The notes beneath the pieces were generated by a model, which was given only the letters and a program-made list of their open reading frames with translations, was not told where the DNA came from and searched no databases. From Methylobacterium organophilum (GTDB lineage: Bacteria > Pseudomonadota > Alphaproteobacteria > Rhizobiales > Beijerinckiaceae), in the NCBI RefSeq assembly GCF_022179465.1, contig NZ_BPQV01000001.1, positions 310,001 to 374,000 on the forward strand: a stretch of 64,000 nt of DNA, given 5' to 3'. The position numbers were made by a program, and so were the translations under genes. Positions 1-64,000 of this stretch are shown here, one piece after another (the stretch's first letter is position 1; each line of letters starts with the position of its first letter).

Positions 1-1177
1 CCAGCCCGGCGATCACCAGGGAGACCGAGGCGCGCAGGTCGGTGGCCATCACCGGGGCACCCTTCAGCCGCTCCACGCCCTCGACGATGGCCGCGTCGCC
101 GTCGAGCCGGATCCGCGCACCGAGGCGGGCGAGTTCCTGCACATGCATGAAGCGGTTCTCGAAGATGGTCTCGCGGATGCGCGAGGAGCCCTTGGCGAGG
201 GTCATCAGCGCCATGAACTGCGCCTGCAGGTCGGTCGGGAAGCCCGGGAACGGATCGGTGGTCACGTCGACCGCGGCGATGCCGGCGCCGTTGCGGCGCA
301 CCCGGATCCCGTCCGGCACCGGGGTGATCTCGGCCCCCGTGGTCGCGAGCACGTCGAGGGCCGCGTGCAGGAGGTCGGCGCGGGTGTTCTCCAGCACCAC
401 GTCGCCGCCCGTCATCGCCACGGCCATGGCGTAGGTGCCGGTCTCGATCCGGTCGGGCAGGACCTCGTGGCGGGCCCCGTGCAGGCGCGCCACGCCCTCG
501 ATCTCGATGCGCGGCGTGCCGGCGCCCTTGATACGCGCGCCCATCTTGATGAGGCACTCGGCCAGATCGACCACCTCCGGCTCGCGGGCGGCATTCTCGA
601 TCACCGTGGTGCCGTAGGCGAGCGCGGCGGCCATGAGGGCCACGTGGGTGCCGCCGACCGTGACCTTCGGGAAGCTGATCTCGCCGCCGCGCAGGCCGTT
701 CTTGGTCTTCGCGACCACGTAGCCGCCGTCGATCTCGATCTGCGCGCCGAGCTTCTCCAGCGCCATGATCAGCAGGTCCACCGGCCGCGTGCCGATGGCG
801 CAGCCGCCGGGCAGGGAGACCTTGGCCTCGCCGAAGCGGGCGAGCAGCGGCGCCACCACCCAGAAGCTCGCCCGCATGGTCGAAACGAGCTCGTAGGGCG
901 CGGTGGTGTCGATGACGTTCGAGGCGGTCAGCCGGATGGTCTGGCCGGTCTCGGTGGTCTGCCCGGGCCGCTTGCCCACCACCATCTGATCGACGCCGTG
1001 ATTGCCGAGGATGCGGGTCAGCGCCGTGATGTCGGCGAGCCGGGGCACGTTGACGAGCTCCAGCGTCTCGCCGGTCAGCAGGCTCGCGATCATGAGGGGC
1101 AGCGCGGCGTTCTTGGCGCCCGAGATCGGAATGACCCCGTTGAGCTTCGCCCCGCCGGTGATGTGGATGCGGTCCAT
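1..1177 (-). CDS. murA: UDP-N-acetylglucosamine 1-carboxyvinyltransferase (3' end missing)
   Basis: MurA transfers enolpyruvate from PEP to UDP-GlcNAc, the first committed step of peptidoglycan synthesis in the cytoplasm. The start [14 protein letters not shown] is typical of the family, followed by the [12 protein letters not shown] segment. The catalytic-loop cysteine sits in [13 protein letters not shown] at about residue 126. Repeated 'inside-out' barrel motifs such as [13 protein letters not shown] and [14 protein letters not shown] follow. About 392 codons are visible of the usual 420-430, so only the last few dozen residues lie beyond the left edge. The ATG at 1177 gives the expected N-terminus. 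A small minus-strand gene lies 130 bp upstream. Confidence 0.97.
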
Positions 1178-1307
1178 GTCGATCCTTCGGGCGCCGGCTC
1201 GGCCTCTCGGCTTCAGGCCGGCGCGTTCCTGCAATCCTCCCGGCGCGGGAGCGCCGAGGCGAACGGCCACGTATAGGCCGGATTTGGCGGAAAGGGGACG
1301 GCGCGAC

Positions 1308-1481
1308 TCAGCATGCGCCGGGTGTCGGCTTCCCCGGGCGGTGCGCTTCGGCGACGGCCTCCCCCGGCTCCTCGGATCGGCCGCGGGCCTGGTCCTTGCG
1401 GCGCCTCAGGTTGTCGCGCAGGGCCGCCTTGAGCCGGTCGCCGCGGGCGTCCGGACGTTTGTCCCGGTTCTCGTCGCTCAT
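1308..1481 (-). CDS. Small basic conserved-looking protein upstream of murA
   Basis: This 57-residue, highly charged protein begins [18 protein letters not shown] and contains the core [20 protein letters not shown]. From memory, short proteins with an RLKxALRxNLxRRKxQARGR core occur next to murA in other Hyphomicrobiales, which is why I call it a gene although it is short. No signal peptide or membrane segment is visible. A basic helix of this type could bind RNA or DNA, but no function can be assigned. The reading frame stays open further upstream, but the composition there no longer looks coding, and the ATG at 1481 fits the conserved core. Confidence 0.6.
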
Positions 1482-1580
1482 CCGCGCATCCGTGATCGCG
1501 CGACCCATCGTCCCAGGCGCGGATACCGGCTTTGCCCGTCCGTCACAACGGGTGCAAAGCAGGAATGTCTCGAACTCACC

Positions 1581-1610
1581 TTGAACCAATTCCAGATCGG
1601 TCTGTATCCT
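1581..1610 (+). promoter_or_regulatory. Possible sigma-70-type promoter of hemA
   Basis: TTGAAC at 1581-1586 and TATCCT at 1605-1610 are separated by 18 bp. They lie in a locally less GC-rich gap 170 bp before the chosen hemA start. This is pattern matching only. Confidence 0.25.
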
Positions 1611-1779
1611 GTCGCTCCGTCGTTGGAATGGTGTGAGGCCGTTTCGGTGACCGCACGGAAGGGAGTCGCGGGAGAGAGCGGCTCGAAGCCGGATGCTCTC
1701 GAACAAGCGAGAGCGGGACCGCAGACTTGAACCCGACGGTTCACTCGGAGCCGGCGGCCAGCACATGCGTCGAGGACGG

Positions 1780-3111
1780 ATGCCCGTGGATCGGATGCCC
1801 GCAAAGACCGACAGGATCGAGACACTCTCGGCTGCCGGCGGAACACGCAAAGATTGCGCCAACCCGGCGCCCAAGCTCGACTACGAGCGCTTTTTCGCCA
1901 CGGCCATGAACCGCCTGCACAGCGAGCGGCGCTACCGCGTCTTCGCCGATATCGAGCGCATCGCCGGCCAGTTCCCGCAGGCCCGCTGGCGCAAGTCGGA
2001 TGGCGGCACCCGCGAGATCACCGTGTGGTGCTCCAACGACTATCTCGGCATGGGCCAGCATCCGGAGGTGGTCGGCGCCATGACCGAGACCGCCGCCCGC
2101 TGCGGCGTCGGCGCGGGCGGCACCCGCAACATCGCCGGCAACACCTCGCCGCTGGTGGATCTCGAGCGCGAGCTCGCCGACCTGCACGGCAAGGAGGCGG
2201 GCCTCGTCTTCACCTCGGGCTATGTCTCGAACCAGACCGGCATCGCCACGATCGCCAAGCTGATCCCGAACTGCCTGATCCTGTCGGACGCCTTCAACCA
2301 CAACTCGATGATCGAGGGCGTGCGCCAGTCGGGCTGCGAGAAGCGCGTCTTCCGCCACAACGATCTCGGCCATCTGGAGCAGCTGCTGGTCGAGGCCGGC
2401 GACCGGCCGAAGCTGATCGTGTTCGAATCCGTCTACTCGATGGACGGCGACGTGGCGCCGATCGCGGCGATCTGCGACCTCGCCGACCGCTACGGCGCCA
2501 TGACCTATATCGACGAGGTGCATGCGGTCGGCCTCTACGGCGACCGCGGCGCCGGCATCGCCGAGCGCGACGGCGTGATGCACCGGGTCGACGTGATCGA
2601 GGGCACGCTGGCCAAGGGCTATGGCTGCGTCGGCGGCTACATCACCGGCTCGGCGGCGCTCTGCGACGCGGTGCGCAGCCATGCGGCCGGCTTCATCTTC
2701 ACCACCGCCCTGCCCCCGGCCATCGCCGCGGCGGCCCGCGCCTCGGTGCGCTACCTCAAGCATTCCCAAGCGGAGCGCGCGGCGCATCAGCGCCAGGCGG
2801 CCAAGACCAAGGCCGCCCTCGACGCCGCCGGCCTGCCGGTGCTGCCGACCGAGACGCATATCGTGCCGGTGATGGTGGGCGACGCGGAGCTGTGCAAGGC
2901 GGCCGCCGACCACCTGCTGGAGCGCCACGGCATCTACATCCAGCCGATCAACTACCCGACCGTGCCCCGGGGCACCGAGCGCCTGCGCATCACGCCGACG
3001 CCGTTCCACGACGACGCCCGCATCGCGACCCTGACGGACGCCCTGGTCGAGACCTGGAACACCCTGGACCTGCCCCGCGCCGGCACGATCTTCGCCGCCG
3101 CGGCGGAGTGA
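1780..3111 (+). CDS. hemA: 5-aminolevulinate synthase
   Basis: This PLP enzyme condenses glycine with succinyl-CoA to 5-aminolevulinate, the alphaproteobacterial entry to heme, cobalamin and bacteriochlorophyll. The conserved body starts at [16 protein letters not shown] and continues with [15 protein letters not shown], the glycine-rich [11 protein letters not shown] and the cofactor motif [12 protein letters not shown]. The Schiff-base lysine is in [14 protein letters not shown] (K279 from this start). The body is full length and co-linear with the family. The start is uncertain: in-frame candidates are at 1693, 1765, 1780 and 1795. I chose the ATG at 1780 because a GAGG lies just before it. 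Every option leaves some 25-60 residues ahead of the usual DYxxFF N-terminus. The gene converges on the SURF1 gene. Confidence 0.95.
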
Positions 3112-3150
3112 GGCCGAGGCCGCTTCCGGTTCGCCGGAGCGGCCCGTCCC

Positions 3151-3912
3151 TCAATCCGCCTGGGCCTCCTTGAGGCGGCGGGCGGAGAAGACCGAGAAGA
3201 CGCCCACCAGGCAGGCGGCGATGCCGAACCAGGTGAAGGCGTATTGCAGGTGGTTGTTGGGCAGGTCGACCCGCAGCTGGCCGCCCCGCGGCCAGCTGCC
3301 GGGATTGGCGGTCGCATCCGCCTCGATCATGTAGGGCGCCACCCGATCGAGCCCCCGCGCCGCCGCGATGCCGGCGATGTCGCGGTTGAACCATTCGCCC
3401 CGGGCCGGATCCGGCGCCGGCACGAACAGGCCGCGGGGCTCGCTCGCCCGCAGCATGCCGGAGACCCGGGTCTCGCCCGCGATCTGGCCGGCCTTGCGGT
3501 CCTCCGGGTTCTTCAATTCGGTCGGCACGATGCCGCGATTGACCAGGATGACCGAGCCGTCCGCCCGCTGGAGCGGGGTGATCACGTAATAGCCCTGGAG
3601 GGCGCGACCGGGCGTGTCGCCGGGAGCGAGCCCGTGGACCAGCGTCTCGCGGTCGTTCAGGAGCACGCCCTCGGCGGCGACGTGCCGGAATTCGTCGGCC
3701 TTCGCATCCCAGGCCTCGAAGGGGGGAGGCGGCACCGGCGCGGCCCGGGTGCGCTCGACGATGCGGGCGATCAACGCCTCCTTCTCGCCCTTGCGGGCGA
3801 GCTGCCAGAACCCGAGTCCCAGCAGGATCGCGAGGCAGACGAGGGTGGCGAGGCCGGGCGCGATCAGGCGGCGCCAGGGCGCGGGCGCAGGATAAGCCGC
3901 TTGCTGGCTCAA
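3151..3912 (-). CDS. surf1: SURF1-family cytochrome c oxidase assembly protein
   Basis: SURF1 proteins are inner-membrane factors that help insert heme a into cytochrome c oxidase. The 253-residue product has the family's two-helix layout. An N-terminal membrane segment lies at about residues 18-36 (LATLVCLAILLGLGFWQL), and a C-terminal segment is near HLQYAFTWFGIAACLVGVFS. Between them are signatures such as GYYVITPLQRADGSVILVNRG. No ATG or GTG fits the N-terminus. The start must be the TTG at 3912, with GAGGAG ten bases upstream, giving MSQQAAYPAP. SURF1 usually sits with cox genes; here it is alone, between hemA and pth. Confidence 0.92.
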   Translation of the reverse strand: MSQQAAYPAPAPWRRLIAPGLATLVCLAILLGLGFWQLARKGEKEALIARIVERTRAAPVPPPPFEAWDAKADEFRHVAAEGVLLNDRETLVHGLAPGDTPGRALQGYYVITPLQRADGSVILVNRGIVPTELKNPEDRKAGQIAGETRVSGMLRASEPRGLFVPAPDPARGEWFNRDIAGIAAARGLDRVAPYMIEADATANPGSWPRGGQLRVDLPNNHLQYAFTWFGIAACLVGVFSVFSARRLKEAQAD

Positions 3913-3973
3913 CGGTGGTGAACTCCTCGGCCGGGACGGGGCGGCAGGGATATCCCGTTGCCCGCCCGCGGCG

Positions 3974-4579
3974 TCAATTGCGGCCGATCGGCTTCTGCTC
4001 GTCCCAGCCCCGCCCCGCCATGGCGAGATGGACCTTGTTCTGGAAGCTCGCATCCTCGCCGGCGGCGAGCAGGGGCGCATGGTCGGCCACCGCCCGGCAG
4101 AGATCCTCGACCCAGGGCTCCTCGGCCTTGGCGAAGTCGTTGAGCACGTAGGCGTGGACCAGGGCCTTGTCCCCGGGATGCCCGATGCCGAGGCGGACCC
4201 GGCGATAATCGTTGCCGCATTGCGCCGTGATCGAGCGCAGGCCGTTATGGCCGGCATTGCCGCCGCCGGTCTTCACCCGGAGCTTGGCCGGGGCGAGATC
4301 GAGCTCGTCGTGCAGCACCATCACGTCGGAGAGGGCGATCTTGTAGAAGCGCTGCGCCTCCGCGACCGAGCGGCCGGACTCGTTCATGTAGGTGAGGGGC
4401 TTCAGCAGGATGACGCGCTCGCTGCCGAGCACCGCCTCGCTCGCCTCGCCCTGGAAGCGCTTCCGGAACGGGGCCGCCCGGTGCACCCGCGCGATCTCGT
4501 CGAGGGCCAGGAAGCCGATATTGTGGCGGTTGTGCGCGTAGCGCGGGCCGGGATTGCCCAGGCCGACGATGAGCCGCAT
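3974..4579 (-). CDS. pth: Peptidyl-tRNA hydrolase
   Basis: Pth releases tRNA from peptidyl-tRNAs that drop off the ribosome. The 201-residue protein begins [20 protein letters not shown], with the substrate-gripping Asn9 and catalytic His19. It also carries [19 protein letters not shown] and [13 protein letters not shown], all family hallmarks. The length is normal. It lies downstream of rplY on the same strand, the common rplY-pth order. A strong hairpin with a U-tract separates the two, so pth is probably fed by read-through or its own promoter. Confidence 0.97.
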
Positions 4580-4627
4580 GGAACCTCGCCTTCGCAGGAG
4601 ACGGGAGGGAACGGGCCTTCCGAAACG

Positions 4628-4658
4628 AAAAAAATGCCCCGGCAGGGTGCCGGGGCAT
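4628..4658 (-). terminator. Rho-independent terminator between rplY and pth
   Basis: Positions 4634-4644 and 4648-4658 form a perfect 11-bp stem (ATGCCCCGGCA with its complement) around a GGG loop on the plus strand. Read on the minus strand it is followed by seven T residues (A run 4628-4634). It lies 35 bp after the rplY stop. Confidence 0.88.
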
Positions 4659-4693
4659 CGTCAGGGCAAGCGATCGGGCCGAAGCCCCAAAGC

Positions 4694-5380
4694 TCAGGCC
4701 TCGTCGGACTTCGCTTCGTCGGCAGCCTCGCCCTCGGTCTCCGCCTTCTCCTCGGCGGCCTCGGCGGACTGGGCCTCGGCGATGGCGGCTTCCTCGGCCT
4801 CGACCTCGGCGCCGAGCACCGTCGGCGGCACGATGTTGGCGACCACGTCCTCGGCGGCGCCGGTATAGGTGCCGGCCGGGAACTTCACGTCGGAGGCGTG
4901 GATGACGTCGCCGATCTGGCGGCCGGTCAGGTCGATCTCGATGGCATCCGGGATCTGGTCCGGGGCGACGTCGAGCTCGAGGGTGTGCTTGGCGATGTTC
5001 AGCGTGCCGCCGTTCTTCTTGATGCCGGGCGCAGCCTCCTCGTGGAGGAAGTGCACGGGCACCTCGACCGTCACGGTCTGGCCGGAGACGACGCGCAGGA
5101 AGTCGACATGCAGCGGCACGCCGGTCACCGGGTCGAGCTGGAAGTCGCGCGGGATGGCGCGGATCTTCTTGCCGCCGGCGGCGATCTCGAACACGGTGGT
5201 CTTGAAGCCACCGGCATAGATCAGGGTGCGGGTGCGGATGAGGTCGATGGCGATGGCCTGCGGGGCCTGGCCGCCGCCGTAGATGACGGCGGGAATCTGG
5301 CCCTGGCGACGAACGGCCCGGGCGGCCCCCTTGCCGACCCGGTCGCGTGCCACGGCCTCAAGCGGCTTGATTGCGCTCAT
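4694..5380 (-). CDS. rplY: 50S ribosomal protein L25 (general stress protein Ctc type)
   Basis: L25 binds 5S rRNA in the large subunit. The protein has 228 residues. The N-terminal L25 domain (about 1-95) contains VGKGAARAVRRQGQIPAVIYG and RDFQLDPVTGVPLHVDFLRV. A TL5/CTC C-terminal domain (about 100-190) follows, and then an acidic Ala/Glu tail that ends EAKSDEA. This two-domain length is usual in Alphaproteobacteria. The ATG at 5380 gives MSAIKPLEAVARDR and has AAAGGATC just upstream. The frame stays open to 5602, but that segment is leader sequence. A hairpin in the leader is listed separately. Confidence 0.96.
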   Translation of the reverse strand: MSAIKPLEAVARDRVGKGAARAVRRQGQIPAVIYGGGQAPQAIAIDLIRTRTLIYAGGFKTTVFEIAAGGKKIRAIPRDFQLDPVTGVPLHVDFLRVVSGQTVTVEVPVHFLHEEAAPGIKKNGGTLNIAKHTLELDVAPDQIPDAIEIDLTGRQIGDVIHASDVKFPAGTYTGAAEDVVANIVPPTVLGAEVEAEEAAIAEAQSAEAAEEKAETEGEAADEAKSDEA

Positions 5381-5799
5381 GGCGTGATCCTTTTTCGATT
5401 GCGGTTCGGAGGAACGACAAAGGCCGCCCGAAACGGACGGCCCAGCTACCGATCCCCGATGCGCCCGTGCCTCCAAGGGTGTCTCAAGGGCGCCTCCCGC
5501 CCATACACGCATCCGAGGGCCTGCGCAATGCGGACCGTGCGCCTTCCGCCGCCCCATCGCGCGGCGCACGACGGCAATCTTCGGTCGGTGACGCGAAGAC
5601 ATCGCCGCGTCGACGGAAATCGTCGCGGCGCGAAGCGGAGCCTTATCTAAGCTCCCCGCCGCCGGATCCGGTCCTCGCCCAGATCTGCGCAGAGGAGAGC
5701 CCGCCCTTCGACCGCGGAGGATCCGGCATCGCCTTTTTCCGGAACGACCCGAACGGCGGCAACGTTTTCCGGCTGTTCAACATAACCTGGAGGAAACCC
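5381..5799. other. Divergent gap between rplY and a secreted-protein gene
   Basis: This 419-bp gap must carry promoters in both directions. The only clear structure is the hairpin at 5422-5442. No tRNA or plausible gene is visible. Confidence 0.6.
5415..5442 (-). promoter_or_regulatory. Terminator-like hairpin in the rplY leader
   Basis: On the minus strand, positions 5442-5434 and 5430-5422 pair over 9 bp, with one U-G wobble, around a TTT loop. TTTGTC follows directly. The hairpin ends 41 bases before the rplY start, so it would be in the 5' leader. It could be an attenuator or simply the end of an upstream transcript; the sequence alone cannot decide. Confidence 0.4.
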
Positions 5800-6057
5800 A
5801 TGAAAGTCTCGGCGATTGCGCTCCTGACCGCTTTCGGCTTCGCGACGGCCGCCATGGCCGCGGAAGACCGGGGCGCCTCCTCGAAGGCGCCCGGCCACGA
5901 GATGCAGCAGGATCAGGGCCGGATGCAGGGCTCGCCCAACGCGGCCGGCTTCGGCAAGAAGGACGGTGCGGGCGACACCACGGGCTCGACCGGTTCCACC
6001 ACCTCCGGCTCGTCCGGCAGCGGCTCCAGCAGCACGGGCACCGCCAAGCCGCACTGA
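5800..6057 (+). CDS. Small secreted Gly/Ser/Thr-rich protein
   Basis: The 85-residue product begins with a clear Sec signal peptide (MKVSAIALLTAFGFATAAMA, cut before AEDRG). The mature part is about 65 residues. The first half is polar and carries GHEMQQDQGRMQGS; the second half is low-complexity Gly/Ser/Thr. There are no cysteines and no known domain, so it is probably an unstructured periplasmic protein. The start is well supported by CTGGAGG eight bases upstream of the ATG. It is expressed divergently from rplY. No function can be assigned. Confidence 0.75.
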   Translation: MKVSAIALLTAFGFATAAMAAEDRGASSKAPGHEMQQDQGRMQGSPNAAGFGKKDGAGDTTGSTGSTTSGSSGSGSSSTGTAKPH

Positions 6058-6210
6058 TCGCGGCCGCGCAGAAAAGGTCGGGCCGTTGCGGCGGCCCGGC
6101 CTGTCTGGTTAACACTTTTTGGCCCCGACAGGCCCCGGTGGCCGCTTCCCCCCATGCGGCCAACCGGCTACTCCCGACGACGCACACGACGATCGATCGG
6201 GAAGGGCCGC

Positions 6211-7713
6211 ATGTTTCCTCAACCGCAGGCATCGCTGACGCCGAACACCTTCGCGTTCGAGCAGCTTCCCCTGGTGAAGCCCACGGGCTTCCGGGAATAC
6301 GACGCCCGCTGGCTGTTCCCGCAGGAAATCAACCTGATGGGCGTGCAGGCCCTGGGGCTCGGCATCGGCACCCTCGTGCACGAGCTCGGCGTGCGCCCCG
6401 AGATCGTGACCGGCCACGATTTCCGGGCCTATTCCTCCTCCATCAAGCTGGCGCTGATCGCCGGCATGCAGGCGGCGGGCCTGCGGGTGAAGGATATCGG
6501 GCTGGCCCTCTCGCCCATGGCCTATTTCGGGCAATTCGCCCTCGACTGCCCCTGCGTGGCGATGGTGACCGCCTCGCACAACGACAACGGCTGGACCGGC
6601 GTGAAGATGGGCGCCAACCGTCCGATGACCTTCGGCCCGGAGGAGATGAGCCGGCTCAAGGAGATCGTGACGAGCGGCGCCTTCCAGTATCGCGAGGGCG
6701 GCGCCTACGAATTCGTGCCGAACTTCGCGGAGACCTATCTCGCCGACCTCCTGGAGCGGGCCAAGCCGATCACGCGCAAGCTCAAGGTGGTGGCCGCCTG
6801 CGGCAACGGCACCGCCGGCGCCTTCGCCCCCAAGCTCCTGGAGCGGCTCGGCGTCGAGGTGATCCCCCTCGATGCGGAGCCGGACTACACCTTCCCCCGC
6901 TACAATCCGAACCCCGAGGACATGGAGATGCTCCATGCCATCGCGGCCAAGGTGAAGGAGACCGGCGCCGATGTCGGCCTCGGGTTCGACGGGGACGGCG
7001 ACCGCTGCGGCGTGGTGGACAACGAGGGCGAGGAGATCTTCGCCGACAAGATCGGCGTGATGCTCGCCCGCGACCTGTCCAAGCTGCACCCGAATGCGAC
7101 CTTCGTCGTCGACGTGAAATCGACCGGCCTCTACCACACCGATCCCGCGCTGCAGGCGCAGGGCGTGACGACCGATTACTGGAAGACGGGCCATTCCTAC
7201 ATCAAGCGCCGGGTCAACGAGCTCTCGGCGCTGGCCGGCTTCGAGAAGTCCGGCCACTTCTTCTTCAACGCGCCGATCGGGCGCGGCTACGATGACGGGC
7301 TGATCACCGCGATCGCGGTGATCGAGATGCTCGACCGCAACCCCGGCGCCTCGATGGCCGATCTCTACCGGGCCCTGCCCAAGACCTGGGGCTCGCCGAC
7401 CATGTCGCCCCATTGCCCGGACGAGGTGAAGTACGGGGTCGTCGACAAGGTGATCGCCCGCTTCCAGGCGATGCAGGCGGCGGGCGAGCCGGTGGGCGGC
7501 GCGACGATCACGGATCTCGTCACCGTCAACGGCGTGCGCGTGTCGACCGAGGACGGCACCTGGGGCCTGGTGCGGGCCTCCTCCAACAAGCCCGAACTCG
7601 TCGTGGTGGTGGAGAGCCCGGTCTCGGAGGCCCGCCTGCGGGAGATGTTCCAGGCCGTCGACGCCATCCTGCGGGAGAACCCGGAAGTCGGCGCCTACAA
7701 CCAGACGATCTGA
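6211..7713 (+). CDS. Phosphomannomutase/phosphoglucomutase
   Basis: This alpha-D-phosphohexomutase interconverts hexose 1- and 6-phosphates for surface polysaccharide and sugar-nucleotide synthesis. The 500-residue protein has the phosphoserine loop VTASHNDNGW (Ser122), the metal loop GFDGDGDRCG (Asp260, 262, 264), the sugar-binding loop GHFFFN and the C-terminal phosphate loop RASSNKPELVV. The loop reads SHND where SHNP is usual. The ATG at 6211 has GGGAAGGG upstream; an upstream in-frame ATG at 6154 adds a basic stretch with no family similarity. The stop codon is only seven bases from the stop of the convergent tadG-like gene, with no terminator between. Confidence 0.93.
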   Translation: MFPQPQASLTPNTFAFEQLPLVKPTGFREYDARWLFPQEINLMGVQALGLGIGTLVHELGVRPEIVTGHDFRAYSSSIKLALIAGMQAAGLRVKDIGLALSPMAYFGQFALDCPCVAMVTASHNDNGWTGVKMGANRPMTFGPEEMSRLKEIVTSGAFQYREGGAYEFVPNFAETYLADLLERAKPITRKLKVVAACGNGTAGAFAPKLLERLGVEVIPLDAEPDYTFPRYNPNPEDMEMLHAIAAKVKETGADVGLGFDGDGDRCGVVDNEGEEIFADKIGVMLARDLSKLHPNATFVVDVKSTGLYHTDPALQAQGVTTDYWKTGHSYIKRRVNELSALAGFEKSGHFFFNAPIGRGYDDGLITAIAVIEMLDRNPGASMADLYRALPKTWGSPTMSPHCPDEVKYGVVDKVIARFQAMQAAGEPVGGATITDLVTVNGVRVSTEDGTWGLVRASSNKPELVVVVESPVSEARLREMFQAVDAILRENPEVGAYNQTI

Positions 7714-7720
7714 AACGGCC

Positions 7721-9019
7721 TCAATTCGTCAGACGGACGGAGTTCACCGCGGTGTCGAACAGCTTGTTCATCGCCGCGCTGATGTCTCCGTCCGTCGAGA
7801 CGGGGAAGAACAGGCCGTCCGAGGCGCAGGATTGGAGCCGGGTGGGGATCTTGTCCGCATAGGGGCTCACGAACCAGTTGTAAAAGTTGTTCGAGGTGAG
7901 CGGCAGATACATCGTGTAGATGATGCCGATGCGGACGTTGTTGTCCTTCAAGGTCTTGCACAGGGCCGGATTGAGCGGGCTGATGAACCGGTTCGCATTG
8001 ATCTTGTAGCCCGCGCTCGGCTCGCTGACGCTCCCGTCGATCGGCGTATCCTGGACGCCGTCGGTCACGAAGAACAGGAACCGGATCGGCGAATCCGGCG
8101 TGATGCCGGTCCCGCTCTTCGGAATCGTCTTCGTGATGCCGGGGAGGGCGCGCTCATAGGAGGTCTGGTTGTCCGGCTCGCCGTAGAGAGAATAGGCGAG
8201 ATCGATCTTGGTGGCGTCGCTCTTCGTCGAATCGAGATTGCTTGTCAGGTTCGACACCTTCGTCAGCACGTCGCTGAAGGTCCAGACCTCCATCCGGTAC
8301 TGCTGGGACAGCTTCATCGCCGTCTTGGCCCGGTCGACGAGCCCCATCACCGCGTCGCGCAGCACCTGGATCCGCAGCTTGATGCCGTAGCGCGCGGCAA
8401 GATGGTAATAGTCTCCGGCATCGTCGCCGGTGATGTTGCCTTTGCTGTCGAAGGTATGCTTGTGGCAGGCGAAGGCGCATTTGTCGTGGGTGATCGCCTG
8501 CATCTTCGCGATGTCGGCATCGGTCGCCGCAAGCCCCATCGAGGGCGAGTTGTCGAGCAGCAGATAGAAATCGATATATTGCGAGACACCGCGGGTGGCC
8601 GCTGCGGTTCCCTGAATCTTCATGCTGGAAAAATTCATCAGCTTGGTGAGCGTGGTGTCGATCGTGCTCTCATAGGAGGCCGACAGGCTGACCTTCGACG
8701 CGGTCGTCACAACGCTCGGCGTGAAGGACTGCACCGTCACGCCCGGGATCTTGGCGGCCTCGCTCCGGAACTGCGTCTGCATCGCGGCAAGGGCGGTCGC
8801 GTCGATCGTATTGCTCGGCTGGCTGACGACCGAGAGCAACGCCGCGTCCAGGGCCGCATCGAGACGCACCTTGGCCGACGAGCGGCGCCCGTAATCGATG
8901 GCAACGCCGGCCACGCAAAGCAGCGGGATCGTGGCGATCCCGAACAGCACGGCCATCTGGCCCGACCGGTCGCGGGGCAGGCCGCGAATGCGCGAGAGGG
9001 CCTTCGAGAGGAGGGTCAT
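7721..9019 (-). CDS. tadG: TadG-like pilus assembly protein with von Willebrand A domain
   Basis: TadG-type proteins are pseudopilin-like envelope proteins of the Tad (Flp) pilus. The 432-residue product has a basic N-terminus and one membrane segment (MAVLFGIATIPLLCVAGVAI, about residues 22-41) followed by DYGRR, the usual TadE/TadG entry. From about residue 150 it is a vWA domain with the MIDAS start LLLDNSPSMG. The metal-site region continues to TFSDV and FFVTDGVQD. A CAFACH motif (CX3CH) follows the MIDAS loop. The ATG at 9019 gives MTLLSKALSR; an upstream GTG in this frame would overlap the preceding gene. It is the last gene of a minus-strand run of three. Confidence 0.88.
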   Translation of the reverse strand: MTLLSKALSRIRGLPRDRSGQMAVLFGIATIPLLCVAGVAIDYGRRSSAKVRLDAALDAALLSVVSQPSNTIDATALAAMQTQFRSEAAKIPGVTVQSFTPSVVTTASKVSLSASYESTIDTTLTKLMNFSSMKIQGTAAATRGVSQYIDFYLLLDNSPSMGLAATDADIAKMQAITHDKCAFACHKHTFDSKGNITGDDAGDYYHLAARYGIKLRIQVLRDAVMGLVDRAKTAMKLSQQYRMEVWTFSDVLTKVSNLTSNLDSTKSDATKIDLAYSLYGEPDNQTSYERALPGITKTIPKSGTGITPDSPIRFLFFVTDGVQDTPIDGSVSEPSAGYKINANRFISPLNPALCKTLKDNNVRIGIIYTMYLPLTSNNFYNWFVSPYADKIPTRLQSCASDGLFFPVSTDGDISAAMNKLFDTAVNSVRLTN

Positions 9020-9062
9020 GGCAGGGCGGGCTCGATAGAAAGGTGCGAAGCGTCCGGACGCA

Positions 9063-9677
9063 TCAGGCGCATTTCTGCCCACCGGGCAGCACGATCTCGG
9101 TATCCGTGCGCTCGGCCCACGGAATCTGTTCCTTGATGGTGAGGCCGCCCGGCCCGAAGATCGCCGCGACGATGGTCGAGCCCATGAGCGGAGCGTAGGG
9201 CATCGTGACCTCGGCCTGGAGATAGCGGCTCTTGTCGAACTGGAAGCTCGCCGGCACGGGCGGCAGGTCGCTGGTGCCGGCGACCGTCCCCCGTGCCCGG
9301 GCCGACGCGTTGCTCGTCGCCGCGCTGGAGCAGACCTTGCCGGTGATCTGGTTGTTCACCTTCGTGACCCCCATCGCGCTGATGACGATCTTCGCCCGGT
9401 TCGAATCGTAGGGTTGCAGGATCACCCGGGCGGCGTCGAAGATCGGCGCCATGTTGTCGGGCGCGGCACGGCCGGTGATGTCGGCGACGGAGCGGGTGAC
9501 GAGGCTGACCTTGCGGCTCATGTCGACCGCGCTCGCAAGTTCGGCGGTGCCGACATAGACGAGCAGCATCACCGGCAGGACGATCGCGAATTCGAGGGCG
9601 GCGAGCCCGCGGCTGTCGTGCCGGAAGCTGTGCAGCCGCGCGGAGGCGGCACGGGCTGCTGCCAAGAGCCGGGTCAT
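9063..9677 (-). CDS. tadE: TadE/TadG-like minor pseudopilin
   Basis: This 204-residue protein has the TadE layout: a short basic leader (MTRLLAAARAASARLHSF) with DSRGLAALEFAIVLPVMLLV at about residues 22-41, the prepilin-like Glu and hydrophobic helix, then a polar extracytoplasmic domain. Two cysteines are visible in the mature part (VCSSAA and the C-terminal QKCA). Its ATG overlaps the stop of the upstream pseudopilin gene in an ATGA, so the two are translationally coupled. It stands 43 bp before tadG in the same run. Processing by the CpaA peptidase encoded at 12730 is likely from family knowledge. Confidence 0.85.
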   Translation of the reverse strand: MTRLLAAARAASARLHSFRHDSRGLAALEFAIVLPVMLLVYVGTAELASAVDMSRKVSLVTRSVADITGRAAPDNMAPIFDAARVILQPYDSNRAKIVISAMGVTKVNNQITGKVCSSAATSNASARARGTVAGTSDLPPVPASFQFDKSRYLQAEVTMPYAPLMGSTIVAAIFGPGGLTIKEQIPWAERTDTEIVLPGGQKCA

Positions 9678-10306
9678 GAGCAGACCTTCGTCGAGTCGTA
9701 GGGCTCGACCCGGAACACGCTGGCGGCCTGGAGGACGCGCCGGCCTCCCGGCAGCGTGACGGTGCCCGGGTTGAGCAGCGTGGAGAAGACGGGGAAATCG
9801 ACCGCCGCCTGGACCAGCACGATGGCGTTGCCCCGGCCGCAGGCATAGCCGATGCCGAAATTCGGGTTCCAGTCGCGGATGCCGCTGCCGCTCGTGACGG
9901 GGCTGAGGGGCGCCACGTTCGAGAAGGCGTCCACGGTGGAGATGTTCAACTTCACGTTCGCGCAGTTGAAGATCAGCTTCCGCGGCTGCCCGTTCTCCTG
10001 ACACAGCTTCTTCCGGAAGGCATCGAGCAGGTCGGACGCCTTGCTGAGATTGGCGTTCGCGGTCTGGAAGTTGCCCGTGTAGATCTCGCGGGTCGTATCG
10101 GCGACGGCCTGCTGCAGGGACATCTGCGCCCAGAAGACGATCGCCGTCTCGATGGTCGACAGCAGGATCGCGAGGAAGGGAACGAGCACGATGGCCATCT
10201 CGATGGCCGTCGCACCGCCCGCATCCCGCCCGAAGCGGCGCAGAACCCGGTGACAGCCCTCCCGCGGAGGCTCTCGAACGACCGGATCGTCATGCGCTGG
10301 AGCCAT
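9674..10306 (-). CDS. tadE: TadE-like minor pseudopilin
   Basis: A 210-residue pseudopilin-type protein. After a basic leader of about 30 residues come GGATAIEMAIVLVPFLAILL and STIETAIVFWAQ: the conserved Glu after the hydrophobic start, and the membrane helix of TadE proteins. Four cysteines lie in the periplasmic part (KKLCQ, FNCAN, YACGR and the terminal VCS). The ATG at 10306 is chosen (MAPAHDDPVV); an alternative start at 10345 adds 13 residues with no recognisable feature. It is first in the minus-strand run with tadE and tadG. A 17-bp palindrome lies about 80 bp upstream. Confidence 0.82.
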   Translation of the reverse strand: MAPAHDDPVVREPPREGCHRVLRRFGRDAGGATAIEMAIVLVPFLAILLSTIETAIVFWAQMSLQQAVADTTREIYTGNFQTANANLSKASDLLDAFRKKLCQENGQPRKLIFNCANVKLNISTVDAFSNVAPLSPVTSGSGIRDWNPNFGIGYACGRGNAIVLVQAAVDFPVFSTLLNPGTVTLPGGRRVLQAASVFRVEPYDSTKVCS

Positions 10307-10385
10307 CGGCCGCTCTCGACAGGACGGAAGGCCGAGGCACGACAAGCGCCCCTGCGGCCAACACCACGTTGAAGCGGCAGGGTAC

Positions 10386-10402
10386 CGGAAAACAGTTTTC
10401 CG
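10386..10402. promoter_or_regulatory. 17-bp palindrome upstream of the pseudopilin run
   Basis: CGGAAAAC-A-GTTTTCCG is a perfect 8+1+8 palindrome in the 288-bp gap between the pseudopilin operon start and the stop of the CpaC-like gene. It lies 80 bp before the 10306 start. The size suits a dimeric repressor operator. Its regulator is unknown. Confidence 0.4.
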
Positions 10403-10594
10403 AAATGTTGCGAAGATGCGCGACTCGAATTCCGACGCTTCGCAGCGACCGGCACGGTTAACGCGCCCTCAGCGACAGCGCGCCTCCCGATCTCGACAGA
10501 ATTTCCCGATCCAGTTGTATTCGACTAATTCAATCAACCCCAGACCATATCCCTCCCGCGGCTTCGACGAGGCACCCTGTCGGAGGGGCGCATC

Positions 10595-11086
10595 TCAATG
10601 ACCGGCCGCGCCGGCCGTCGCGAGGGCACGCCGCTGGTCGGCCTGACCGCTCACCTCGGAGAAGTACTTGTTCGAATCCCCGAGCTGCACTGAGGGCTGA
10701 CAGTTCGGCGTGCAGGCATAGGATTCCCGCTCGAGCCCGCGCTGGACGGTGACCACGGAGGCCTGGGGCGGCGACTGGACCGAGATGCTCGTCTCCGCGA
10801 GCATCGCGCCGGTCCCGTCGAGCGCGATCAGGTTGGTGCGGCCGAAGCTCTTGCCCGTGAGGATGACGACCCCGTTCCGCTGGAGCGACACGTCCGCGAT
10901 CATCGGGTTGCCGATGATCACCGTGAGGGTGCGTTCCGGGAGCCGCATCACCTTGGCATTGTCCACGAGCACCGTGATGTCCGGGCGCTCGCTGCCCTCG
11001 TTTGCCAAGGCGCCTTGCGGGCTCGCGAGAAGGGCGGCGGCCACGGCGAAGCCGAAACGCTGACGGGACGACGGAAAGCGCAGCAT
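10595..11086 (-). CDS. Secretin N-domain (CpaC N-terminal-like) pilus protein
   Basis: The 163-residue secreted protein has a signal peptide (FGFAVAAALLASPQGALA, about residues 11-28). A pilus/secretin N-terminal domain follows, with ITVLVDNAKVMRLPERTLTV, IGNPMIADVSLQRNG and GKSFGRTNLIALD. This is the domain that precedes the secretin in CpaC (PF13629-type). The secretin part itself is missing. After the domain comes a short tail with two cysteines (YACTPNC). Its partner is probably the full CpaC encoded at 14387. It precedes the pseudopilin run on the same strand but is separated by 288 bp. Confidence 0.85.
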   Translation of the reverse strand: MLRFPSSRQRFGFAVAAALLASPQGALANEGSERPDITVLVDNAKVMRLPERTLTVIIGNPMIADVSLQRNGVVILTGKSFGRTNLIALDGTGAMLAETSISVQSPPQASVVTVQRGLERESYACTPNCQPSVQLGDSNKYFSEVSGQADQRRALATAGAAGH

Positions 11087-11616
11087 GATCCCTCACTGGC
11101 ACGCGGGCCCCGAGGCGGCGGAGGCAGCCGGCCCGTCGCATCAGCGGATCGCGCGTCAACGGCATCGTTCATCGAGCCCGGCGAGAATGCCGCGGGAGTG
11201 GTGAAAGAACCGCTAATCCCCATCCCGTCTCCGCCCGACTCCCCTCGGGCCGGCACCGTTCCGCCCCTACGCAAGACCATCGCAGGCAGGCGGTCCCGGC
11301 CTCCCATGGCCCGATCGTCCACCGCGCCCCTTCGGCGACGTCGCGCAGCCCAGCGCCGCAACCGGCGGGGATACGCACAGCGCGCCACCCTGAATACAGG
11401 ACACGAAAGACAATCAAGCACAGGTTGCAATCTCTTTCAGGAGCCAAAACTTTTGCCTGATCATTGCGACAATTTTCCGCAAAAACTGCATTGTATTCTA
11501 TCGGCTTAACATAAAATCAATGGGATCTTTCCATTCGTCTCTCTGCATTGGCGCGAAACGCATACAGCGTCTCGTTGTATCAATTTGCAAAAGACTGGTT
11601 GAGATGGGGCTTTATC
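11087..11616. other. Gap upstream of flp1
   Basis: The first 300 bases are ordinary GC-rich sequence with no supported gene. From about 11395 the composition turns AT-rich and looks like a promoter region for flp1, including a CtrA-like box at 11506. CAAAA-C-TTTTG at 11445-11455 is a small palindrome in the same stretch. Confidence 0.6.
11506..11520 (+). promoter_or_regulatory. CtrA-like box of flp1
   Basis: TTAA-N7-TCAA, one base off the CtrA consensus TTAA-N7-TTAA. It ends 96 bp before the flp1 start. The flp2 promoter has the same box at nearly the same distance. Confidence 0.5.
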
Positions 11617-11787
11617 ATGAAGAACATCGTCAAGCGCTTCCTCTCCAATGAATCCGGCGCCACCGCCATCGAATATGGCCTGATCGCCGCCATGATGGCC
11701 GTCGCCCTCATCGCCCTGTTCACGACCCTGCGCGGAAACCTCAACGTCGCTTTCAACAACATCGGCAGCACCCTGACCAAGAAGTGA
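11617..11787 (+). CDS. flp: Flp/PilA-type prepilin 1
   Basis: The major pilin of a Tad pilus. The 56-residue precursor starts MKNIVKRFLSNESGATAIEY, with the class IVb cleavage site before the Glu-Tyr pair and then the hydrophobic helix GLIAAMMAVALIALF. The mature pilin ends in ...NNIGSTLTKK. CpaA (12730) would remove the leader in the inner membrane. Flp1 and Flp2 are nearly identical up to the helix and differ mainly in a few polar positions (TTLRGNLNV versus GTLRSNLNT). No strong Shine-Dalgarno is seen, only TGAGATGGGG upstream. Confidence 0.95.
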   Translation: MKNIVKRFLSNESGATAIEYGLIAAMMAVALIALFTTLRGNLNVAFNNIGSTLTKK

Positions 11788-11889
11788 TCTCGGCAGCGCC
11801 CCAGGGGGATCCGATCGGATCCTGATGAGGCGGCCGCACCGAACCGGCCTTCGCTGCGGCGAGAACGCCCCGAGACGATCGAGAGAAAC

Positions 11890-11930
11890 GCAGAAGGGCC
11901 GGCCTGACGATGTCAGGCCGGCCCTTCTGC
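11890..11930 (+). terminator. Long perfect hairpin after flp1
   Basis: Positions 11890-11908 and 11912-11930 form a perfect 19-bp stem around a GAT loop, 103 bp after the flp1 stop. No U-tract follows on either strand, so it may protect the 3' end of the short pilin mRNA rather than terminate by itself. Confidence 0.5.
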
Positions 11931-12212
11931 ATAACCGCTCATGTGTCCCGGCACCGATTCTGCGGCCCGATGCGCCCAGCCAGGATCACGCCGCCGGCGC
12001 GAGGCCGGACAGCACCATGATCCCTCGAAGCCCCCGTGTTCACACGTCCCCGGCCCTGGAAGCGTGCTCTGGCAAGATAGGCCCGGTTCGGCCCGCGGAA
12101 TGGCTACGCTTGCGGGAATCAAGCTCAGCCATGCAATCCTGCTGAGATCAAATCAAGGTCCGCTTAACCGTGACGCGGGTTGCCTTGGCAGGACTGGAAC
12201 TCCGGGATCAAT

Positions 12213-12227
12213 TTAACCCAACATCAA
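12213..12227 (+). promoter_or_regulatory. CtrA-like box of flp2
   Basis: TTAAC-N6-TCAA (TTAA-N7-TCAA). It ends 95 bp before the flp2 start. Twelve of fifteen bases match the flp1 box. Confidence 0.5.
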
Positions 12228-12322
12228 CGCGTGTGATCTATCCCTAGCCCTGCCACCGATCGAGGCGTTCCAAAGACTTCGACGGTTACTTCGCAAGTTT
12301 ATCGAGTCAAAGGAGAACACCC

Positions 12323-12496
12323 GTGAAGAATATCGTCAAGCGCTTCGCCTCCGACGAGTCCGGTGCCACCGCCATCGAGTACGGCCTGATCGCCGCCATG
12401 ATGGCCGTCGCCCTCATCGCCCTGTTCGGCACCCTGCGCTCGAACCTCAACACCGCCTTCAACAACATCGGCAGCACCCTCACCAAGACCAACTGA
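12323..12496 (+). CDS. flp: Flp/PilA-type prepilin 2 (GTG start)
   Basis: Second Flp prepilin, 57 residues: MKNIVKRFASDESGATAIEY followed by GLIAAMMAVALIALFGTLRS and a tail ending STLTKTN. It starts with GTG at 12323. A strong AGGAGA six bases before it decides the start; no ATG is available. It differs from Flp1 at about eight positions. Two pilins with separate promoters suggest either dosage or alternative pilus forms. It precedes the prepilin peptidase gene cpaA by 233 bp with no obvious gene between. Confidence 0.95.
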   Translation: MKNIVKRFASDESGATAIEYGLIAAMMAVALIALFGTLRSNLNTAFNNIGSTLTKTN

Positions 12497-12729
12497 TCGG
12501 GAACGGCGGCGCTTCGACGCCGCCTGCATCCGGTGAGGCTGCGGCGTAACCGCAGACCGAATGGGAAGACGAGGCCGCCATCGCCGCAGCCTCGTCTTGT
12601 CCGTTTTGGGGAACCCGGACATCGCCCCGCGGTCCGAAGGATGCTCCGAACGGGATTGGCGAATTCTCAACCCGGTCGCGCCATGCTGCCCGGGTCTGCT
12701 CTTCCCTCCCCCGCGCGATCGAGGCCGGC

Positions 12730-13236
12730 ATGGTGACTTTCGCCCTCTGCATCGTCTTCCCGTTCCTGATGGCCTATGCCGCGGCGAGCGATCTCCTGAC
12801 GATGCTGATCCCAAACCGGGTCAACCTGCTCGTGATGCTCAGCTTCGTCCTCTACGTCGTCGGAGCGGGCCTCGGCTGGGCGGAGATCGGCAACCACGTC
12901 GCGGCCGGCGCGCTGACCCTGCTCCTGACCTTCACCCTGTTCGCCCTCGGCTATATCGGCGGCGGCGACGCGAAGCTGGCGGCGGCCACGGCGCTCTGGA
13001 TCGGGCTCGACCACATGGCCGACTATCTTCTCGTGGCCTCCGTCTTCGGCGGGGCGCTCACGCTGCTGATCCTCTACATGCGCACCTATCCGCTCCCGGG
13101 TTTCACGGCGCGGCTTCCCTTCGCGCTGCACCTGCACGATGCGAAAACCGGCATCCCCTACGGCATCGCCCTGGCCGCGGCCGCCCTCGCCGTGCTGCCG
13201 ATGACGCAGGCCTGGCAGCACCTGCCCCTCGGCTAG
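12730..13236 (+). CDS. cpaA: Prepilin peptidase CpaA/TadV
   Basis: An inner-membrane aspartyl protease that cleaves Flp and pseudopilin leaders. The 168-residue protein is almost all membrane helices. The two catalytic aspartates are in AAASDLLTMLIPN (near residue 19) and GYIGGGDAKL (near residue 80), the type IV prepilin peptidase core without the methylase domain, as usual for Tad systems. A last helix (YGIALAAAALAVLP) closes the protein. It is followed by a terminator hairpin and a repeat-rich gap, so it is likely transcribed apart from cpaB onward. Confidence 0.94.
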   Translation: MVTFALCIVFPFLMAYAAASDLLTMLIPNRVNLLVMLSFVLYVVGAGLGWAEIGNHVAAGALTLLLTFTLFALGYIGGGDAKLAAATALWIGLDHMADYLLVASVFGGALTLLILYMRTYPLPGFTARLPFALHLHDAKTGIPYGIALAAAALAVLPMTQAWQHLPLG

Positions 13237-13262
13237 GGCGCTTCTCACCGAAGCAGAGGCCA

Positions 13263-13293
13263 GTTCGGCGAAAGGGAGCGCGTCGGAACAAGG
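13263..13293 (+). repeat. Dispersed repeat, copy 1
   Basis: Matches the complement of 47369-47399 at 28 of 31 positions, including a 17-base perfect core GTTCGGCGAAAGGGAGC. Confidence 0.55.
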
Positions 13294-13347
13294 ATGGTGG
13301 AGCCCGGCGGGGCTCTCATCCAGTCTTTCCAGAACCCATCGAAGCAG

Positions 13348-13370
13348 AGCGCCGGCCTTCCGGCGCTTTT
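13348..13370 (+). terminator. Rho-independent terminator after cpaA
   Basis: AGCGCCGG (13348-13355) pairs with CCGGCGCT (13360-13367) around a CCTT loop and runs into TTTT. It lies 111 bp after the cpaA stop. Confidence 0.6.
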
Positions 13371-13510
13371 GTCTTGGGCGCGACCGATGCCGGCGGGACA
13401 GCACCAGCCGTTGCCCCGGCCATCTCCAGTTGCCCAGCGGGCTTGTCTTGAGCGCGTCTTGTCGACCTTCCGCATTCGAGACAGCCCCCGATCGGCACCG
13501 TGACGAACGG

Positions 13511-13525
13511 TTAACCTTAATTTGA
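13511..13525 (+). promoter_or_regulatory. CtrA-like box of cpaB
   Basis: TTAA-N7-TTGA in an AT-richer patch. It ends 64 bp before the cpaB start. Confidence 0.4.
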
Positions 13526-13589
13526 CGAATCCGCCCCAAAGCTCAGGCCAGACGGCGGCCTGCGCCGTCGACGGATCAGCGCGACGCCG

Positions 13590-14375
13590 ATGAAACCAGC
13601 CCGTCTTGCCCTCCTTGCCGTTGCTGTCGTGGCAGGCGGTGGCGCGGCCTTCATGATGAGTGGGGATCCGCCGCCGCCCCCGGCGCCGGTCGCCGTCGCG
13701 CCGCCGCCGGTGGAGCACGCCGAGATCCTCGTCGCCGCCGCCGATCTTCCCGTGGGCCAGACCCTGAAGCCCGAGGATCTGCGCTGGATGCCCTGGCCCG
13801 AACAGGCCGTGGCCCCCGGCTACATCACCCGGAAATTCGCGCCTGACGCGATCAAGGACACGGCCGGTTCGATCATCCGGACGGGCTTCCTGGCCAACGA
13901 GCCGATCCGCGCCGAGAAGCTCGTGAAGGCCGGCAGCGGCTTCATGTCGGCGATCCTGCCCGCCGGCCTGCGCGCGGTCGCGGTCACCACGGACACCCGC
14001 GGCTCGAGCACCGCGGGCGGGTTCGTGCTGCCCAACGACCATGTCGACGTGATCAAGACCTATCGCGACGACGCCAATGGCGGCGAGCAGATCTCCGAGA
14101 CGGTGCTGACCGACGTGCGGGTGCTCGCCGTGGGGCAGGTCGTCCAGGAGAAGAACGGCGTGAACGTCGTCACCGGCGAGACCGCCACCCTCGCGCTGAC
14201 CCCGACCCAGGCGGAGATCATCACCCTCGCCCAGAAGGTCGGCCAGCTCTCCCTGTCCCTGCGCAGCATTCAGGACGCCGGGAAGGTGGCCGAGGCGATG
14301 GCCGATGCGGGCGCCGACGGGACGATGACCATCGTCCGCTTCGGCGTGGCCAAGCAGCAGCCCACCCGCCGGTGA
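13590..14375 (+). CDS. cpaB: Pilus assembly protein CpaB/RcpC
   Basis: CpaB is a periplasmic, membrane-anchored partner of the Tad secretin. The 261-residue product has an N-terminal signal anchor (LALLAVAVVAGGGAAFMM), then a proline-rich spacer. A SAF domain follows (EILVAAADLPVGQTLKPEDL to GSIIRTGFLANEPIRAEKLV), then the RcpC-like domain with LRAVAVTTDTRGSSTAGGFV, PNDHVDVIKTY and ATLALTPTQAEIITLAQKVG. The C-terminus ends at TRR*. The cpaC start lies 12 bases downstream, so cpaB and cpaC are probably co-translated. Confidence 0.93.
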   Translation: MKPARLALLAVAVVAGGGAAFMMSGDPPPPPAPVAVAPPPVEHAEILVAAADLPVGQTLKPEDLRWMPWPEQAVAPGYITRKFAPDAIKDTAGSIIRTGFLANEPIRAEKLVKAGSGFMSAILPAGLRAVAVTTDTRGSSTAGGFVLPNDHVDVIKTYRDDANGGEQISETVLTDVRVLAVGQVVQEKNGVNVVTGETATLALTPTQAEIITLAQKVGQLSLSLRSIQDAGKVAEAMADAGADGTMTIVRFGVAKQQPTRR

Positions 14376-14386
14376 GGAGAGGACCG

Positions 14387-15898
14387 ATGTTGAAGACCCA
14401 TCGCCGGGCAGCCGTCTCCGCATTCCTCGCCGGCTTCGCGCTGAGCACCCTCCCCCCGGGCGCCGCCCGTGCCGAGATGCCGACCACCGTCGCCAACAGC
14501 ACGGTGGTGACGATCGGGGCCGGCGATGCGAACGTCGCCCGCAAGATCGAGCTGACCCGCGGGCGCTCCCTGATCCTCGATCTCCCCCGGGACGCCAAGG
14601 AAGTCTTCGTGGCGAACCCGGCGGTGGCGAACGCCGTGGTGCGCTCGACCCGCAAGGTCTTCGTCATCGGCGTCGACAACGGCGCCACGTCCATCTTCGT
14701 GATGGATGCCGAGGGCCGCCAGATCGCCACCCTCGACGTCACCATCGGCAGCGAGCTGAAATTCGATCTGCTCTACCAGATCCTCAATCAGAACTTCCCC
14801 GAGGGCCGCTTCGACATCCGTTCCGCGGGCAACTCGATCATCCTGTCCGGCTCCGTGGCCTCGGCGGCCGATGCCGCCCGCGCCTTCGACCTGGCCCAGG
14901 CCTTCGTCGGCACCGGCACCGGCATCGGCGGGAATGCCGCCCCCGGCGGCAGCGCGCGCGGCACCGTCATCAACAACCTGACCGTGCGGGAGCGCGACCA
15001 GGTGATGCTGCGCGTCACCGTGGTCGAGGTGGCCCGCAGCGTCATCAAGCAGTTCGGCATCAACACCAGCGGCAGCTGGTCGGCGCTGAACCCGGTCGCG
15101 AGCAACCACTCGATCCTCTCGCAGTCCAACCCCTTCCCGATCACCGGCGGCAACACGCCGGCGGATAACTTCCTGCAGGCCTCGGTGAAGAGCGGCGGGT
15201 TCTCGCTTCAGGCGACGCTCAAGGCCTTCGAGCAGGCCGGCGTCTCGCGCATCCTCGCCGAGCCGACCCTCACCGCGATCTCCGGCGAGGCGGCCAAGTT
15301 CACGGCGGGCGGCGAGTACCCGGTGCCCTCCAGCGCCTCCTGCGCCGTCGGCATCGTCTGCAGCCCCGGTATCACCTTCAAGACCTACGGCGTGTCGCTG
15401 ACCTTCACGCCGGTCGTCCTGTCCGAGAACCGCATCTCGGTCCGGGTCGGGACCGACGTCACCGAGATCGATCAGCAGAACAGCTTCAACTACGCGGTCG
15501 GCGATCAGGCCGTGGCCGTGCCCGGCACCAAGGTGCGCAAGTCCGAGACCACCGTCGAGCTGCCGTCCGGCGGCACGATGATGACCGCGGGCCTGATCCA
15601 GCAGGTCGGCAAGCAGACGATCAGCGGGCTTCCCGGCCTCATCAACCTGCCGATTCTCGGCGCCCTGTTCCGCTCCCGCGACTACCAGCGCCAGGAGACG
15701 GAGCTGATGATCATGGTGACGCCCTTCATCGCCAAGCCGATGCAGCCCTCGCAGGTCTCCCGCCCCGACGACGGCTTCGTGCAGGCGACGGACCCGCAGG
15801 CGGTCCTGCTCGGCCGCATCAACAAGATCTACGGGGTCGCCGGCGGCAGCCCGATCGGCGCGTCCTACCGCGGCCGCGTCGGCTTCATCGCCGACTGA
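14387..15898 (+). CDS. cpaC: Tad secretin CpaC/RcpA
   Basis: The outer-membrane secretin that lets the Flp pilus through. The 503-residue protein has a signal peptide (AFLAGFALSTLPPGAARA). An N-terminal pilus domain follows (RKIELTRGRSLILDLPRDAK, EVFVANPAVANAVVRSTRKV), then a BON-like region (AGNSIILSGSVASAADAARA). The secretin core runs from MLRVTVVEVARSVIKQFGIN to LPGLINLPILGALFRSRDYQ and ends with ELMIMVTPFI. The ATG at 14387 is preferred because GAGGAGAGG precedes it; a GTG at 14372 overlapping the cpaB stop is possible. Confidence 0.95.
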   Translation: MLKTHRRAAVSAFLAGFALSTLPPGAARAEMPTTVANSTVVTIGAGDANVARKIELTRGRSLILDLPRDAKEVFVANPAVANAVVRSTRKVFVIGVDNGATSIFVMDAEGRQIATLDVTIGSELKFDLLYQILNQNFPEGRFDIRSAGNSIILSGSVASAADAARAFDLAQAFVGTGTGIGGNAAPGGSARGTVINNLTVRERDQVMLRVTVVEVARSVIKQFGINTSGSWSALNPVASNHSILSQSNPFPITGGNTPADNFLQASVKSGGFSLQATLKAFEQAGVSRILAEPTLTAISGEAAKFTAGGEYPVPSSASCAVGIVCSPGITFKTYGVSLTFTPVVLSENRISVRVGTDVTEIDQQNSFNYAVGDQAVAVPGTKVRKSETTVELPSGGTMMTAGLIQQVGKQTISGLPGLINLPILGALFRSRDYQRQETELMIMVTPFIAKPMQPSQVSRPDDGFVQATDPQAVLLGRINKIYGVAGGSPIGASYRGRVGFIAD

Positions 15899-15961
15899 TC
15901 CGGACCGAATCCTTCCCGAGGCTCAAGGCCGGCGCGGCGCGCCGCATCAGGAACTTGAACG

Positions 15962-16696
15962 ATGGCCCTCCCTCGCAGCAGGATGCCCCTCGCCCTTCTC
16001 GGCCTCGCCCTCCTCGCCGGCCCCCTCGCGGCCTGCAAGAGCGACCGGGTCGACACGACGGGCGCGCTCTATCCGAACGACGTGCGCACGCGTCACCCCT
16101 TCGTCCTGGCCGACGGCACCCGGACTCTCGATGTGTTCCCGATCGGCCCGGGCCACCTCTCTCCGCGCCAGGCGGCGGATCTCGATGCCTTCCTACTGGA
16201 ATTCCGGCGCTTCGGCCGCGGCACGCTGGCGGTGGACCTACCCCAGGGCGTCGCCCCCGGGCTGGTGCCGTCGATCGACCGGACCGCGGCGGCGATCCGC
16301 GCGGTCGGCGCGCAGAACGGCATCCCGGCCCGCGCCTTCGTCGTCTCCGGCTACACCGTGGCCAATCCGGCCCTTGCCTCCCCCGTGCGCCTGAGCTTCC
16401 AGCGCATGGAAGCCAAGGTGGCGGGCCAGTGCGGGCTCTGGCCGCAGGATCTCGGCACTTCGGATCCGGCCTTCTCCCTGCGCAACGATCCCTACTGGAA
16501 TCTCGGCTGCGCGACGCGCTCCAACATCGCCGCCCAGATCGCCGACCCCACGGACCTCGTCCAGAGCCGCAGCGAGGGCCGGATCGACACCGTGCGCCGC
16601 AGCAAGGTCATCAACGAGCTGCGCGAAGGCAAGGATCCATCAACGCAATGGCGCCAGGATGGCGCGGCGAGCGTCAAATCTCAGGTCAGCCAGTAG
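15962..16696 (+). CDS. cpaD: Tad pilus lipoprotein CpaD
   Basis: CpaD is a lipoprotein associated with the Tad secretin. The 244-residue product has a lipoprotein signal (LALLGLALLAGPLAACKSD, lipobox LAAC). The CpaD family segments include YPNDVRTRHPFVLADGTRTL, LSPRQAADLDAFLLEFRRFG and CGLWPQDLG. The highly conserved NLGCATRSNIAAQIADPTDL, with the second conserved cysteine, is near residue 185. The ATG is 64 bp after the cpaC stop. A 16-bp hairpin separates it from cpaE. Confidence 0.93.
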   Translation: MALPRSRMPLALLGLALLAGPLAACKSDRVDTTGALYPNDVRTRHPFVLADGTRTLDVFPIGPGHLSPRQAADLDAFLLEFRRFGRGTLAVDLPQGVAPGLVPSIDRTAAAIRAVGAQNGIPARAFVVSGYTVANPALASPVRLSFQRMEAKVAGQCGLWPQDLGTSDPAFSLRNDPYWNLGCATRSNIAAQIADPTDLVQSRSEGRIDTVRRSKVINELREGKDPSTQWRQDGAASVKSQVSQ

Positions 16697-16705
16697 CCGA
16701 TCCGG

Positions 16706-16743
16706 CCGGAGGCCGGGGGCGGCGAGACGCCCCCGGCCTCCGG
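16706..16743 (+). repeat. Perfect 16-bp hairpin between cpaD and cpaE
   Basis: Positions 16706-16721 and 16728-16743 pair perfectly around a GCGAGA loop, ten bases after the cpaD stop. No U-tract follows. It could stabilise the upstream mRNA or reduce expression of cpaE and later genes. Confidence 0.6.
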
Positions 16744-16811
16744 AAAGCCCTTGCCAACGCCCTGCCCGATACCGGCGCTCCGCCGGGGGGCGCACCAACC
16801 GGAAGCACGTC

Positions 16812-18053
16812 ATGTCGGACCCGAACGAGGCCTTCGATCGCGTCATCGCCCCGGTCCCGCGGATCACGATCCAGGCCTATTGCGAGTCGCCCGAGACCGC
16901 GGCCCTGATCGAGGAGGTCGCCACGGACCGCCGGATGCACAAGGCCCATGTGAAGGTGCACATGGGCGGCGGCGCCGCGGCGGTGGAAGCCTACCGACAC
17001 GCACCGACGCCCAACGTGATCGTCATCGAGATGATCGGGATGAAGTCGCGCCCGCTCGAATGCCTCGATGCCCTGGCCGAGGTCTGCGACGAGGGCACCA
17101 AGGTCATCGTGATCGGCCACGTCAACGACGTGCTGCTCTACCGGCAGTTCATTCAGCGGGGGGTGAGCGAGTACCTGATGGCCCCGGTCGAGCCCGTGAG
17201 CCTGATCGCCGCGATCTCCGACCTGTTCACCGCGCCGGGCGCCAAGCCCGTCGGACGCACCATCGCCGTCTGCGGCGCCAAGGGCGGCGTGGGCGCCTCC
17301 ACCATCGCCCAGAACCTCGCCTGGACCGTGGCGCGGGACGGGACGGCCACGGTCATCGTCGATCTCGACATCGCCTTCGGCACGGCGAGCCTCAACTTCA
17401 ACCAGGATCCGCCCCAGGGCATCGCCGAGGCGGTGTTCGCCCCCGAGCGCCTCGACGCGAACCTGATCGACCGCCTGCTCTCGAAGTGCAGCGACAATCT
17501 CAGCCTGCTCTCGGCGCCGGCCACCCTCGACCGCACCATCGACCTCGCCGAGCCCGCCCTCGACAACGTGGTGGAGCTCCTGCGGGCGACGATTCCCGTC
17601 GTGGTGTTCGACGTGCCGCATCAATGGACCGCCTGGACGCGGCGGATGCTGATCGGCGCCGACGAGATCGTCCTCGTCTCGGAGCCCGACCTCGCCGGCC
17701 TGCGCAACACCAAGAATCTGCTCGGCCTCCTGCAGCAGAACCGCCCGAACGACCGCCCCACCCGGGTCGTGCTCAACCGGGTCGGCATACCCAAGCGCCC
17801 GGAGATCGCGGTGGGCGAGTTCGCCAAGGCGCTCGACCACACGGTCTCGGCGACGATCGCCTTCGAGCCGGCCCTGTTCGGCACGGCGGCCAATAACGGC
17901 CAGATGATCGCGGAGGTGCAGGGCAATGCGAAGCCGGTCGAGATCTTCGCGGAGCTCGCCGCCGCCCTCATCGGCCGTACCGAGGTCCGGCGCAGCCGCG
18001 TCAACCTGCTCGAGCCGCTGCTCGCCAAGCTCGCGCGCCGGAAGGCGTCCTGA
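16812..18053 (+). CDS. cpaE: Tad localisation ATPase-like protein CpaE/TadZ
   Basis: CpaE/TadZ is a MinD/ParA-like protein that places the Tad machine at the cell pole. The 413-residue protein has an N-terminal receiver-like domain (about 15-135) with NVIVIEMIGMK and KVIVIGHVNDVLLYRQFIQR. The C-terminal P-loop domain has the deviant Walker A CGAKGGVGASTIAQNLAW, then VIVDLDIAFGTASLNF and PVVVFDVPHQW. The ATG at 16812 gives MSDPNEAFDR; the frame stays open upstream into the hairpin, which argues against an earlier start. It is followed by cpaF after 38 bp. Confidence 0.93.
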   Translation: MSDPNEAFDRVIAPVPRITIQAYCESPETAALIEEVATDRRMHKAHVKVHMGGGAAAVEAYRHAPTPNVIVIEMIGMKSRPLECLDALAEVCDEGTKVIVIGHVNDVLLYRQFIQRGVSEYLMAPVEPVSLIAAISDLFTAPGAKPVGRTIAVCGAKGGVGASTIAQNLAWTVARDGTATVIVDLDIAFGTASLNFNQDPPQGIAEAVFAPERLDANLIDRLLSKCSDNLSLLSAPATLDRTIDLAEPALDNVVELLRATIPVVVFDVPHQWTAWTRRMLIGADEIVLVSEPDLAGLRNTKNLLGLLQQNRPNDRPTRVVLNRVGIPKRPEIAVGEFAKALDHTVSATIAFEPALFGTAANNGQMIAEVQGNAKPVEIFAELAAALIGRTEVRRSRVNLLEPLLAKLARRKAS

Positions 18054-18091
18054 GATGCCTCGCCCCTCCCCGGCTCTGAAAGCGCAGCGGC

Positions 18092-19540
18092 ATGTTCGGT
18101 CGTAGATCCAGCGCAGCCCCGACCCCGACCCGTCCGGCCGTGCCCGCCGCGCGGACGGCTCCGCCGCCGGCGGAGGAGCCGCGCCGCGCCGCGCCCGATC
18201 CGGTCGCGCGCCCGGCGGCCGCGCCGCCGCCGCCGATGCAGAAATCCGAGGACTATTTCCGCACGAAGAGCATGGTCTTCGGCGCGCTGATCGAGGCCAT
18301 CGACCTCACCCAGCTCGCCCGCCTCGACGGCGAGACGGCCCGCGAGGAAATCCGCGACATCGTCTCGGAGATCATCGGCCTCAAGAACATCGTCCTCTCG
18401 ATCGCCGAGCAGGAGGAGCTGCTCGACGACATCTGCAACGACGTCCTCGGCTACGGCCCCCTGGAGCCGCTGCTCGCCCGCGACGACATCGCCGACGTGA
18501 TGGTGAACGGGGCCGACCGGACCTTCATCGAAGTCGGCGGCAAGATCCAGCTGACGAATGTCCGCTTCCGCGACAACCAGCAGCTGATGAACATCTGCCA
18601 GCGCATCGTCAGCCAGGTCGGGCGCCGGGTCGACGAAGCCTCGCCGATCTGCGACGCGCGCCTGCCGGACGGCTCCCGCGTCAACGTCATCGCCCCGCCC
18701 CTGGCCATCGACGGGCCCGCCCTGACGATCCGAAAGTTCAAGAAGGACAAGCTGACCCTCGATCAGCTCGTGAAGTTCGGCGCGATCTCGAAGGAGGGCG
18801 CCAAGATCCTTCAGATCATCGGCAAGACCCGCTGCAACGTGGTCATCTCCGGCGGCACCGGCTCGGGCAAGACCACCCTGCTCAACTGCCTGACCGCCTA
18901 TATCGAGCACGACGAGCGCGTGATCACCTGCGAGGACGCGGCCGAGCTGCAATTGCAGCAGCCGCACGTGGTGCGCCTCGAAACCCGCCCCCCGAACATG
19001 GAGGGGCAGGGGCAGGTCACCATGCGCGACCTCGTGAAGAACTGCCTGCGCATGCGGCCCGAGCGGATCATCGTCGGCGAGGTGCGCGGGCCCGAGGCCT
19101 TCGACCTGCTCCAGGCCATGAATACGGGCCACGACGGCTCCATGGGCACGCTGCACGCCAACAGCCCCCGCGAATGCCTGTCGCGTATCGAATCCATGAT
19201 CACCATGGGCGGCTTCACGCTGCCCTCGCGGACCCTGCGCGAGATGATCGTGGGCTCGGTCGACGTCATCATCCAGGCGATGCGCCTGCGCGACGGCTCC
19301 CGCCGCATCACCCACATCACGGAGGTGATGGGCATGGAGGGCGACGTCATCATCACCCAGGACCTCATGGTCTACGACATCATCGGGGAGGACGCGAACG
19401 GCAAGCTGATCGGGCGCCACCGCTCCACCGGCATCGGCCGCCCGCGCTTCTGGGAGCGGGCGCGCTATTACGGCGAGGAGCGGGCCCTGGCCGAGGCGCT
19501 GGACGCCGCCGCCGTGGGCAATACCGGAGACGAGCCGTGA
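18092..19540 (+). CDS. cpaF: Tad pilus assembly ATPase CpaF/TadA
   Basis: The hexameric secretion ATPase that powers pilus assembly. The 482-residue protein starts with a Pro/Ala-rich linker (about 1-48). The body has [20 protein letters not shown], the Walker [17 protein letters not shown] (residues 254-261 are GGTGSGKT), the Asp box [19 protein letters not shown], the Walker [21 protein letters not shown] and the His box [17 protein letters not shown]. All are canonical for CpaF. The stop overlaps the GTG start of tadB (GTGA), indicating translational coupling. Confidence 0.96.
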
Positions 19541-20505
19541 GCGGCTCCGCGCCGCTCGCGGCCGGCCTTGCCGCCGTCGCCGCAGGGGCGCTGGCCTATG
19601 TCGTCCTGATGCCCTGGCTCTCCGGCGAGAACCGCGCGGAGAAGCGCCGGAAGGCGATCGAGGGCTCCCGCGCCTCCGGGGTCGAGCGCATCACGGCCGT
19701 CAACCGCCGGGAGCAGGTCGCCAAGAGCCTCAAGGAGCTGGAGGCCAAGAAGGACAAGACCAAGGTCACCCTCGATCTCAAGATCGCCCGGGCCGGGCTC
19801 GACTGGACGCGGCAGAAATACCTCCTCGTCTCCGTCGCCCTCGCCCTGCTCACAGCGGGCCTCGGCTTCATGATGACCGGCAGCCCCGTGACCGCGGCCG
19901 GCGCGCTCATCGCGGGCGGCTTCGGCCTACCGCTCTGGATCCTAGCCTTCCTGCAGAAGCGGCGCATCAAGACCTTCGTCGAGGAATTGCCGAACGCCAT
20001 CGACGTGGTGGTGCGCGGCCTGCGCTCGGGCATCCCCCTCGGCGATTGCCTGCGGATCATCTCGCGGGAGGCGCGCGAGCCCCTGCGCAGCGAGTTCCGC
20101 ATGGCGATGGAGGCCCAGGGGCTCGGCCTGTCGATGAGCGACGCGATCCTGCGCATGCATGACCGCGTGCCCGTCACCGAAGTGAACTTCTTCGCCGTGG
20201 TGATCGCCATCCAGCAGAAATCCGGCGGCAACCTCTCCGAGGCGCTGGGCAACCTGTCGCGGGTGCTGCGCGAGCGCCGCAAGATGCGGGCGAAGGTGCA
20301 GGCGATGAGCATGGAGGCCAAGGCCTCGGCGGCGATCATCGGCTGCCTGCCGGTGGGCGTCGCCCTGATCACCTATCTGTCGAGCCCGGATTACGTCTCG
20401 CTGCTCTGGACCACGAATGTCGGCAAGATCGCGCTCGTGCTCTCGGGGATCTGGATGCTCGTCGGCATCCTGGTGATGAAGAAGATGATCAACTTCGACA
20501 TCTGA
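19537..20505 (+). CDS. tadB: Tad inner-membrane platform protein TadB
   Basis: TadB and TadC form the inner-membrane platform of the pilus. The 322-residue protein starts at a GTG overlapping the cpaF stop ([10 protein letters not shown]). It has an N-terminal helix (AGLAAVAAGALAYVVLMPWL), two central helices (around YLLVSVALALLTAGLGFMM and LIAGGFGLPLWILAFL) and a T2SSF domain (FVEELPNAIDVVVRGLRSGI to QQKSGGNLSEALGNLSRVLR). A terminal helix (IALVLSGIWMLVGILVM) closes the chain. The layout matches the family. Confidence 0.94.
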   Translation: MSGSAPLAAGLAAVAAGALAYVVLMPWLSGENRAEKRRKAIEGSRASGVERITAVNRREQVAKSLKELEAKKDKTKVTLDLKIARAGLDWTRQKYLLVSVALALLTAGLGFMMTGSPVTAAGALIAGGFGLPLWILAFLQKRRIKTFVEELPNAIDVVVRGLRSGIPLGDCLRIISREAREPLRSEFRMAMEAQGLGLSMSDAILRMHDRVPVTEVNFFAVVIAIQQKSGGNLSEALGNLSRVLRERRKMRAKVQAMSMEAKASAAIIGCLPVGVALITYLSSPDYVSLLWTTNVGKIALVLSGIWMLVGILVMKKMINFDI

Positions 20506-20593
20506 CGGCCGGTCCCCGTCATGACCTCCCTCTCCGCGCCCTGCCCGCACCGGACGGGTCTGGCGCTCCGGTTTCCCGCGGGCGGAGCACGCC

Positions 20594-21565
20594 ATGCTTG
20601 AGCTCATCGCAGAGAAGATCTCCGATCCCCGCTTCGTCGGCATGGTCCTGACCGGCATCGCCGTGGCCGCGACCGCCTTCACGCTGCTGCAGCCGCTGCT
20701 GGAGCCCGACCCGCTCGGCAAGCGGATGAAGCTCGTGAGCGATGAGCGCGAGCAGATCCGCCTGCGCGAGCGCGAGCGCCTCAACAACGGCAAGGGCTCG
20801 CTGCGCGTCGAGCCGAAGGCCTACATGAAAAGGATCGTGGAGCAGTTCAATCTCAGCAAATGGCTCGGCACGGAAACGGCCAAGGCCAAGCTGATGATGG
20901 CGGGCTACCGCTCCACCAGCGCGGAGACGGCCTTCCTCTTCTTCCGGCTGGTGATGCCCGCAGGGATGGCGCTGTTCGCGCTGTTCTACCTCTTCGTGCT
21001 CCAGGCGATCGACCAGCCCTTCCTCGTGCGCGTCGGCCTGGTGCTGCTCGCGACCTTCATCGGCATCAAGCTGCCGGAGATCTATCTCTCGAACCAGATC
21101 GGCAAGCGGCAGGCGGAGATCAAGAGGGCCTGGCCGGACGCCCTGGACCTGAGCCTGATCTGCGTCGAATCCGGCATGTCGATGGAGAACGCCTTCCGCC
21201 GGGTCAGCACGGAGATCGCGACCCAGTCGGTGGTGCTGGCGGAGGAGTTCGCCCTGACGACGGCCGAGCTCTCCTTCCTGCCCGACCGCCGCAACGCCTA
21301 CGAGAACCTGGCCAACCGCACGGGGCTGGAATCGGTCAAGGCCCTCACCACCGCCCTGATTCAGGCGGAGCGCTACGGCACGCCCCTCGGCCAGGCCCTG
21401 CGCGTGCTGGCGCAGGAAAGCCGCGACACGCGCATGACCGAGGCCGAGAAGAAGGCCGCCGCGCTGCCGCCGAAGCTGACCGTGCCGATGATCCTGTTCT
21501 TCCTGCCCGTGCTGTTCGTGGTGATCCTGACGCCGGCGATCATCCAGGCCTTCGGCTTCAAGTAG
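20594..21565 (+). CDS. tadC: Tad inner-membrane platform protein TadC
   Basis: The second platform protein, 323 residues. It has an N-terminal helix (VGMVLTGIAVAATAFTLL), a charged cytoplasmic stretch, two helices near FFRLVMPAGMALFALFYLFV and VGLVLLATFIGIKLP, then the T2SSF domain (AWPDALDLSLICVESGMSME and ALIQAERYGTPLGQALRVLA). The final helix is MILFFLPVLFVVILTPAII. It follows tadB after 88 bp and ends the plus-strand run. The frame continues no further and no terminator is obvious. Confidence 0.94.
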   Translation: MLELIAEKISDPRFVGMVLTGIAVAATAFTLLQPLLEPDPLGKRMKLVSDEREQIRLRERERLNNGKGSLRVEPKAYMKRIVEQFNLSKWLGTETAKAKLMMAGYRSTSAETAFLFFRLVMPAGMALFALFYLFVLQAIDQPFLVRVGLVLLATFIGIKLPEIYLSNQIGKRQAEIKRAWPDALDLSLICVESGMSMENAFRRVSTEIATQSVVLAEEFALTTAELSFLPDRRNAYENLANRTGLESVKALTTALIQAERYGTPLGQALRVLAQESRDTRMTEAEKKAAALPPKLTVPMILFFLPVLFVVILTPAIIQAFGFK

Positions 21566-21730
21566 GATCGGCGGCTCCGTCCGGTTTCACGTGGAAACCG
21601 AGCAGGCGCGCGGAAGAGCCCCCCGCTGGCCCCCTGCCTCCAGCCGCCTCGATGAGCGGAGGCGGCGAGCCCCAGGGGTTCGGCCCAGTCCCAGCCGGTG
21701 GCCGGGATCCGGGGCCGCGTGCTTCGATCC

Positions 21731-22579
21731 TTACTGAGCGGCGGCGACCTGCGCCGGCTTGCGGCCAGCCGCGCGGGTCGGCCTTCCCGCGCCGGCGCGG
21801 GCCGCCATGGTGCGCAGCGCCGTCATGTTCGCGGCCACCTCCGCCGGCGGCAGATCCTGGCGCAGCACGGATTCGGCCTCGTCCAGGCGACCCTTCAGCC
21901 CGAGGACGAGGGCGAGGTTCTGGCGCACGCGGGAATCGGCCCGCGGCTGCGTGGCGGCGAGGCGCAGCGTGGTCTCGGCCAGGTCGAGCTTGCGCGAGAG
22001 CGCGTAGGAGAGGCCGAGATTCGAGAGGACGGAAGGCTCGTTCGGCGCGATCTTGAGGGCCGCCTCGTAGAGCCCCTGGGCGCGGGCGGAATCGCCCATC
22101 TGATCGGCCACCGTGCCCTGCGCCGAGAGCACGCGCCAATCGGGCTGCGCGGGCGTATGCGCGTTCTGAAGGACCTCCAGCGCCTCCTGGAAGCGCCCGA
22201 CCTCGGCCAGGCTCTTGCCGTAGGCGGCGAGCACGGCTTGGTTCTTCGGATTGCGCAACGCCGTCTGTTGCAGCACGGCGACCGCCTGGGGCGCCTGCTC
22301 GGTGGCGCGCAGGGCCCGCGCGTAGCGCATCGCGGCGCCGACATCGGACGGGTCGGAATTGTAGCGGGCGGCGAGGGCATCGACATCCGCCTTGGACACC
22401 CGGGCCCCGACCTCCGGCTTGCTCTGGAACATCGAGACGCCCCCGATCGAGCCGGTGGTCTCGGGGGAACGCGACTGGCAGCCGGCCAGAAGAAGAACCG
22501 TCAGAGCCGCGACGGCGAGGGGGCGCGAACCGACAACCCCGCCCGAAAGCTCAGGGGAAAGGCCGAACCGCCGCATCAT
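21731..22579 (-). CDS. tadD: TadD-like TPR lipoprotein
   Basis: TadD is a TPR lipoprotein needed for Tad pilus assembly. The 282-residue product has a lipoprotein signal peptide (PLAVAALTVLLLAGCQS, lipobox LAGC). Tandem TPR-like repeats cover about residues 85-220 (PSDVGAAMRYARALRATEQA, NQAVLAAYGKSLAEVGRFQE, GDSARAQGLYEAALKIAPNE, VLSNLGLSYALSRKLDLAET). The C-terminus is Ala/Arg-rich. It faces the rest of the locus on the opposite strand. The start at 22579 is chosen because GGAG stands six bases before it. A CtrA-like box lies 66 bp upstream. Confidence 0.9.
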   Translation of the reverse strand: MMRRFGLSPELSGGVVGSRPLAVAALTVLLLAGCQSRSPETTGSIGGVSMFQSKPEVGARVSKADVDALAARYNSDPSDVGAAMRYARALRATEQAPQAVAVLQQTALRNPKNQAVLAAYGKSLAEVGRFQEALEVLQNAHTPAQPDWRVLSAQGTVADQMGDSARAQGLYEAALKIAPNEPSVLSNLGLSYALSRKLDLAETTLRLAATQPRADSRVRQNLALVLGLKGRLDEAESVLRQDLPPAEVAANMTALRTMAARAGAGRPTRAAGRKPAQVAAAQ

Positions 22580-22645
22580 GATCTTCTCCGCAACCAAGCC
22601 GCGGCGCCAGCGCGCGAGCGGCCTAGAGGTGATAGGTCGTTAACC

Positions 22646-22660
22646 CTAACGTCGCGTTAA
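22646..22660 (-). promoter_or_regulatory. CtrA-like box of tadD
   Basis: CTAA-N7-TTAA on the plus strand (TTAA-N7-TTAG towards tadD), one base off the CtrA consensus, 66 bp upstream of the tadD start. Confidence 0.4.
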
Positions 22661-22798
22661 GCATCTCCGGCGGGGCGCGCACGGGGGCCCCTGCCGCCGG
22701 CTCTGGAGGAGCGCGGCACCCTGGCCGAACCCGGCCGGAGCCGGTAAGCCGGAGACGTTTCACGGGAAAACCTCCCTGACCTCCAAACGGCTTCGCGC

Positions 22799-24205
22799 AT
22801 GTCGATCGAACGGACCGAACCCTCCTCCCTGGATCTCCTGCCGGCCGGCAGCCCTTCGGTCCCGATCCATTGCCTCGGTCTGGCGCGCTGGGCGGAGTTC
22901 GCCGCCAGCCTGCCCGCTTCACAACAGGCCTTCGCGAAGGCGCTCGACTTCACGCCCAAGGCCGGCAAGCTCTGCCTGCTGCCGGATCAGGAGGGTCGTC
23001 TCGAGCGGGTGCTGTTCGGCCTGGGCGATCTCGAATCCGCCTCCGGCGATCCCCTGCAGGTCGGCCGCCTGCCGGGCCTCCTCCCGCCCGGCGACTATCG
23101 CCTGGAGCCGGAGAGCGACGGCGCGCCCGCGGTGGCGGCCCTGGCCTGGCTGATGGGGAGCTACCGTTTCGCGCGGTACCGGGACACGGGGGCCGCGCCG
23201 CCACGCCTCGTCGCGCCGGAGGGCATCGACGGCGAAGCCGTGCTGCGCGTGGCCCGCGCCGTGGCGGCCGGTCGCGACCTCATCAACACGCCCTCGAACG
23301 ATCTCGGCCCGGCGGAGATCGAGGCCGCGGCCCGCACGCTTGCCGCGCGCTTCGGGGCCACCCTCTCGGTGACGGAGGGAGAGGCCCTCGCGGCCGGGTT
23401 TCCGCTCGTCCACGCCGTCGGAGCCGCCTCCCCCCGCGCGCCGCGGCTCATCGACCTGAGCTGGGGGGCTGAGGATGCGCCGAAGGTCACCCTCGTCGGC
23501 AAGGGCGTCGTGTTCGACACGGGCGGCCTCGATATCAAGCCCTCGGCCAGCATGCTGCTGATGAAGAAGGATATGGGCGGGGCGGCCGTGGCCCTGTCTA
23601 CGGCCGAGATGGTCATGGGTGCCGGACTCAAGGTTCGCCTCCGGGTGCTGATCCCGACGGTGGAAAACGCGATCGCCGGCAACGCCTTCCGCCCCGGCGA
23701 CGTCATCCGCTCCCGCGCGGGCCTCAGCGTCGAGATCGGCAACACCGATGCGGAGGGCCGCCTGATCCTGGCCGATGCCCTCGCCCTCGCCGATGCCGAG
23801 GCACCGGATCTGCTGATCGATTTCGCGACGCTGACGGGGGCCGCCCGCGTCGCCCTCGGCCCCGATCTCCCGGCCTTCTTCACCCCCGACGACGCGCTCG
23901 CCACGGAGATCGAGGCGGCCGCACGCGCCGCGCTCGATCCGGTCTGGCGGCTTCCCCTGCACCCGCCCTATGCGAGCCTGCTCGAGTCGAAGGTCGCCGA
24001 TCTCAACAACGTCTCCGGCGGCCCCTTCGCCGGGGCGATCACCGCCGCGCTGTTCCTGCGCCGCTTCGCCCCGAAGTCGCAGGCGCATGCGCATTTCGAC
24101 CTGTATGGCTGGAACCCGTCCACCAAGCCCGGCCGGCCCGAGGGCGGCGAGGTGCAGACGGCCCGCCTCGTCCATCACCTGCTGGTGACGCGCTATGGCG
24201 GCTGA
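22799..24205 (+). CDS. Leucyl aminopeptidase family (M17) peptidase
   Basis: A cytosolic di-metal aminopeptidase of the M17 family. The 468-residue protein has a divergent N-terminal domain (about 1-160). The catalytic domain has VTLVGKGVVFDTGGLDIKPS, MKKDMGGAAVAL and the metal and active-site motif NTDAEGRLILADAL. DFATLTGAARVALG follows. All expected metal ligands appear present. The C-terminus carries SKVADLNNVSGGPFAGAITA and HFDLYGW. The short N-domain and sequence style fit the PepA/PepB-related subgroup more than classical E. coli PepA. The ATG at 22799 begins MSIERTEPSS. Confidence 0.93.
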   Translation: MSIERTEPSSLDLLPAGSPSVPIHCLGLARWAEFAASLPASQQAFAKALDFTPKAGKLCLLPDQEGRLERVLFGLGDLESASGDPLQVGRLPGLLPPGDYRLEPESDGAPAVAALAWLMGSYRFARYRDTGAAPPRLVAPEGIDGEAVLRVARAVAAGRDLINTPSNDLGPAEIEAAARTLAARFGATLSVTEGEALAAGFPLVHAVGAASPRAPRLIDLSWGAEDAPKVTLVGKGVVFDTGGLDIKPSASMLLMKKDMGGAAVALSTAEMVMGAGLKVRLRVLIPTVENAIAGNAFRPGDVIRSRAGLSVEIGNTDAEGRLILADALALADAEAPDLLIDFATLTGAARVALGPDLPAFFTPDDALATEIEAAARAALDPVWRLPLHPPYASLLESKVADLNNVSGGPFAGAITAALFLRRFAPKSQAHAHFDLYGWNPSTKPGRPEGGEVQTARLVHHLLVTRYGG

Positions 24206-24314
24206 GCCTCCTTCGGGAATCGTCCCGCGGCGGGAGAACGCCCCTTTGTCGCTGGAACGATCCCCGAAGGCCCCGGTTGCCCAGGCAATCCGTCACCAGC
24301 CGGGAGAACAGCCC

Positions 24315-24893
24315 ATGCCTGACATCCAACAGGCCAAGATCCTCATCGTCGCCACCGATGGCTTCGAGGAGAGCGAGCTCACCGTCCCCCAGACGAAGCT
24401 CAGCGCGGCCGGCGCGACCGTTCACGTCGCGGCACCGAAATCCCGCCAGTCGCAGGACGCGATCAAGGGATGGGACAAGATCGATTGGGGCCGCAGCGTG
24501 AAGGTCGACCGCGACGTCGAGAGCGTCGAGCCGGCCGATTACGACGCCCTGGTCCTGCCGGGCGGGCAGATCAACCCGGACAAGCTGCGGCTGGAGCCCA
24601 AGGCGATGGAGGTGATCCGTACCTTCCTTTCCTCCGGCAAGCCCGTCGCCGCGATCTGCCATGCGCCCTGGCTCCTGATCGAGGCCGGCGCCGTGAAGGG
24701 CCGCAAGCTCACCTCCTTCGCCTCGATCCGCACGGATGTCGCCAATGCGGGCGGCGAGTGGCAGGACAAGGAAGTGGTGACCGATGGCGGCATCATCACC
24801 AGCCGCAACCCCGGCGACCTCGACGCCTTCTGCGCCAAGATCGTCGAGGAGGTGAAGGAAGGCCGTCACGAGCCGCGCCACCTCGCGGCCTGA
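24315..24893 (+). CDS. DJ-1/PfpI-family protein (type 1 glutamine amidotransferase-like)
   Basis: The 192-residue protein belongs to the DJ-1/PfpI/YhbO group, known as glyoxalase/deglycase or stress proteins. It has ILIVATDGFEESEL, with the acidic residue that pairs with the nucleophile, and the nucleophile elbow AAICHAPWLLIEAGAVKGR with its Cys. DVANAGGEWQDKEVVTDGGI follows. Of the possible starts, the ATG at 24315 (MPDIQQAK) has GGGAGA upstream and fits the family. A strong terminator follows 24 bp after the stop. Confidence 0.93.
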   Translation: MPDIQQAKILIVATDGFEESELTVPQTKLSAAGATVHVAAPKSRQSQDAIKGWDKIDWGRSVKVDRDVESVEPADYDALVLPGGQINPDKLRLEPKAMEVIRTFLSSGKPVAAICHAPWLLIEAGAVKGRKLTSFASIRTDVANAGGEWQDKEVVTDGGIITSRNPGDLDAFCAKIVEEVKEGRHEPRHLAA

Positions 24894-24917
24894 GGCTTCG
24901 TTCCAGGATCGGGAAGG

Positions 24918-24950
24918 GACCGCCACGCCGCCGGCGCGGCGGTCTTTTTT
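24918..24950 (+). terminator. Rho-independent terminator after the PfpI gene
   Basis: GACCGCC (24918-24924) pairs with GGCGGTC (24938-24944). The stem extends inward by CGCC/GGCG after one mismatch and ends in six T residues. Confidence 0.9.
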
Positions 24951-24995
24951 GCAGGCGAAGGACCGCCGGAGGACGATGCTCTTCCCGGGCGCCGA

Positions 24996-25826
24996 TCAGA
25001 GCAGGGGCGTGCGGGCGGCGGCATCCTCGCGGCTGCAGATCGCGGGATCCGGCTTCTCTCCGGCCGAGGCCAGGGCCTTGGTCAGGTCGGCCCGGGCCCG
25101 TTCGAGGTCGCGTCGGAAATCGGCATTGCCCTGCAGGGCGGCCACCAGGGCCGAGGCGGCCATGCGGGCCGCTTCCACGTCGCTCATCCAGTGCACGCCG
25201 CAGACGACCCGGCTCTCGCCGTAGACGCGGCCGCGCACCATGAACTGGGTCGCCTTTTCCGGGACGAGCTGCGCCATGATCAGGGCATAGGCCCATCCTT
25301 GGGTCGAATGGCCCGACGGATAGCTGAAGCTGTCGGCCAGCTCCGGCGAGCGCACCACGCAGATCGGCGAGTCGTTGCCGATGAACGGGCGCAGGCGGCG
25401 ATAATGCCGCTTCGTCGACCGCGTGGAACGGGCGATGTCGACACGGACCCGCTCGAGCAGGTTCATCAGGTCGGGAAAGCGGGCCTGGTCGATACGCTGC
25501 CCGAGCACGCAGGAGAAGTCGCTGAGGATGGCCGAGGCCCCGTCCGCCACGTCGGCCGTGGCGAGGGCCCAGCGCTCCGTCCCATTATAGGCCCGCGTGG
25601 CGTTGAAGGCGGCCCGGTCGGCCGCCTCGGCCGCCGAATGGCCGGCCGGCGGCGGCGGCAGGATCGCCAGGATATCGGGGGTCTTTGTGTCGTCGAGATA
25701 GGGGGCCGGCTTGCCCGCCTTGAGGCGATCGGCCCCGACGGAGGGGGCCGCCGTCTCGGGGGCGGCGGAGGCCACCATCGGGATCGCCGTGAGCAGGGCG
25801 GCGAGGAACGTCGACAGACGGGGCAT
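24996..25826 (-). CDS. Class A acid phosphatase (PAP2 superfamily)
   Basis: A periplasmic nonspecific acid phosphatase. The 276-residue protein has a signal peptide (MPRLSTFLAALLTAIPMVAS). The PAP2 triad motifs are complete: KRHYRRLRPF (K-X6-RP), SFSYPSGHSTQGWAYAL (PSGH) and SRVVCGVHWMSDVEAAR (SR-X5-H-X3-D). Three cysteines (DFSCVL, PICVVRS, VVCGVH) suggest disulfides. The start at 25826 gives the signal peptide; a longer frame to 25871 is less likely. It follows the alpha/beta hydrolase gene by 91 bp on the same strand. Confidence 0.92.
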   Translation of the reverse strand: MPRLSTFLAALLTAIPMVASAAPETAAPSVGADRLKAGKPAPYLDDTKTPDILAILPPPPAGHSAAEAADRAAFNATRAYNGTERWALATADVADGASAILSDFSCVLGQRIDQARFPDLMNLLERVRVDIARSTRSTKRHYRRLRPFIGNDSPICVVRSPELADSFSYPSGHSTQGWAYALIMAQLVPEKATQFMVRGRVYGESRVVCGVHWMSDVEAARMAASALVAALQGNADFRRDLERARADLTKALASAGEKPDPAICSREDAAARTPLL

Positions 25827-25917
25827 CAATCTCGGGTCCTGACTTCGCGGCGACGGATGGGGCACCGGCATAGCATCGACGTGCGACGTGACCTTCTCAG
25901 TCCCGTCACGGGAAGGC

Positions 25918-26799
25918 TCACGCGAAAGCGTTCGCGGACACTGTCGCCCTCACGGCGGCCGCTACCTCCCGCGGATATTCCTCATGCGGGCTGAGGGCGC
26001 CGGGAATGGTCGTCGCGGGATGGCCGAGTGCGGCGCTCAACGCGTCCATCTCCGCGGCCGAGCGGCGCGGGGCGCCGACGGGGCGGAGCACGCTCAGAGG
26101 GGGCAGGGGGCGCCGGAACAGGGCATGAAAGGCCTCGCGGCTCTCCACCGGGTCGAGGCCGCCGGTCACGAAGGCCGCCGTGCCGAAGCGCCCGTTGCGC
26201 TGCCGCGTGATCCGGTGCTTGGCGCGGATCACCTCCGGCGTGACGTGGTCGGCCTCGGCATAGACATGGGCGCGCATCATGCGCCCGATCACCGGCGGGC
26301 TGATGTTGATCCGGTAGAGCGCTTCGCCGAGCACCGGCGCCTCGACGGCCCGGCGGATACGGGCGAAGAGCGGCGCCCGCTCCTGCCCCATCACCGTCGG
26401 CAGGGGACCGCGCCAGGTCGGGGCGACCAGGACCAGCCTCTCGAAGGCGCCGGGATGCCGCGCCGCGGCGGCGACGAGATAGCCCGCGGCATGGCCGGCC
26501 GCGAGGCCCAGCGCATAGGGGCCGGGCGCGGCGGTGAGCAGGGCGTCCAGGAAGGCGTGGAGGGTGCCGGGATTCAGGGGCAGGCGCGGACGCGCCTGCG
26601 CGCCGAAGCCGGGCCAGTCCGGCACGCGGCAGCGATAGGCCCCGCCGAGCTCTTGCGCGAGCGGCAGCATCTCCTCGCGCGCCGAGATGGAGGAGAGGGC
26701 CGGCAGGAGCAGCGCCTCCGGGCCCGTGCCGAGAACCGCGCAGGGCGTCGGCACGGGCGTTCCGGCGATGGCGAGATCGAGGATGCGGGTCTCCGCCAT
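25918..26799 (-). CDS. Alpha/beta-fold hydrolase
   Basis: A 293-residue alpha/beta hydrolase. The nucleophile elbow appears altered: where GxSxG is expected the sequence reads ALGLAAGHAAGY. The oxyanion region is VLGTGPEALLLPALSSIS, and candidate acid and base residues are in VTGGLDPVESR and GALSPHEEYP. It may be a non-canonical or inactive member, or the nucleophile may lie elsewhere. It starts 17 bp after the dapD stop, so the two are likely one operon, but no role in lysine synthesis is implied by the sequence. Confidence 0.8.
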   Translation of the reverse strand: MAETRILDLAIAGTPVPTPCAVLGTGPEALLLPALSSISAREEMLPLAQELGGAYRCRVPDWPGFGAQARPRLPLNPGTLHAFLDALLTAAPGPYALGLAAGHAAGYLVAAAARHPGAFERLVLVAPTWRGPLPTVMGQERAPLFARIRRAVEAPVLGEALYRINISPPVIGRMMRAHVYAEADHVTPEVIRAKHRITRQRNGRFGTAAFVTGGLDPVESREAFHALFRRPLPPLSVLRPVGAPRRSAAEMDALSAALGHPATTIPGALSPHEEYPREVAAAVRATVSANAFA

Positions 26800-26816
26800 C
26801 GCCGTGAGGCTCCTGA

Positions 26817-27659
<843 letters not shown>

Positions 27660-27786
27660 CGGTCGCGGCTTTCGACGGCGTGGAAACGAGACCGGTGCTT
27701 ACAAAAGCACGCCCGCCCTGTCACCGGGCCTTCGCCCGCCGCTCTTCTTCACGTCCCAGGGAATTCTTCGCCCCGAAGGGGCCGTC

Positions 27787-28242
27787 TCAGACCGGCGTGA
27801 GGAATCGCCCGCGCAGATCGGCCAGCGCCCCGCTCAGCGCCGCCAGATCCTGGCTGAGCCAGCCATGGATCCGTGTCGCGGCTTCGGGGAATTCGCGCAG
27901 CACCCGGGCCATAAGTTGCGGCGTGATCCGCATCACTTCGGAGCCCTCCCGCGCCCGCGCCTCGGCCGGACGCTCGCCCGCCAGGAAGAGCGCGTGCCGC
28001 CCGATCAGGGTCGAGGGACCGGCCAGGACCGGCTCGGCCCCGTCCGCGCGCGGCATCAGCGCAATCAGGCCGGAGAGCACGACATAGCCGCCGTCCGAGC
28101 GCTCGCCGCGGGCGAACAGCACCTCGTCCGCTGCCAGCTGGCGCCGCTCCCCGGCGAAGGTGAGCAGGCGCAGGGCGTCGCGGTCGAGGAATTCGAACAC
28201 GGGCGCGGCGGCGAGGATCGCGATGTCGTCGTCGAGCCCCAA
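27787..28242 (-). CDS. Stand-alone cyclic-nucleotide-binding domain protein
   Basis: The 151-residue product is a single cNMP-binding domain of the Crp type (FEFLDRDALRLLTFAGERRQ, DEVLFARGERSDGGYVVLSG, GPSTLIGRHALFLAGERPAE). No helix-turn-helix follows; the chain ends shortly after the C-helix. The usual phosphate-binding cassette residues are not clearly conserved, so the ligand is unknown. It may be a partner of another protein or a degraded Crp family member. The domain itself is intact. Confidence 0.8.
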   Translation of the reverse strand: MGLDDDIAILAAAPVFEFLDRDALRLLTFAGERRQLAADEVLFARGERSDGGYVVLSGLIALMPRADGAEPVLAGPSTLIGRHALFLAGERPAEARAREGSEVMRITPQLMARVLREFPEAATRIHGWLSQDLAALSGALADLRGRFLTPV

Positions 28243-28332
28243 TCCGCCCCTCGCCTCACGCCTCGTCCCGCCAACCCGCCAGGATCCGGCGGGGACCTTA
28301 GCGGAAGCCGCGCGCCTGCGAAACGCCGCCCC

Positions 28333-29019
28333 TCACGGCAGCAGCTTGTAGCCCCCAGCTTCGGTCACGAGGATCTCGGCCGCGGCGGGGTTCGGCTCGA
28401 TCTTCTGGCGCAGGCGGTAGATATGCGTCTCGAGGGTGTGGGTGGTGACCTGCGCGTTGTAGCCCCAGACCTCGGCGAGCAGGGTATCCCGGGGCACCAC
28501 CTCGCGGCCCGCACGGTAGAGGAAGCGCAGGATCGCCGTCTCCTTCTCGGTCAGCTTCAGCTTGGAGCCGCGATCGCCGACGAGAAGCTTCGCCCCGGGC
28601 CGGAAGGTGTAGGGGCCGATCTGGAAGACCGCATCCTCGCTCGCCTCGTGCTGGCGCAGCTGCACACGAATGCGGGCGAGCAGCACGGCGAACTTGAAGG
28701 GCTTCGTAACGTAGTCGTTGGCGCCCGATTCCAGGCCCTCGACCGTGTCCTCCTCCGAGTCCTGGGCGGTCAGCATGATGATGGGGCCGCGATAACCGTT
28801 GCGGCGCATGACGCGCACCGCCTCGCGCCCGTCGAGGTCGGGCAGCCCGACATCCATCACGGCGAGGTCGACGCGCTCGTTTGAGACACGCTCGATCGCG
28901 GCACCGGCTGTCGCCTCGCTGACGATGCTGAAATCCTCGTAACCCTCGAGCTGCTCGATCAGGGTCTCGCGCAGCGCATCGTCGTCGTCGCATACGAGGA
29001 GGCGGTAAGCTGTCGTCAT
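28333..29019 (-). CDS. OmpR/PhoB-type response regulator
   Basis: The 228-residue protein has a receiver domain with the acidic cluster LLVCDDDDALRE, the phosphoacceptor in LAVMDVGLPDLDG and the switch lysine in DYVTKPFKF. A winged-helix DNA-binding domain with KLTEKETAILRFLYRAGREV and TLETHIYRLRQKIEP follows. No histidine kinase lies nearby, so it is an orphan here. Style and length recall CenR-like regulators of Alphaproteobacteria, but I cannot assign a symbol. The ATG at 29019 gives MTTAYRLLV. It faces the L,D-transpeptidase across 253 bp. Confidence 0.93.
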   Translation of the reverse strand: MTTAYRLLVCDDDDALRETLIEQLEGYEDFSIVSEATAGAAIERVSNERVDLAVMDVGLPDLDGREAVRVMRRNGYRGPIIMLTAQDSEEDTVEGLESGANDYVTKPFKFAVLLARIRVQLRQHEASEDAVFQIGPYTFRPGAKLLVGDRGSKLKLTEKETAILRFLYRAGREVVPRDTLLAEVWGYNAQVTTHTLETHIYRLRQKIEPNPAAAEILVTEAGGYKLLP

Positions 29020-29272
29020 CGAGGGGGAGACTTTCCCTTGGTGCACCGAGCGTTTGTGGGCCGGGCCGTTGGCCCGAACGGACCACCGCAGCGGAGAGGA
29101 TGCGACGTCAAGCCCGACTCCTTCCCAAAGCCCAGCAGGGGAGGCTGGACCTGAGCCGCAGAATTAATCCGTTTTGCCACACTTGGAACGTGCGCTGACC
29201 CCTTATGCAGCAATTTCCGTGTGCGTGATCGAAACCGCAGGTCAATAGGGCCCCCGAGGAGAAGTCCCTTCC

Positions 29273-29809
29273 ATGAAGCGCACCACGATCACGATCCTGC
29301 GCGCGAAGCCACTGGCGGGGGACCGGCGGCGGGGCAAGCTGCTGGTCGGCCAGCTGGTGCTTCCCTGTGCCCTGGGCCGCGGCGGCATCGTCCACGACAA
29401 GCGGGAAGGCGATGGCGGTTCGCCCCACGGCACCTTCCGCCTGCGGGGGGGCGCCTACCGGCCGGACCGGTTCGTCCTGCGCCCTGCGACGCGGCTGCCC
29501 CTGAAGGCGACGCGGCCCGAGGACGGCTGGTGCGATGCGCCGCGCGACCGCCGCTACAACCGCCCGATCCGCCTGCCCGCGCCGGGGATCAGCGCGGAGC
29601 GGATGTGGCGGCCAGACGGCCTCTACAACGTGGTGATCGACCTCGACTATAACCGCGGCCCGATCCGCCCGGGTCGCGGCTCGGCGATCTTCCTGCACAT
29701 GGCCCGGCCCGGTTTTCCCCCGACCGAGGGCTGTGTGGCCCTGCGCCCCGCCGATCTCGTGCGGCTCCTGCGCCGGCTCGGGCCGAAGACCCGGCTCGCC
29801 ATCGGCTGA
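29273..29809 (+). CDS. Small L,D-transpeptidase-domain protein
   Basis: A 178-residue YkuD-type L,D-transpeptidase-like protein. The catalytic motif is AIFLHMARPGFPPTEGCVAL (H-X8-TEGC). The fold is further marked by REGDGGSPHGTFRLRGGAYR and YNVVIDLDYNRGP. No signal peptide is visible (MKRTTITILRAKPLAG), so export is unclear. Active-site Cys and His are present. It could cross-link peptidoglycan or modify a related substrate. It converges on the yggS gene with a 12-bp gap. Confidence 0.85.
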   Translation: MKRTTITILRAKPLAGDRRRGKLLVGQLVLPCALGRGGIVHDKREGDGGSPHGTFRLRGGAYRPDRFVLRPATRLPLKATRPEDGWCDAPRDRRYNRPIRLPAPGISAERMWRPDGLYNVVIDLDYNRGPIRPGRGSAIFLHMARPGFPPTEGCVALRPADLVRLLRRLGPKTRLAIG

Positions 29810-29821
29810 GCCGGGTCTCTC

Positions 29822-30538
29822 TCAGCGCTTCGCCCGGGCGCCGAAGATCGCCGTACCGACCCGGATATGGGTCGCGCCCATCTGGATCGCGGCCGGATAG
29901 TCGGCACTCATGCCCATGGAGAGGAAAGGCAGATCGTGCTCCTTCGCGAGCCGGGCGAGCAGCGCGAAATGGGGGGAAGGCGGATCCTCGGCCGGGGGGA
30001 TGCACATCAATCCGCTGATGACGAGCCCATGCGTGTCGCGGCATTCGGCGAGCAGGGTGGCGAGCTGTCCGGGGCTGACGCCGCCCTTCTGCGGCTCCTC
30101 CCCCGTATTGACCTGAATGAGGAGTTTCGGCCGGCGCCCGACACGCTCGATCTCCTTGGCGAGAGCCCCGGCCAAGGAGAGCCGGTCCAGGGAATGGATC
30201 ACGTCGAACAGCTCCACCGCCTCGCGGGCCTTGTTCGACTGGAGCGGCCCGACGAGGTGGAGCTCGACATCGGGAAAGCGCTCCCTGAGCCCCGGCCACT
30301 TGGCCTTCGATTCCTGCACGTAGTTCTCGCCGAAGATCCGCTGCCCCGCCTCCAGCGCCGGCAGGATCGCTTCCGCCGGCACGGTCTTCGAGATGGCGAT
30401 GAGGCGGATCTCTGCCGGATCGCGCTCGCTGTCCTCGGCGGCGCGGCGCAGGCCCTCGCGCACGTCCGCGAGACCGGCCGCGACATCGGCCTCGCCGACC
30501 GGCGGCTTTTGGTCGAGCGGGGCGGGTGCGTCCGTCAT
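29822..30538 (-). CDS. YggS-family PLP-binding protein
   Basis: A PLP homeostasis protein of the YggS/PROSC family. The 238-residue protein has the PLP lysine in IRLIAISKTVPAEAI, then RIFGENYVQESKAKW, LHLVGPLQSNKAREAVELFD, KLLIQVNTGEEPQKGG, LMCIPP and the C-terminal SMGMSADYPAAIQMGATHIR with VGTAIFG. Every conserved block is there. The ATG at 30538 has GCAGGAGA upstream; the frame upstream of it does not look coding. It is divergent from leuS. Confidence 0.95.
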   Translation of the reverse strand: MTDAPAPLDQKPPVGEADVAAGLADVREGLRRAAEDSERDPAEIRLIAISKTVPAEAILPALEAGQRIFGENYVQESKAKWPGLRERFPDVELHLVGPLQSNKAREAVELFDVIHSLDRLSLAGALAKEIERVGRRPKLLIQVNTGEEPQKGGVSPGQLATLLAECRDTHGLVISGLMCIPPAEDPPSPHFALLARLAKEHDLPFLSMGMSADYPAAIQMGATHIRVGTAIFGARAKR

Positions 30539-30826
30539 GATCTCTCCTGCAAGTGCTGCCGCGATAGGCTTTAGAGCCGTGCGGCGCCCTCCTGTCCCGG
30601 CTCCCCGCGATATGGTCGCGTTGCCCCCTCCCCCGCAAACGGAAAATCCCGCAGGACGTTCAATAGGCGGCCCGAGTGAGGTTCGGTGGAAACGGGCGGG
30701 GCAATACGTCAGCACACCTGATCCGCATACGCCGTTGACGCTGCGCGCCACGGATATGCTAGTGCCGGCCCGACCGCGCCCGCCTCAAGCCTGCGCCTGC
30801 CCGTTTCCCGCGCCGCGACCCGAGCC

Positions 30827-33424
30827 ATGACGAACCCGAACCCGACCGCACCCGAGCGCTACAACGCCAAGGATGCCGAGCCGCGCTGGCAGGAGGCCTG
30901 GACCAAGGCCGGGATCTTCGCGACGAAGAACGAGGATCCGCGCCCGAAATACTACGTGCTGGAGATGTTCCCCTATCCGTCGGGGCGCATCCACATGGGC
31001 CATGTCCGCAACTACGCCATGGGCGACGTGGTGGCCCGCTACAAGCGCGCCAAGGGCTTCAACGTGCTCCATCCGATGGGTTGGGACGCCTTCGGCCTGC
31101 CCGCCGAGAACGCGGCCATGGAGCGCAAGGTCAACCCGCGCGCCTGGACCTACGACAACATCGCCACCATGCGCGGCCAGTTGCAGAGCATGGGCCTGTC
31201 GCTCGACTGGAGCCGCGAGATCGCGACCTGCGATCCCGCCTACTACAAGCACCAGCAGCGCATGTTCCTCGACTTCCTGGAGAAGGGACTCGTCACCCGC
31301 CGCACCGCCAAGGTGAACTGGGACCCCGTCGACCACACCGTGCTCGCCAACGAGCAGGTGATCGACGGGCGTGGCTGGCGCTCGGGTGCCCTGGTCGAGC
31401 AGCGCGAGCTGACGCAGTGGTTCTTCAAGATCACCGACTTCGCGCAGGACCTCTCCGACGCCCTCGACGGGTTGGAGCGCTGGCCGGAGAAGGTCCGGCT
31501 GATGCAGAAGAACTGGATCGGCCGCTCCGAGGGCCTGGAGGTCCGCTTCGGTCTCACGAAGCCCCAGGGGGAGATCGACACGATCAAGGTCTACACGACC
31601 CGGCCCGACACCCTGTTCGGCGCGAAGTTCCTGGCGATCGCCGCCGACCATCCCCTCGCCACCGCCCTGGCGGAGCGTTCGGCCGAGCTGCAGGCCTTCA
31701 TCGAGGAATGCCGCCGGATCGGCACGGCGCAGGAGGCGATCGACACAGCGGAGAAGCTCGGGCACGATACCGGCCTGCGGGTCCGCCACCCGCTCGACCC
31801 GGCCTGGGAGCTGCCCGTCTACGTCGCGAACTTCGTGCTGATGGATTACGGCACGGGCGCCGTCTTCGGCTGCCCGGCGCATGACCAGCGCGACCTCGAC
31901 TTCGCCAACAAGTACGGGCTCGGCAACACGCCGGTCGTCTGCCCCGAGGGCCAGGACGCGGCGAGCTTCGTGATCACCGACACCGCCTATGACGGGGAGG
32001 GGCGGATGATCAATTCGCGCTTCCTCGACGGCATGAGCACGGAGGAGGCTTTCCGCACGGTCGCGAACCGGCTCGAAGCGGAGGTGCTCGGCGGCGCTCA
32101 GGTGGCGCAGCGCAAGGTGCAGTTCCGCTTGCGCGACTGGGGCGTCTCGCGCCAGCGCTATTGGGGCTGCCCGATCCCGATCATCCATTGCGAGACCTGC
32201 GGCCCGGTGCCCGTGCCCGTCGCGGACTTGCCGGTGCAACTGCCGGAGGAAGTCTCCTTCGATGTGCCCGGCAATCCGCTGGAGCGCGACCATGCCTGGC
32301 GCAACGTGCCCTGCCCGCGTTGCGGCGCGGCAGCGCGGCGCGAGACCGACACCATGGACACCTTCGTGGACTCGTCCTGGTACTTCGCCCGCTTCACCGC
32401 CCCTTGGCTGACCGACGCGCCGACCGACCGCGGGACCGTCGACCACTGGCTCCCCGTCGACCAGTATATCGGCGGTATCGAGCACGCGATCCTGCACCTG
32501 CTCTATGCCCGCTTCTTCACGCGGGCGATGCGCGAGACCGGCTGGGCCGGCGTCTCCGAGCCCTTCGCCGGCCTGTTCACGCAGGGCATGGTGGTTCACG
32601 AGACTTACAAGGACGAAGGGGGCGCCTGGGTGCCGCCGGCGGAAATCCGCTTCGACAGCGAAGGCGGCGAACGCCGGGCTTTTCACGTGAAAACCGGTGG
32701 GCCGATTGCGATCGGCGCCATCGAGAAGATGTCGAAGTCGAAGAAGAACGTGGTCGATCCCGACGACATCATCGCGAGCTACGGCGCGGACACGGCCCGC
32801 TGGTTCATGCTGTCCGACTCGCCGCCGGAGCGGGACGTGATCTGGACGGAGGAGGGCGTGCAGGGCGCCGCGCGTTTCGTGCAGCGCGTCTGGCGTCTCG
32901 TTCAGAATGCGGCTGCGGCGCAGGGTGCCGGCGGGCCGACCGATGCGGCGCTCCGCAAGGCCGCGCACAAGGCGCTGGCCGCCGTCGGCGAGGATGTGGA
33001 GCGGCTGCGCTTCAACCGCTGCGTCGCCCATATCTATACCCTGGCAAATGCCCTCGACGAGGGATTGCGGGGTGGAGCAGGGCAGGCAGCCGCCGCGGAA
33101 GCGGCCGGCATCCTCGTGCAGCTCATCGCACCAATGATGCCGCATCTCGCCGAGGAGAGCTGGCAGGCGCTCGGCCGCGCGGGCCTCGTGGCGGAGGCTC
33201 CCTGGCCGGAAGCGGACCGCGCGCTCCTCGTCGAGGACGAGATCACCCTCCCCGTCCAGGTCAACGGTAAGAAGCGGGCGGACGTCACCATCCCCCGCGA
33301 GGCCGATGCCAAGGCCGTCGAGGCCGCGACGCTGGCGCTCGAGGCGGTGCAGCGAGCCCTGGAGGGGCGCGCGCCGAAGAAGGTCATCGTGGTGCCTCAG
33401 CGGATCGTGAACATCGTCGTATGA
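30827..33424 (+). CDS. leuS: Leucyl-tRNA synthetase
   Basis: Charges tRNA-Leu with leucine. The 865-residue class I synthetase has the HIGH motif in [19 protein letters not shown] and a Zn-binding [10 protein letters not shown]...CPRCG insertion. The editing domain has [15 protein letters not shown] and [20 protein letters not shown]. The KMSKS motif is [22 protein letters not shown]-terminal anticodon-binding domain ends in [13 protein letters not shown]. The start follows no strong Shine-Dalgarno. A parS-like sequence lies inside the gene at 32679-32694 and encodes AFHVKT. It is followed by lptE and holA, a common alphaproteobacterial order. Confidence 0.98.
32679..32694. promoter_or_regulatory. 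parS-like site inside leuS
   Basis: Contains TTTCACGTGAAA (32681-32692), matching the parS consensus TGTTTCACGTGAAACA at 12 of 16 positions with an intact central palindrome. The codons read FHVK. Confidence 0.4.
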
Positions 33425-33445
33425 GGCAGTGCCCCGATTCCGGCA

Positions 33446-33493
33446 CCTGCCACGCCCAAGCCGCAGAGGATTCGTAAAGCATGGCGTGGCAGG
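33446..33493 (+). repeat. Inverted repeat between leuS and lptE
   Basis: CCTGCCACGCC (33446-33456) and its complement (33483-33493) are separated by 26 bases in the 130-bp gap. It may form a long-loop hairpin in a leuS-lptE transcript; no U-tract follows. Confidence 0.35.
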
Positions 33494-33554
33494 GTGACCC
33501 GGAACGGCGTCTGCCGTACAAGCTTGGGCGGAAACGGGCGGGCGGCACCGGACG

Positions 33555-34106
33555 ATGATGCGTTTCGCGATGAAGAAGACGGGGATACGGATCGCCCTTG
33601 CGGCAGCCCTGACGCTCAACCTCTCCGCCTGCTTCCGCCCGCTCTACGGTCCCACCGCCTCGGGCGAGTCCATGCAGGTCGCCCTCGCCTCCGTGCAGGT
33701 CGACGACGTGGTGATGGCGCAGGACCAGGAGCGCCTCGGTCATTACCTCCGCAGCGAGCTGATGTTCGATCTCGACGGCTCGGGCCAGGCGGCGACGCCG
33801 AAGCGCTATCGCCTCAAGATGCAGGGCAGCGAATCCGTCACCACGCCGATCGTGTCCTCCACGACGGCGCGGGCCGAAGCCGGTACCATCATCGGTACGA
33901 TCAAGTTCTCTCTGGAGAGCCTGGACGGTACCAAGGTCTATAGCGAGGGCGTTGCCACCTCGACCGCGACCTACGACCGCTCGATCCAGCGTTTTGCCTC
34001 CCTGCGCGCGGCCCGCGACGCGGAGATCCGCCTTGCCAAGGTTCTGGCCGAGCAGATCAAGACCCGCATCGCCTCCGTCCTCGCGGTGAAGCCCGCCGGC
34101 TCGTGA
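33555..34106 (+). CDS. lptE: LPS-assembly lipoprotein LptE
   Basis: LptE plugs the LptD barrel in the outer membrane during lipopolysaccharide export. The 183-residue protein has a lipoprotein signal (MKKTGIRIALAAALTLNLSA then Cys; lipobox LSAC) and the typical CFRPLYGPTASG entry. The body is predicted mixed alpha/beta (FDLDGSGQAATPKRYRLKMQ, GTIKFSLESLDGTKVYSEGV). The start at 33555 could be replaced by the ATG at 33570 (MKKTGIR). It lies between leuS and holA, the usual place for alphaproteobacterial lptE. Confidence 0.9.
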   Translation: MMRFAMKKTGIRIALAAALTLNLSACFRPLYGPTASGESMQVALASVQVDDVVMAQDQERLGHYLRSELMFDLDGSGQAATPKRYRLKMQGSESVTTPIVSSTTARAEAGTIIGTIKFSLESLDGTKVYSEGVATSTATYDRSIQRFASLRAARDAEIRLAKVLAEQIKTRIASVLAVKPAGS

Positions 34107-34116
34107 CGGCCCGGCG

Positions 34117-35145
34117 ATGACCGCGGTCAAGGCCGGCGACGTCGACGCCCTGATTCGCCATGGACCTGCCGCCCAGGTGCTGGTGCTGCTGGTCTATGGG
34201 CCCGATACGGGCCTCGTCAGTGAGCGGGCGAGCGCCCTCGTCAAACGCTTCGTGCCCGACACGGACGATCCCTTCGCGTTGATCCGGATCGAAGGCGATG
34301 CCCTCGCGTCGGATCCCGGACGCCTGGTGGACGAAGCGGGCACGCTCGGCCTGTTCGGCGAGGCGCGCACGGTGTGGGTGCGGAGCGGAAGCCGCAACTA
34401 CGCCCCCGCGGTCGAAGCGCTGCTTGCCTCGGAGGTGTCCGGCGCGCGCGTGGTGGCGGAAGCGGGGGACTTGAGCAAGTCCGCCCCGCTTCGCACCCTG
34501 TGCGAGCGCTCATCCAAGGCCCTGGCCCTGCCTTGCTATGCGGACGACGCACGCTCGCTCGCCGAGTTGATCGACCGGACCCTCGAAGCCGAGGGCCTCT
34601 CCATCGCCCGGGATGCCCGGGACGTGTTGGCCACGAGCCTCGGCGGCGACCGCCGAGCCAGCCTCTCGGAGATCGGCAAGCTGGCCCTCTACGCGCATGG
34701 CCAATCGAGCGTCAGCCTGGACGATGTCGAGGCGGTGGTGAGCGATGTCGGCGCGAGCGTTCTCAACACCCTGATCGATGCCGCGTTTGCCGGGCGTCTC
34801 GCCACGGTGGAAGCCGAGTATCGGCGCTTCCGCCACGAAGGGCTGGATCCCTCCGTGCTGCTCGGCAACGCCCTGCGTCACGCTCTGGGGCTTCTCTCAG
34901 GCCGGCTCGACAATCCGGGTGCCGGCCCTTCCGAGCTCACCGCCTCCTGGCGCGGACTGCATTTCCGCCGCAAAGCGCTCGTGGAAACACAATTCGCCCG
35001 CTGGTCCACCGAGGATTTGCGCCGGGCCGTTACCCTGCTTCAGGACGCAATTCTGGCCTGCCGCAGGGCCGAGCCGGATCTCGCCCATGCCCAGGGTGCC
35101 GCTGTCCTGCTCTCGATTGCAGGACGAGCCGCGAAGCGGGGCTGA
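34117..35145 (+). CDS. holA: DNA polymerase III delta subunit
   Basis: The delta subunit opens the sliding clamp in the clamp loader. The 342-residue protein has the HolA N-terminal pattern VLVLLVYGPDTGLVSERASA and DPFALIRIEGDALASDPGRL. The middle part contains SLGGDRRASLSEIGKLALYA. The C-terminal helical domain has RRFRHEGLDPSVLLGNALRH and a final repeat of Ala-rich helices. It starts 10 bp after the lptE stop, so the two are co-transcribed. It converges on parB across 29 bp with no terminator. Confidence 0.93.
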   Translation: MTAVKAGDVDALIRHGPAAQVLVLLVYGPDTGLVSERASALVKRFVPDTDDPFALIRIEGDALASDPGRLVDEAGTLGLFGEARTVWVRSGSRNYAPAVEALLASEVSGARVVAEAGDLSKSAPLRTLCERSSKALALPCYADDARSLAELIDRTLEAEGLSIARDARDVLATSLGGDRRASLSEIGKLALYAHGQSSVSLDDVEAVVSDVGASVLNTLIDAAFAGRLATVEAEYRRFRHEGLDPSVLLGNALRHALGLLSGRLDNPGAGPSELTASWRGLHFRRKALVETQFARWSTEDLRRAVTLLQDAILACRRAEPDLAHAQGAAVLLSIAGRAAKRG

Positions 35146-35174
35146 TCCGGCTCCAGCGTCGGGAGTGCGGCCCG

Positions 35175-36065
35175 TCAGACACCCAAGCGCTGGCGAAGCG
35201 CCTCCAGCTCCTCGGCATTGCCGTAACGGATCCGGATCTCGCCTTCGCCACTGGCCTTGGCCTTAACGGCCACACCGAATCCCAAGGCCCTGGTCAGTGA
35301 CTGCTCCAGCGTGCGCAGATCCGCATGAGCGACCGGATCTCGCCGGGGCCGGCCAGGACGCGGCAAGTCCGAAGGAGTCGCCTCCTCGGCGGCCAGGGCT
35401 TCCACCTCGCGGACCGAGAGGCCTTCCGCCACGATGCGCCGGGCGACGGCCTCGGGATCGCTCAGGGCCAGCAGCGCGCGGGCATGGCCCGCGGTGATCT
35501 CGCCGGCGGTGACGCGGTCCTGGATCGCCAGAGGGAGCTGGAGAAGCCGCAGGGTGTTGGCGAGATGGCTGCGGCTCTTGCCCAGGATCTCGGCCAATTC
35601 CTTCTGCGTATAGCTGAATTCCTGCATCAGCCGCTCGTAGCCGGCGGCCTCCTCGATCGCGTTCAGGTCGCTGCGCTGGACGTTCTCGAGAATCGCGAAT
35701 TCGAGCGAGGCCCGGTCGTCGATATCGACCACGACCACCGGCACATCCGTTAACCCGGCGCGCTGCGCCGCACGCCAGCGACGCTCGCCAGCGACGATCT
35801 CGAAGGTGCCCGGGACGCCGCTCAAGGCGCGCGCCACGATCGGCTGGATGACGCCGCGCGTCCGGATCGAAGCGGCCAACTCGTCGAGCTCTGTTTCGGC
35901 GAAATGCCGCCGAGGATTGCGTGGGTTCGGCCGCAGGAACTCGACGGCGACCTTCTTCTGGGCCTCCGCTCCGCGCGCCTCGCCACCGGTCTCCTCGTCG
36001 TTGAAATCCCCGATCAGCGCGGCAAGTCCGCGTCCCAGGCGCGGCCGCGCCGATTCATCCGCCAT
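35175..36065 (-). CDS. parB: Chromosome-partitioning protein ParB
   Basis: ParB is a CTP-dependent clamp that loads at parS sites. The 296-residue protein has the N-terminal ParA-contact segment (RPRLGRGLAALIGDF), the CTP-binding motifs (VAGERRWRAAQRAGL), the helix-turn-helix (FSYTQKELAEILGKSRSHLA, NTLRLLQL) and a C-terminal dimer domain. The ATG at 36065 is chosen; a TTG two codons earlier is possible. parA is upstream on the same strand. Candidate parS sites are in rsmG and leuS. Confidence 0.96.
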   Translation of the reverse strand: MADESARPRLGRGLAALIGDFNDEETGGEARGAEAQKKVAVEFLRPNPRNPRRHFAETELDELAASIRTRGVIQPIVARALSGVPGTFEIVAGERRWRAAQRAGLTDVPVVVVDIDDRASLEFAILENVQRSDLNAIEEAAGYERLMQEFSYTQKELAEILGKSRSHLANTLRLLQLPLAIQDRVTAGEITAGHARALLALSDPEAVARRIVAEGLSVREVEALAAEEATPSDLPRPGRPRRDPVAHADLRTLEQSLTRALGFGVAVKAKASGEGEIRIRYGNAEELEALRQRLGV

Positions 36066-36137
36066 CGCCAAAAGACCTTACTCCATCACACCATCGAGGC
36101 CGGACCGTTCGCCGGCACCCGTCGGAAACCTTGTTCG

Positions 36138-36964
<827 letters not shown>

Positions 36965-36968
<4 letters not shown>

Positions 36969-37600
36969 GCGTCCACGCGGGAAAGATTCGTGACCAAGAC
37001 GATGCGCGCGTCAGAATCGGTACGGCTCGCGATCAGGTCGTGGTCGAATCTCCATCCTCGCTGCGCTTCGGTCAATTCCGCCGCTGCATCACGTCCCTTC
37101 GGAAACACGCCGATCGCACCTTTTTTCAACAAGGGTTCCGACCAAGCGAGCAACTGTTGCAACGGCGCCAGGGCCCGGGCGCAGACGATGTCGGTGACCT
37201 CGAGATCCGGCATCACGGCCTCGATGCGCTTGTTCAGGACCTGCACCGGCGCCGTGGTCAGCCGGGCCGTCTCGGTGAGGAAGGCGCATTTGCGCGCATT
37301 GCTCTCCACCAGTTTCACGTGAAAACCGGGCCGCTCCCGCCCCGCAATGGCCAGGATCAGCCCTGGGATGCCGGCGCCGGAGCCGAGATCGACCCAACGT
37401 CGCGCCTCCGGCACCAGGGCGAGCAACTGCAAGGCGTCCGCCACATGGCGCGACCAGACCTCCGAGAGCGTCCCGGGGCCGACGAGATTCTTCACGGATT
37501 GCCAGCGGCGCAGCTGTTCAACGTAGAGGTTCAACGCCTCGCCTGTTTCACGTGAAACCCCGGATTCGGCGAGAACCCGATCACGTTCCGCATCGGCCAT
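36965..37600 (-). CDS. rsmG: 16S rRNA (guanine-527-N7)-methyltransferase
   Basis: RsmG (GidB) methylates G527 of 16S rRNA. The 211-residue protein has VSRETGEALNLYVEQLRRWQ, the SAM-binding WVDLGSGAGIPGLILAI, and VTDIVCARALAPLQQLLAWS with FPKGRD near the C-terminus. The ATG at 37600 gives MADAERDRV; the frame stays open upstream. Two parS-like sites (37311 and 37544) lie inside the gene and read as FHVK and VSRET. The stop overlaps the parA start (ATGA). Confidence 0.96.
37311..37326. promoter_or_regulatory. parS-like site inside rsmG, 3' copy
   Basis: AGTTTCACGTGAAAAC matches the parS consensus at 13 of 16 positions with an intact TTTCACGTGAAA core. The codons read FHVK. Confidence 0.55.
37544..37559. 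promoter_or_regulatory. parS site inside rsmG, 5' copy
   Basis: TGTTTCACGTGAAACC matches the parS consensus TGTTTCACGTGAAACA at 15 of 16 positions. It lies near the 5' end of rsmG, where it encodes VSRET, about 1.5 kb from parB. This is the best ParB site in the window. Confidence 0.8.
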
Positions 37601-37628
37601 GCCCAGCCTGCTCCTCGTCCGACGTGGT

Positions 37629-39503
37629 TCAGGCGGCGCGCGAGGCGCGGCCCTGCCGGGCATGGGCGGCGAGCAGGGTCAGCGCCGCCGGCGTCATGCC
37701 TTCGATCCGGGCCGCCTGCCCGAGGGTGGCCGGCTTCACCGTCTCGAGCTTGCCCCGCATCTCGTTGGAGAGCCCGGCAATGCGCCCGTAATCGAGCCCG
37801 GCCGGCAGGGTCACGCCCTCGTCGCGCCGGAAGGCGGCGATATCGGCGCTCTGCCGGTCGAGATAGACCGAATAGGTCGCATCCGTGCGCAGACGCTCCG
37901 CCACCGCGGGCGCGACGCCGCCGAGCTCCGGCCAGACCCCGGCGAGCCGTTCCCAGGTGATCTCCGGGTAGGACAGCAGCTGGAACGCCGTGCGGCGGAT
38001 GCCGTCGCGATTGAGCGAGATGCCCTGCGCGGCCGCCTGGGTCGGCGTCAGGCTCAGAGCGTCGAGCTGCCGGCGCGCCGCTTCGAGCTTCGCCTGAGAC
38101 GCCTCGAAATGCGCGAGCCGCCCGGCGCCGACGCAGCCCAGGGCCGCCCCCTTGGCGGTCAGCCGCTCGTCGGCATTGTCGACGCGGAGGGACAACCGAT
38201 ATTCCGAGCGCGAGGTGAACATGCGGTAAGGCTCGCTCACCCCGTGGGTGACGAGGTCGTCGATCATCACGCCGAGATAGGATTCCGCCCGGTCGAACAG
38301 GGCCGGGGCCGCGCCGCCCGCGAGGCGGGCCGCGTTGAGCCCGGCGACCACGCCCTGGGCCGCCGCCTCCTCGTAGCCGGTGGTGCCGTTGATCTGCCCG
38401 GCCAGGAACAGGCCGGGGAGGCGCTTCGTCTGCAGGCTCGCATCGAGCTCGCGCGGATCGATGTAGTCGTACTCGATCGCGTAGCCCGGCCGCAGGATCC
38501 GCGTCTTTTCGAGCCCGGGGATCGCCGCGATGATCGCCGCCTGGACCTCCTCCGGCAGGGCCGTGGAGATGCCGTTCGGGTAGACGGTGGGATCGTCGAG
38601 CCCTTCCGGCTCCAGGAAGATCTGGTGGCCCTCCCGGTCGCCGAAGCGGACCACCTTGTCCTCGATGGAGGGACAATAGCGCGGGCCGCGGCTGGCGATG
38701 CCGCCGGAATACATCGGCGAGAGATGCAGGTTCTCGCGGATGAGGTCGTGGACCGCTCGGGTGGTGCGGGTGATGCCGCAGGCGATCTGCGGCGTGGTGA
38801 TCCGCTCGGTCAGGGTCGAGAAGGGCACGGGCTCCGCATCCGCGTGCTGCATCTCGAGGCTCGCCCAGTCGATGGTGCGGCCGTCGAGGCGCGCGGGCGT
38901 GCCGGTCTTGAGGCGGCCAAGGCGGAAACCGAGCCGGTCGAGGGTGAGGGCGAGTCCGATGGCCGGTCCCTCGCCGACGCGGCCGGCCGGTATTTGCCGG
39001 GGGCCGATATGGATGAGCCCGCGCAGGAAGGTGCCCGTGGTGATCACCGCCGCGCCGGCGGACAGGCGGCGCCCGTCGCTCAGGACGACACCGGCCACGC
39101 GCCCCTCCGAGACCGCGAGATCCTCGACCTCGCCCTCGACCAGGGTGAGCCCCTCCGTCGCCGCCACGGCCGCCTGCATGGCGGCGGCGTAGAGCTTGCG
39201 GTCGGCCTGGGTGCGCGGCCCGCGCACCGCCGGGCCCTTGCGCCGGTTGAGCAGGCGGAACTGGATGCCCGCCGCATCGGCCACCCGCCCCATCAGGCCG
39301 TCGAGGGCATCGACCTCGCGGACGAGATGCCCCTTGCCGAGGCCACCGATCGCCGGGTTGCAGGACATCGCGCCGACCGTCGCCGCCCGGTGCGTCACCA
39401 GGGCCGTGCGCGCGCCCGTGCGGGCGGAGGCCGCCGCGGCTTCGACGCCCGCGTGACCGCCGCCGACGACCACGACGTCGAAGCCGGAAATTTCTTCGTG
39501 CAT
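37629..39503 (-). CDS. mnmG: tRNA uridine-5-carboxymethylaminomethyl modification enzyme MnmG
   Basis: MnmG (GidA) with MnmE makes the wobble uridine modification of several tRNAs. The 624-residue FAD protein has the dinucleotide motif [20 protein letters not shown], then [40 protein letters not shown], and [40 protein letters not shown] and [12 protein letters not shown] are also typical. The ATG at 39503 begins MHEEISG. No mnmE lies upstream, although it is the usual neighbour. rsmG follows after 28 bp. Confidence 0.97.
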
Positions 39504-39794
39504 GCCGGTGCATATCCAGGCGGACCGCCGAGGGTCAACGGACCTCGCCGCCACTGCCGCCTTTCGAAGGCTCTAGGGATTAACGACTACGCCGAAATCG
39601 TGGCACCGGGATTGCTTAGGTAATCGCGAAGGAGCAGAATTGGTCTGCGTCGTCCGGCAGCCCTCGAATCACCGGCGCAACGGCGAATCGAAGTCATCCG
39701 GCGATACCACGCGGTCACCTGCCCTCGCATCGCGACAACGGCGTCGGGATGCTTCGGCCGGCAACGGCGATGTCTCGACGGGGAGACAGGTTCG

Positions 39795-39944
39795 ATGGGC
39801 GCAATGGCAATCGGCTTGGGCGCGGCTCTGTGCGGCGGTGGCGCGCTGGCGCATTTCTACGATCGCACGCAGCGAAAGGAAGGCGTGCTGGCGCTGGGGG
39901 GCTTCTGCTTCCTGCTGGCCGGCCTGTTCCTGACCCGGTACTGA
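39795..39944 (+). CDS. Predicted 49-residue membrane peptide
   Basis: The frame MGAMAIGLGAALCGGGALAH continues FYDRTQRKEGV and a second hydrophobic stretch (LALGGFCFLLAGLFLTRY), so it predicts two short membrane segments with a charged loop. GGAGACAGG precedes the ATG by four bases. Codon use looks coding, but a 49-residue open frame could arise by chance. It occupies the place next to mnmG where mnmE would be expected. No function is known. Confidence 0.5.
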   Translation: MGAMAIGLGAALCGGGALAHFYDRTQRKEGVLALGGFCFLLAGLFLTRY

Positions 39945-40145
39945 TCGAAGGGGCACGGCACCCCGCCTCCCGCGCGGCGGCCTGTTTTCGCGCCACTCGC
40001 CGCGATCTGCGGCACCGTGCGAGCCCTCGCGCGCGCAACCGCGACGGGATCCGGCCACACGGAAATCGGGGCGCGTGTCCTGGCCGCCCTTGCAGGTCTC
40101 TCCCCGTCTCCGACTAATCGCAACCGTCGATAGGCGGGTCTTGCG

Positions 40146-41129
40146 ATGCTACGCGTTCCGGTGCGGGTTACCCGTGGGTCGAGCCCGTCTCGGGGGGATC
40201 CGGGCGGAGACGATCTCACCACGCACGCGCGGCCTGCGACGGCCCGGCTCCGCAGCGCGGTCTCGGCGCGGGGAGGGCGCGGACGCCTCGGGCTCGCCGG
40301 CCTCGCCTTCCTGGGCTCGGTCCTCGCGGCGCCGGCGCAGGACAAGGCGCCGTCCTCCGAAGGGCAGGGGCCACCGCAGCCGCCCCCCCGGCCCGCCGAA
40401 CTCGCCACGCCGAAGGCCACCGGCCCGACGGAGACCCCACCGTTGCCGCCGGAGCGGCCAGCGGCGCTGACGCCCCCGGTGCAACCCGCGGCACCGCCAG
40501 CCCTACCGCCCCCCACGGACGCGCCGGCACCACCGGCCCGGCCGCCCGAGCTCTCGGGGGAGGCCGCCCTCGCCCTGAAGGTCGCCGCGCCGGACGACAC
40601 CGCCTGCCGGCGCCGGCTCGACCGGCTCGGCGTGCGCTACGAGGCGCTGCCGGCGATCACCGAGGGGCAATGCAGCGTGCCCCAGCCCCTGCGGGTGACG
40701 CGCCTCGGGGACGCGATCGCCCTGGAGCCGGCGGCGATTCTGTCCTGCCGCGCGGCCGAGGCCCTGGCCCGCTGGGCGAGCGAGGTCACGGTCGCCGCCG
40801 AGACGCAGCTCTCCGAGCCCCCGACGACGCTCTCCCTCGGGGGCTCCTATCTCTGCCGCGGCCAGAACCACGACATCGACGCCAAGCTCAGCGAGCACGC
40901 CTTCGCCAACGCGGTCGACGTGATGGGCTTCGGCTTCGCCAAGCATCCGCCGATCAAGGTCACCGGGCTGCCGGAGGGGACGCCGGAGGCCGCCTTCGTG
41001 ACGAGCGTGCGCGGCAAGGCCTGCGCCTTCTTCCGCACCGTGCTCGGCCCGGGCTCGGACGCCGCCCACGCCAACCACCTCCATCTCGACGAACGCGAGC
41101 GCAATGCCGGCCACCGGCTCTGCGAGTGA
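40146..41129 (+). CDS. Extensin-like C-terminal domain protein
   Basis: The 327-residue protein has an N-terminal membrane or signal stretch (LGLAGLAFLGSVLAAPAQ, about residues 48-65) and a long Pro/Ala-rich linker (about 75-135). A C-terminal extensin-like (PF06904-type) domain follows. The domain shows CRRRLDRLGVRYEALPAI, LSCRAAEALARWASEVT, SEHAFANAVDVMGFGF and HANHLHLDERERNAGHRLC, the metal-binding HxLH-type motif of DD-peptidase-like folds. It probably acts on the cell wall. The long charged head before the signal stretch suggests the true start may lie further in, but no better start codon is visible. Confidence 0.85.
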   Translation: MLRVPVRVTRGSSPSRGDPGGDDLTTHARPATARLRSAVSARGGRGRLGLAGLAFLGSVLAAPAQDKAPSSEGQGPPQPPPRPAELATPKATGPTETPPLPPERPAALTPPVQPAAPPALPPPTDAPAPPARPPELSGEAALALKVAAPDDTACRRRLDRLGVRYEALPAITEGQCSVPQPLRVTRLGDAIALEPAAILSCRAAEALARWASEVTVAAETQLSEPPTTLSLGGSYLCRGQNHDIDAKLSEHAFANAVDVMGFGFAKHPPIKVTGLPEGTPEAAFVTSVRGKACAFFRTVLGPGSDAAHANHLHLDERERNAGHRLCE

Positions 41130-41324
41130 GGTTTCGGGTGGGCCGACCGGCTTACGGAGGATCGCTCCGGTCGTGCCGGGTGTCCCTCGCCCCCAAGCCG
41201 TCCCCGAAAACACGAGCAAAGGCGAAATCCGGCGCGTTCCGGTGACGCAGCGCCGCCGCCTCCGGAACGGGGAGGCGTGGCCGCAGCTTGTCGATCCGGA
41301 GCGCGTGAGCGGAAGGGGCGGGCG

Positions 41325-42389
41325 ATGGGGCGGATCCGGTTCGCGGCTTGGGCGGTCGTGGTGCTCGCGCCCGCCGCGGCCGGGGCGGAACCGGCCGCCC
41401 CGCCGTTGACCCGCGAAGCCATCGAGACCGCGACCTTCGTCGCGGCGCCGGCCGGCAAGGCGCAGGATACGTCACGGCCGAAGAAGCCCGGCCGGAAGGC
41501 CGAGGCGGCAAAGCCCAGCCCCGATCCTCTCCTCATCAAGGTGCAGGTGCTGCTCGACCGCGCCGGCTTCTCGCCGGGTGCCATCGACGGGCGCGATGGC
41601 GACAACCTCCGGGGGGCCTTGCGGGCCTATGCCGCCGCCCAGGGGCTTCCCGCGCGTGAGACCCTCGACCAGGCGCTGTTCGACAGGCTCGCCCAGGGGG
41701 CGCAGCCCGTCACCGCCGAGATCACCCTCGGCGAGGCGGAGGTGAAGGGGCCGTTCCTCGCCTCCGTGCCGCGCCGGCTGGAGGAACAGGCCGAGATCGG
41801 CCCCCTGCGCTACACCAATCCCCGCGAGATGCTCGCCGAGCGCTACCACATGCAGCGCGACCTCCTCTCGGCGATGAACCCGGGCAAGCCCCTCGACAAG
41901 GCCGGGACGGTGCTCCTCGTCGCGGGCGTGACGCCGATGGGCCAGGGCAAGATCGAGCCCCGGCCGCAGGCGCCGAAGGTGACCCGGATCGAGGTCGACA
42001 AGGGCGCGCGGCGCGTGCGCGCCTTCGGGGAGGACGGCGCCCTCGTCTCCGACGTGCCGGCCTCGATCGGCAGCGCCGAGAAACCCGCACCGAGCGGCGA
42101 CACCAAGGTGAAGGGCGTCGCCTTCGACCCCTGGTACACCTACAACCCGCGCTACCGTTTCGCCGGGGTGAAAGCCCGGCACCGCTTCTCGATCGAGCCG
42201 GGACCGAACAACCCGGTCGGCCTCGTCTGGATCGACCTCGCGATCCCCTCCTACGGCATCCACGGTACGCCGGAGCCGGAAAAGATCGGCAAGACGGAAT
42301 CGCATGGCTGCATCCGGCTGACGAACTGGGATGCGCGCAGCCTCGCCGCCCATGTCGAACGGGGCGCGAAGGTCAGCTTCCGGGATTGA
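41325..42389 (+). CDS. L,D-transpeptidase with peptidoglycan-binding domain
   Basis: The 354-residue exported protein has a signal peptide (MGRIRFAAWAVVVLAPAAAG). A peptidoglycan-binding domain follows at about 65-115 (VQVLLDRAGFSPGAIDGRDG). The YkuD L,D-transpeptidase domain is C-terminal, with the catalytic motif YGIHGTPEPEKIG and ESHGCIRLTNWDARSLA. Both the His and the Cys of HX(n)SHGC are present. It would form 3-3 crosslinks in peptidoglycan or attach proteins to it. The ATG at 41325 has GGAAGGGG upstream. It lies 195 bp after the extensin-like gene on the same strand. Confidence 0.93.
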   Translation: MGRIRFAAWAVVVLAPAAAGAEPAAPPLTREAIETATFVAAPAGKAQDTSRPKKPGRKAEAAKPSPDPLLIKVQVLLDRAGFSPGAIDGRDGDNLRGALRAYAAAQGLPARETLDQALFDRLAQGAQPVTAEITLGEAEVKGPFLASVPRRLEEQAEIGPLRYTNPREMLAERYHMQRDLLSAMNPGKPLDKAGTVLLVAGVTPMGQGKIEPRPQAPKVTRIEVDKGARRVRAFGEDGALVSDVPASIGSAEKPAPSGDTKVKGVAFDPWYTYNPRYRFAGVKARHRFSIEPGPNNPVGLVWIDLAIPSYGIHGTPEPEKIGKTESHGCIRLTNWDARSLAAHVERGAKVSFRD

Positions 42390-42783
42390 GGCCGCGGGGC
42401 GGGGCGCATCCCGGCCCCGCCGTTCGTGACATTACCGCAACAGATCACCCGCCATCGAGAGACGGCCAGGATTAAACAACCTATGATTGCGCAAATCTTA
42501 TTCGTGCGCATTCAACCGCTTACGGCCAAGGCTGGAATCCGTATTAGATCAATTCCAGACAAGATTAGAAATCTCTAAGAAACAATCCTTGAGAAGATCA
42601 ATCCACTCGGAATAGTCGCGACATCGTTCAGCGAGCCGCAACAGCCGGCCGCGACATCCGGGATCCACGGCCGGCACCGCGCCTTCGGCGCGACCGTCTT
42701 CCGTCAAGGCGGTGCAGGCTGCCGGATCCGTCGCGCCCCACGACCCGCCGGACGCAACACAAGAAGACGGTGGGCTTTCTCCA
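42390..42783. other. AT-rich promoter region of the first TonB receptor
   Basis: The middle of this 394-bp gap is clearly AT-richer than its surroundings. TGCGCA occurs twice (42488 and 42505). A palindrome at 42564-42579 may be an iron-response element. No gene is seen. Confidence 0.6.
42564..42579. promoter_or_regulatory. Palindrome resembling an Irr/ICE box
   Basis: ATTAGAAATCTCTAAG contains TTAGA-N4-TCTAA. It resembles the Irr iron control element TTTAGAA-N3-TTCTAAA of Hyphomicrobiales, but the spacer is one base shorter. It lies 204 bp before the receptor start. Confidence 0.35.
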
Positions 42784-44943
42784 ATGGGTCAGATCACTCC
42801 TCGCGCCATGGCGGCCGCCCTGCTGGCGACGCCTCTCCTCGCCGCCGGGGCCGAGGCGGCACCGCCCCCCGTCCTCGACGGGGCGACGACCACCACCCTC
42901 GACGAACTGAGCGTCGTCGGCGGCGGCCCCGGCGTTCCGGGCCCGCGCGGCGGCGTCACGGTCGGCTATCTCACCAAGGCGACGCGCAGCGCCACCAAGA
43001 CCGACACGCCGCTGATCGACACGCCCCAGGCGGTCACCATCATCCCGCAGCAGCAGATCCGCGACCAGAACTTCCAGAACCTGACCGACCAGCTGCGCTA
43101 CGTGCCGGGCGTGCTGCCCTCGCAGGGCGAGGGCAACCGCGACCAGGTGGTCATCCGCGGGCAGAGCACGAATGCCGACTTCTTCGTCAACGGCATCCGC
43201 GACGACGTCCAGTATTACCGCGACCTCTACAACGTCGAGCGCGTCGAGGTGCTGAAGGGACCCGATTCCCTGATCTTCGGCCGCGGCGGCGGCGGCGGCG
43301 TCATCAACCGCGTGCTCAAGGAAGCCGACGGGCTGCGGGTGCGCGAGATCGTGGCCGGGGGCGGCCAGTTCGACGCCAAGCGCGTCGCCGTCGACGTGGG
43401 CGACCGCGTGAGCGACACCGCCTTCTTCCGCCTGAATGGCATGGCCGAGCAATCCGGCACCTACCGCCAGTTCGGCGACCTGACCCGCTACGGCGTCAAC
43501 CCGACGATGACCTTCCTCATCGATCCGGCCACCACGCTGAAGGTCTCCTACGAGTATTTCCACGACGACCGGCTCACGGATCGGGGCATCCCCTCCCGGT
43601 TCGGCCGCGCCTACGATTACCGCCGCAACCGGGCGACCTTCTTCGGCAATCCGGACGTGAACCGGGCGCAGGTCGACGCCCACATCGCCACCGTCGCCCT
43701 CGATCACCGGTTCGACTCGGGCGTGGAGATGCACAGCCAGCTGCGCTTCGCCGATTACGAGAAGTTCTACCGGAACGTCTATCCGGGCGGCGCCGTCAAC
43801 GCGGCCGGCACCGCGGTGCCGCTCGGGGCCTACCGCAACGACACCAACCGGACGAACTACTTCAGCCAGAACGACTTCGTCTACAAGACGGTGATCGCGG
43901 GCATGAAGCACACCCTGCTCGCCGGCTTCGAGCTCGGCTACCAGGAGGGGACCGCCTTCCGGCAGACGGGCTACTTCAACAACGTCGCGACCAGCCTCGT
44001 CGTGAACCCGCTCTCCCCGGTCAGCCGCGTCCCGGTGACCTTCCGCAACAACGGCACGTCGGACGCGAATGCGCGCTACGATCTCGGCCTCGCCGCGGTC
44101 TACGCGCAGGACCAGATCGAGGTGACCGACTGGCTGCAGGTCCTCGGCGGCCTGCGCTACGACCATTTCGACTTCGCCTCGCGCAACCAGAACACGGGCG
44201 AGCAGACGGCGCGGATCGACGACCTCGTCTCGCCCCGGGCCGGCATCGTCCTGAAGCCCCTGCCGAACCTCGCCTTCTACGGCAGCTACAGCGTCTCCTA
44301 CCTGCCGAGCGCGGGCGACCAGATCGGTGTCTTCTCCGCGGGCCTCGCCTTCGCCCGACCGGAAGGCTTCGAGAACAAGGAGGTCGGCGTGAAGTACGAC
44401 GTCACGCCGGACTTCCAGCTCACCGCCGCCGCCTACGACCTCGACCGGACCAACCAGCGCCTGCCGGATCCGAACAATGCGGGCTTCTTCCTGCTGTCGG
44501 GCCGGACGAACGCCAAGGGCGTCGAGATCGGCGCCAACGGCTACGTCACGGATTGGTGGCAGGTGGCCGGCGGCTACAGCTTCACCGATGCCCGGATCGA
44601 GAGTGCCACCTCGGCCACCGTCGTCGCGGGCAACACGGTCGGCCTCGTGCCGTTCAACGCCGTGTCCCTGTGGAACAAGTTCGACGTGACGCGCGAATTC
44701 GCGATCGGCGTCGGCTATCTCTACCAGAGCCACACCTTCGCGAGCTCCGACAACGCAGTCAGGCTGCCGAGCTACTCGCGCTTCGACCTGGGGCTGTTCT
44801 ATAAGATCAACGACTGGGCGCGGGCGCAGATCAACATCGAAAACATCTTCGACCGCAACTACATCTACACCGCGACGAACAACAACCAGATCACGCCCGG
44901 CGCCCCGCGCACGATCCGGGCCCAGGTGATCGTCCGCTTCTGA
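42784..44943 (+). CDS. TonB-dependent siderophore receptor
   Basis: An outer-membrane receptor that imports a ferric siderophore using TonB energy. The 719-residue protein has a signal peptide (ALLATPLLAAGAEA) and a likely TonB box LDELSVVG near residue 39. The plug domain has DTPQAVTIIPQQQIRDQNFQ, QVVIRGQSTNADFFVNGIRD and VEVLKGPDSLIFGRGGGGG. Amphipathic strands then run to the terminal Phe (RAQVIVRF), as in an outer-membrane barrel. The sequence style is that of catecholate receptors (Fiu/CirA group), but ligand assignment is inference. The ATG at 42784 begins MGQITPRAMA. Confidence 0.95.
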   Translation: MGQITPRAMAAALLATPLLAAGAEAAPPPVLDGATTTTLDELSVVGGGPGVPGPRGGVTVGYLTKATRSATKTDTPLIDTPQAVTIIPQQQIRDQNFQNLTDQLRYVPGVLPSQGEGNRDQVVIRGQSTNADFFVNGIRDDVQYYRDLYNVERVEVLKGPDSLIFGRGGGGGVINRVLKEADGLRVREIVAGGGQFDAKRVAVDVGDRVSDTAFFRLNGMAEQSGTYRQFGDLTRYGVNPTMTFLIDPATTLKVSYEYFHDDRLTDRGIPSRFGRAYDYRRNRATFFGNPDVNRAQVDAHIATVALDHRFDSGVEMHSQLRFADYEKFYRNVYPGGAVNAAGTAVPLGAYRNDTNRTNYFSQNDFVYKTVIAGMKHTLLAGFELGYQEGTAFRQTGYFNNVATSLVVNPLSPVSRVPVTFRNNGTSDANARYDLGLAAVYAQDQIEVTDWLQVLGGLRYDHFDFASRNQNTGEQTARIDDLVSPRAGIVLKPLPNLAFYGSYSVSYLPSAGDQIGVFSAGLAFARPEGFENKEVGVKYDVTPDFQLTAAAYDLDRTNQRLPDPNNAGFFLLSGRTNAKGVEIGANGYVTDWWQVAGGYSFTDARIESATSATVVAGNTVGLVPFNAVSLWNKFDVTREFAIGVGYLYQSHTFASSDNAVRLPSYSRFDLGLFYKINDWARAQINIENIFDRNYIYTATNNNQITPGAPRTIRAQVIVRF

Positions 44944-44972
44944 AGAGCCGGGTCCCGGACCCGCGGGACCCG

Positions 44973-45917
44973 TCAGCGATCCTCCGGGGCGACCTCGATC
45001 GAGGCCGCCCCGGCGGGCCGGTCGATGATGCAGCGGCCGAACAGGCTCGCCACGAGTTCCACCAGCACCTTGGCGCTGCGTCCCCGCTCGTCGAGGAAGG
45101 GGTTGAGCTCGACCACGTCGAGGGAGCCGACCAGCCCGGAATCGTGCAGCATCTCCATGATGAGATGCGCCTCGCGGAAGGTCGCTCCGCCCGGCACGGT
45201 GGTGCCGACGCCCGGTGCGATGGCGGGATCGAGGAAATCCACGTCGAAGCTGACATGCAGGTGTCCTCCGGCCGCAGCGACCCGGTCGAGGATGCGGCGC
45301 AGCGGGGCGACCACTCCGAACTCGTCGATCATGCGCATGTCGGTCACGTCGACGCGGCGGGCCCGCACCAGCGCCCGTTCACCGGGATCGATCGAGCGCA
45401 GGCCGAAGAGATGGATGTGGGACGGGTCGAGCATGGGCCGCTCGCCGTCCGCGAACATCTCCTCGAAGCCGAGCTCCCCGCAGAGCGCGGCGAGCGGCAT
45501 GCCGTGGGCGTTGCCCGAGGGCGAGGTCTCGGGCGTGTTGAAATCCGCATGCGCGTCGAGCCAGAGCACGAAGACCGGCCGCGCCCCGCCGATATGGCGC
45601 AGCACCCCGTCGAGGGAGCCGAGCGAGAGGCTGTGATCGCCGCCCGCCACCAGCGGCAGAGCGCCCCGGTCGAGCGCGTCGCCGACCGCCGCGGCGATCG
45701 CCCGCGTCCAGGCCCGCACGGCGGGGAGCCCGCGTAGGTCGGGCGGGCCTTCGGGGGCGACGTCCCCGCGATCGGTGACGGCGAAATCCAGCTCCGTCAG
45801 GGTGCGCACCAGGCCGGCGGTGCGCAGGGCCGCCGGCCCCATCAGGGCGCCCGGCTCGCTGGTCCCGATCTCGATCGGGGCCCCGATGATCTCGACGCGT
45901 CCTTCCGTCCCGCTCAT
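44973..45917 (-). CDS. rocF: Arginase (ureohydrolase family)
   Basis: Hydrolyses arginine to ornithine and urea. The 314-residue protein has the Mn-binding motifs LVAGGDHSLSLGS, LWLDAHADFNTPETSPSGNA (with HGMPL) and SFDVDFLDPAIAPGVGT, which fit arginase more than agmatinase (the SGNAHGMP stretch). The conserved C-terminal DVVELNPFLDERGRSAKVLV is present. The start at 45917 gives MSGTEGRVEIIGAPIEIGTS; longer frames upstream are not supported. It converges on the TonB receptor across 29 bp. Confidence 0.95.
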   Translation of the reverse strand: MSGTEGRVEIIGAPIEIGTSEPGALMGPAALRTAGLVRTLTELDFAVTDRGDVAPEGPPDLRGLPAVRAWTRAIAAAVGDALDRGALPLVAGGDHSLSLGSLDGVLRHIGGARPVFVLWLDAHADFNTPETSPSGNAHGMPLAALCGELGFEEMFADGERPMLDPSHIHLFGLRSIDPGERALVRARRVDVTDMRMIDEFGVVAPLRRILDRVAAAGGHLHVSFDVDFLDPAIAPGVGTTVPGGATFREAHLIMEMLHDSGLVGSLDVVELNPFLDERGRSAKVLVELVASLFGRCIIDRPAGAASIEVAPEDR

Positions 45918-46139
45918 GCCGACGCTCTCTCCCCGTCGATTGCCCCGTCGATGCCCCCGCCGCTCGGCGGGCATCCGGCCCGGCCGATCCGTGCCGCGGC
46001 GGGGGTGCCGGCGCCCGGCACGCCCTACCTATCGGAGGCATGTTACGCGGCGATCTCGCAGCCGCCCCGGTGCACAACGCGGCGGCGGCCCGGTGGGTCT
46101 CGGGGTGAGGGCCGGTACACCCGCTTTCGCGGGCAGGCG

Positions 46140-47231
46140 TCAGGCCTTCCCGTCGAGCGCCCGGGCGATGATGGCGTCGATGTCGCCCTCGGAGAGGGTG
46201 ATCTTCCGATCCCAGGAATTGTGCGTCAGGGAGTTGTCGACCTCCTGACAGCGGACATCCGTCAGGTTGAGGTGCCGGTGCGTGGCGATGAAGAAGAAGA
46301 ACGTGTCCGGCATCGATTGCGGATAGAGAATCACGACATTCGCGTTCGAGCCGGAGAAGGCGATGTTGGTCATGCCCGCACCGGCGATGCCGACGATGCT
46401 CTCCGCTCCTTTGAACTGCGCGATCTGCTCGGCGAAATCGAGCTTTTCCGGCTCGATCACCGAAAAACCCTGCGCAAGCAGCCGCTTCTCGAAGGCGCCC
46501 GCATTCACGATGCTTCGGCTGAGGCCCTCTCCCCGCTTGATGTAGAGCCTGCGGGAGGGTGTCGGCCGCGCCGGCTCGGACAGCTTGTCGATGGCGTTGA
46601 ACACGAGGGGCGACATGTAGATGCCGTGCATCGTCAGCCCCTGGACGCAGTACAAGGTCTCGAAGAACGTCGGAACGTGCCCGTAGATCTCGATGTTCGG
46701 CTCCGGCACCGCGCAGAGGTCGAGGCTCTGCCGGACGACCCTCTTCATCGCCTCGGGGTATCCGCCCGAGACGAGGAACTTCAGCCGCGACGAGTCGACG
46801 ACCCTGTTGACGATATTGGCGACCGGCAGCATCTCCATCAGCCAGTGCCCGTAATTCTGCCATCCCGGCTTGACGCACAGCACGCAGGGATCGGTTTTGA
46901 CCTGGAAATGGTTGTCCGAGATCGCCTGCAGAACCTCGGACTGGGCACGCGCGATGTGGTCGTTCGCCTGCTGCGTGATGAATTGCGGGTCGTGACGGCC
47001 CGACCGGTCGAAGACGATCCCCTCGCCTGCCACGAAGACGTTGCGGAGCTTGAAGATCCGGATCGGGTGCGTTTCGAAGAGCTTCCTGCTCCAGGAATAT
47101 TCCATGGCCGACTGCGCCGATGGGTCGAGCAAGTGCCGGTTGACGACATGCGGATACTGGACGGGGAATTCGGGAGACTCGATCTGGGCAATCAAATCGA
47201 CTTTGCTGTCAGTGGATCGAGGCACTTGCAC
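46140..47231 (-). CDS. Glycosyltransferase family 61 (DUF563-type) protein
   Basis: The 363-residue protein has hallmarks of GT61: WQNYGHWLMEMLPVANIV, PSRRLYIKRGEGLSRSIVNA, and the C-terminal AESIVGIAGAGMTNIAFSGS followed by NVVILYPQ. GT61 members add sugars, often xylose or GlcNAc, in the synthesis of surface glycans. No membrane segment is visible. The start is a GTG at 47231 (MQVPRSTDSK) without a strong Shine-Dalgarno, so it is tentative. Codon use is less GC-extreme than the neighbours. Together with the repeat-rich upstream gap this suggests late acquisition. Confidence 0.85.
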   Translation of the reverse strand: MQVPRSTDSKVDLIAQIESPEFPVQYPHVVNRHLLDPSAQSAMEYSWSRKLFETHPIRIFKLRNVFVAGEGIVFDRSGRHDPQFITQQANDHIARAQSEVLQAISDNHFQVKTDPCVLCVKPGWQNYGHWLMEMLPVANIVNRVVDSSRLKFLVSGGYPEAMKRVVRQSLDLCAVPEPNIEIYGHVPTFFETLYCVQGLTMHGIYMSPLVFNAIDKLSEPARPTPSRRLYIKRGEGLSRSIVNAGAFEKRLLAQGFSVIEPEKLDFAEQIAQFKGAESIVGIAGAGMTNIAFSGSNANVVILYPQSMPDTFFFFIATHRHLNLTDVRCQEVDNSLTHNSWDRKITLSEGDIDAIIARALDGKA

Positions 47232-47327
47232 GACACGTCTTCAAGAGCAGGGAACCCGCAGGAAGGGCGCTCTCCGGCTCCGCGAAGCCCCGAGGTCGCG
47301 CTCCGGCCGGCGCGGCTCCGGTTCTAA

Positions 47328-47362
47328 AGCCGTGCCCGATCGCGTTGCAATCGGGCACGGCT
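47328..47362. repeat. REP-like hairpin, copy 1
   Basis: AGCCGTGCCCGAT (47328-47340) pairs perfectly with 47350-47362 around a nine-base loop. The 21-base core (47335-47355) recurs at 47614-47634 with 18 of 21 bases identical. Confidence 0.65.
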
Positions 47363-47368
47363 CCAGGC

Positions 47369-47399
47369 CCTGGTTTCGACGGGCTCCCTTTCGCCGAAC
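47369..47399 (-). repeat. Dispersed repeat, copy 2
   Basis: Complement of the 13263-13293 repeat: 28 of 31 bases match, including 17 in a row. Confidence 0.55.
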
Positions 47400-47613
47400 C
47401 GACATCCCTTCAGCGGAGCGCGCTCCGGAACGGGATGGCAGCCGGAACCACGCCGCGCCCGGCCTACGGCCAAGCTGCCTTGATGCCGACAATCGTCTCC
47501 CCGAGCGTGGCGACGCCGCCCGTCCGGAAGGACGGCGGCATTCAGAGCGCTCGTCGCCGAAGCGGATGCGGCTCCGGCGGAAAGAAGCGCGGCACATCAG
47601 GACTTGGGGCGCT

Positions 47614-47634
47614 CCCGGTCGCGTGGCGATCGGG
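47614..47634. repeat. REP-like hairpin core, copy 2
   Basis: CCCGGTCGCGTGGCGATCGGG matches the loop region of the hairpin at 47328 in 18 of 21 positions. Confidence 0.5.
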
Positions 47635-47666
47635 CCCGTCTCCGAGCACAGGGGCTGAAGCCGAAC

Positions 47667-47891
47667 ATGCCGAAGACGGATCCGCGATCGGCGCGCGACG
47701 CCGATCATCTCGACCAGGCCCATGCACAGGGGCGCCTGCAGCATTCGATCGCCGCGACGCTGCTGGTGATCGCCGCCGCCCGGGCCGAGCGCGATGCGCC
47801 GCCCGTCCATGCGGCGCGCCAGCGACTGGCCGCGATCTACGGCGCCACCCGCCTGAAGCGCCGCCTGGAGCGGGACGCCCCCGCCTCCTGA
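47667..47891 (+). CDS. Small hypothetical protein
   Basis: A 74-residue basic, Ala/Arg-rich frame starting MPKTDPRSARDADHLDQAHA and ending RRLERDAPAS. The centre (LQHSIAATLLVIAAARAERD) could form an amphipathic helix. No signal peptide or known domain. Start chosen at 47667; the frame is open further upstream through the repeat region. It is plausible but not strongly supported. Confidence 0.4.
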   Translation: MPKTDPRSARDADHLDQAHAQGRLQHSIAATLLVIAAARAERDAPPVHAARQRLAAIYGATRLKRRLERDAPAS

Positions 47892-47930
47892 GCCATTCCG
47901 GCCCCGCGCGAGGGCGCGGCGGGGAGCGCC

Positions 47931-48317
47931 TCAGAAGCCCTGGAGCGGGAACGCGTCCGGCAGGTGGCGCGGCCAGTGCCCCCGCGCCAGCAGGACCGCA
48001 TCCGCCCGCAGCGTGGCCTGTGGCGGAGGCGGGTGCCGGCTCAGCCAGGCCCGCACCGCGCGGGAGAACCGGGCCTGCTTGCGCCCATCGATGGCGACAT
48101 GCGCCTCCGCCAGACGGCCGCGGGCCTTCACCTCCACGAAGACGATCACCCGGCCCCGCCGCATGACGAGATCGATCTCGCCGCCCGCCGCGGAGAAGCG
48201 CCGGGCCAGCGGCCGGTAGCCCTTCAGCATGAGGAGCGCGAGGGCCAGGACCTCGCTGGACAGGCCGCGCCGATAGGCCGCCTGCCGGGCGCGCAGGCGC
48301 GTCTCAGCCGGCGTCAT
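47931..48317 (-). CDS. yraN: YraN/UPF0102 family protein
   Basis: A 128-residue protein of the UPF0102 (YraN) family, whose fold resembles endonucleases. The conserved segments are [40 protein letters not shown] (the D...ExK catalytic pattern) and [20 protein letters not shown]. It overlaps the end of rsmI by 14 bases, the usual arrangement. It may act in DNA processing, but the role of the family is not established. Confidence 0.93.
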
Positions 48318-49227
48318 CGGTCTCGCGCGTCAGGGCCAGGGCGCGGGCATAGACCTGCCGCTTGGGCTGGCCGGTCTCGTCGGCGACCAGCGCCGCCGCA
48401 TCCTTGATCGAGTGGCGGGCGAGCGCCGCCTTCAGGCGCGCATCGAGATCGGGATCCGCCTCGGCGGAGCGCGCCTCCTCGACCGCCGCGCCGATCACCA
48501 CCACGACCTCGCCCTTAGGCGCCCCTTCCTCGGCGAAGGTCGCGGCGAGCTGCCCGAGGCTGCCGCGCCGGATCGTCTCGTAGAGTTTGGTCAGCTCCCG
48601 GGCGACGGCGGCGGGGCGGTTCTCGCCGAGAACCGCGGCGGCATCGGCCAGCATGTCCGGCAGACGATTGGGGGATTCGAACAGGACGAGGGTGCCGGGA
48701 ATGCCGCCGAGCGCCTCCAGGCGGTTGCGCCGGGCGCCGGATTTCTGCGGCAGGAAGCCCTCGAAGAAGAAGCGGTCGGTGGGCAGGCCGGCGGCGACGA
48801 TGGCGGTCATCACCGCGGAGGGGCCGGGAATGGGCGTGACCGGGATACCGGCCTCGATCGCCGCCTGGACGAGCTTGAAACCGGGATCCGAGACCAGCGG
48901 CGTGCCCGCATCCGAGACCAGAGCCAGGGCCTCCCCCGCCTTCAGGCGCAGCACCATCCGCTCGCGGATCGCGGCGTTGGAATGCTCGTGATAGGCCACC
49001 AGCGGCGTGGTGATGCCGTAATGCATCAGTAGGGTTCGGGTGACCCGCGTGTCCTCCGCGAGCACGGCATCGGCCGCGGCGAGGGTGGCGAGCGCCCGGA
49101 AGGTCACGTCCTTCAGGTTGCCGATCGGCGTCGCCACGACATAGAGGCCCGGCGCCAGCGGCTGGGCCTCGGCGGCGAGCCCGAAGGCGGTGAAGCTGGC
49201 GGGCGGCTTGTCGATTCGCTGTGTCAT
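48304..49227 (-). CDS. rsmI: 16S rRNA (cytidine-1402-2'-O)-methyltransferase
   Basis: RsmI methylates C1402 of 16S rRNA. The 307-residue protein has [47 protein letters not shown] and [20 protein letters not shown]. The substrate loop [10 protein letters not shown] follows. The C-terminal part contains [11 protein letters not shown]-type motifs and GEVVVVIG. The ATG at 49227 begins MTQRIDK; the frame is open further upstream but the region is promoter. It is divergent from the LpoA-like gene across 125 bp and overlaps yraN. Confidence 0.96.
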
Positions 49228-49352
49228 CGCAACGACAATGCCACGGCAACCGACCCTTGCGGACCGCAATCCGGGCCCCCCTCACATTTACTTTTCGCAG
49301 GCGCACACCCAACCTGGGCCCGCTTCGGGAAGGCTCGGGGGAGGGCTTGGCG

Positions 49353-50564
49353 ATGGCGTTGCGGCGGCTCCGGGCGGCGAGCAGCGTCGCCCTGCTCCTG
49401 ACGGGCCTGCTCCCGGCGGGCCTCGGCGGCTGCATGAGCGACGGCTCGCCGGCGCCACGCCGGCAGGCCGTGGCGCCTCCGGCGGCGGAGGCCGCCCCCG
49501 CGGCGGTCGCTGCGGGCCGGATCGGCACGGGCTCGGTCAAGGTCGCGCTGATCGCGCCCCTCACCGGCCCGGGCTCCGCCATCGGCACGGCCCTGCGCAA
49601 TGCGGCCGAGCTCGCCTACGAGGATTTCCAGAAGCCCGACCTGCAGATCCTGGTGAAGGACGACCGCGGCGCGCCGGAGGGCGCCCGCGAGGCGGCGCAG
49701 GCCGCCCTGGGGGAGGGGGCCGAGATCCTGCTCGGGCCGCTCTTCGCGGCCAATGTCCAGGCGGCGGCCGGCGCGGCGCGGGGGGCGGGCAAGCCGATCG
49801 TGGCCTTCTCCACGGATTCGAGCGTCGCCGCCAAGGGCGTCTACCTGATCAGCTTCCTGCCCCAGTCCGAGGTCGACCGCGTCGTCGACGAGGCGACGGC
49901 GGGCGGGCGCCGCTCCTTCGCGGCCCTCATCCCCGATTCGACCTACGGCAACGCGGTCGAGGCACAGTTCCGGGAGGCGGTGGCCCGGCGCGGCGCCCGC
50001 CTCGTCGCCCTGGAGCGCTACCCGGCCGCCGATCCCGGCCCGGCCATCGCCCGGCTCCGGCCGATGATCGCGGGGCCGGGGGCGCAGGCCGACGCCCTGT
50101 TCCTGCCGGACACGCCGACGGGCCTGTCCGCGGTCGGGCCGGCCCTGACCAAGGCCGGCTTCTCGCCCGCCCGGGTCCGCCCGATCGGCACCGCCCTGTG
50201 GAACGACCCGCGGGTCACCGCCCTGCCGGCCTTCCAGGGCGGCTGGTTCGCCGCCCCCGACGGGGCCGGCTTCGCGAGCTTCGCCCAGCGCTACCAGGCC
50301 CGCTTCGGCAGCGTGCCGCCGCGGGTCGCCTCCCTCGGCTACGACGCCGTCTCCCTGGCCGCGGCCCTGACCCGGCAATACGGCTCGCAGCGCTTCGCCG
50401 ACACCACGCTGACGATTCCGGCGGGCTTCGCCGGCCTCGACGGCACCTTCCGCTTCCGCCCGGAGGGCACCAGCGACCGGGCGCTCGCCGTCTACGAGAT
50501 CCGCAACGGCGCGGCGGTGGTGGTGAGCCCCGCCCCGAAGGCGCTCGGGCCCTCGGGGATCTGA
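49353..50564 (+). CDS. LpoA/LppC-like periplasmic-binding-fold lipoprotein
   Basis: The 403-residue protein has a lipoprotein signal (LLLTGLLPAGLGGCMSD, lipobox LGGC), a Pro/Ala spacer and a periplasmic-binding type I fold (VKVALIAPLTGPGSAIGTAL, RNAAELAYEDFQKPDLQILV, GKPIVAFSTDSSVAAKGVYL, RPIGTALWNDPRVTALPAFQ). The LppC/LpoA group activates penicillin-binding proteins, and its usual neighbours are rsmI and yraN, which is the case here. A role in PBP activation in this species is inference. The ATG at 49353 has GGGGGAGGG upstream. Confidence 0.88.
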   Translation: MALRRLRAASSVALLLTGLLPAGLGGCMSDGSPAPRRQAVAPPAAEAAPAAVAAGRIGTGSVKVALIAPLTGPGSAIGTALRNAAELAYEDFQKPDLQILVKDDRGAPEGAREAAQAALGEGAEILLGPLFAANVQAAAGAARGAGKPIVAFSTDSSVAAKGVYLISFLPQSEVDRVVDEATAGGRRSFAALIPDSTYGNAVEAQFREAVARRGARLVALERYPAADPGPAIARLRPMIAGPGAQADALFLPDTPTGLSAVGPALTKAGFSPARVRPIGTALWNDPRVTALPAFQGGWFAAPDGAGFASFAQRYQARFGSVPPRVASLGYDAVSLAAALTRQYGSQRFADTTLTIPAGFAGLDGTFRFRPEGTSDRALAVYEIRNGAAVVVSPAPKALGPSGI

Positions 50565-50583
50565 CGCCGCCCCGCCACGACCG

Positions 50584-52722
50584 TCACAGATCGACCGACA
50601 TCGACAGCAGATAGGTGCGCGGCGCCCCCTGGAAGAAGGTGCCGAAGGAGGCGACGCCGGTCCAGTAATTCACCCCGGTCGCGTTCAGCACGTCGGCGCG
50701 GAAGGTCGCCCAGCACCCCCCGATCAGGGTCGCGTAGCGCAGGCCGAGATCGAGGCGCGTCCAGTCCGGCAGCGCCTGGGTGTTCGCGGCGTCGACGAAC
50801 TGCCGCCCCGTGTGGAGGACGGCCCCGTTGAGGGTGAGGCCGGGCAGCCAGGGTAGATCCCACTCGACGCCGAGATTGAGCTGCACGCCCGGCACCCCGA
50901 TCGGCGTGTGGCCGATATTGGCGGCCACCGCCGTCCGGGTGAGGACGCCGTCGAGGAGCGTGACGCCGCCGAGGGCCCGCAGGCCGGGCGTGACCTCGCC
51001 GTAGAGAGTGAACTCGAGGCCGCCGACGCACTGCTCGCCGGTCTGGGCGAAGCGCCGCGCCGGGCTGAGCTCGCCGATCGGCCGGGTGATCTGGAAGGCG
51101 CCGAAGCTCGCCCCCAGCGTCCCGAAATCCAGCTTCACGCCCGCCTCGACCTGATGCGCGACATAGGGGGCGAGCACCTCCCCGGAATTGGTCGCCGCGA
51201 GGGGGGCCACGTCGCCGCGGCTCAGGCCCTCGATGTAGTTGCCGTAGAACGAGACGTGGTCCCAGGGGCGCACCACCAGGCCGACGAGGGGGCTCGTCGC
51301 GCCCTTGTCGTAGGACGAGGCCAGCGTGCCGACATTCGAGACGTAGTTATGGGCCTCAATGCGCTGCTGGCGCAGGCCCAGGGTCAGGAGGATGCGCTCG
51401 TCGAAGACCGACAGGGTGTCGGCGACCGCGATCGCGCTCAACGTGCTGTCGGACAGGCGCGGGCGCGATTCGACCACCGTCGGGGCGATGAGGGGGACGA
51501 GGACCGGCGCGTAGAGATTCGACAGGTAGCTGCCCCGTCCGGCCGACAGGCGCCGGGCGATGTCCTCGTTATAGACCGAGGCCTGCACCGCGACGGCGTG
51601 GCGGACGAAGCCGGTGTCGAACCGGGCGCGCAGGCCGCCGTCATACGTGGAGCGGTCGATGCTCATGCCGTAATATTGCGGGGTCGTGGTCGTGTCCCCG
51701 CGCGCGTTGAGGATGGTCGGGGCCGAGGCGAAGTAGCGCTCGACACCGGTCTGGGAGCCGCCGGCATCGGCGAAGAGCGTGACCTGATCGGTGAGATCGT
51801 ATTCGGTGCGCAGCAGACCGCCGCGATCGTCGACATGCGCGTATTCCCACGGCTGCGTCAGGTTCAGGCGGCCGTCGGGGGCCTTCGGGACGGGCACACC
51901 GGCCTTGAGGAGGAACGGGCGCAGCGGCGCGGTGAAGCGATCGGTCTGGGCGAGCATGTAGAGCCAGGCCCGGAACCGCTCGCCCTGGTAGTCGAGGGCG
52001 AGCGCCCCGACGGCCGTGGTCTCGGATTGCCGGTCGAACGGGGCGGCGCCGCCCCGCGGGCTGCCGACGAAGCGGACGCCCCATTCCCGATTCGGGCCGT
52101 AGCGCCGCGCGATGTCCAGCTGGCCGCCGCCGCGCGCGACCGAGCCGTAATCGAGGGTGAGACGGGTCAGGTCCTCGCCCGCGCGCTTGGGGACGATGTT
52201 GATGACGCCGCCGACGCCGCCATTGGGCGAGACCCCCGAGAGCGCGGCGGAGGGCCCCTTCAGCACCTCGATACGCTCGGCATAGTCCGTGAAGATGCGG
52301 AAACTCGGCGCGATGCCGTAGAGGCCGTCGAAGGCGATCTCGCCGCTGGTCCCCTCGTTGATGGGGAAACCGCGGATGTAGAACGAGTCGAACGGCGCCC
52401 CCGTCGTCTGCGTGGCGCGCACGGAGGGGTCGAGGATCAGGGCCTCGGAGGCGGTGCGCGCCTGCCGGTCGCGGATGAACCTGTCCGTGTAGCTCGTGAC
52501 GCTGAAGGGAGACGTTTTCGTCTCGGTGTTGCCGAGCAGGCCGAGACGCCCACCCTCCGCGACCTGGCCGCCGGCATAGGCCGGCATGACGCCGCGCGGC
52601 CCGGCCTTGCCCGCCACCGCGATCTCGTCGAGTTGCACCGGCGCATCCTGAGCGGCCGCGGCACCGGCCATGACGACCAGCGACGTGCCGGCGAAAACCC
52701 TCAAACCGGAGACGGACAACAT
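50584..52722 (-). CDS. TonB-dependent siderophore receptor 2
   Basis: A second outer-membrane TonB-dependent receptor, 712 residues. Signal peptide FAGTSLVVMAGAAAAQ; TonB-box-like LDEIAVAG near residue 32. The plug has RTASEALILDPSVRATQTTG, FDSFYIRGFPINEGTSGEIA and RIEVLKGPSAALSGVSPNGG, with VGGVINIVPKRA ending the plug. The barrel follows with alternating aromatic strands and ends LSMSVDL. It is more similar in style to hydroxamate-type receptors (FhuA/FecA group) than to the first receptor, but ligand is unknown. It is convergent with the LpoA-like gene across 19 bp. Confidence 0.95.
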   Translation of the reverse strand: MLSVSGLRVFAGTSLVVMAGAAAAQDAPVQLDEIAVAGKAGPRGVMPAYAGGQVAEGGRLGLLGNTETKTSPFSVTSYTDRFIRDRQARTASEALILDPSVRATQTTGAPFDSFYIRGFPINEGTSGEIAFDGLYGIAPSFRIFTDYAERIEVLKGPSAALSGVSPNGGVGGVINIVPKRAGEDLTRLTLDYGSVARGGGQLDIARRYGPNREWGVRFVGSPRGGAAPFDRQSETTAVGALALDYQGERFRAWLYMLAQTDRFTAPLRPFLLKAGVPVPKAPDGRLNLTQPWEYAHVDDRGGLLRTEYDLTDQVTLFADAGGSQTGVERYFASAPTILNARGDTTTTPQYYGMSIDRSTYDGGLRARFDTGFVRHAVAVQASVYNEDIARRLSAGRGSYLSNLYAPVLVPLIAPTVVESRPRLSDSTLSAIAVADTLSVFDERILLTLGLRQQRIEAHNYVSNVGTLASSYDKGATSPLVGLVVRPWDHVSFYGNYIEGLSRGDVAPLAATNSGEVLAPYVAHQVEAGVKLDFGTLGASFGAFQITRPIGELSPARRFAQTGEQCVGGLEFTLYGEVTPGLRALGGVTLLDGVLTRTAVAANIGHTPIGVPGVQLNLGVEWDLPWLPGLTLNGAVLHTGRQFVDAANTQALPDWTRLDLGLRYATLIGGCWATFRADVLNATGVNYWTGVASFGTFFQGAPRTYLLSMSVDL

Positions 52723-53314
52723 GGATACGGAGCCTCCGCTCGTGTCGGAACCGGGTCCGCCTTAGCCAATTCGAAGATCTTATCTCAATAAAAAACCGAC
52801 AAATATCGAAACATTATTGCAGTTGCAAATTATAATTCTTCAAATTCTTATGTATTTGTCGGATTTATCGGAATTTTCTATCGGATATTGCTATACTTGA
52901 GGATGCGCAACTTACGGTTCATGCAAGACATCGGCGACCCGTGACACCCGGGCTGCTCGCCGTGCCTCCGACGCGTGTCGCGGTTCTCGTGGGATCGCCC
53001 GGCCCCAGCGGAGAAGGCGGCCGGGCGACAGGCCGTTTGCCCGGGGAGCGTCCGGCAAAGGAAGGGGAGCGCCGCCGATCACCGTCGTCCCACCCGATGG
53101 GCCGGGCTCGACACCGTGGCCGACGCGCCACAGGGCAGGCGAAAAAGCCCTTCGCATCCCCGTTACACGAGATGGTTAACGCGGGACGGCCTGCGCGCTT
53201 CGAGCGGCTGCCCCCGATCCCCGCGAGCCGGGACCCGGCGCCGCGTCCGGTACCGCCGCAGCTCCGGCGCGCCCGCGGCGCGGCGGCAGGCCGCTTCGAA
53301 GGATCCCGAGATCT
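52723..53314. other. Gap between the TonB receptor and the Hint protein
   Basis: 592 bp. The first 200 bases are strikingly AT-rich (52761-52915), probably the promoter region of the receptor and perhaps of the Hint gene. A 10-bp inverted repeat lies at 52796 and 52853. The rest is GC-rich with no supported gene. Confidence 0.6.
52796..52862. repeat. Inverted repeat in the AT-rich gap
   Basis: CCGACAAATA (52796-52805) and TATTTGTCGG (52853-52862) are perfect inverted copies 47 bases apart, 74-140 bp upstream of the receptor start. A protein-binding pair or a stem is possible. Confidence 0.45.
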
Positions 53315-56269
53315 ATGGCGCAGACGATCCCCTCCGGCTCGCAATCGAGCACCTACTCGATCACGACGCCCGACACCTACACCCTGAATGCCGGCGAGAC
53401 CCGCACCCAGACCTCGGGCATCGGCATCCAGGCCAATGTCTCGTCCGGCACCACCACGATCGACATCGAGGGCACGCTCAACGACACCGCTTCCGGCGCG
53501 CGCGCCATCCGGGCCAACATCGTGTCGGGCCGGCTGGTCGTCGGCACGAACGGCCGCGTCCAGTCCCTCAACGGCGATGCCGTGCAGGCGCAATCCGCCA
53601 CCGGCCGGTTCGACGTCGCCAATGGTGGCCAGATCATCTCCGCGAGCTCGATGGGAACGCCCACGGTCGGCGGCTCCAATCCGGGCACGGGCTTCGCCCT
53701 GAACTTCAACGCCGTCACCGGCGCCGCGAACGCCCCGGCCACGGATTTCACGAGCGGCGGCGTCATCACCAACGGCGCGGCCGACAACACCGCCGCCCTG
53801 ATCCGCAGCGACAGCGGCGACGCGATCCGCCTCGGCTCGCACCAGACGCTCGTCAATTACGGCACCATCAACGGCAACGGCCCGGTCAACGACTCGTCGA
53901 CGAACAACAGCTTCAACCAGACGGGCAACACCTCGACGGCGCAGACCTACGACGTCTCCCGCGGCGTGCGCATCAACCAGAACGGGGCGACCAGCGACCG
54001 GATCGACAATTACGGCACCATCACCGGCTCCCAGCACGGCGTCGATGTGGGCCAGACCAACGTCACCGGCCTCGTCGTCAACAACGTCGCCGGGGGCCAG
54101 ATCATCGGGCGCAACGGCTCGGGCGTCGGCTCGGACACCACGGGTGCGGCGGCCAACACGGTCACGGTGACGAATTCGGGCCTGATCCGCGGCGCCTACG
54201 CGCCGGCCTATGACCGAGCGGGCTACCGGACCGTGGACGGGGACGGAGACGGCGTCGACGTCGATGGGGGCGCCACCATCACCAACAATGCCGGCAGCGT
54301 GATCGAGGGCACGGGCGCGGGCGGCTACGACAGCAACGGCCGCCTCAACAACAGCGAAGGCATCTCGATCGGCGGCGGCGTCATCACCAACGACGGCACG
54401 ATCCGCGGCGCGGCCTACGGCATCGTCGTCAACAACGACTCGAACACCGACGGCAGCCGCAGCGGCGTAGCGGCGACCTCGATCGTCAACGGCGCGAGCG
54501 GCCAGATCTCCGGCGAGAACGGCTACGCGATCCGCCTGGAGAACAAGACCGGCAACGCGGCCATCGACAACGACACGATCGTCAATGCCGGCACGATCAC
54601 CGGCAACGGCACGATCCCGACCGGCACGGTCCTGCGCCAGGACGGAAGCGCGGATCCGGGCACCGTCGGCACCCTGGACGGCACCGGCTACACCACCGCG
54701 GATGCGGGCTCGGCACGCTTCATCCGGGGCGACGGTTCGGCGATCCAGACCGGCGAGGGCAGCGACACCCTCAGCAACTACGGCACGATCACCGGCAATA
54801 CGGGCCGCGCGATCAACCTGGAAGGCGGCGACGACACCCTGAACCTCTATACGGGCTCCTCCGTCAGCGGACGGATCGACGGGGGTGCGGGCACCGACAC
54901 GCTCAACCTGCGCCTCGACGACCGCCCAGCCACGGCCGCGAGCGGGTCCGGCTCCCTGGGCGCCAATTCGGGCGCGACCACCGGCACCCTCGCCAACGTG
55001 GTGAATGTCGAGAAGCTCGCGGTCCAGGGCGGCTCCTGGACGATCCAGGACATGCAGGCCTACGGCGCCGGCATCGCCATCGACGCCCATGCGGGGCTCA
55101 CGGTGGGTGCGGGGGGCAGCCTCGCCGGGACGGTCGCGAATGCCGGGACGCTGACCTTCGCCCATCGCGGCGACCTCGCCATGGCGGACACGATCTCGGG
55201 GCAGGGCAGCCTGGTGCAGGCGGGAAGCGGGGCGCTGACGCTCAGCGGCGCCAACAGCTACAGCGGCGGCACCACGATCCAGTCCGGCAACCTCACCCTC
55301 GCGGCGGCCGGCGCGGCCGGCACCGGCGCGATCGCCTTCCCCACGCTGACAGGCGAGGCGACCGCCCGGTTGACGCTGACGGCGGCCGCGCAGCCGAACG
55401 CCGTCACCTTCGCCAACACCATCGCCAATTTCGGCACCGGCTCCGAGCTCGACCTCGCCGGGCTCACGGATGCGCGCGTCAGCTTCAACGCCAGCAGCAG
55501 CCTGCTGACGGTGGCGGGCACGAGCGGCGGCAATGCGATCACCCAGAGCTACCGCTTCTCGGGCGCGGCCTCGACCGCCTTCACCACGCGCAGCGACGGC
55601 AATGGCGGCACCCTGATCACGGTCTGCTTCACCACCGGCACCCGGATCCAGACCCGGCGCGGCGCGGTGCCGGTGGAAGCGCTGCGGGTCGGCGACCAGG
55701 CGGTGACCGCCTCGGGGGGCCTGCGGCCGATCATCTGGATCGGCCACCGGGATCTCGACGGCGCGGGCGAGCCCCTGCACCACGACCAGCAGCCGATCCG
55801 CATCCGTAAGGGCGCCTTCGGCCGGGATGCGGAGGGCCGGCCCCTGCCGGCGCGGGCGCTGTTCCTCTCGCCCGGCCATCCGGTCCTCGTCGGGGCGGAT
55901 GCGGACAATGAGGGCGGCGTGCTGGTGCCGATCATGTGCCTGATCAACGGCACCAGCATCGCCCGCCTGGCTGCGCCCCGCGTCACCTACTGGCACGTGG
56001 AGCTCGACGCCCACGACATCCTGCTCGCGGAAGGGCTGCCGGCGGAGAGCTATCTCGACGGGGGCAACCGTCTCTTCTTCACGGAAGGCAGCGACCACGC
56101 CCTGCACAACCCGGACTTCGTGCCCCCGGGCTGGAACGGCCGCTGCCGGCCGGTCGCCGTGGACGGCCCCCTGGTCGAGGCCGAGCGGGCACGCCTCGGC
56201 GCGGTCTTCGCGGCGGAGCTCACCGGGCATTGCGGGTGGGTCGCCCCGGAGAGCTGGCGCGGCGCATAG
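53315..56269 (+). CDS. Large repetitive surface-type protein ending in a Hint domain
   Basis: A 984-residue protein. Residues about 15-650 are a beta-helix-type passenger made of irregular repeats such as TLVNYGTINGNGP, DNYGTITGSQHGVDV, TVTNSGLIRGAY, VNAGTITGNG and LSNYGTITGNTGRAINLEGG, rich in Asn, Gly, Thr and Ser. Around 630-760 come autotransporter-associated-repeat segments (ALTLSGANSYSGGTTIQSGN). From Cys771 (VCFTTGTRIQTRRGAVPVEA, LRVGDQAVTASGGLRPIIWI) it becomes a Hint domain with SPGHPVLV (His855) and VELDAHDILLAEGLPAESYL, a Hint_2 hallmark. No Sec signal peptide and no C-terminal beta-barrel are visible. Autoprocessing is expected from the Hint fold but not shown. The passenger may be exported by another route. 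Confidence 0.88.
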   Translation: MAQTIPSGSQSSTYSITTPDTYTLNAGETRTQTSGIGIQANVSSGTTTIDIEGTLNDTASGARAIRANIVSGRLVVGTNGRVQSLNGDAVQAQSATGRFDVANGGQIISASSMGTPTVGGSNPGTGFALNFNAVTGAANAPATDFTSGGVITNGAADNTAALIRSDSGDAIRLGSHQTLVNYGTINGNGPVNDSSTNNSFNQTGNTSTAQTYDVSRGVRINQNGATSDRIDNYGTITGSQHGVDVGQTNVTGLVVNNVAGGQIIGRNGSGVGSDTTGAAANTVTVTNSGLIRGAYAPAYDRAGYRTVDGDGDGVDVDGGATITNNAGSVIEGTGAGGYDSNGRLNNSEGISIGGGVITNDGTIRGAAYGIVVNNDSNTDGSRSGVAATSIVNGASGQISGENGYAIRLENKTGNAAIDNDTIVNAGTITGNGTIPTGTVLRQDGSADPGTVGTLDGTGYTTADAGSARFIRGDGSAIQTGEGSDTLSNYGTITGNTGRAINLEGGDDTLNLYTGSSVSGRIDGGAGTDTLNLRLDDRPATAASGSGSLGANSGATTGTLANVVNVEKLAVQGGSWTIQDMQAYGAGIAIDAHAGLTVGAGGSLAGTVANAGTLTFAHRGDLAMADTISGQGSLVQAGSGALTLSGANSYSGGTTIQSGNLTLAAAGAAGTGAIAFPTLTGEATARLTLTAAAQPNAVTFANTIANFGTGSELDLAGLTDARVSFNASSSLLTVAGTSGGNAITQSYRFSGAASTAFTTRSDGNGGTLITVCFTTGTRIQTRRGAVPVEALRVGDQAVTASGGLRPIIWIGHRDLDGAGEPLHHDQQPIRIRKGAFGRDAEGRPLPARALFLSPGHPVLVGADADNEGGVLVPIMCLINGTSIARLAAPRVTYWHVELDAHDILLAEGLPAESYLDGGNRLFFTEGSDHALHNPDFVPPGWNGRCRPVAVDGPLVEAERARLGAVFAAELTGHCGWVAPESWRGA

Positions 56270-56475
56270 CCCGGCCTCGTCCCCCGAGTCTCGGCCCGTC
56301 CGTCCCTCCCTGACAACGGCTGCGAGGGGACGGCGGCGTCCATTCCCATCCGCGCCGCGCGTGACGCAAGCCCCTTGGAGAAGCACTCCGCGAAGCAGCT
56401 CGTCACAACCGCTTCGTCACGCACCGTACAAAACAAAGGTTGTATGGCTTATTGTCCGGTTGTCGACACTATCCT

Positions 56476-57321
56476 ATGTTGATCCAGACAGAGCAAATAC
56501 TGTCTGCTTTCGGACCGTTCTCCGAGATCGATCACAATCTAATCGCCTTTGTCGACCAATCGTTTATTCGGCACGCGCAAACGTTTGCCCAGCTGCCGAT
56601 CTGTGTCTTGCCTGCTTCTTCGTCCTGCCAGAACCGCCTGCTCGCCCTTCTCTCAAAGGACGACCTCGCGCTTCTCGAACCACATCTTGAGCCGTTCAAC
56701 GCGCCCTTGGGGACTGTGCTCGTCGAGCCGGACCAGCCGATCCTCCACGCGCATTTTCCCGAAACCGGCCTGTGCTCCGTGATCGCGGCCTCGCGGGAGG
56801 GCAGCCGGATCGAGATCGGTCTGTTCGGGCGGGACGGCTTCGGCAGCGCGGCCCTCGCGCTGGGCAGCGACCGCATCCCGCACCAGATCTTCATGCAGGT
56901 CGGGGGCGGCGGTCAGCGGATCCGGACCGACCTCCTCAAACGGGCGATCGAGGCCAGCCCAACCCTGCGCGCGCTGCTGCTGCGCTACGCGCAGACCTTC
57001 CTGGTCCAGATCGCCCAGACGGCCCTGGCCAATGCCAGCGCGCCGGTCGAGGAGCGCCTGGCACGCTGGCTCGTGATGTATCACGACCGCCAGGACGGCG
57101 AGGTCCTCTCGATCACCCACGAACTCTTGTCGATGATGCTGGGCGTGCGCCGGCCGACCGTCACGGTGGCCCTGCAGATGCTGGAGGGCGCGGGCCTGAT
57201 CCAGGCCAAGCGCGGGCGCATCATCGTGCTCAACCGGGCCCGGCTGATCAAGGCCGCCGGCGAGGCCTACGGGCCGGCGGAGAGCGAGTACGAGCGCTTG
57301 ATCGGGTCCCTGCGGGGCTGA
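56476..57321 (+). CDS. Crp/Fnr-family transcription regulator 1
   Basis: The product has a cNMP-binding domain (PASSSCQNRLLALLSKDDLA, VLVEPDQPILHAHFPETGLC, EIGLFGRDGFGSAALALGSD), a dimer helix and a C-terminal helix-turn-helix (LSITHELLSMMLGVRRPTVT, VALQMLEGAGLIQAKRGRII). The start is not certain. The ATG at 56476 is the only ATG in frame; the first 50 codons are AT-rich and may be leader, in which case a TTG at 56608 (then LPASSS) is the better start. There is no cysteine cluster typical of Fnr [4Fe-4S] sensors. It resembles the regulator at 57534 in the helix-turn-helix, pointing to a duplication. Confidence 0.85.
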   Translation: MLIQTEQILSAFGPFSEIDHNLIAFVDQSFIRHAQTFAQLPICVLPASSSCQNRLLALLSKDDLALLEPHLEPFNAPLGTVLVEPDQPILHAHFPETGLCSVIAASREGSRIEIGLFGRDGFGSAALALGSDRIPHQIFMQVGGGGQRIRTDLLKRAIEASPTLRALLLRYAQTFLVQIAQTALANASAPVEERLARWLVMYHDRQDGEVLSITHELLSMMLGVRRPTVTVALQMLEGAGLIQAKRGRIIVLNRARLIKAAGEAYGPAESEYERLIGSLRG

Positions 57322-57342
57322 GGGGACCGGCGGCCGCTCGGA

Positions 57343-57576
57343 TCACAGCAGCGTGTCGCAGGGAACCTCCGCGAGGGCCGTGCCGGCCTCGTCGGTGATC
57401 ACGAACACGTCGTGCCGCCATTTGCGCGGCGCCCCGTAGACATGGGGCAGGCGCAGCATCTCGCGCAGGATCGCGAGGGCAAGTCCGCGCGCCGCGTCGA
57501 GATCGGGGAGCTCGTCGCCTTCCTCGTCGCGGATCAGGACGCCGCGGCGACGTGTGTTGAGGAAGTAGCGCGGCAG
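57343..57576 (-). CDS. DUF6894-type small protein with apparent CTG start
   Basis: The 77-residue product matches the small DUF6894 family well known from Methylobacterium-like genomes: LPRYFLNTRRRGVLIRDEEG, then DELPDLDAARGLALAILREM and a C-terminal VFVITDEAGTALAEV. Family members normally start MPRYFF. No ATG, GTG or TTG exists nearby in this frame. The codon in the Met position is CTG (57576-57574), with GGGGAGG six bases before it. Thus CTG probably initiates. The 5' end overlaps the end of the regulator gene at 57534, so translation may be coupled. Function unknown. Confidence 0.65.
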   Translation of the reverse strand: MPRYFLNTRRRGVLIRDEEGDELPDLDAARGLALAILREMLRLPHVYGAPRKWRHDVFVITDEAGTALAEVPCDTLL

Positions 57577-58289
57577 GGTTCCGCCTCCCCGAGCAACCGC
57601 TCGTATTCCGCCTCGGCCGTCCCGTAGGTGTCGCGGGCGAGGTCCTTCAGTTGATCGCGGTCGAGCACGATGACGCGCCCGCGCCTGGCCTGAATCATCC
57701 GGCGCCCTTCCAGAACATGCATCGCGGTCGTGACGCCGGGACGGCGCACGCCGAGCATGAGCGCCATGAAATCGTGCGTGAGGGGCAGCTCGTTCCTGCG
57801 CAGGCGATCCTGCGTCATGAGGATCCAACGGGCGAGGCGGATCTCGATGGTGCAGTCCGCGTTGGCGTAAACGGTCTCTCCGACCTGTACGATCAGGCTC
57901 TGGACATAACGCCCCAGGACGCCCCGCAGTGCCGGGCTGGCCTCGAGGGCCGCCTGCAGGTCGGAGGCCTCGATGCGGAGCATCGACCCCTCCGCCTGCA
58001 CCATCGCGTTGTGCGGCGTGCGCCCGGTGCCCAGCACGAGCGGCGTGCCGACGAAGCCTTCATAGCCCACGAGGCCGATCTCGACGCGGCCTTCCACCGT
58101 GTCGCAGATCAGCGAGACGAGCCCGTCCTCCGGAAAATAGCCATGGGTGATCGGCTCGCGGGCCATGACGAGCGGCTGCCGCATGCTCATGGACACTCGT
58201 TCGAGACTCGGCGCGAGGCGCTCGAACTCCATCGGCGTCAAGGCCGCGAGCAGCCGGTTGCGGACAATGTCGTGGTGAAGCTGGGACAC
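57534..58289 (-). CDS. Crp/Fnr-family transcription regulator 2
   Basis: A 251-residue Crp-like regulator. The cNMP-binding domain contains QPLVMAREPITHGYFPEDGL and EIGLVGYEGFVGTPLVLGTG. A long dimer helix is followed by the helix-turn-helix LPLTHDFMALMLGVRRPGVT with TAMHVLEGRRMIQARRGRVI. No iron-sulphur cysteines. The start is GTG at 58289 (then SQLHHDIVRN), with a GGAG in place; longer frames reach 58367 but are less likely. It shares its helix-turn-helix wording with the regulator at 56476. The last 40 bases overlap the DUF6894 gene. Confidence 0.9.
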   Translation of the reverse strand: MSQLHHDIVRNRLLAALTPMEFERLAPSLERVSMSMRQPLVMAREPITHGYFPEDGLVSLICDTVEGRVEIGLVGYEGFVGTPLVLGTGRTPHNAMVQAEGSMLRIEASDLQAALEASPALRGVLGRYVQSLIVQVGETVYANADCTIEIRLARWILMTQDRLRRNELPLTHDFMALMLGVRRPGVTTAMHVLEGRRMIQARRGRVIVLDRDQLKDLARDTYGTAEAEYERLLGEAEPCRATSSTHVAAAS

Positions 58290-58901
58290 GGCTCCACTCC
58301 CTCTTCGAGAATTTCCCGCACAGGTTGTGCAGCAGCGGCGACGCCCCGGCTCGCCCGCCCGAGCCATCCAGCCCGGGCCGGCCTCTCGCCTATCGAGGCA
58401 AACCTCTTGCCAAGCATCGCGAATTTCGGACGCGGCGCCTGTGCGACGTCGGGACCGCTCCCCTTACTTAAGGACGATCAGGCGAAAAACGACCAGCGTA
58501 CGATCTCATACCGAGGGGGCGAGAAAACAAAGTACGGTTTCAGACCCAAGATACAACCTATATTTAAGATGATAAAACCCTGGGTTAAGGATATTTCCTG
58601 CGGGATCCGGGCCTCATCGCCACGGGCTCCTCGGCGCGTCCGAGATTTTTCTGGAGAAATCGGACCCGGCCGGTTGTTTTTCTGATCACGCTCGATCGCA
58701 GGATCGGGTTGGATCTTTTCGATGCTTGGGCAACGATCGGATCTCATCGCGCCGGGCCGTCGAGCCGGGAGAGCGGGACAACCGGGCGGAGACGGCATCG
58801 AGGGAGGCCTCTGTCGTGAGTCATGCACCCACGTCGTCCCACGGAAACCCGGCGGCCGCCTCGCGGACCATGCGCCCTGCGGAACGGCTGGGGACCGAGC
58901 A
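58290..58901. other. Divergent gap between regulators 2 and 3
   Basis: 612 bp. Between about 58480 and 58600 the sequence is AT-rich and probably holds promoters for both regulators. No strong palindrome or gene was found. If regulator 3 starts at the ATG at 58722 instead of 58902, the gap is shorter. Confidence 0.5.
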
Positions 58902-59672
58902 TTGACCGGCCTCCAGGCTCCCCTCGCCCGCCCCCGCAACGGAACAGCCCCCTCGCCCGACAGCGCGGGAGAAGTCCTCGTCGCCCGGCTCGCCGGCTTC
59001 GTCCCCCTTTCCCCCGACGACCGGACGGCCCTGTCCCAGCTCGCGCGGCGGGAGACCTACGTGCCGGCCCATATGGATCTCGTCCACGAGGGCGAGGCGA
59101 CGGATAGCGCCTTCCTCGTGCTGGAGGGGATCGCCTGCCGCTATGTCGAGAATGCCGCCGGCGCGCGCCAGATCCTGGCCCTGCTGCTGCCGGGCGACCT
59201 CTGCGACACCGATCTGGGCCACCTGACGCAGTGGGATCACGGCATCGCGGCCCTGTCGCCCTGCCAGGTGGCCCGCGTGCCGCGGACCAAGCTCGAGGGG
59301 CTGATCGCAACCCATCCCGCCGTCACGCAGGCCTTCCGGCTGGCCAAGCTCGAAGCGGAAGCGCGAAGCCGCAACTGGCTGGCCGCCCTCGGCATCTGCC
59401 GGGCCACGGAGCGGCTGACGCGGGTGCTGTGCGAGATCCTCGACCGGCTGCACGCCGTGGGTCTTTCCGGCCCGAGCGATTGCCCGCTGCCGCTGACGCA
59501 GATGGATCTCGCCGAGTGCATCGGCACGAGCAGCGTCCACGTCAACCGCACGCTGCAGGAGCTGCGCCGCTCAGGCACGATGGAGTTGAAGGGCGGCCGC
59601 CTGCGCATCCTCGACCGGGCCGGCCTGGAGGCCCTGAACGGCCACAGGCGCCCCCCGCTCCCGAACGTCTGA
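58902..59672 (+). CDS. Crp/Fnr-family transcription regulator 3
   Basis: A Crp-like regulator with cNMP-binding domain (VARLAGFVPLSPDDRTALSQ, RRETYVPAHMDLVHEGEATD, LLPGDLCDTDLGHLTQWDHG) and helix-turn-helix (LPLTQMDLAECIGTSSVHVN, RTLQELRRSGTMELKGGRLR). It differs from regulators 1 and 2 and is closer in style to the 'TQxDLAxxxGxSxVHVNR' Crp group common in Alphaproteobacteria. The start is uncertain: the frame is open back to an ATG at 58722, but that stretch reads like non-coding Arg/Gly sequence. A TTG at 58902 gives a normal length of 256 residues. Confidence 0.85.
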   Translation: MTGLQAPLARPRNGTAPSPDSAGEVLVARLAGFVPLSPDDRTALSQLARRETYVPAHMDLVHEGEATDSAFLVLEGIACRYVENAAGARQILALLLPGDLCDTDLGHLTQWDHGIAALSPCQVARVPRTKLEGLIATHPAVTQAFRLAKLEAEARSRNWLAALGICRATERLTRVLCEILDRLHAVGLSGPSDCPLPLTQMDLAECIGTSSVHVNRTLQELRRSGTMELKGGRLRILDRAGLEALNGHRRPPLPNV

Positions 59673-59724
59673 TCGGCCCTCCGATGCTCAGGCCCGCGCA
59701 GGCGGCCGGAGGAGGGCGCTTCCT

Positions 59725-60069
59725 TCAGAGCCCCTTGCAGCGCATCCGGATCAGGCCGGCGAATTCCTGCTCCGAGCCCTGGACCTGACCGAGGCGGTCG
59801 CGCCGCTCGGGGCCCGACAGGCAACGGCCATAGACGCCGGCGATCCGCCGCATCGTGTCGATGTGCCGGCGCCAGACCCGGCAGCGGGAGGCCTCATCCT
59901 CGCCCGCCGTCTCCAGCTGCTCGATCGCCTGGCGCTGCATCGAGTTCGCCACCAGCACGTCCCGGGCGCAGACGGCGTCCTGGGCCCGGGCCGGAGAGAG
60001 GACCGGGCCGGCTGCGAGCAGAGCGATGACCGGAAGCAGGGCGCGCACGCGCAAGGGAGCGTCCCTCAC
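59725..60069 (-). CDS. Small secreted protein after ptsN
   Basis: A 114-residue protein with a signal peptide (LLPVIALLAAGPVLSPARA) and three cysteines in the mature part (VCARDV, SRCRVW, GRCLSG; a fourth in MRCKGL at the end). The pattern suggests disulfides in a helical periplasmic protein. It starts with a GTG overlapping the ptsN stop (GTGA), so it is co-translated with ptsN. No known domain recognised. Confidence 0.75.
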   Translation of the reverse strand: MRDAPLRVRALLPVIALLAAGPVLSPARAQDAVCARDVLVANSMQRQAIEQLETAGEDEASRCRVWRRHIDTMRRIAGVYGRCLSGPERRDRLGQVQGSEQEFAGLIRMRCKGL

Positions 60070-60533
60070 GCCGCCTGGGACGCGGCGTTGTGGGTCAGGA
60101 GCGCGAACAGGGCGCTCTCGTCCCGCGCATTGCGGATCCGTTGCAGCATGCCCGGCTCGCGCAGCACCCGGGCCACCTGGGCCAGGGCCTTGAGATGGTC
60201 GGCCCCCGCGCTCTCGGGCGCGAGCAGGAGGAAGGCGACATCCACCGGCTGGGCGTCGAGGGCCTCGAAATCCACGGGCCGGTCGAGGCGCGCCACCATC
60301 CCGAACATCCGGTTGAGCTTGGCGAGCTTGCCGTGCGGGATCGCGACGCCGTCGCCGATCCCCGTCGAGCCCAGCCGCTCGCGCTGGAGCAGCGTCTCGA
60401 ACACCTCGCGCTCGTCGAGCTCGGGCAGCCGCTGGGCGGCCTGGGCGCTCAGATCCTGAAGCACCTGCTTCTTGGTCCGCGCCCGCAGGTTCGGGATCAC
60501 GGCATCCGGCTGAAGGAATTCCAAGATCGGCAT
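60066..60533 (-). CDS. ptsN: PTS IIA-like nitrogen-regulatory protein PtsN
   Basis: EIIA-Ntr of the nitrogen phosphotransferase system; regulates potassium, nitrogen and stress responses. The 155-residue protein has the phosphorylated His in GIGDGVAIPHGKLAKLNRMF and the surrounding FETLLQRERLGSTG and ARLDRPVDFEALDAQPVDVA. LAQVARVLREPGML is typical of the family. The ATG at 60533 begins MPILEFLQPDAV. It lies downstream of rpoN-hpf in the usual order, 166 bp after hpf. Confidence 0.96.
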   Translation of the reverse strand: MPILEFLQPDAVIPNLRARTKKQVLQDLSAQAAQRLPELDEREVFETLLQRERLGSTGIGDGVAIPHGKLAKLNRMFGMVARLDRPVDFEALDAQPVDVAFLLLAPESAGADHLKALAQVARVLREPGMLQRIRNARDESALFALLTHNAASQAA

Positions 60534-60699
60534 GGAGGACGCTTCGCCCCTCGTCGGCACCCCAGGCGGATGCCGTACACTACAACCGGGTGGTCGCCCC
60601 GGCCTATCCGTCAAAAGCGCGTCTCCGACCGCTCTCCGACAGGCCATCGAGCCCGCAAGAGTCCTGCCAGCCGAGGCCGAGCCCGCCTCCGGGCCGGGC

Positions 60700-61299
60700 T
60701 CAGGCCCGCTCGGGAGGGTCGACCCAACCGATCGCGCCGTCGCTGCGCCGATATACGACGTTCACGCGGCCGGTGCCAGCGTGGACGAAGACGACGACCG
60801 GAGCACCGGTCAGGTCGAGGGCGGTGACCGCCTCGCTGACCGATTGCCGGCGCAGGGTCCGGGTCGACTCGGCCACGACCGGCGGATGCTCGGCCTCGCC
60901 GTCGGCGCCGGACTCGTCCTCCCCCTCCTCGTCGATCGGGGCGAAGACGGCGTAGGCCGCTTCTACGTCGGCCCCGTTGTGGCTCTGCGCGTTGTGGTCC
61001 TTGAGGCGGTGCTTGTAGCGCCTCAGGCGCTTCTCCAGGCGGTCGGCGGTCTGCTCGAAGCTCGCATGGGGGTCGTGCGCGGCCGCCGAGGCCTCCAGCG
61101 TCAGGCCGGAGGCGAGGTGTACCACGCAATCCGTGCGGTAGGCGGTGCCGTCCCTGCGCAGGGTCACATGCCCCGTGCAGGAGCCGCTCATGTGGCTGTC
61201 GAGATATTTGCCGAGGGTTGCGGACATCCGGTCCTGCACCCGCCCTCGCAATGCTTCGCCGAGATCCAGGCCATGCCCCGTGACCCGCAAACCAGCCAT
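60700..61299 (-). CDS. hpf: Long-form ribosome hibernation-promoting factor
   Basis: HPF puts ribosomes into inactive 100S dimers in stationary phase. The 199-residue long form has the RaiA-like N-terminal domain (MAGLRVTGHGLDLGEALRGR, AAAHDPHASFEQTADRLEKR). A linker of about 30 acidic residues follows, then the C-terminal dimerisation domain (VVAESTRTLRRQSVSEAVTA, RVNVVYRRSDGAIGWVDPP). The ATG at 61299 has GGAGACG upstream. The gene follows rpoN directly, as in many Alphaproteobacteria. Confidence 0.95.
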   Translation of the reverse strand: MAGLRVTGHGLDLGEALRGRVQDRMSATLGKYLDSHMSGSCTGHVTLRRDGTAYRTDCVVHLASGLTLEASAAAHDPHASFEQTADRLEKRLRRYKHRLKDHNAQSHNGADVEAAYAVFAPIDEEGEDESGADGEAEHPPVVAESTRTLRRQSVSEAVTALDLTGAPVVVFVHAGTGRVNVVYRRSDGAIGWVDPPERA

Positions 61300-61408
61300 C
61301 GACGTCTCCGATCTTTTCCGGGACGCCCAGAACTAGGAAGGGGGCCGATCCAAGTCAACGCGATGCCGGCATCCGAAATGCCGGTTCGAAGCCAACAGGG
61401 CCAAAGTG

Positions 61409-62950
61409 TTAGCGGGCGGACTGAGCGACCCTCTCCCGCCGCCGCTCGATCGAGGAGGGGATGCGCAGGGATTCGCGGTACTTGGCGACGGTGCGCCGGG
61501 CGATGTCGATGCCCTCGTCGCGCAGGCGCTGCACCAGCGCATCGTCGGAGAGCACGTCGGAGGCCTCCGCATCGACGAGCTGCTTGATGCGGTGGCGCAC
61601 GGCCTCCGAGGAATGGGCCGCCCCGCCGGCCGCGCCGGGAATGGCCGCGGTGAAGAAGTATTTCATCTCCAGGGTGCCGCGGCTGGTGCCGATCGACTTG
61701 TTGGAGGTCACACGGGAAACCGTGGACTCGTGCATGCCGATCGCCTCGGCCACGGTCTTCAGGTTGAGCGGGCGCAGATGGGTGACGCCGTGCAGGAAGA
61801 AGCCGTCCTGCTGGCGCACGATCTCGGTCGCCACCTTCAGGATGGTGCGCGCCCGCTGCTCGAGGGAGCGGGTGAGCCAGTTCGCCGTCTGCAGGCACTC
61901 GGACAGGAAGGCCTTGTCGCCCTCGGCCACCGCACCCTTGGAGACACGGGCATAGTAGCTCTGGTTGACCAGCACCCGGGGCAGCGCCTCCGCGTTCAGC
62001 TCCACCAGCCAGGACCCGTCCGGGGCGGCGCGCACGAACACGTCCGGCACCAGCACTTCGACGGGATGGGTTCCGAAGGCCCGGCCGGGCTTGGGATCGA
62101 GCCGGCGAATCTCGGCGAGCATCTCCACCAGATCCTCGTCGTCCACCCCGCAGAGCCGACGCAGGGCGGCGAGATCGCGCTTGGCGACGAGATCGAGGCG
62201 CGAGACGAGGGCCTCCATGGCGGGATCGAAGCGGTTCTGCTCCCGCAGCTGGATGGCGAGGCATTCGGCGAGGTCGCGGGCGGCGACCCCCGGCGGGTCG
62301 AAAGTCTGGACGAGTTTCAGCACCCGGGCGACGTCGTCGAGCTTCGCCCCGAGGCGCTCGGCCACGCCCTCGACCGTCTCGCGCAGGTAGCCGGCCTCGT
62401 CGACGGAATCGATCAGGAAGCTGCCGATCAGCCGGTCGCCGGGATGAGCGGTGGCGATGTCGAGCTGTGCGGCGAGGTGATCGCGCAACGACGTCTCCGC
62501 CGTCAGCGTCGCCTCGAAATCGGGAAGCTCGCCGTCGAAGCTGCCGCCGGTATTGCCGTAGGGCGCGGGCGTCAGGGACAGCATGTCGCCGGCCCCGCTC
62601 TCCCGCGGCATCGGGTTCTCGTCGGCGAAGACGTTGTCGAGGCGGGTATCGAGGCGGCTCTCGATCTCCGTGCGGTCGGGGGCCATGTCGTTGGCGAGCC
62701 AGGACTCGGCCTCGCCCCCATCCCCGTCGCCGTCGAAGCCGCGATCGGCCTCGCCGGCGGCCTCGGGCGCCTCGCGTTCGCCGCCCTCTCCCTCGATCCG
62801 CTCGAGCAGGGGATTGCGCTCCAGCTCGGCATCGACGTAGGCGACGAGATCGAGCTGGGAGAGCTGCAGGAGCTTGATGGCCTGCAGGAGCTGCGGCGTC
62901 ATCACCAGGGCCTGGCCCTGGCGCATTTCCAGCCGTTGCAGCAGACTCAT
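61409..62950 (-). CDS. rpoN: RNA polymerase sigma-54 factor
   Basis: Sigma-54 directs transcription of nitrogen, motility and C1-related genes, needing an enhancer-binding protein. The 513-residue protein has the Gln-rich activator region (MSLLQRLEMRQGQALVMTPQ, LLQAIKLLQLSQLDLVAYVD), the acidic region, the core-binding region (RIRRLDPKPG-type block, here RRLDPKPGRAFGTHPVEVLV) and the DNA-binding end with helix-turn-helix (TVAEAIGMHESTVSRVTSNK) and the RpoN box ARRTVAKYRESL. The order lptB-rpoN-hpf-ptsN is classical. Confidence 0.97.
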   Translation of the reverse strand: MSLLQRLEMRQGQALVMTPQLLQAIKLLQLSQLDLVAYVDAELERNPLLERIEGEGGEREAPEAAGEADRGFDGDGDGGEAESWLANDMAPDRTEIESRLDTRLDNVFADENPMPRESGAGDMLSLTPAPYGNTGGSFDGELPDFEATLTAETSLRDHLAAQLDIATAHPGDRLIGSFLIDSVDEAGYLRETVEGVAERLGAKLDDVARVLKLVQTFDPPGVAARDLAECLAIQLREQNRFDPAMEALVSRLDLVAKRDLAALRRLCGVDDEDLVEMLAEIRRLDPKPGRAFGTHPVEVLVPDVFVRAAPDGSWLVELNAEALPRVLVNQSYYARVSKGAVAEGDKAFLSECLQTANWLTRSLEQRARTILKVATEIVRQQDGFFLHGVTHLRPLNLKTVAEAIGMHESTVSRVTSNKSIGTSRGTLEMKYFFTAAIPGAAGGAAHSSEAVRHRIKQLVDAEASDVLSDDALVQRLRDEGIDIARRTVAKYRESLRIPSSIERRRERVAQSAR

Positions 62951-63289
62951 CGCGAAGCCCGATTCCCGATCGACAAGGTGAGAGCGGACCCGGCCGCAGC
63001 TCGGGCCCCGTTAGCGGCACGTTTCTTGCTTTTTTGACCTGTTTAAGACTTAGCCCCAACCGCGGCACAGGTCAAAGCGCCTTTGGGGCTGCCGCCCCGA
63101 ATCCCGTGCATCGCGACCGTGCCGACACAGGTGACCCTTGCGGAGCGGGACTGTCCGATTCGCGCTCTAAGAAAACCTTGCGCGCTTCTGCGACGCGCGC
63201 AGCGGCCGCCTGCGTGGCTCAGGGGAGGTTACCGCGGCCTTACGGCTCGGCACGCGCAGCCCCATTCGAGACCCCGGCGCGACGCATGC
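62951..63289. other. Gap between lptB and rpoN
   Basis: 339 bp upstream of rpoN with no gene. A T/C-rich patch near 63020-63045 may be part of the promoter. Nothing else recognised. Confidence 0.55.
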
Positions 63290-64000
63290 TCAGAGCCGGA
63301 AATCCTCGCCGAGATAGAGCCGGCGGGCATCCTCGTTGGCGACGATCTCGTCGGGGGTGCCCTCGGTGAGGATGCGGCCGGAATGGGCGATATAGGCGCG
63401 GTCGATCAGGCCCAGCGTCTCGCGCACGTTGTGGTCGGTGATGAGCACGCCGATGTTGCGGCGCTTCAGATGCTTCACGAGATCCTGGATGTCGCCCACC
63501 GCGATGGGGTCGATGCCGGCGAAGGGCTCGTCGAGCAGGATGAAGGTCGGCGAGGAGGCGAGCGCCCGGGCGATCTCGCAGCGCCGGCGCTCGCCGCCGG
63601 ACAGGGCGATCGAGGGCGACTTGCGCAGGCGCGCGATGTCGAACTCCTCCAGCAGGGAATCGAGCTTGCGCTCCCGCAGCTTGCGGTCGGGCTCGGCCAC
63701 CTCGAGCACCGCGCGGATATTGTCCTCGACGGACAGGCCCCGGAAGATCGAGGCCTCCTGCGGCAGGTAGCCGATGCCGAGGCGCGCGCGCTGGTACATC
63801 GGCAGCCGGGTGATCTCCATGCCGTCCAGGCTGATCGTGCCGCGGTCGGCGGTGACGAGGCCGGTGATCATGTAGAAGATCGTGGTCTTGCCCGCCCCGT
63901 TCGGGCCGAGCAGGCCCACGGCCTCGCCGGTGCGCACCGTCAGGCCCGCCTCGTGCACCACGGTGCGCGCCCCGTAGCTCTTGCGCAGGCCGCGCACGGC
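63290..64000 (-). CDS. lptB: LPS export ABC transporter ATP-binding protein (5' end missing)
   Basis: LptB drives lipopolysaccharide transport with LptFG. The visible 236 codons have Walker A GLLGPNGAGKTTIFYMITGL, the Q-loop GYLPQEASIFRGLSVEDNIR, signature SIALSGGERRRCEIARALAS, Walker B FILLDEPFAGIDPIAVGDIQ and the H-loop VLITDHNVRETLGLIDRAY. The start lies beyond the right edge; the GTG at 63997 is internal (AVRGLRKSYGAR). It is upstream of rpoN in the usual cluster. Confidence 0.97.
   Translation of the reverse strand, partial: AVRGLRKSYGARTVVHEAGLTVRTGEAVGLLGPNGAGKTTIFYMITGLVTADRGTISLDGMEITRLPMYQRARLGIGYLPQEASIFRGLSVEDNIRAVLEVAEPDRKLRERKLDSLLEEFDIARLRKSPSIALSGGERRRCEIARALASSPTFILLDEPFAGIDPIAVGDIQDLVKHLKRRNIGVLITDHNVRETLGLIDRAYIAHSGRILTEGTPDEIVANEDARRLYLGEDFRL

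Follow-up and report, generated by a model that had tools for sequence, protein, structure and literature searches.

BILs flank RTX domains, and RTX repeats are frequent, though not universal, in proteins secreted by type I systems. Type B BILs are defined by the absence of similarity to intein block G (PMC4031507). Hedgehog has a C-terminal autoprocessing domain without the intein C-terminal pair but with the N-terminal machinery retained (PMC7664689). Neisseria MafB is a secreted protein with a Sec signal, in which the Hint stands behind an N-terminal domain and is followed by a toxin domain (PMC5472700). Among the matches listed by a literature search there was no paper on an architecture combining a beta-helix with Hint_2; subscription papers were mostly outside its coverage, so absence there means little.

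The gene considered here lies in the window, i.e. the whole 64,000-nucleotide stretch of Methylobacterium organophilum DNA that was analysed, and a preliminary description took it for an autotransporter-like passenger ending in a Hint domain instead of a barrel. Its Hint_2 domain resembles type B BILs by the Hint fold, Cys1, the Ser-x-x-His of block B, the His of block F and the lack of an intein-like C-terminal His-Asn, with no likeness to intein block G (Glu then Ser/Thr in 155/155 domains); it differs from them by this invariant Glu then Ser/Thr and by a tail of its own behind the domain, and cleavage is here predicted only. The Hedgehog autoprocessing domain shows 15% identity to the Hint model and shares with Hint_2 the missing C-terminal pair and the preserved N-terminal machinery, transfer being putative in the present case. 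The passenger is homologous to that of two type Va autotransporters with PF03797 barrels, whereas the window protein has neither barrel nor leader. Compared with type I substrates of the RTX/serralysin type and with AlgE-type epimerases combining beta-helix and RTX, it bears Hint_2 and a tail instead of RTX repeats; like a type I substrate it is leaderless, it has no RTX repeats, and its own genome holds candidate transporters. Unlike MafB, it displays neither a Sec signal nor a toxin domain after the Hint.

The gene and its product

The features of the gene are as follows.

53315..56269, + strand: whole gene, 984 aa, comprising beta-helix passenger, linker module, Hint_2 and helical tail (ORF list, Pfam, homologues)
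53180..53314, + strand: stretch in frame with the gene ahead of its ATG, containing neither a start codon nor residues resembling a signal peptide
53315..54904, + strand: right-handed parallel beta-helix, about residues 1-530 (predicted model and structural alignment)
Residues 181, 232, 359, 424 and 488, + strand: NxGTIxG-type repeats of the beta-helix (repeat list)
55112..55624, + strand: linker module, residues 600-770, holding one PATR
55211-55300, + strand: PATR of the linker module, residues 633-662 (Pfam)
55625..55627, + strand: Cys771, Hint residue 1 and predicted nucleophile, Val770-Cys771 being the predicted scissile bond (C in 155/155 domains)
55625..56062, + strand: Hint_2 domain, residues 771-916 (Pfam)
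56045..56050, + strand: Glu911-Ser912, at the position of the intein C-terminal His-Asn (conservation and structural alignment)
56063..56266, + strand: short tail, with a predicted helix at 952-973 and Trp at -4 from the C-terminus (model, tail comparison)

The fold and architecture of the window protein are shown computationally. The succession of a beta-helix passenger and a Hint starting at Cys771 is confirmed by the Pfam profile of Hint_2 (PF13403, 143.8 bits against a cut-off of 28.4) and by the predicted model, in which structure prediction gave a right-handed beta-helix and zero barrel strands. The absence of a barrel and of a visible signal peptide, both put forward earlier, also held: neither the PF03797 barrel nor PF00353 RTX repeats matched at E<=1 in Pfam, and reading and hydropathy of the N-terminus revealed no Sec signal peptide. 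A hidden barrel is ruled out by the Pfam profiles together with the predicted model, and a corrected start concealing a signal peptide by the lack of any in-frame start codon upstream. Searched by sequence against solved structures, the full-length protein gave one chance-level match (E 0.27). As for related genomes, where the same architecture was to be sought, three homologues at 63-68% identity and nearly full length are found in three other genomes of the genus. A relative of the linker module lies upstream of RTX repeats in locus L074 (36% over 180 aa).

Conserved residues and predicted chemistry

Among 155 Hint_2 domains, Cys1 (155/155), the Ser and His of block B and the His of block F are retained in 152-155 of them, and the place of the intein His-Asn is held by Glu in all, then by Ser in 153 and Thr in two. 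The structural alignment of the Hint stops at model residue 142, corresponding to chain residue 125 of gp41-1 or 440 of Mtu RecA, which we take to be the last intein residues. Because Glu-Ser/Thr replaces the His-Asn of inteins, the domain is predicted to cleave at its N-terminus but not to splice, in the manner of type B BILs or Hedgehog. N-terminal self-cleavage of Hint_2 is judged likely. Transfer of the passenger to a nucleophile would be improbable. Counting against efficient cleavage, Pro directly precedes Cys1 in 31/155 domains, and a Pro in that position is unlikely to form the thioester efficiently.

The tails behind these 155 domains fall into a short class (112), a long class (27) and a third class (13), three being unclassed. 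Short-tail proteins end in Ala in 76/112 cases and carry Trp at -4 in 41/112, against 302/1020 and 51/1020, respectively, in a background of called genes that itself includes Hint genes. This C-terminal bias shows selection or shared descent, not function, and could equally be that of a degron.

Exchange of C-terminal modules within one passenger family

Relatives were sought in 100 Methylobacterium/Methylorubrum genomes, designated by G-numbers (G000 being the own genome), the loci bearing L-numbers. The passenger (residues 1-770) gave 24 matches in 23 of these genomes, own included (E<=1e-10). The Pfam scan covered 16 of the 24 matches (for L065, L066 and L067, only the final 400 residues), two of the eight others lying at contig ends, and sorted the C-termini as follows.

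Hint_2, five: window, L058, L059, L060, L071
RTX, five: L061, L062, L069, L070, L074
DUF4214, one: L040
Autotransporter barrel PF03797, two: L064, L065
None of these four, three: L066, L067, L076

By eye, outside the Pfam scan, L047 shows a Hint and L053 (= L077) a barrel. Most of the helix is shared at 46-68% identity by four Hint forms, the RTX forms L061 and L062, L040 and the two barrel forms, the latter at 46%. For L066 and L067 the match starts at residue 162-169, with 43-47% identity, and for L069 and L070 the identity is 31%; the sharing is partial in L071 (571-973 only), L074 (600-770 only) and L076 (pieces from 540 on). The genomes of the RTX form L062 and the DUF4214 form L040 (G028 and G089) contain no Hint_2 match. 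Since the same passenger sits on other tails in relatives, Hint_2 has the appearance of one tail among several that exported proteins can exchange. The position of the Hint in the place of a barrel is supported, with the proviso that RTX and DUF4214 tails occupy the same place too.

Of note, L066 (2603 aa) and L067 are giant leaderless passenger relatives ending in a DTFVF..GFGKD stretch (L066:12385-13584 and L067:15879-17078), which resembles a type I C-terminus by eye and matched no export model of Pfam or NCBIfam.

Measured as the maximum 12-residue Kyte-Doolittle mean over the first 60 residues, a hydrophobic stretch appears near the N-terminus of the barrel forms (2.03 in L064 and 1.83 in L065, whose called starts are GTG and TTG), so that the autotransporter-like nature of the passenger is borne out, in the strong sense of the term, by homologues in two congeners having both leader and barrel. 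For the window protein, L058-L061, L069-L071 and L040, the maximum is 0.38-1.55, and the readable Hint and RTX forms have no leader; L062 is cut at its contig start, and the start of L040 is unsure, since an upstream in-frame ATG would add about 20 residues. The start site of the window gene is conserved in relatives. As RTX and DUF4214 tails also stand in the barrel's place and the readable RTX forms are leaderless, a leaderless substrate of type I-like character describes the window protein better than an unusual autotransporter does.

A 12-passenger tree places the RTX form L061 together with L059 and L060, both Hint forms (97/99), and requires two changes of Hint; this fork is no longer starred in a nine-row tree omitting L066, L067 and L068. 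On the nine-row tree, a single clade of the four Hint forms (AU p 0.025) and one of the three short-tail Hint forms (AU p 0.020) were both rejected, these tests having been made after the first tree was seen. With moderate confidence, the Hint-type passengers would therefore not form one clade. In a quick tree of 58 Hint domains, which excludes the cut copy of G080, the window Hint (row L004) has its shortest path to L002, a paralogue of the own genome with 76% identity, the Hint belonging to the sister passenger L060 (row L024) being more distant; this placement is weak, because the smallest well-supported set around the window Hint holds 23 rows. Both passenger and Hint seem to have recombined.

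Hint_2 behind other modules

The own genome has four Hint_2 genes, namely the window gene, L080 behind a matrixin-type metalloprotease, and L078 and L079 behind short modules that Pfam does not name; elsewhere, PD40 propellers, collagen-like repeats or a GH16-like domain (L204) precede Hint_2. Matches to the metalloprotease module of L080 number 23, spread over 19/100 genomes of the genus, and of the 22 C-termini read, two are Hint (the own gene and L207). Besides L080, five were scanned by Pfam: DUF5648 was found in L206 and DUF4214 in L217, and L220, L221 and L222 showed no C-terminal family reaching its cut-off, with a sub-threshold M10_C match in L220 and 4-5 RTX-like nonapeptides by pattern in L220 and L221.

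In L146 of M. variabile, Peptidase_M10 and the serralysin M10_C are over their cut-offs and are followed by Hint_2. The NCBIfam serralysin model matches it over residues 55 to 353 of 462 (162 bits for a model cut-off of 500), and as this match halts at 353, a serralysin's C-terminal part seems to be lacking at the place that the Hint occupies.

NCBIfam RTX toxin models also gave matches, which reflect the calcium repeats and are far below the cut-offs, and the reading of these proteins as toxins was set aside on that account. Besides, L228 (11334-16282) harbours a DUF4214 protein directly adjoining a PrtD/HlyD pair; with four DUF4214 copies and leaderless by eye, it hints that DUF4214 may be a type I substrate module.

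Type I systems and their co-occurrence with Hint_2

The own genome encodes the following candidate transporters.

C1:15185-16801, C2:278157-279782 and C16:15106-16737: PrtD over cut-off, each beside HlyD
C8: LssB-like transporter, below cut-off, beside a fourth HlyD

A class-wide sample of 289 alphaproteobacterial genomes yielded 14 with Hint_2 over cut-off, belonging to nine families, and HlyD (E<=1e-50) is present in 14/14 of these versus 168/275 of the others. The corresponding Fisher p values, 0.0015 with the own genome and 0.0025 without, overstate the true weight of this co-occurrence, since three genomes (G287, G306 and G358) have partial Hint matches only and G287 has a weak HlyD (2.7e-54).

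Within the genus, Hint_2 occurs in 65/100 genomes and PrtD in 91/100, which makes PrtD useless as a discriminator there. By best E, nine genomes have no PrtD over cut-off; five of them have HlyD over cut-off, four of these also HlyB. No PrtD, HlyD, HlyB or LssB was over cut-off in G056, G057, G068 and G080, all of which have Hint_2, and Hint_2 is not enriched in the type I genomes of the genus (61/96 vs 4/4, p 0.29). The Hint is intact in G056 (two copies) and G057 (one), a 47-position fragment in G068 and a cut domain in G080; a short tail like that of the window protein is seen in 0/4 readable copies of these congeners, a number too small for a conclusion.

The preliminary description had noted that no type I genes flank the gene and had left the secretion route open. 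Reading of the neighbours agrees, neither a partner barrel nor type I genes standing beside the window gene, and kin of PrtD or HlyD were found among the called genes near Hint in 0/103 loci, with flanks of at most 8 kb, many of them short, and crude gene calling; in G097, one Hint lies about 5.5 kb from a PrtD/HlyD pair. The route itself is narrowed towards type I by the tail exchange and the class-wide HlyD co-occurrence, with the four congeners as counter-examples. Taken together, the tail exchange, the leader seen in the two barrel forms and in none of the readable Hint or RTX forms, the serralysin-like protein with Hint_2 and the HlyD co-occurrence point indirectly to type I export, which the balance of these comparisons slightly favours for the Hint_2 protein.

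Genomic setting, phages and plasmids

By reading, the window gene has as neighbours one receptor of the TonB type and three Crp/Fnr-like regulators, the latter in a row downstream (56440-59672), and the setting is not that of a prophage. Related TonB-type receptors adjoin the passenger gene in the window (50584-52722, - strand) and in L066 (1067-3604, - strand), accompanied in L066 by FecR- and sigma-like genes, all these names coming from reading. No family is common to the passenger loci; their neighbours cluster as TonB-type receptors (window, L066), ABC ATPases (L064, L067 and window 63290-64000), whose likeness was taken to be generic, regulators, and the syntenic pair L069/L070.

INPHARED phages gave no match to the Hint plus tail at E<=1e-5. 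On contigs called viral by IMG/VR, copies other than that of the window are found: in L177, L179, L181, L185 and L186, Hint_2 genes of about 340-490 aa stand beside lysis-, UmuDC- or tail-fibre-like genes, mostly on the opposite strand in L177, L179, L181 and L186 and on the same strand as the UmuDC-like genes in L185, the Hint being confirmed by Pfam in L177 and L179 only. In L177, the supposed endolysin and another neighbour matched no Pfam family. In L089, L090 and L093-L096, small tail-collar-like genes adjoin Hint_2 genes whose other modules are collagen-like or short, the two checked (L093 and L094) both carrying the Phage Tail Collar domain PF07484. In L071 (1037-5715), the 803-aa Hint protein, which shares residues 571-973 of the window protein, adjoins a UmuC-like gene (PF00817) and may lie in a prophage. 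Among plasmids, 225 records match some part of the window protein and none over 80% of the query, the best being a Hint-only match at 73% (M. aquaticum plasmid) and one at 35% with residues 1-408 (annotated autotransporter of Azospirillum thermophilum).

Export and processing

The reading tentatively preferred is that of a leaderless exported beta-helix protein, in which Hint_2 and the helical tail would act as an exchangeable export-and-processing module. The chain is made without a Sec leader, none being encoded, and the C-terminal module, standing in place of the RTX/serralysin-type tails of relatives, would probably direct export via an unlinked type I system. On folding, Cys771 is expected from the fold and conserved residues to attack the Val770-Cys771 bond by an N-S acyl shift; the thioester would be resolved by water or another nucleophile, freeing passenger 1-770 from Hint and tail. 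With Glu-Ser for His-Asn, neither splicing nor Asn-driven C-terminal cleavage would take place. Outside, the passenger might, very tentatively, serve as an adhesin- or glycan-related beta-helix.

Hint_2 could alternatively be a type B BIL concerned with release only, export relying on lysis of the prophage type, on vesicles or on some unknown exporter, and the resemblance to RTX proteins stemming from surface modules in common, not from a common exporter. Such a view, possible but rather unlikely, would account for the Hint_2 genes in the four genomes without recognised type I systems, for the missing linkage of Hint loci to type I genes and for the Hint genes on viral-called contigs, some adjoining lysis-, UmuDC- or tail-fibre-like genes, which make release by lysis conceivable; yet the surroundings of the window gene do not read as a prophage, what was taken for an endolysin in L177 has no Pfam family, and both the Hint_2 behind a serralysin-like protease with a curtailed profile match and the class-wide HlyD co-occurrence argue against it.

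Two further explanations appear improbable. A cytoplasmic or dead fusion, in which a Hint cassette recombined onto a passenger that had lost leader and barrel and whose product is not exported, would fit the lack of both elements and of a neighbour family common to the passenger loci, but is at odds with the near full-length forms in three other genomes, the catalytic residues conserved throughout the family and the start site that was kept. In a Hedgehog-like transfer, Cys771 would hand the C-terminus of the passenger on to an amine, sugar or lipid of the surface, thereby anchoring the passenger; the absent intein pair with retained N-terminal machinery, as in Hedgehog (PMC7664689), and the tail behind the Hint across the family are in line with it, but no acceptor is known and hydrolysis requires no partner.

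Significance

Hint_2 is frequent in the genus and uncommon in the class-wide sample, and a single passenger family found either with a barrel plus leader, or leaderless with RTX or Hint, amounts to a natural experiment in which an export role of the Hint is testable by simple comparison. A bolder and quite unlikely extension would make of Hint_2 and the short helical tail a self-removing type I export tag in Methylobacterium and kin, exporting leaderless beta-helix, metalloprotease, beta-propeller and collagen-like passengers, cutting at Cys1 and passing the passenger to water or a surface nucleophile, i.e. a Gram-negative counterpart of sortase- or Hedgehog-type anchoring. If the Hint module does both export the passenger and remove itself, it would be a compact secretion tag leaving no tail behind.
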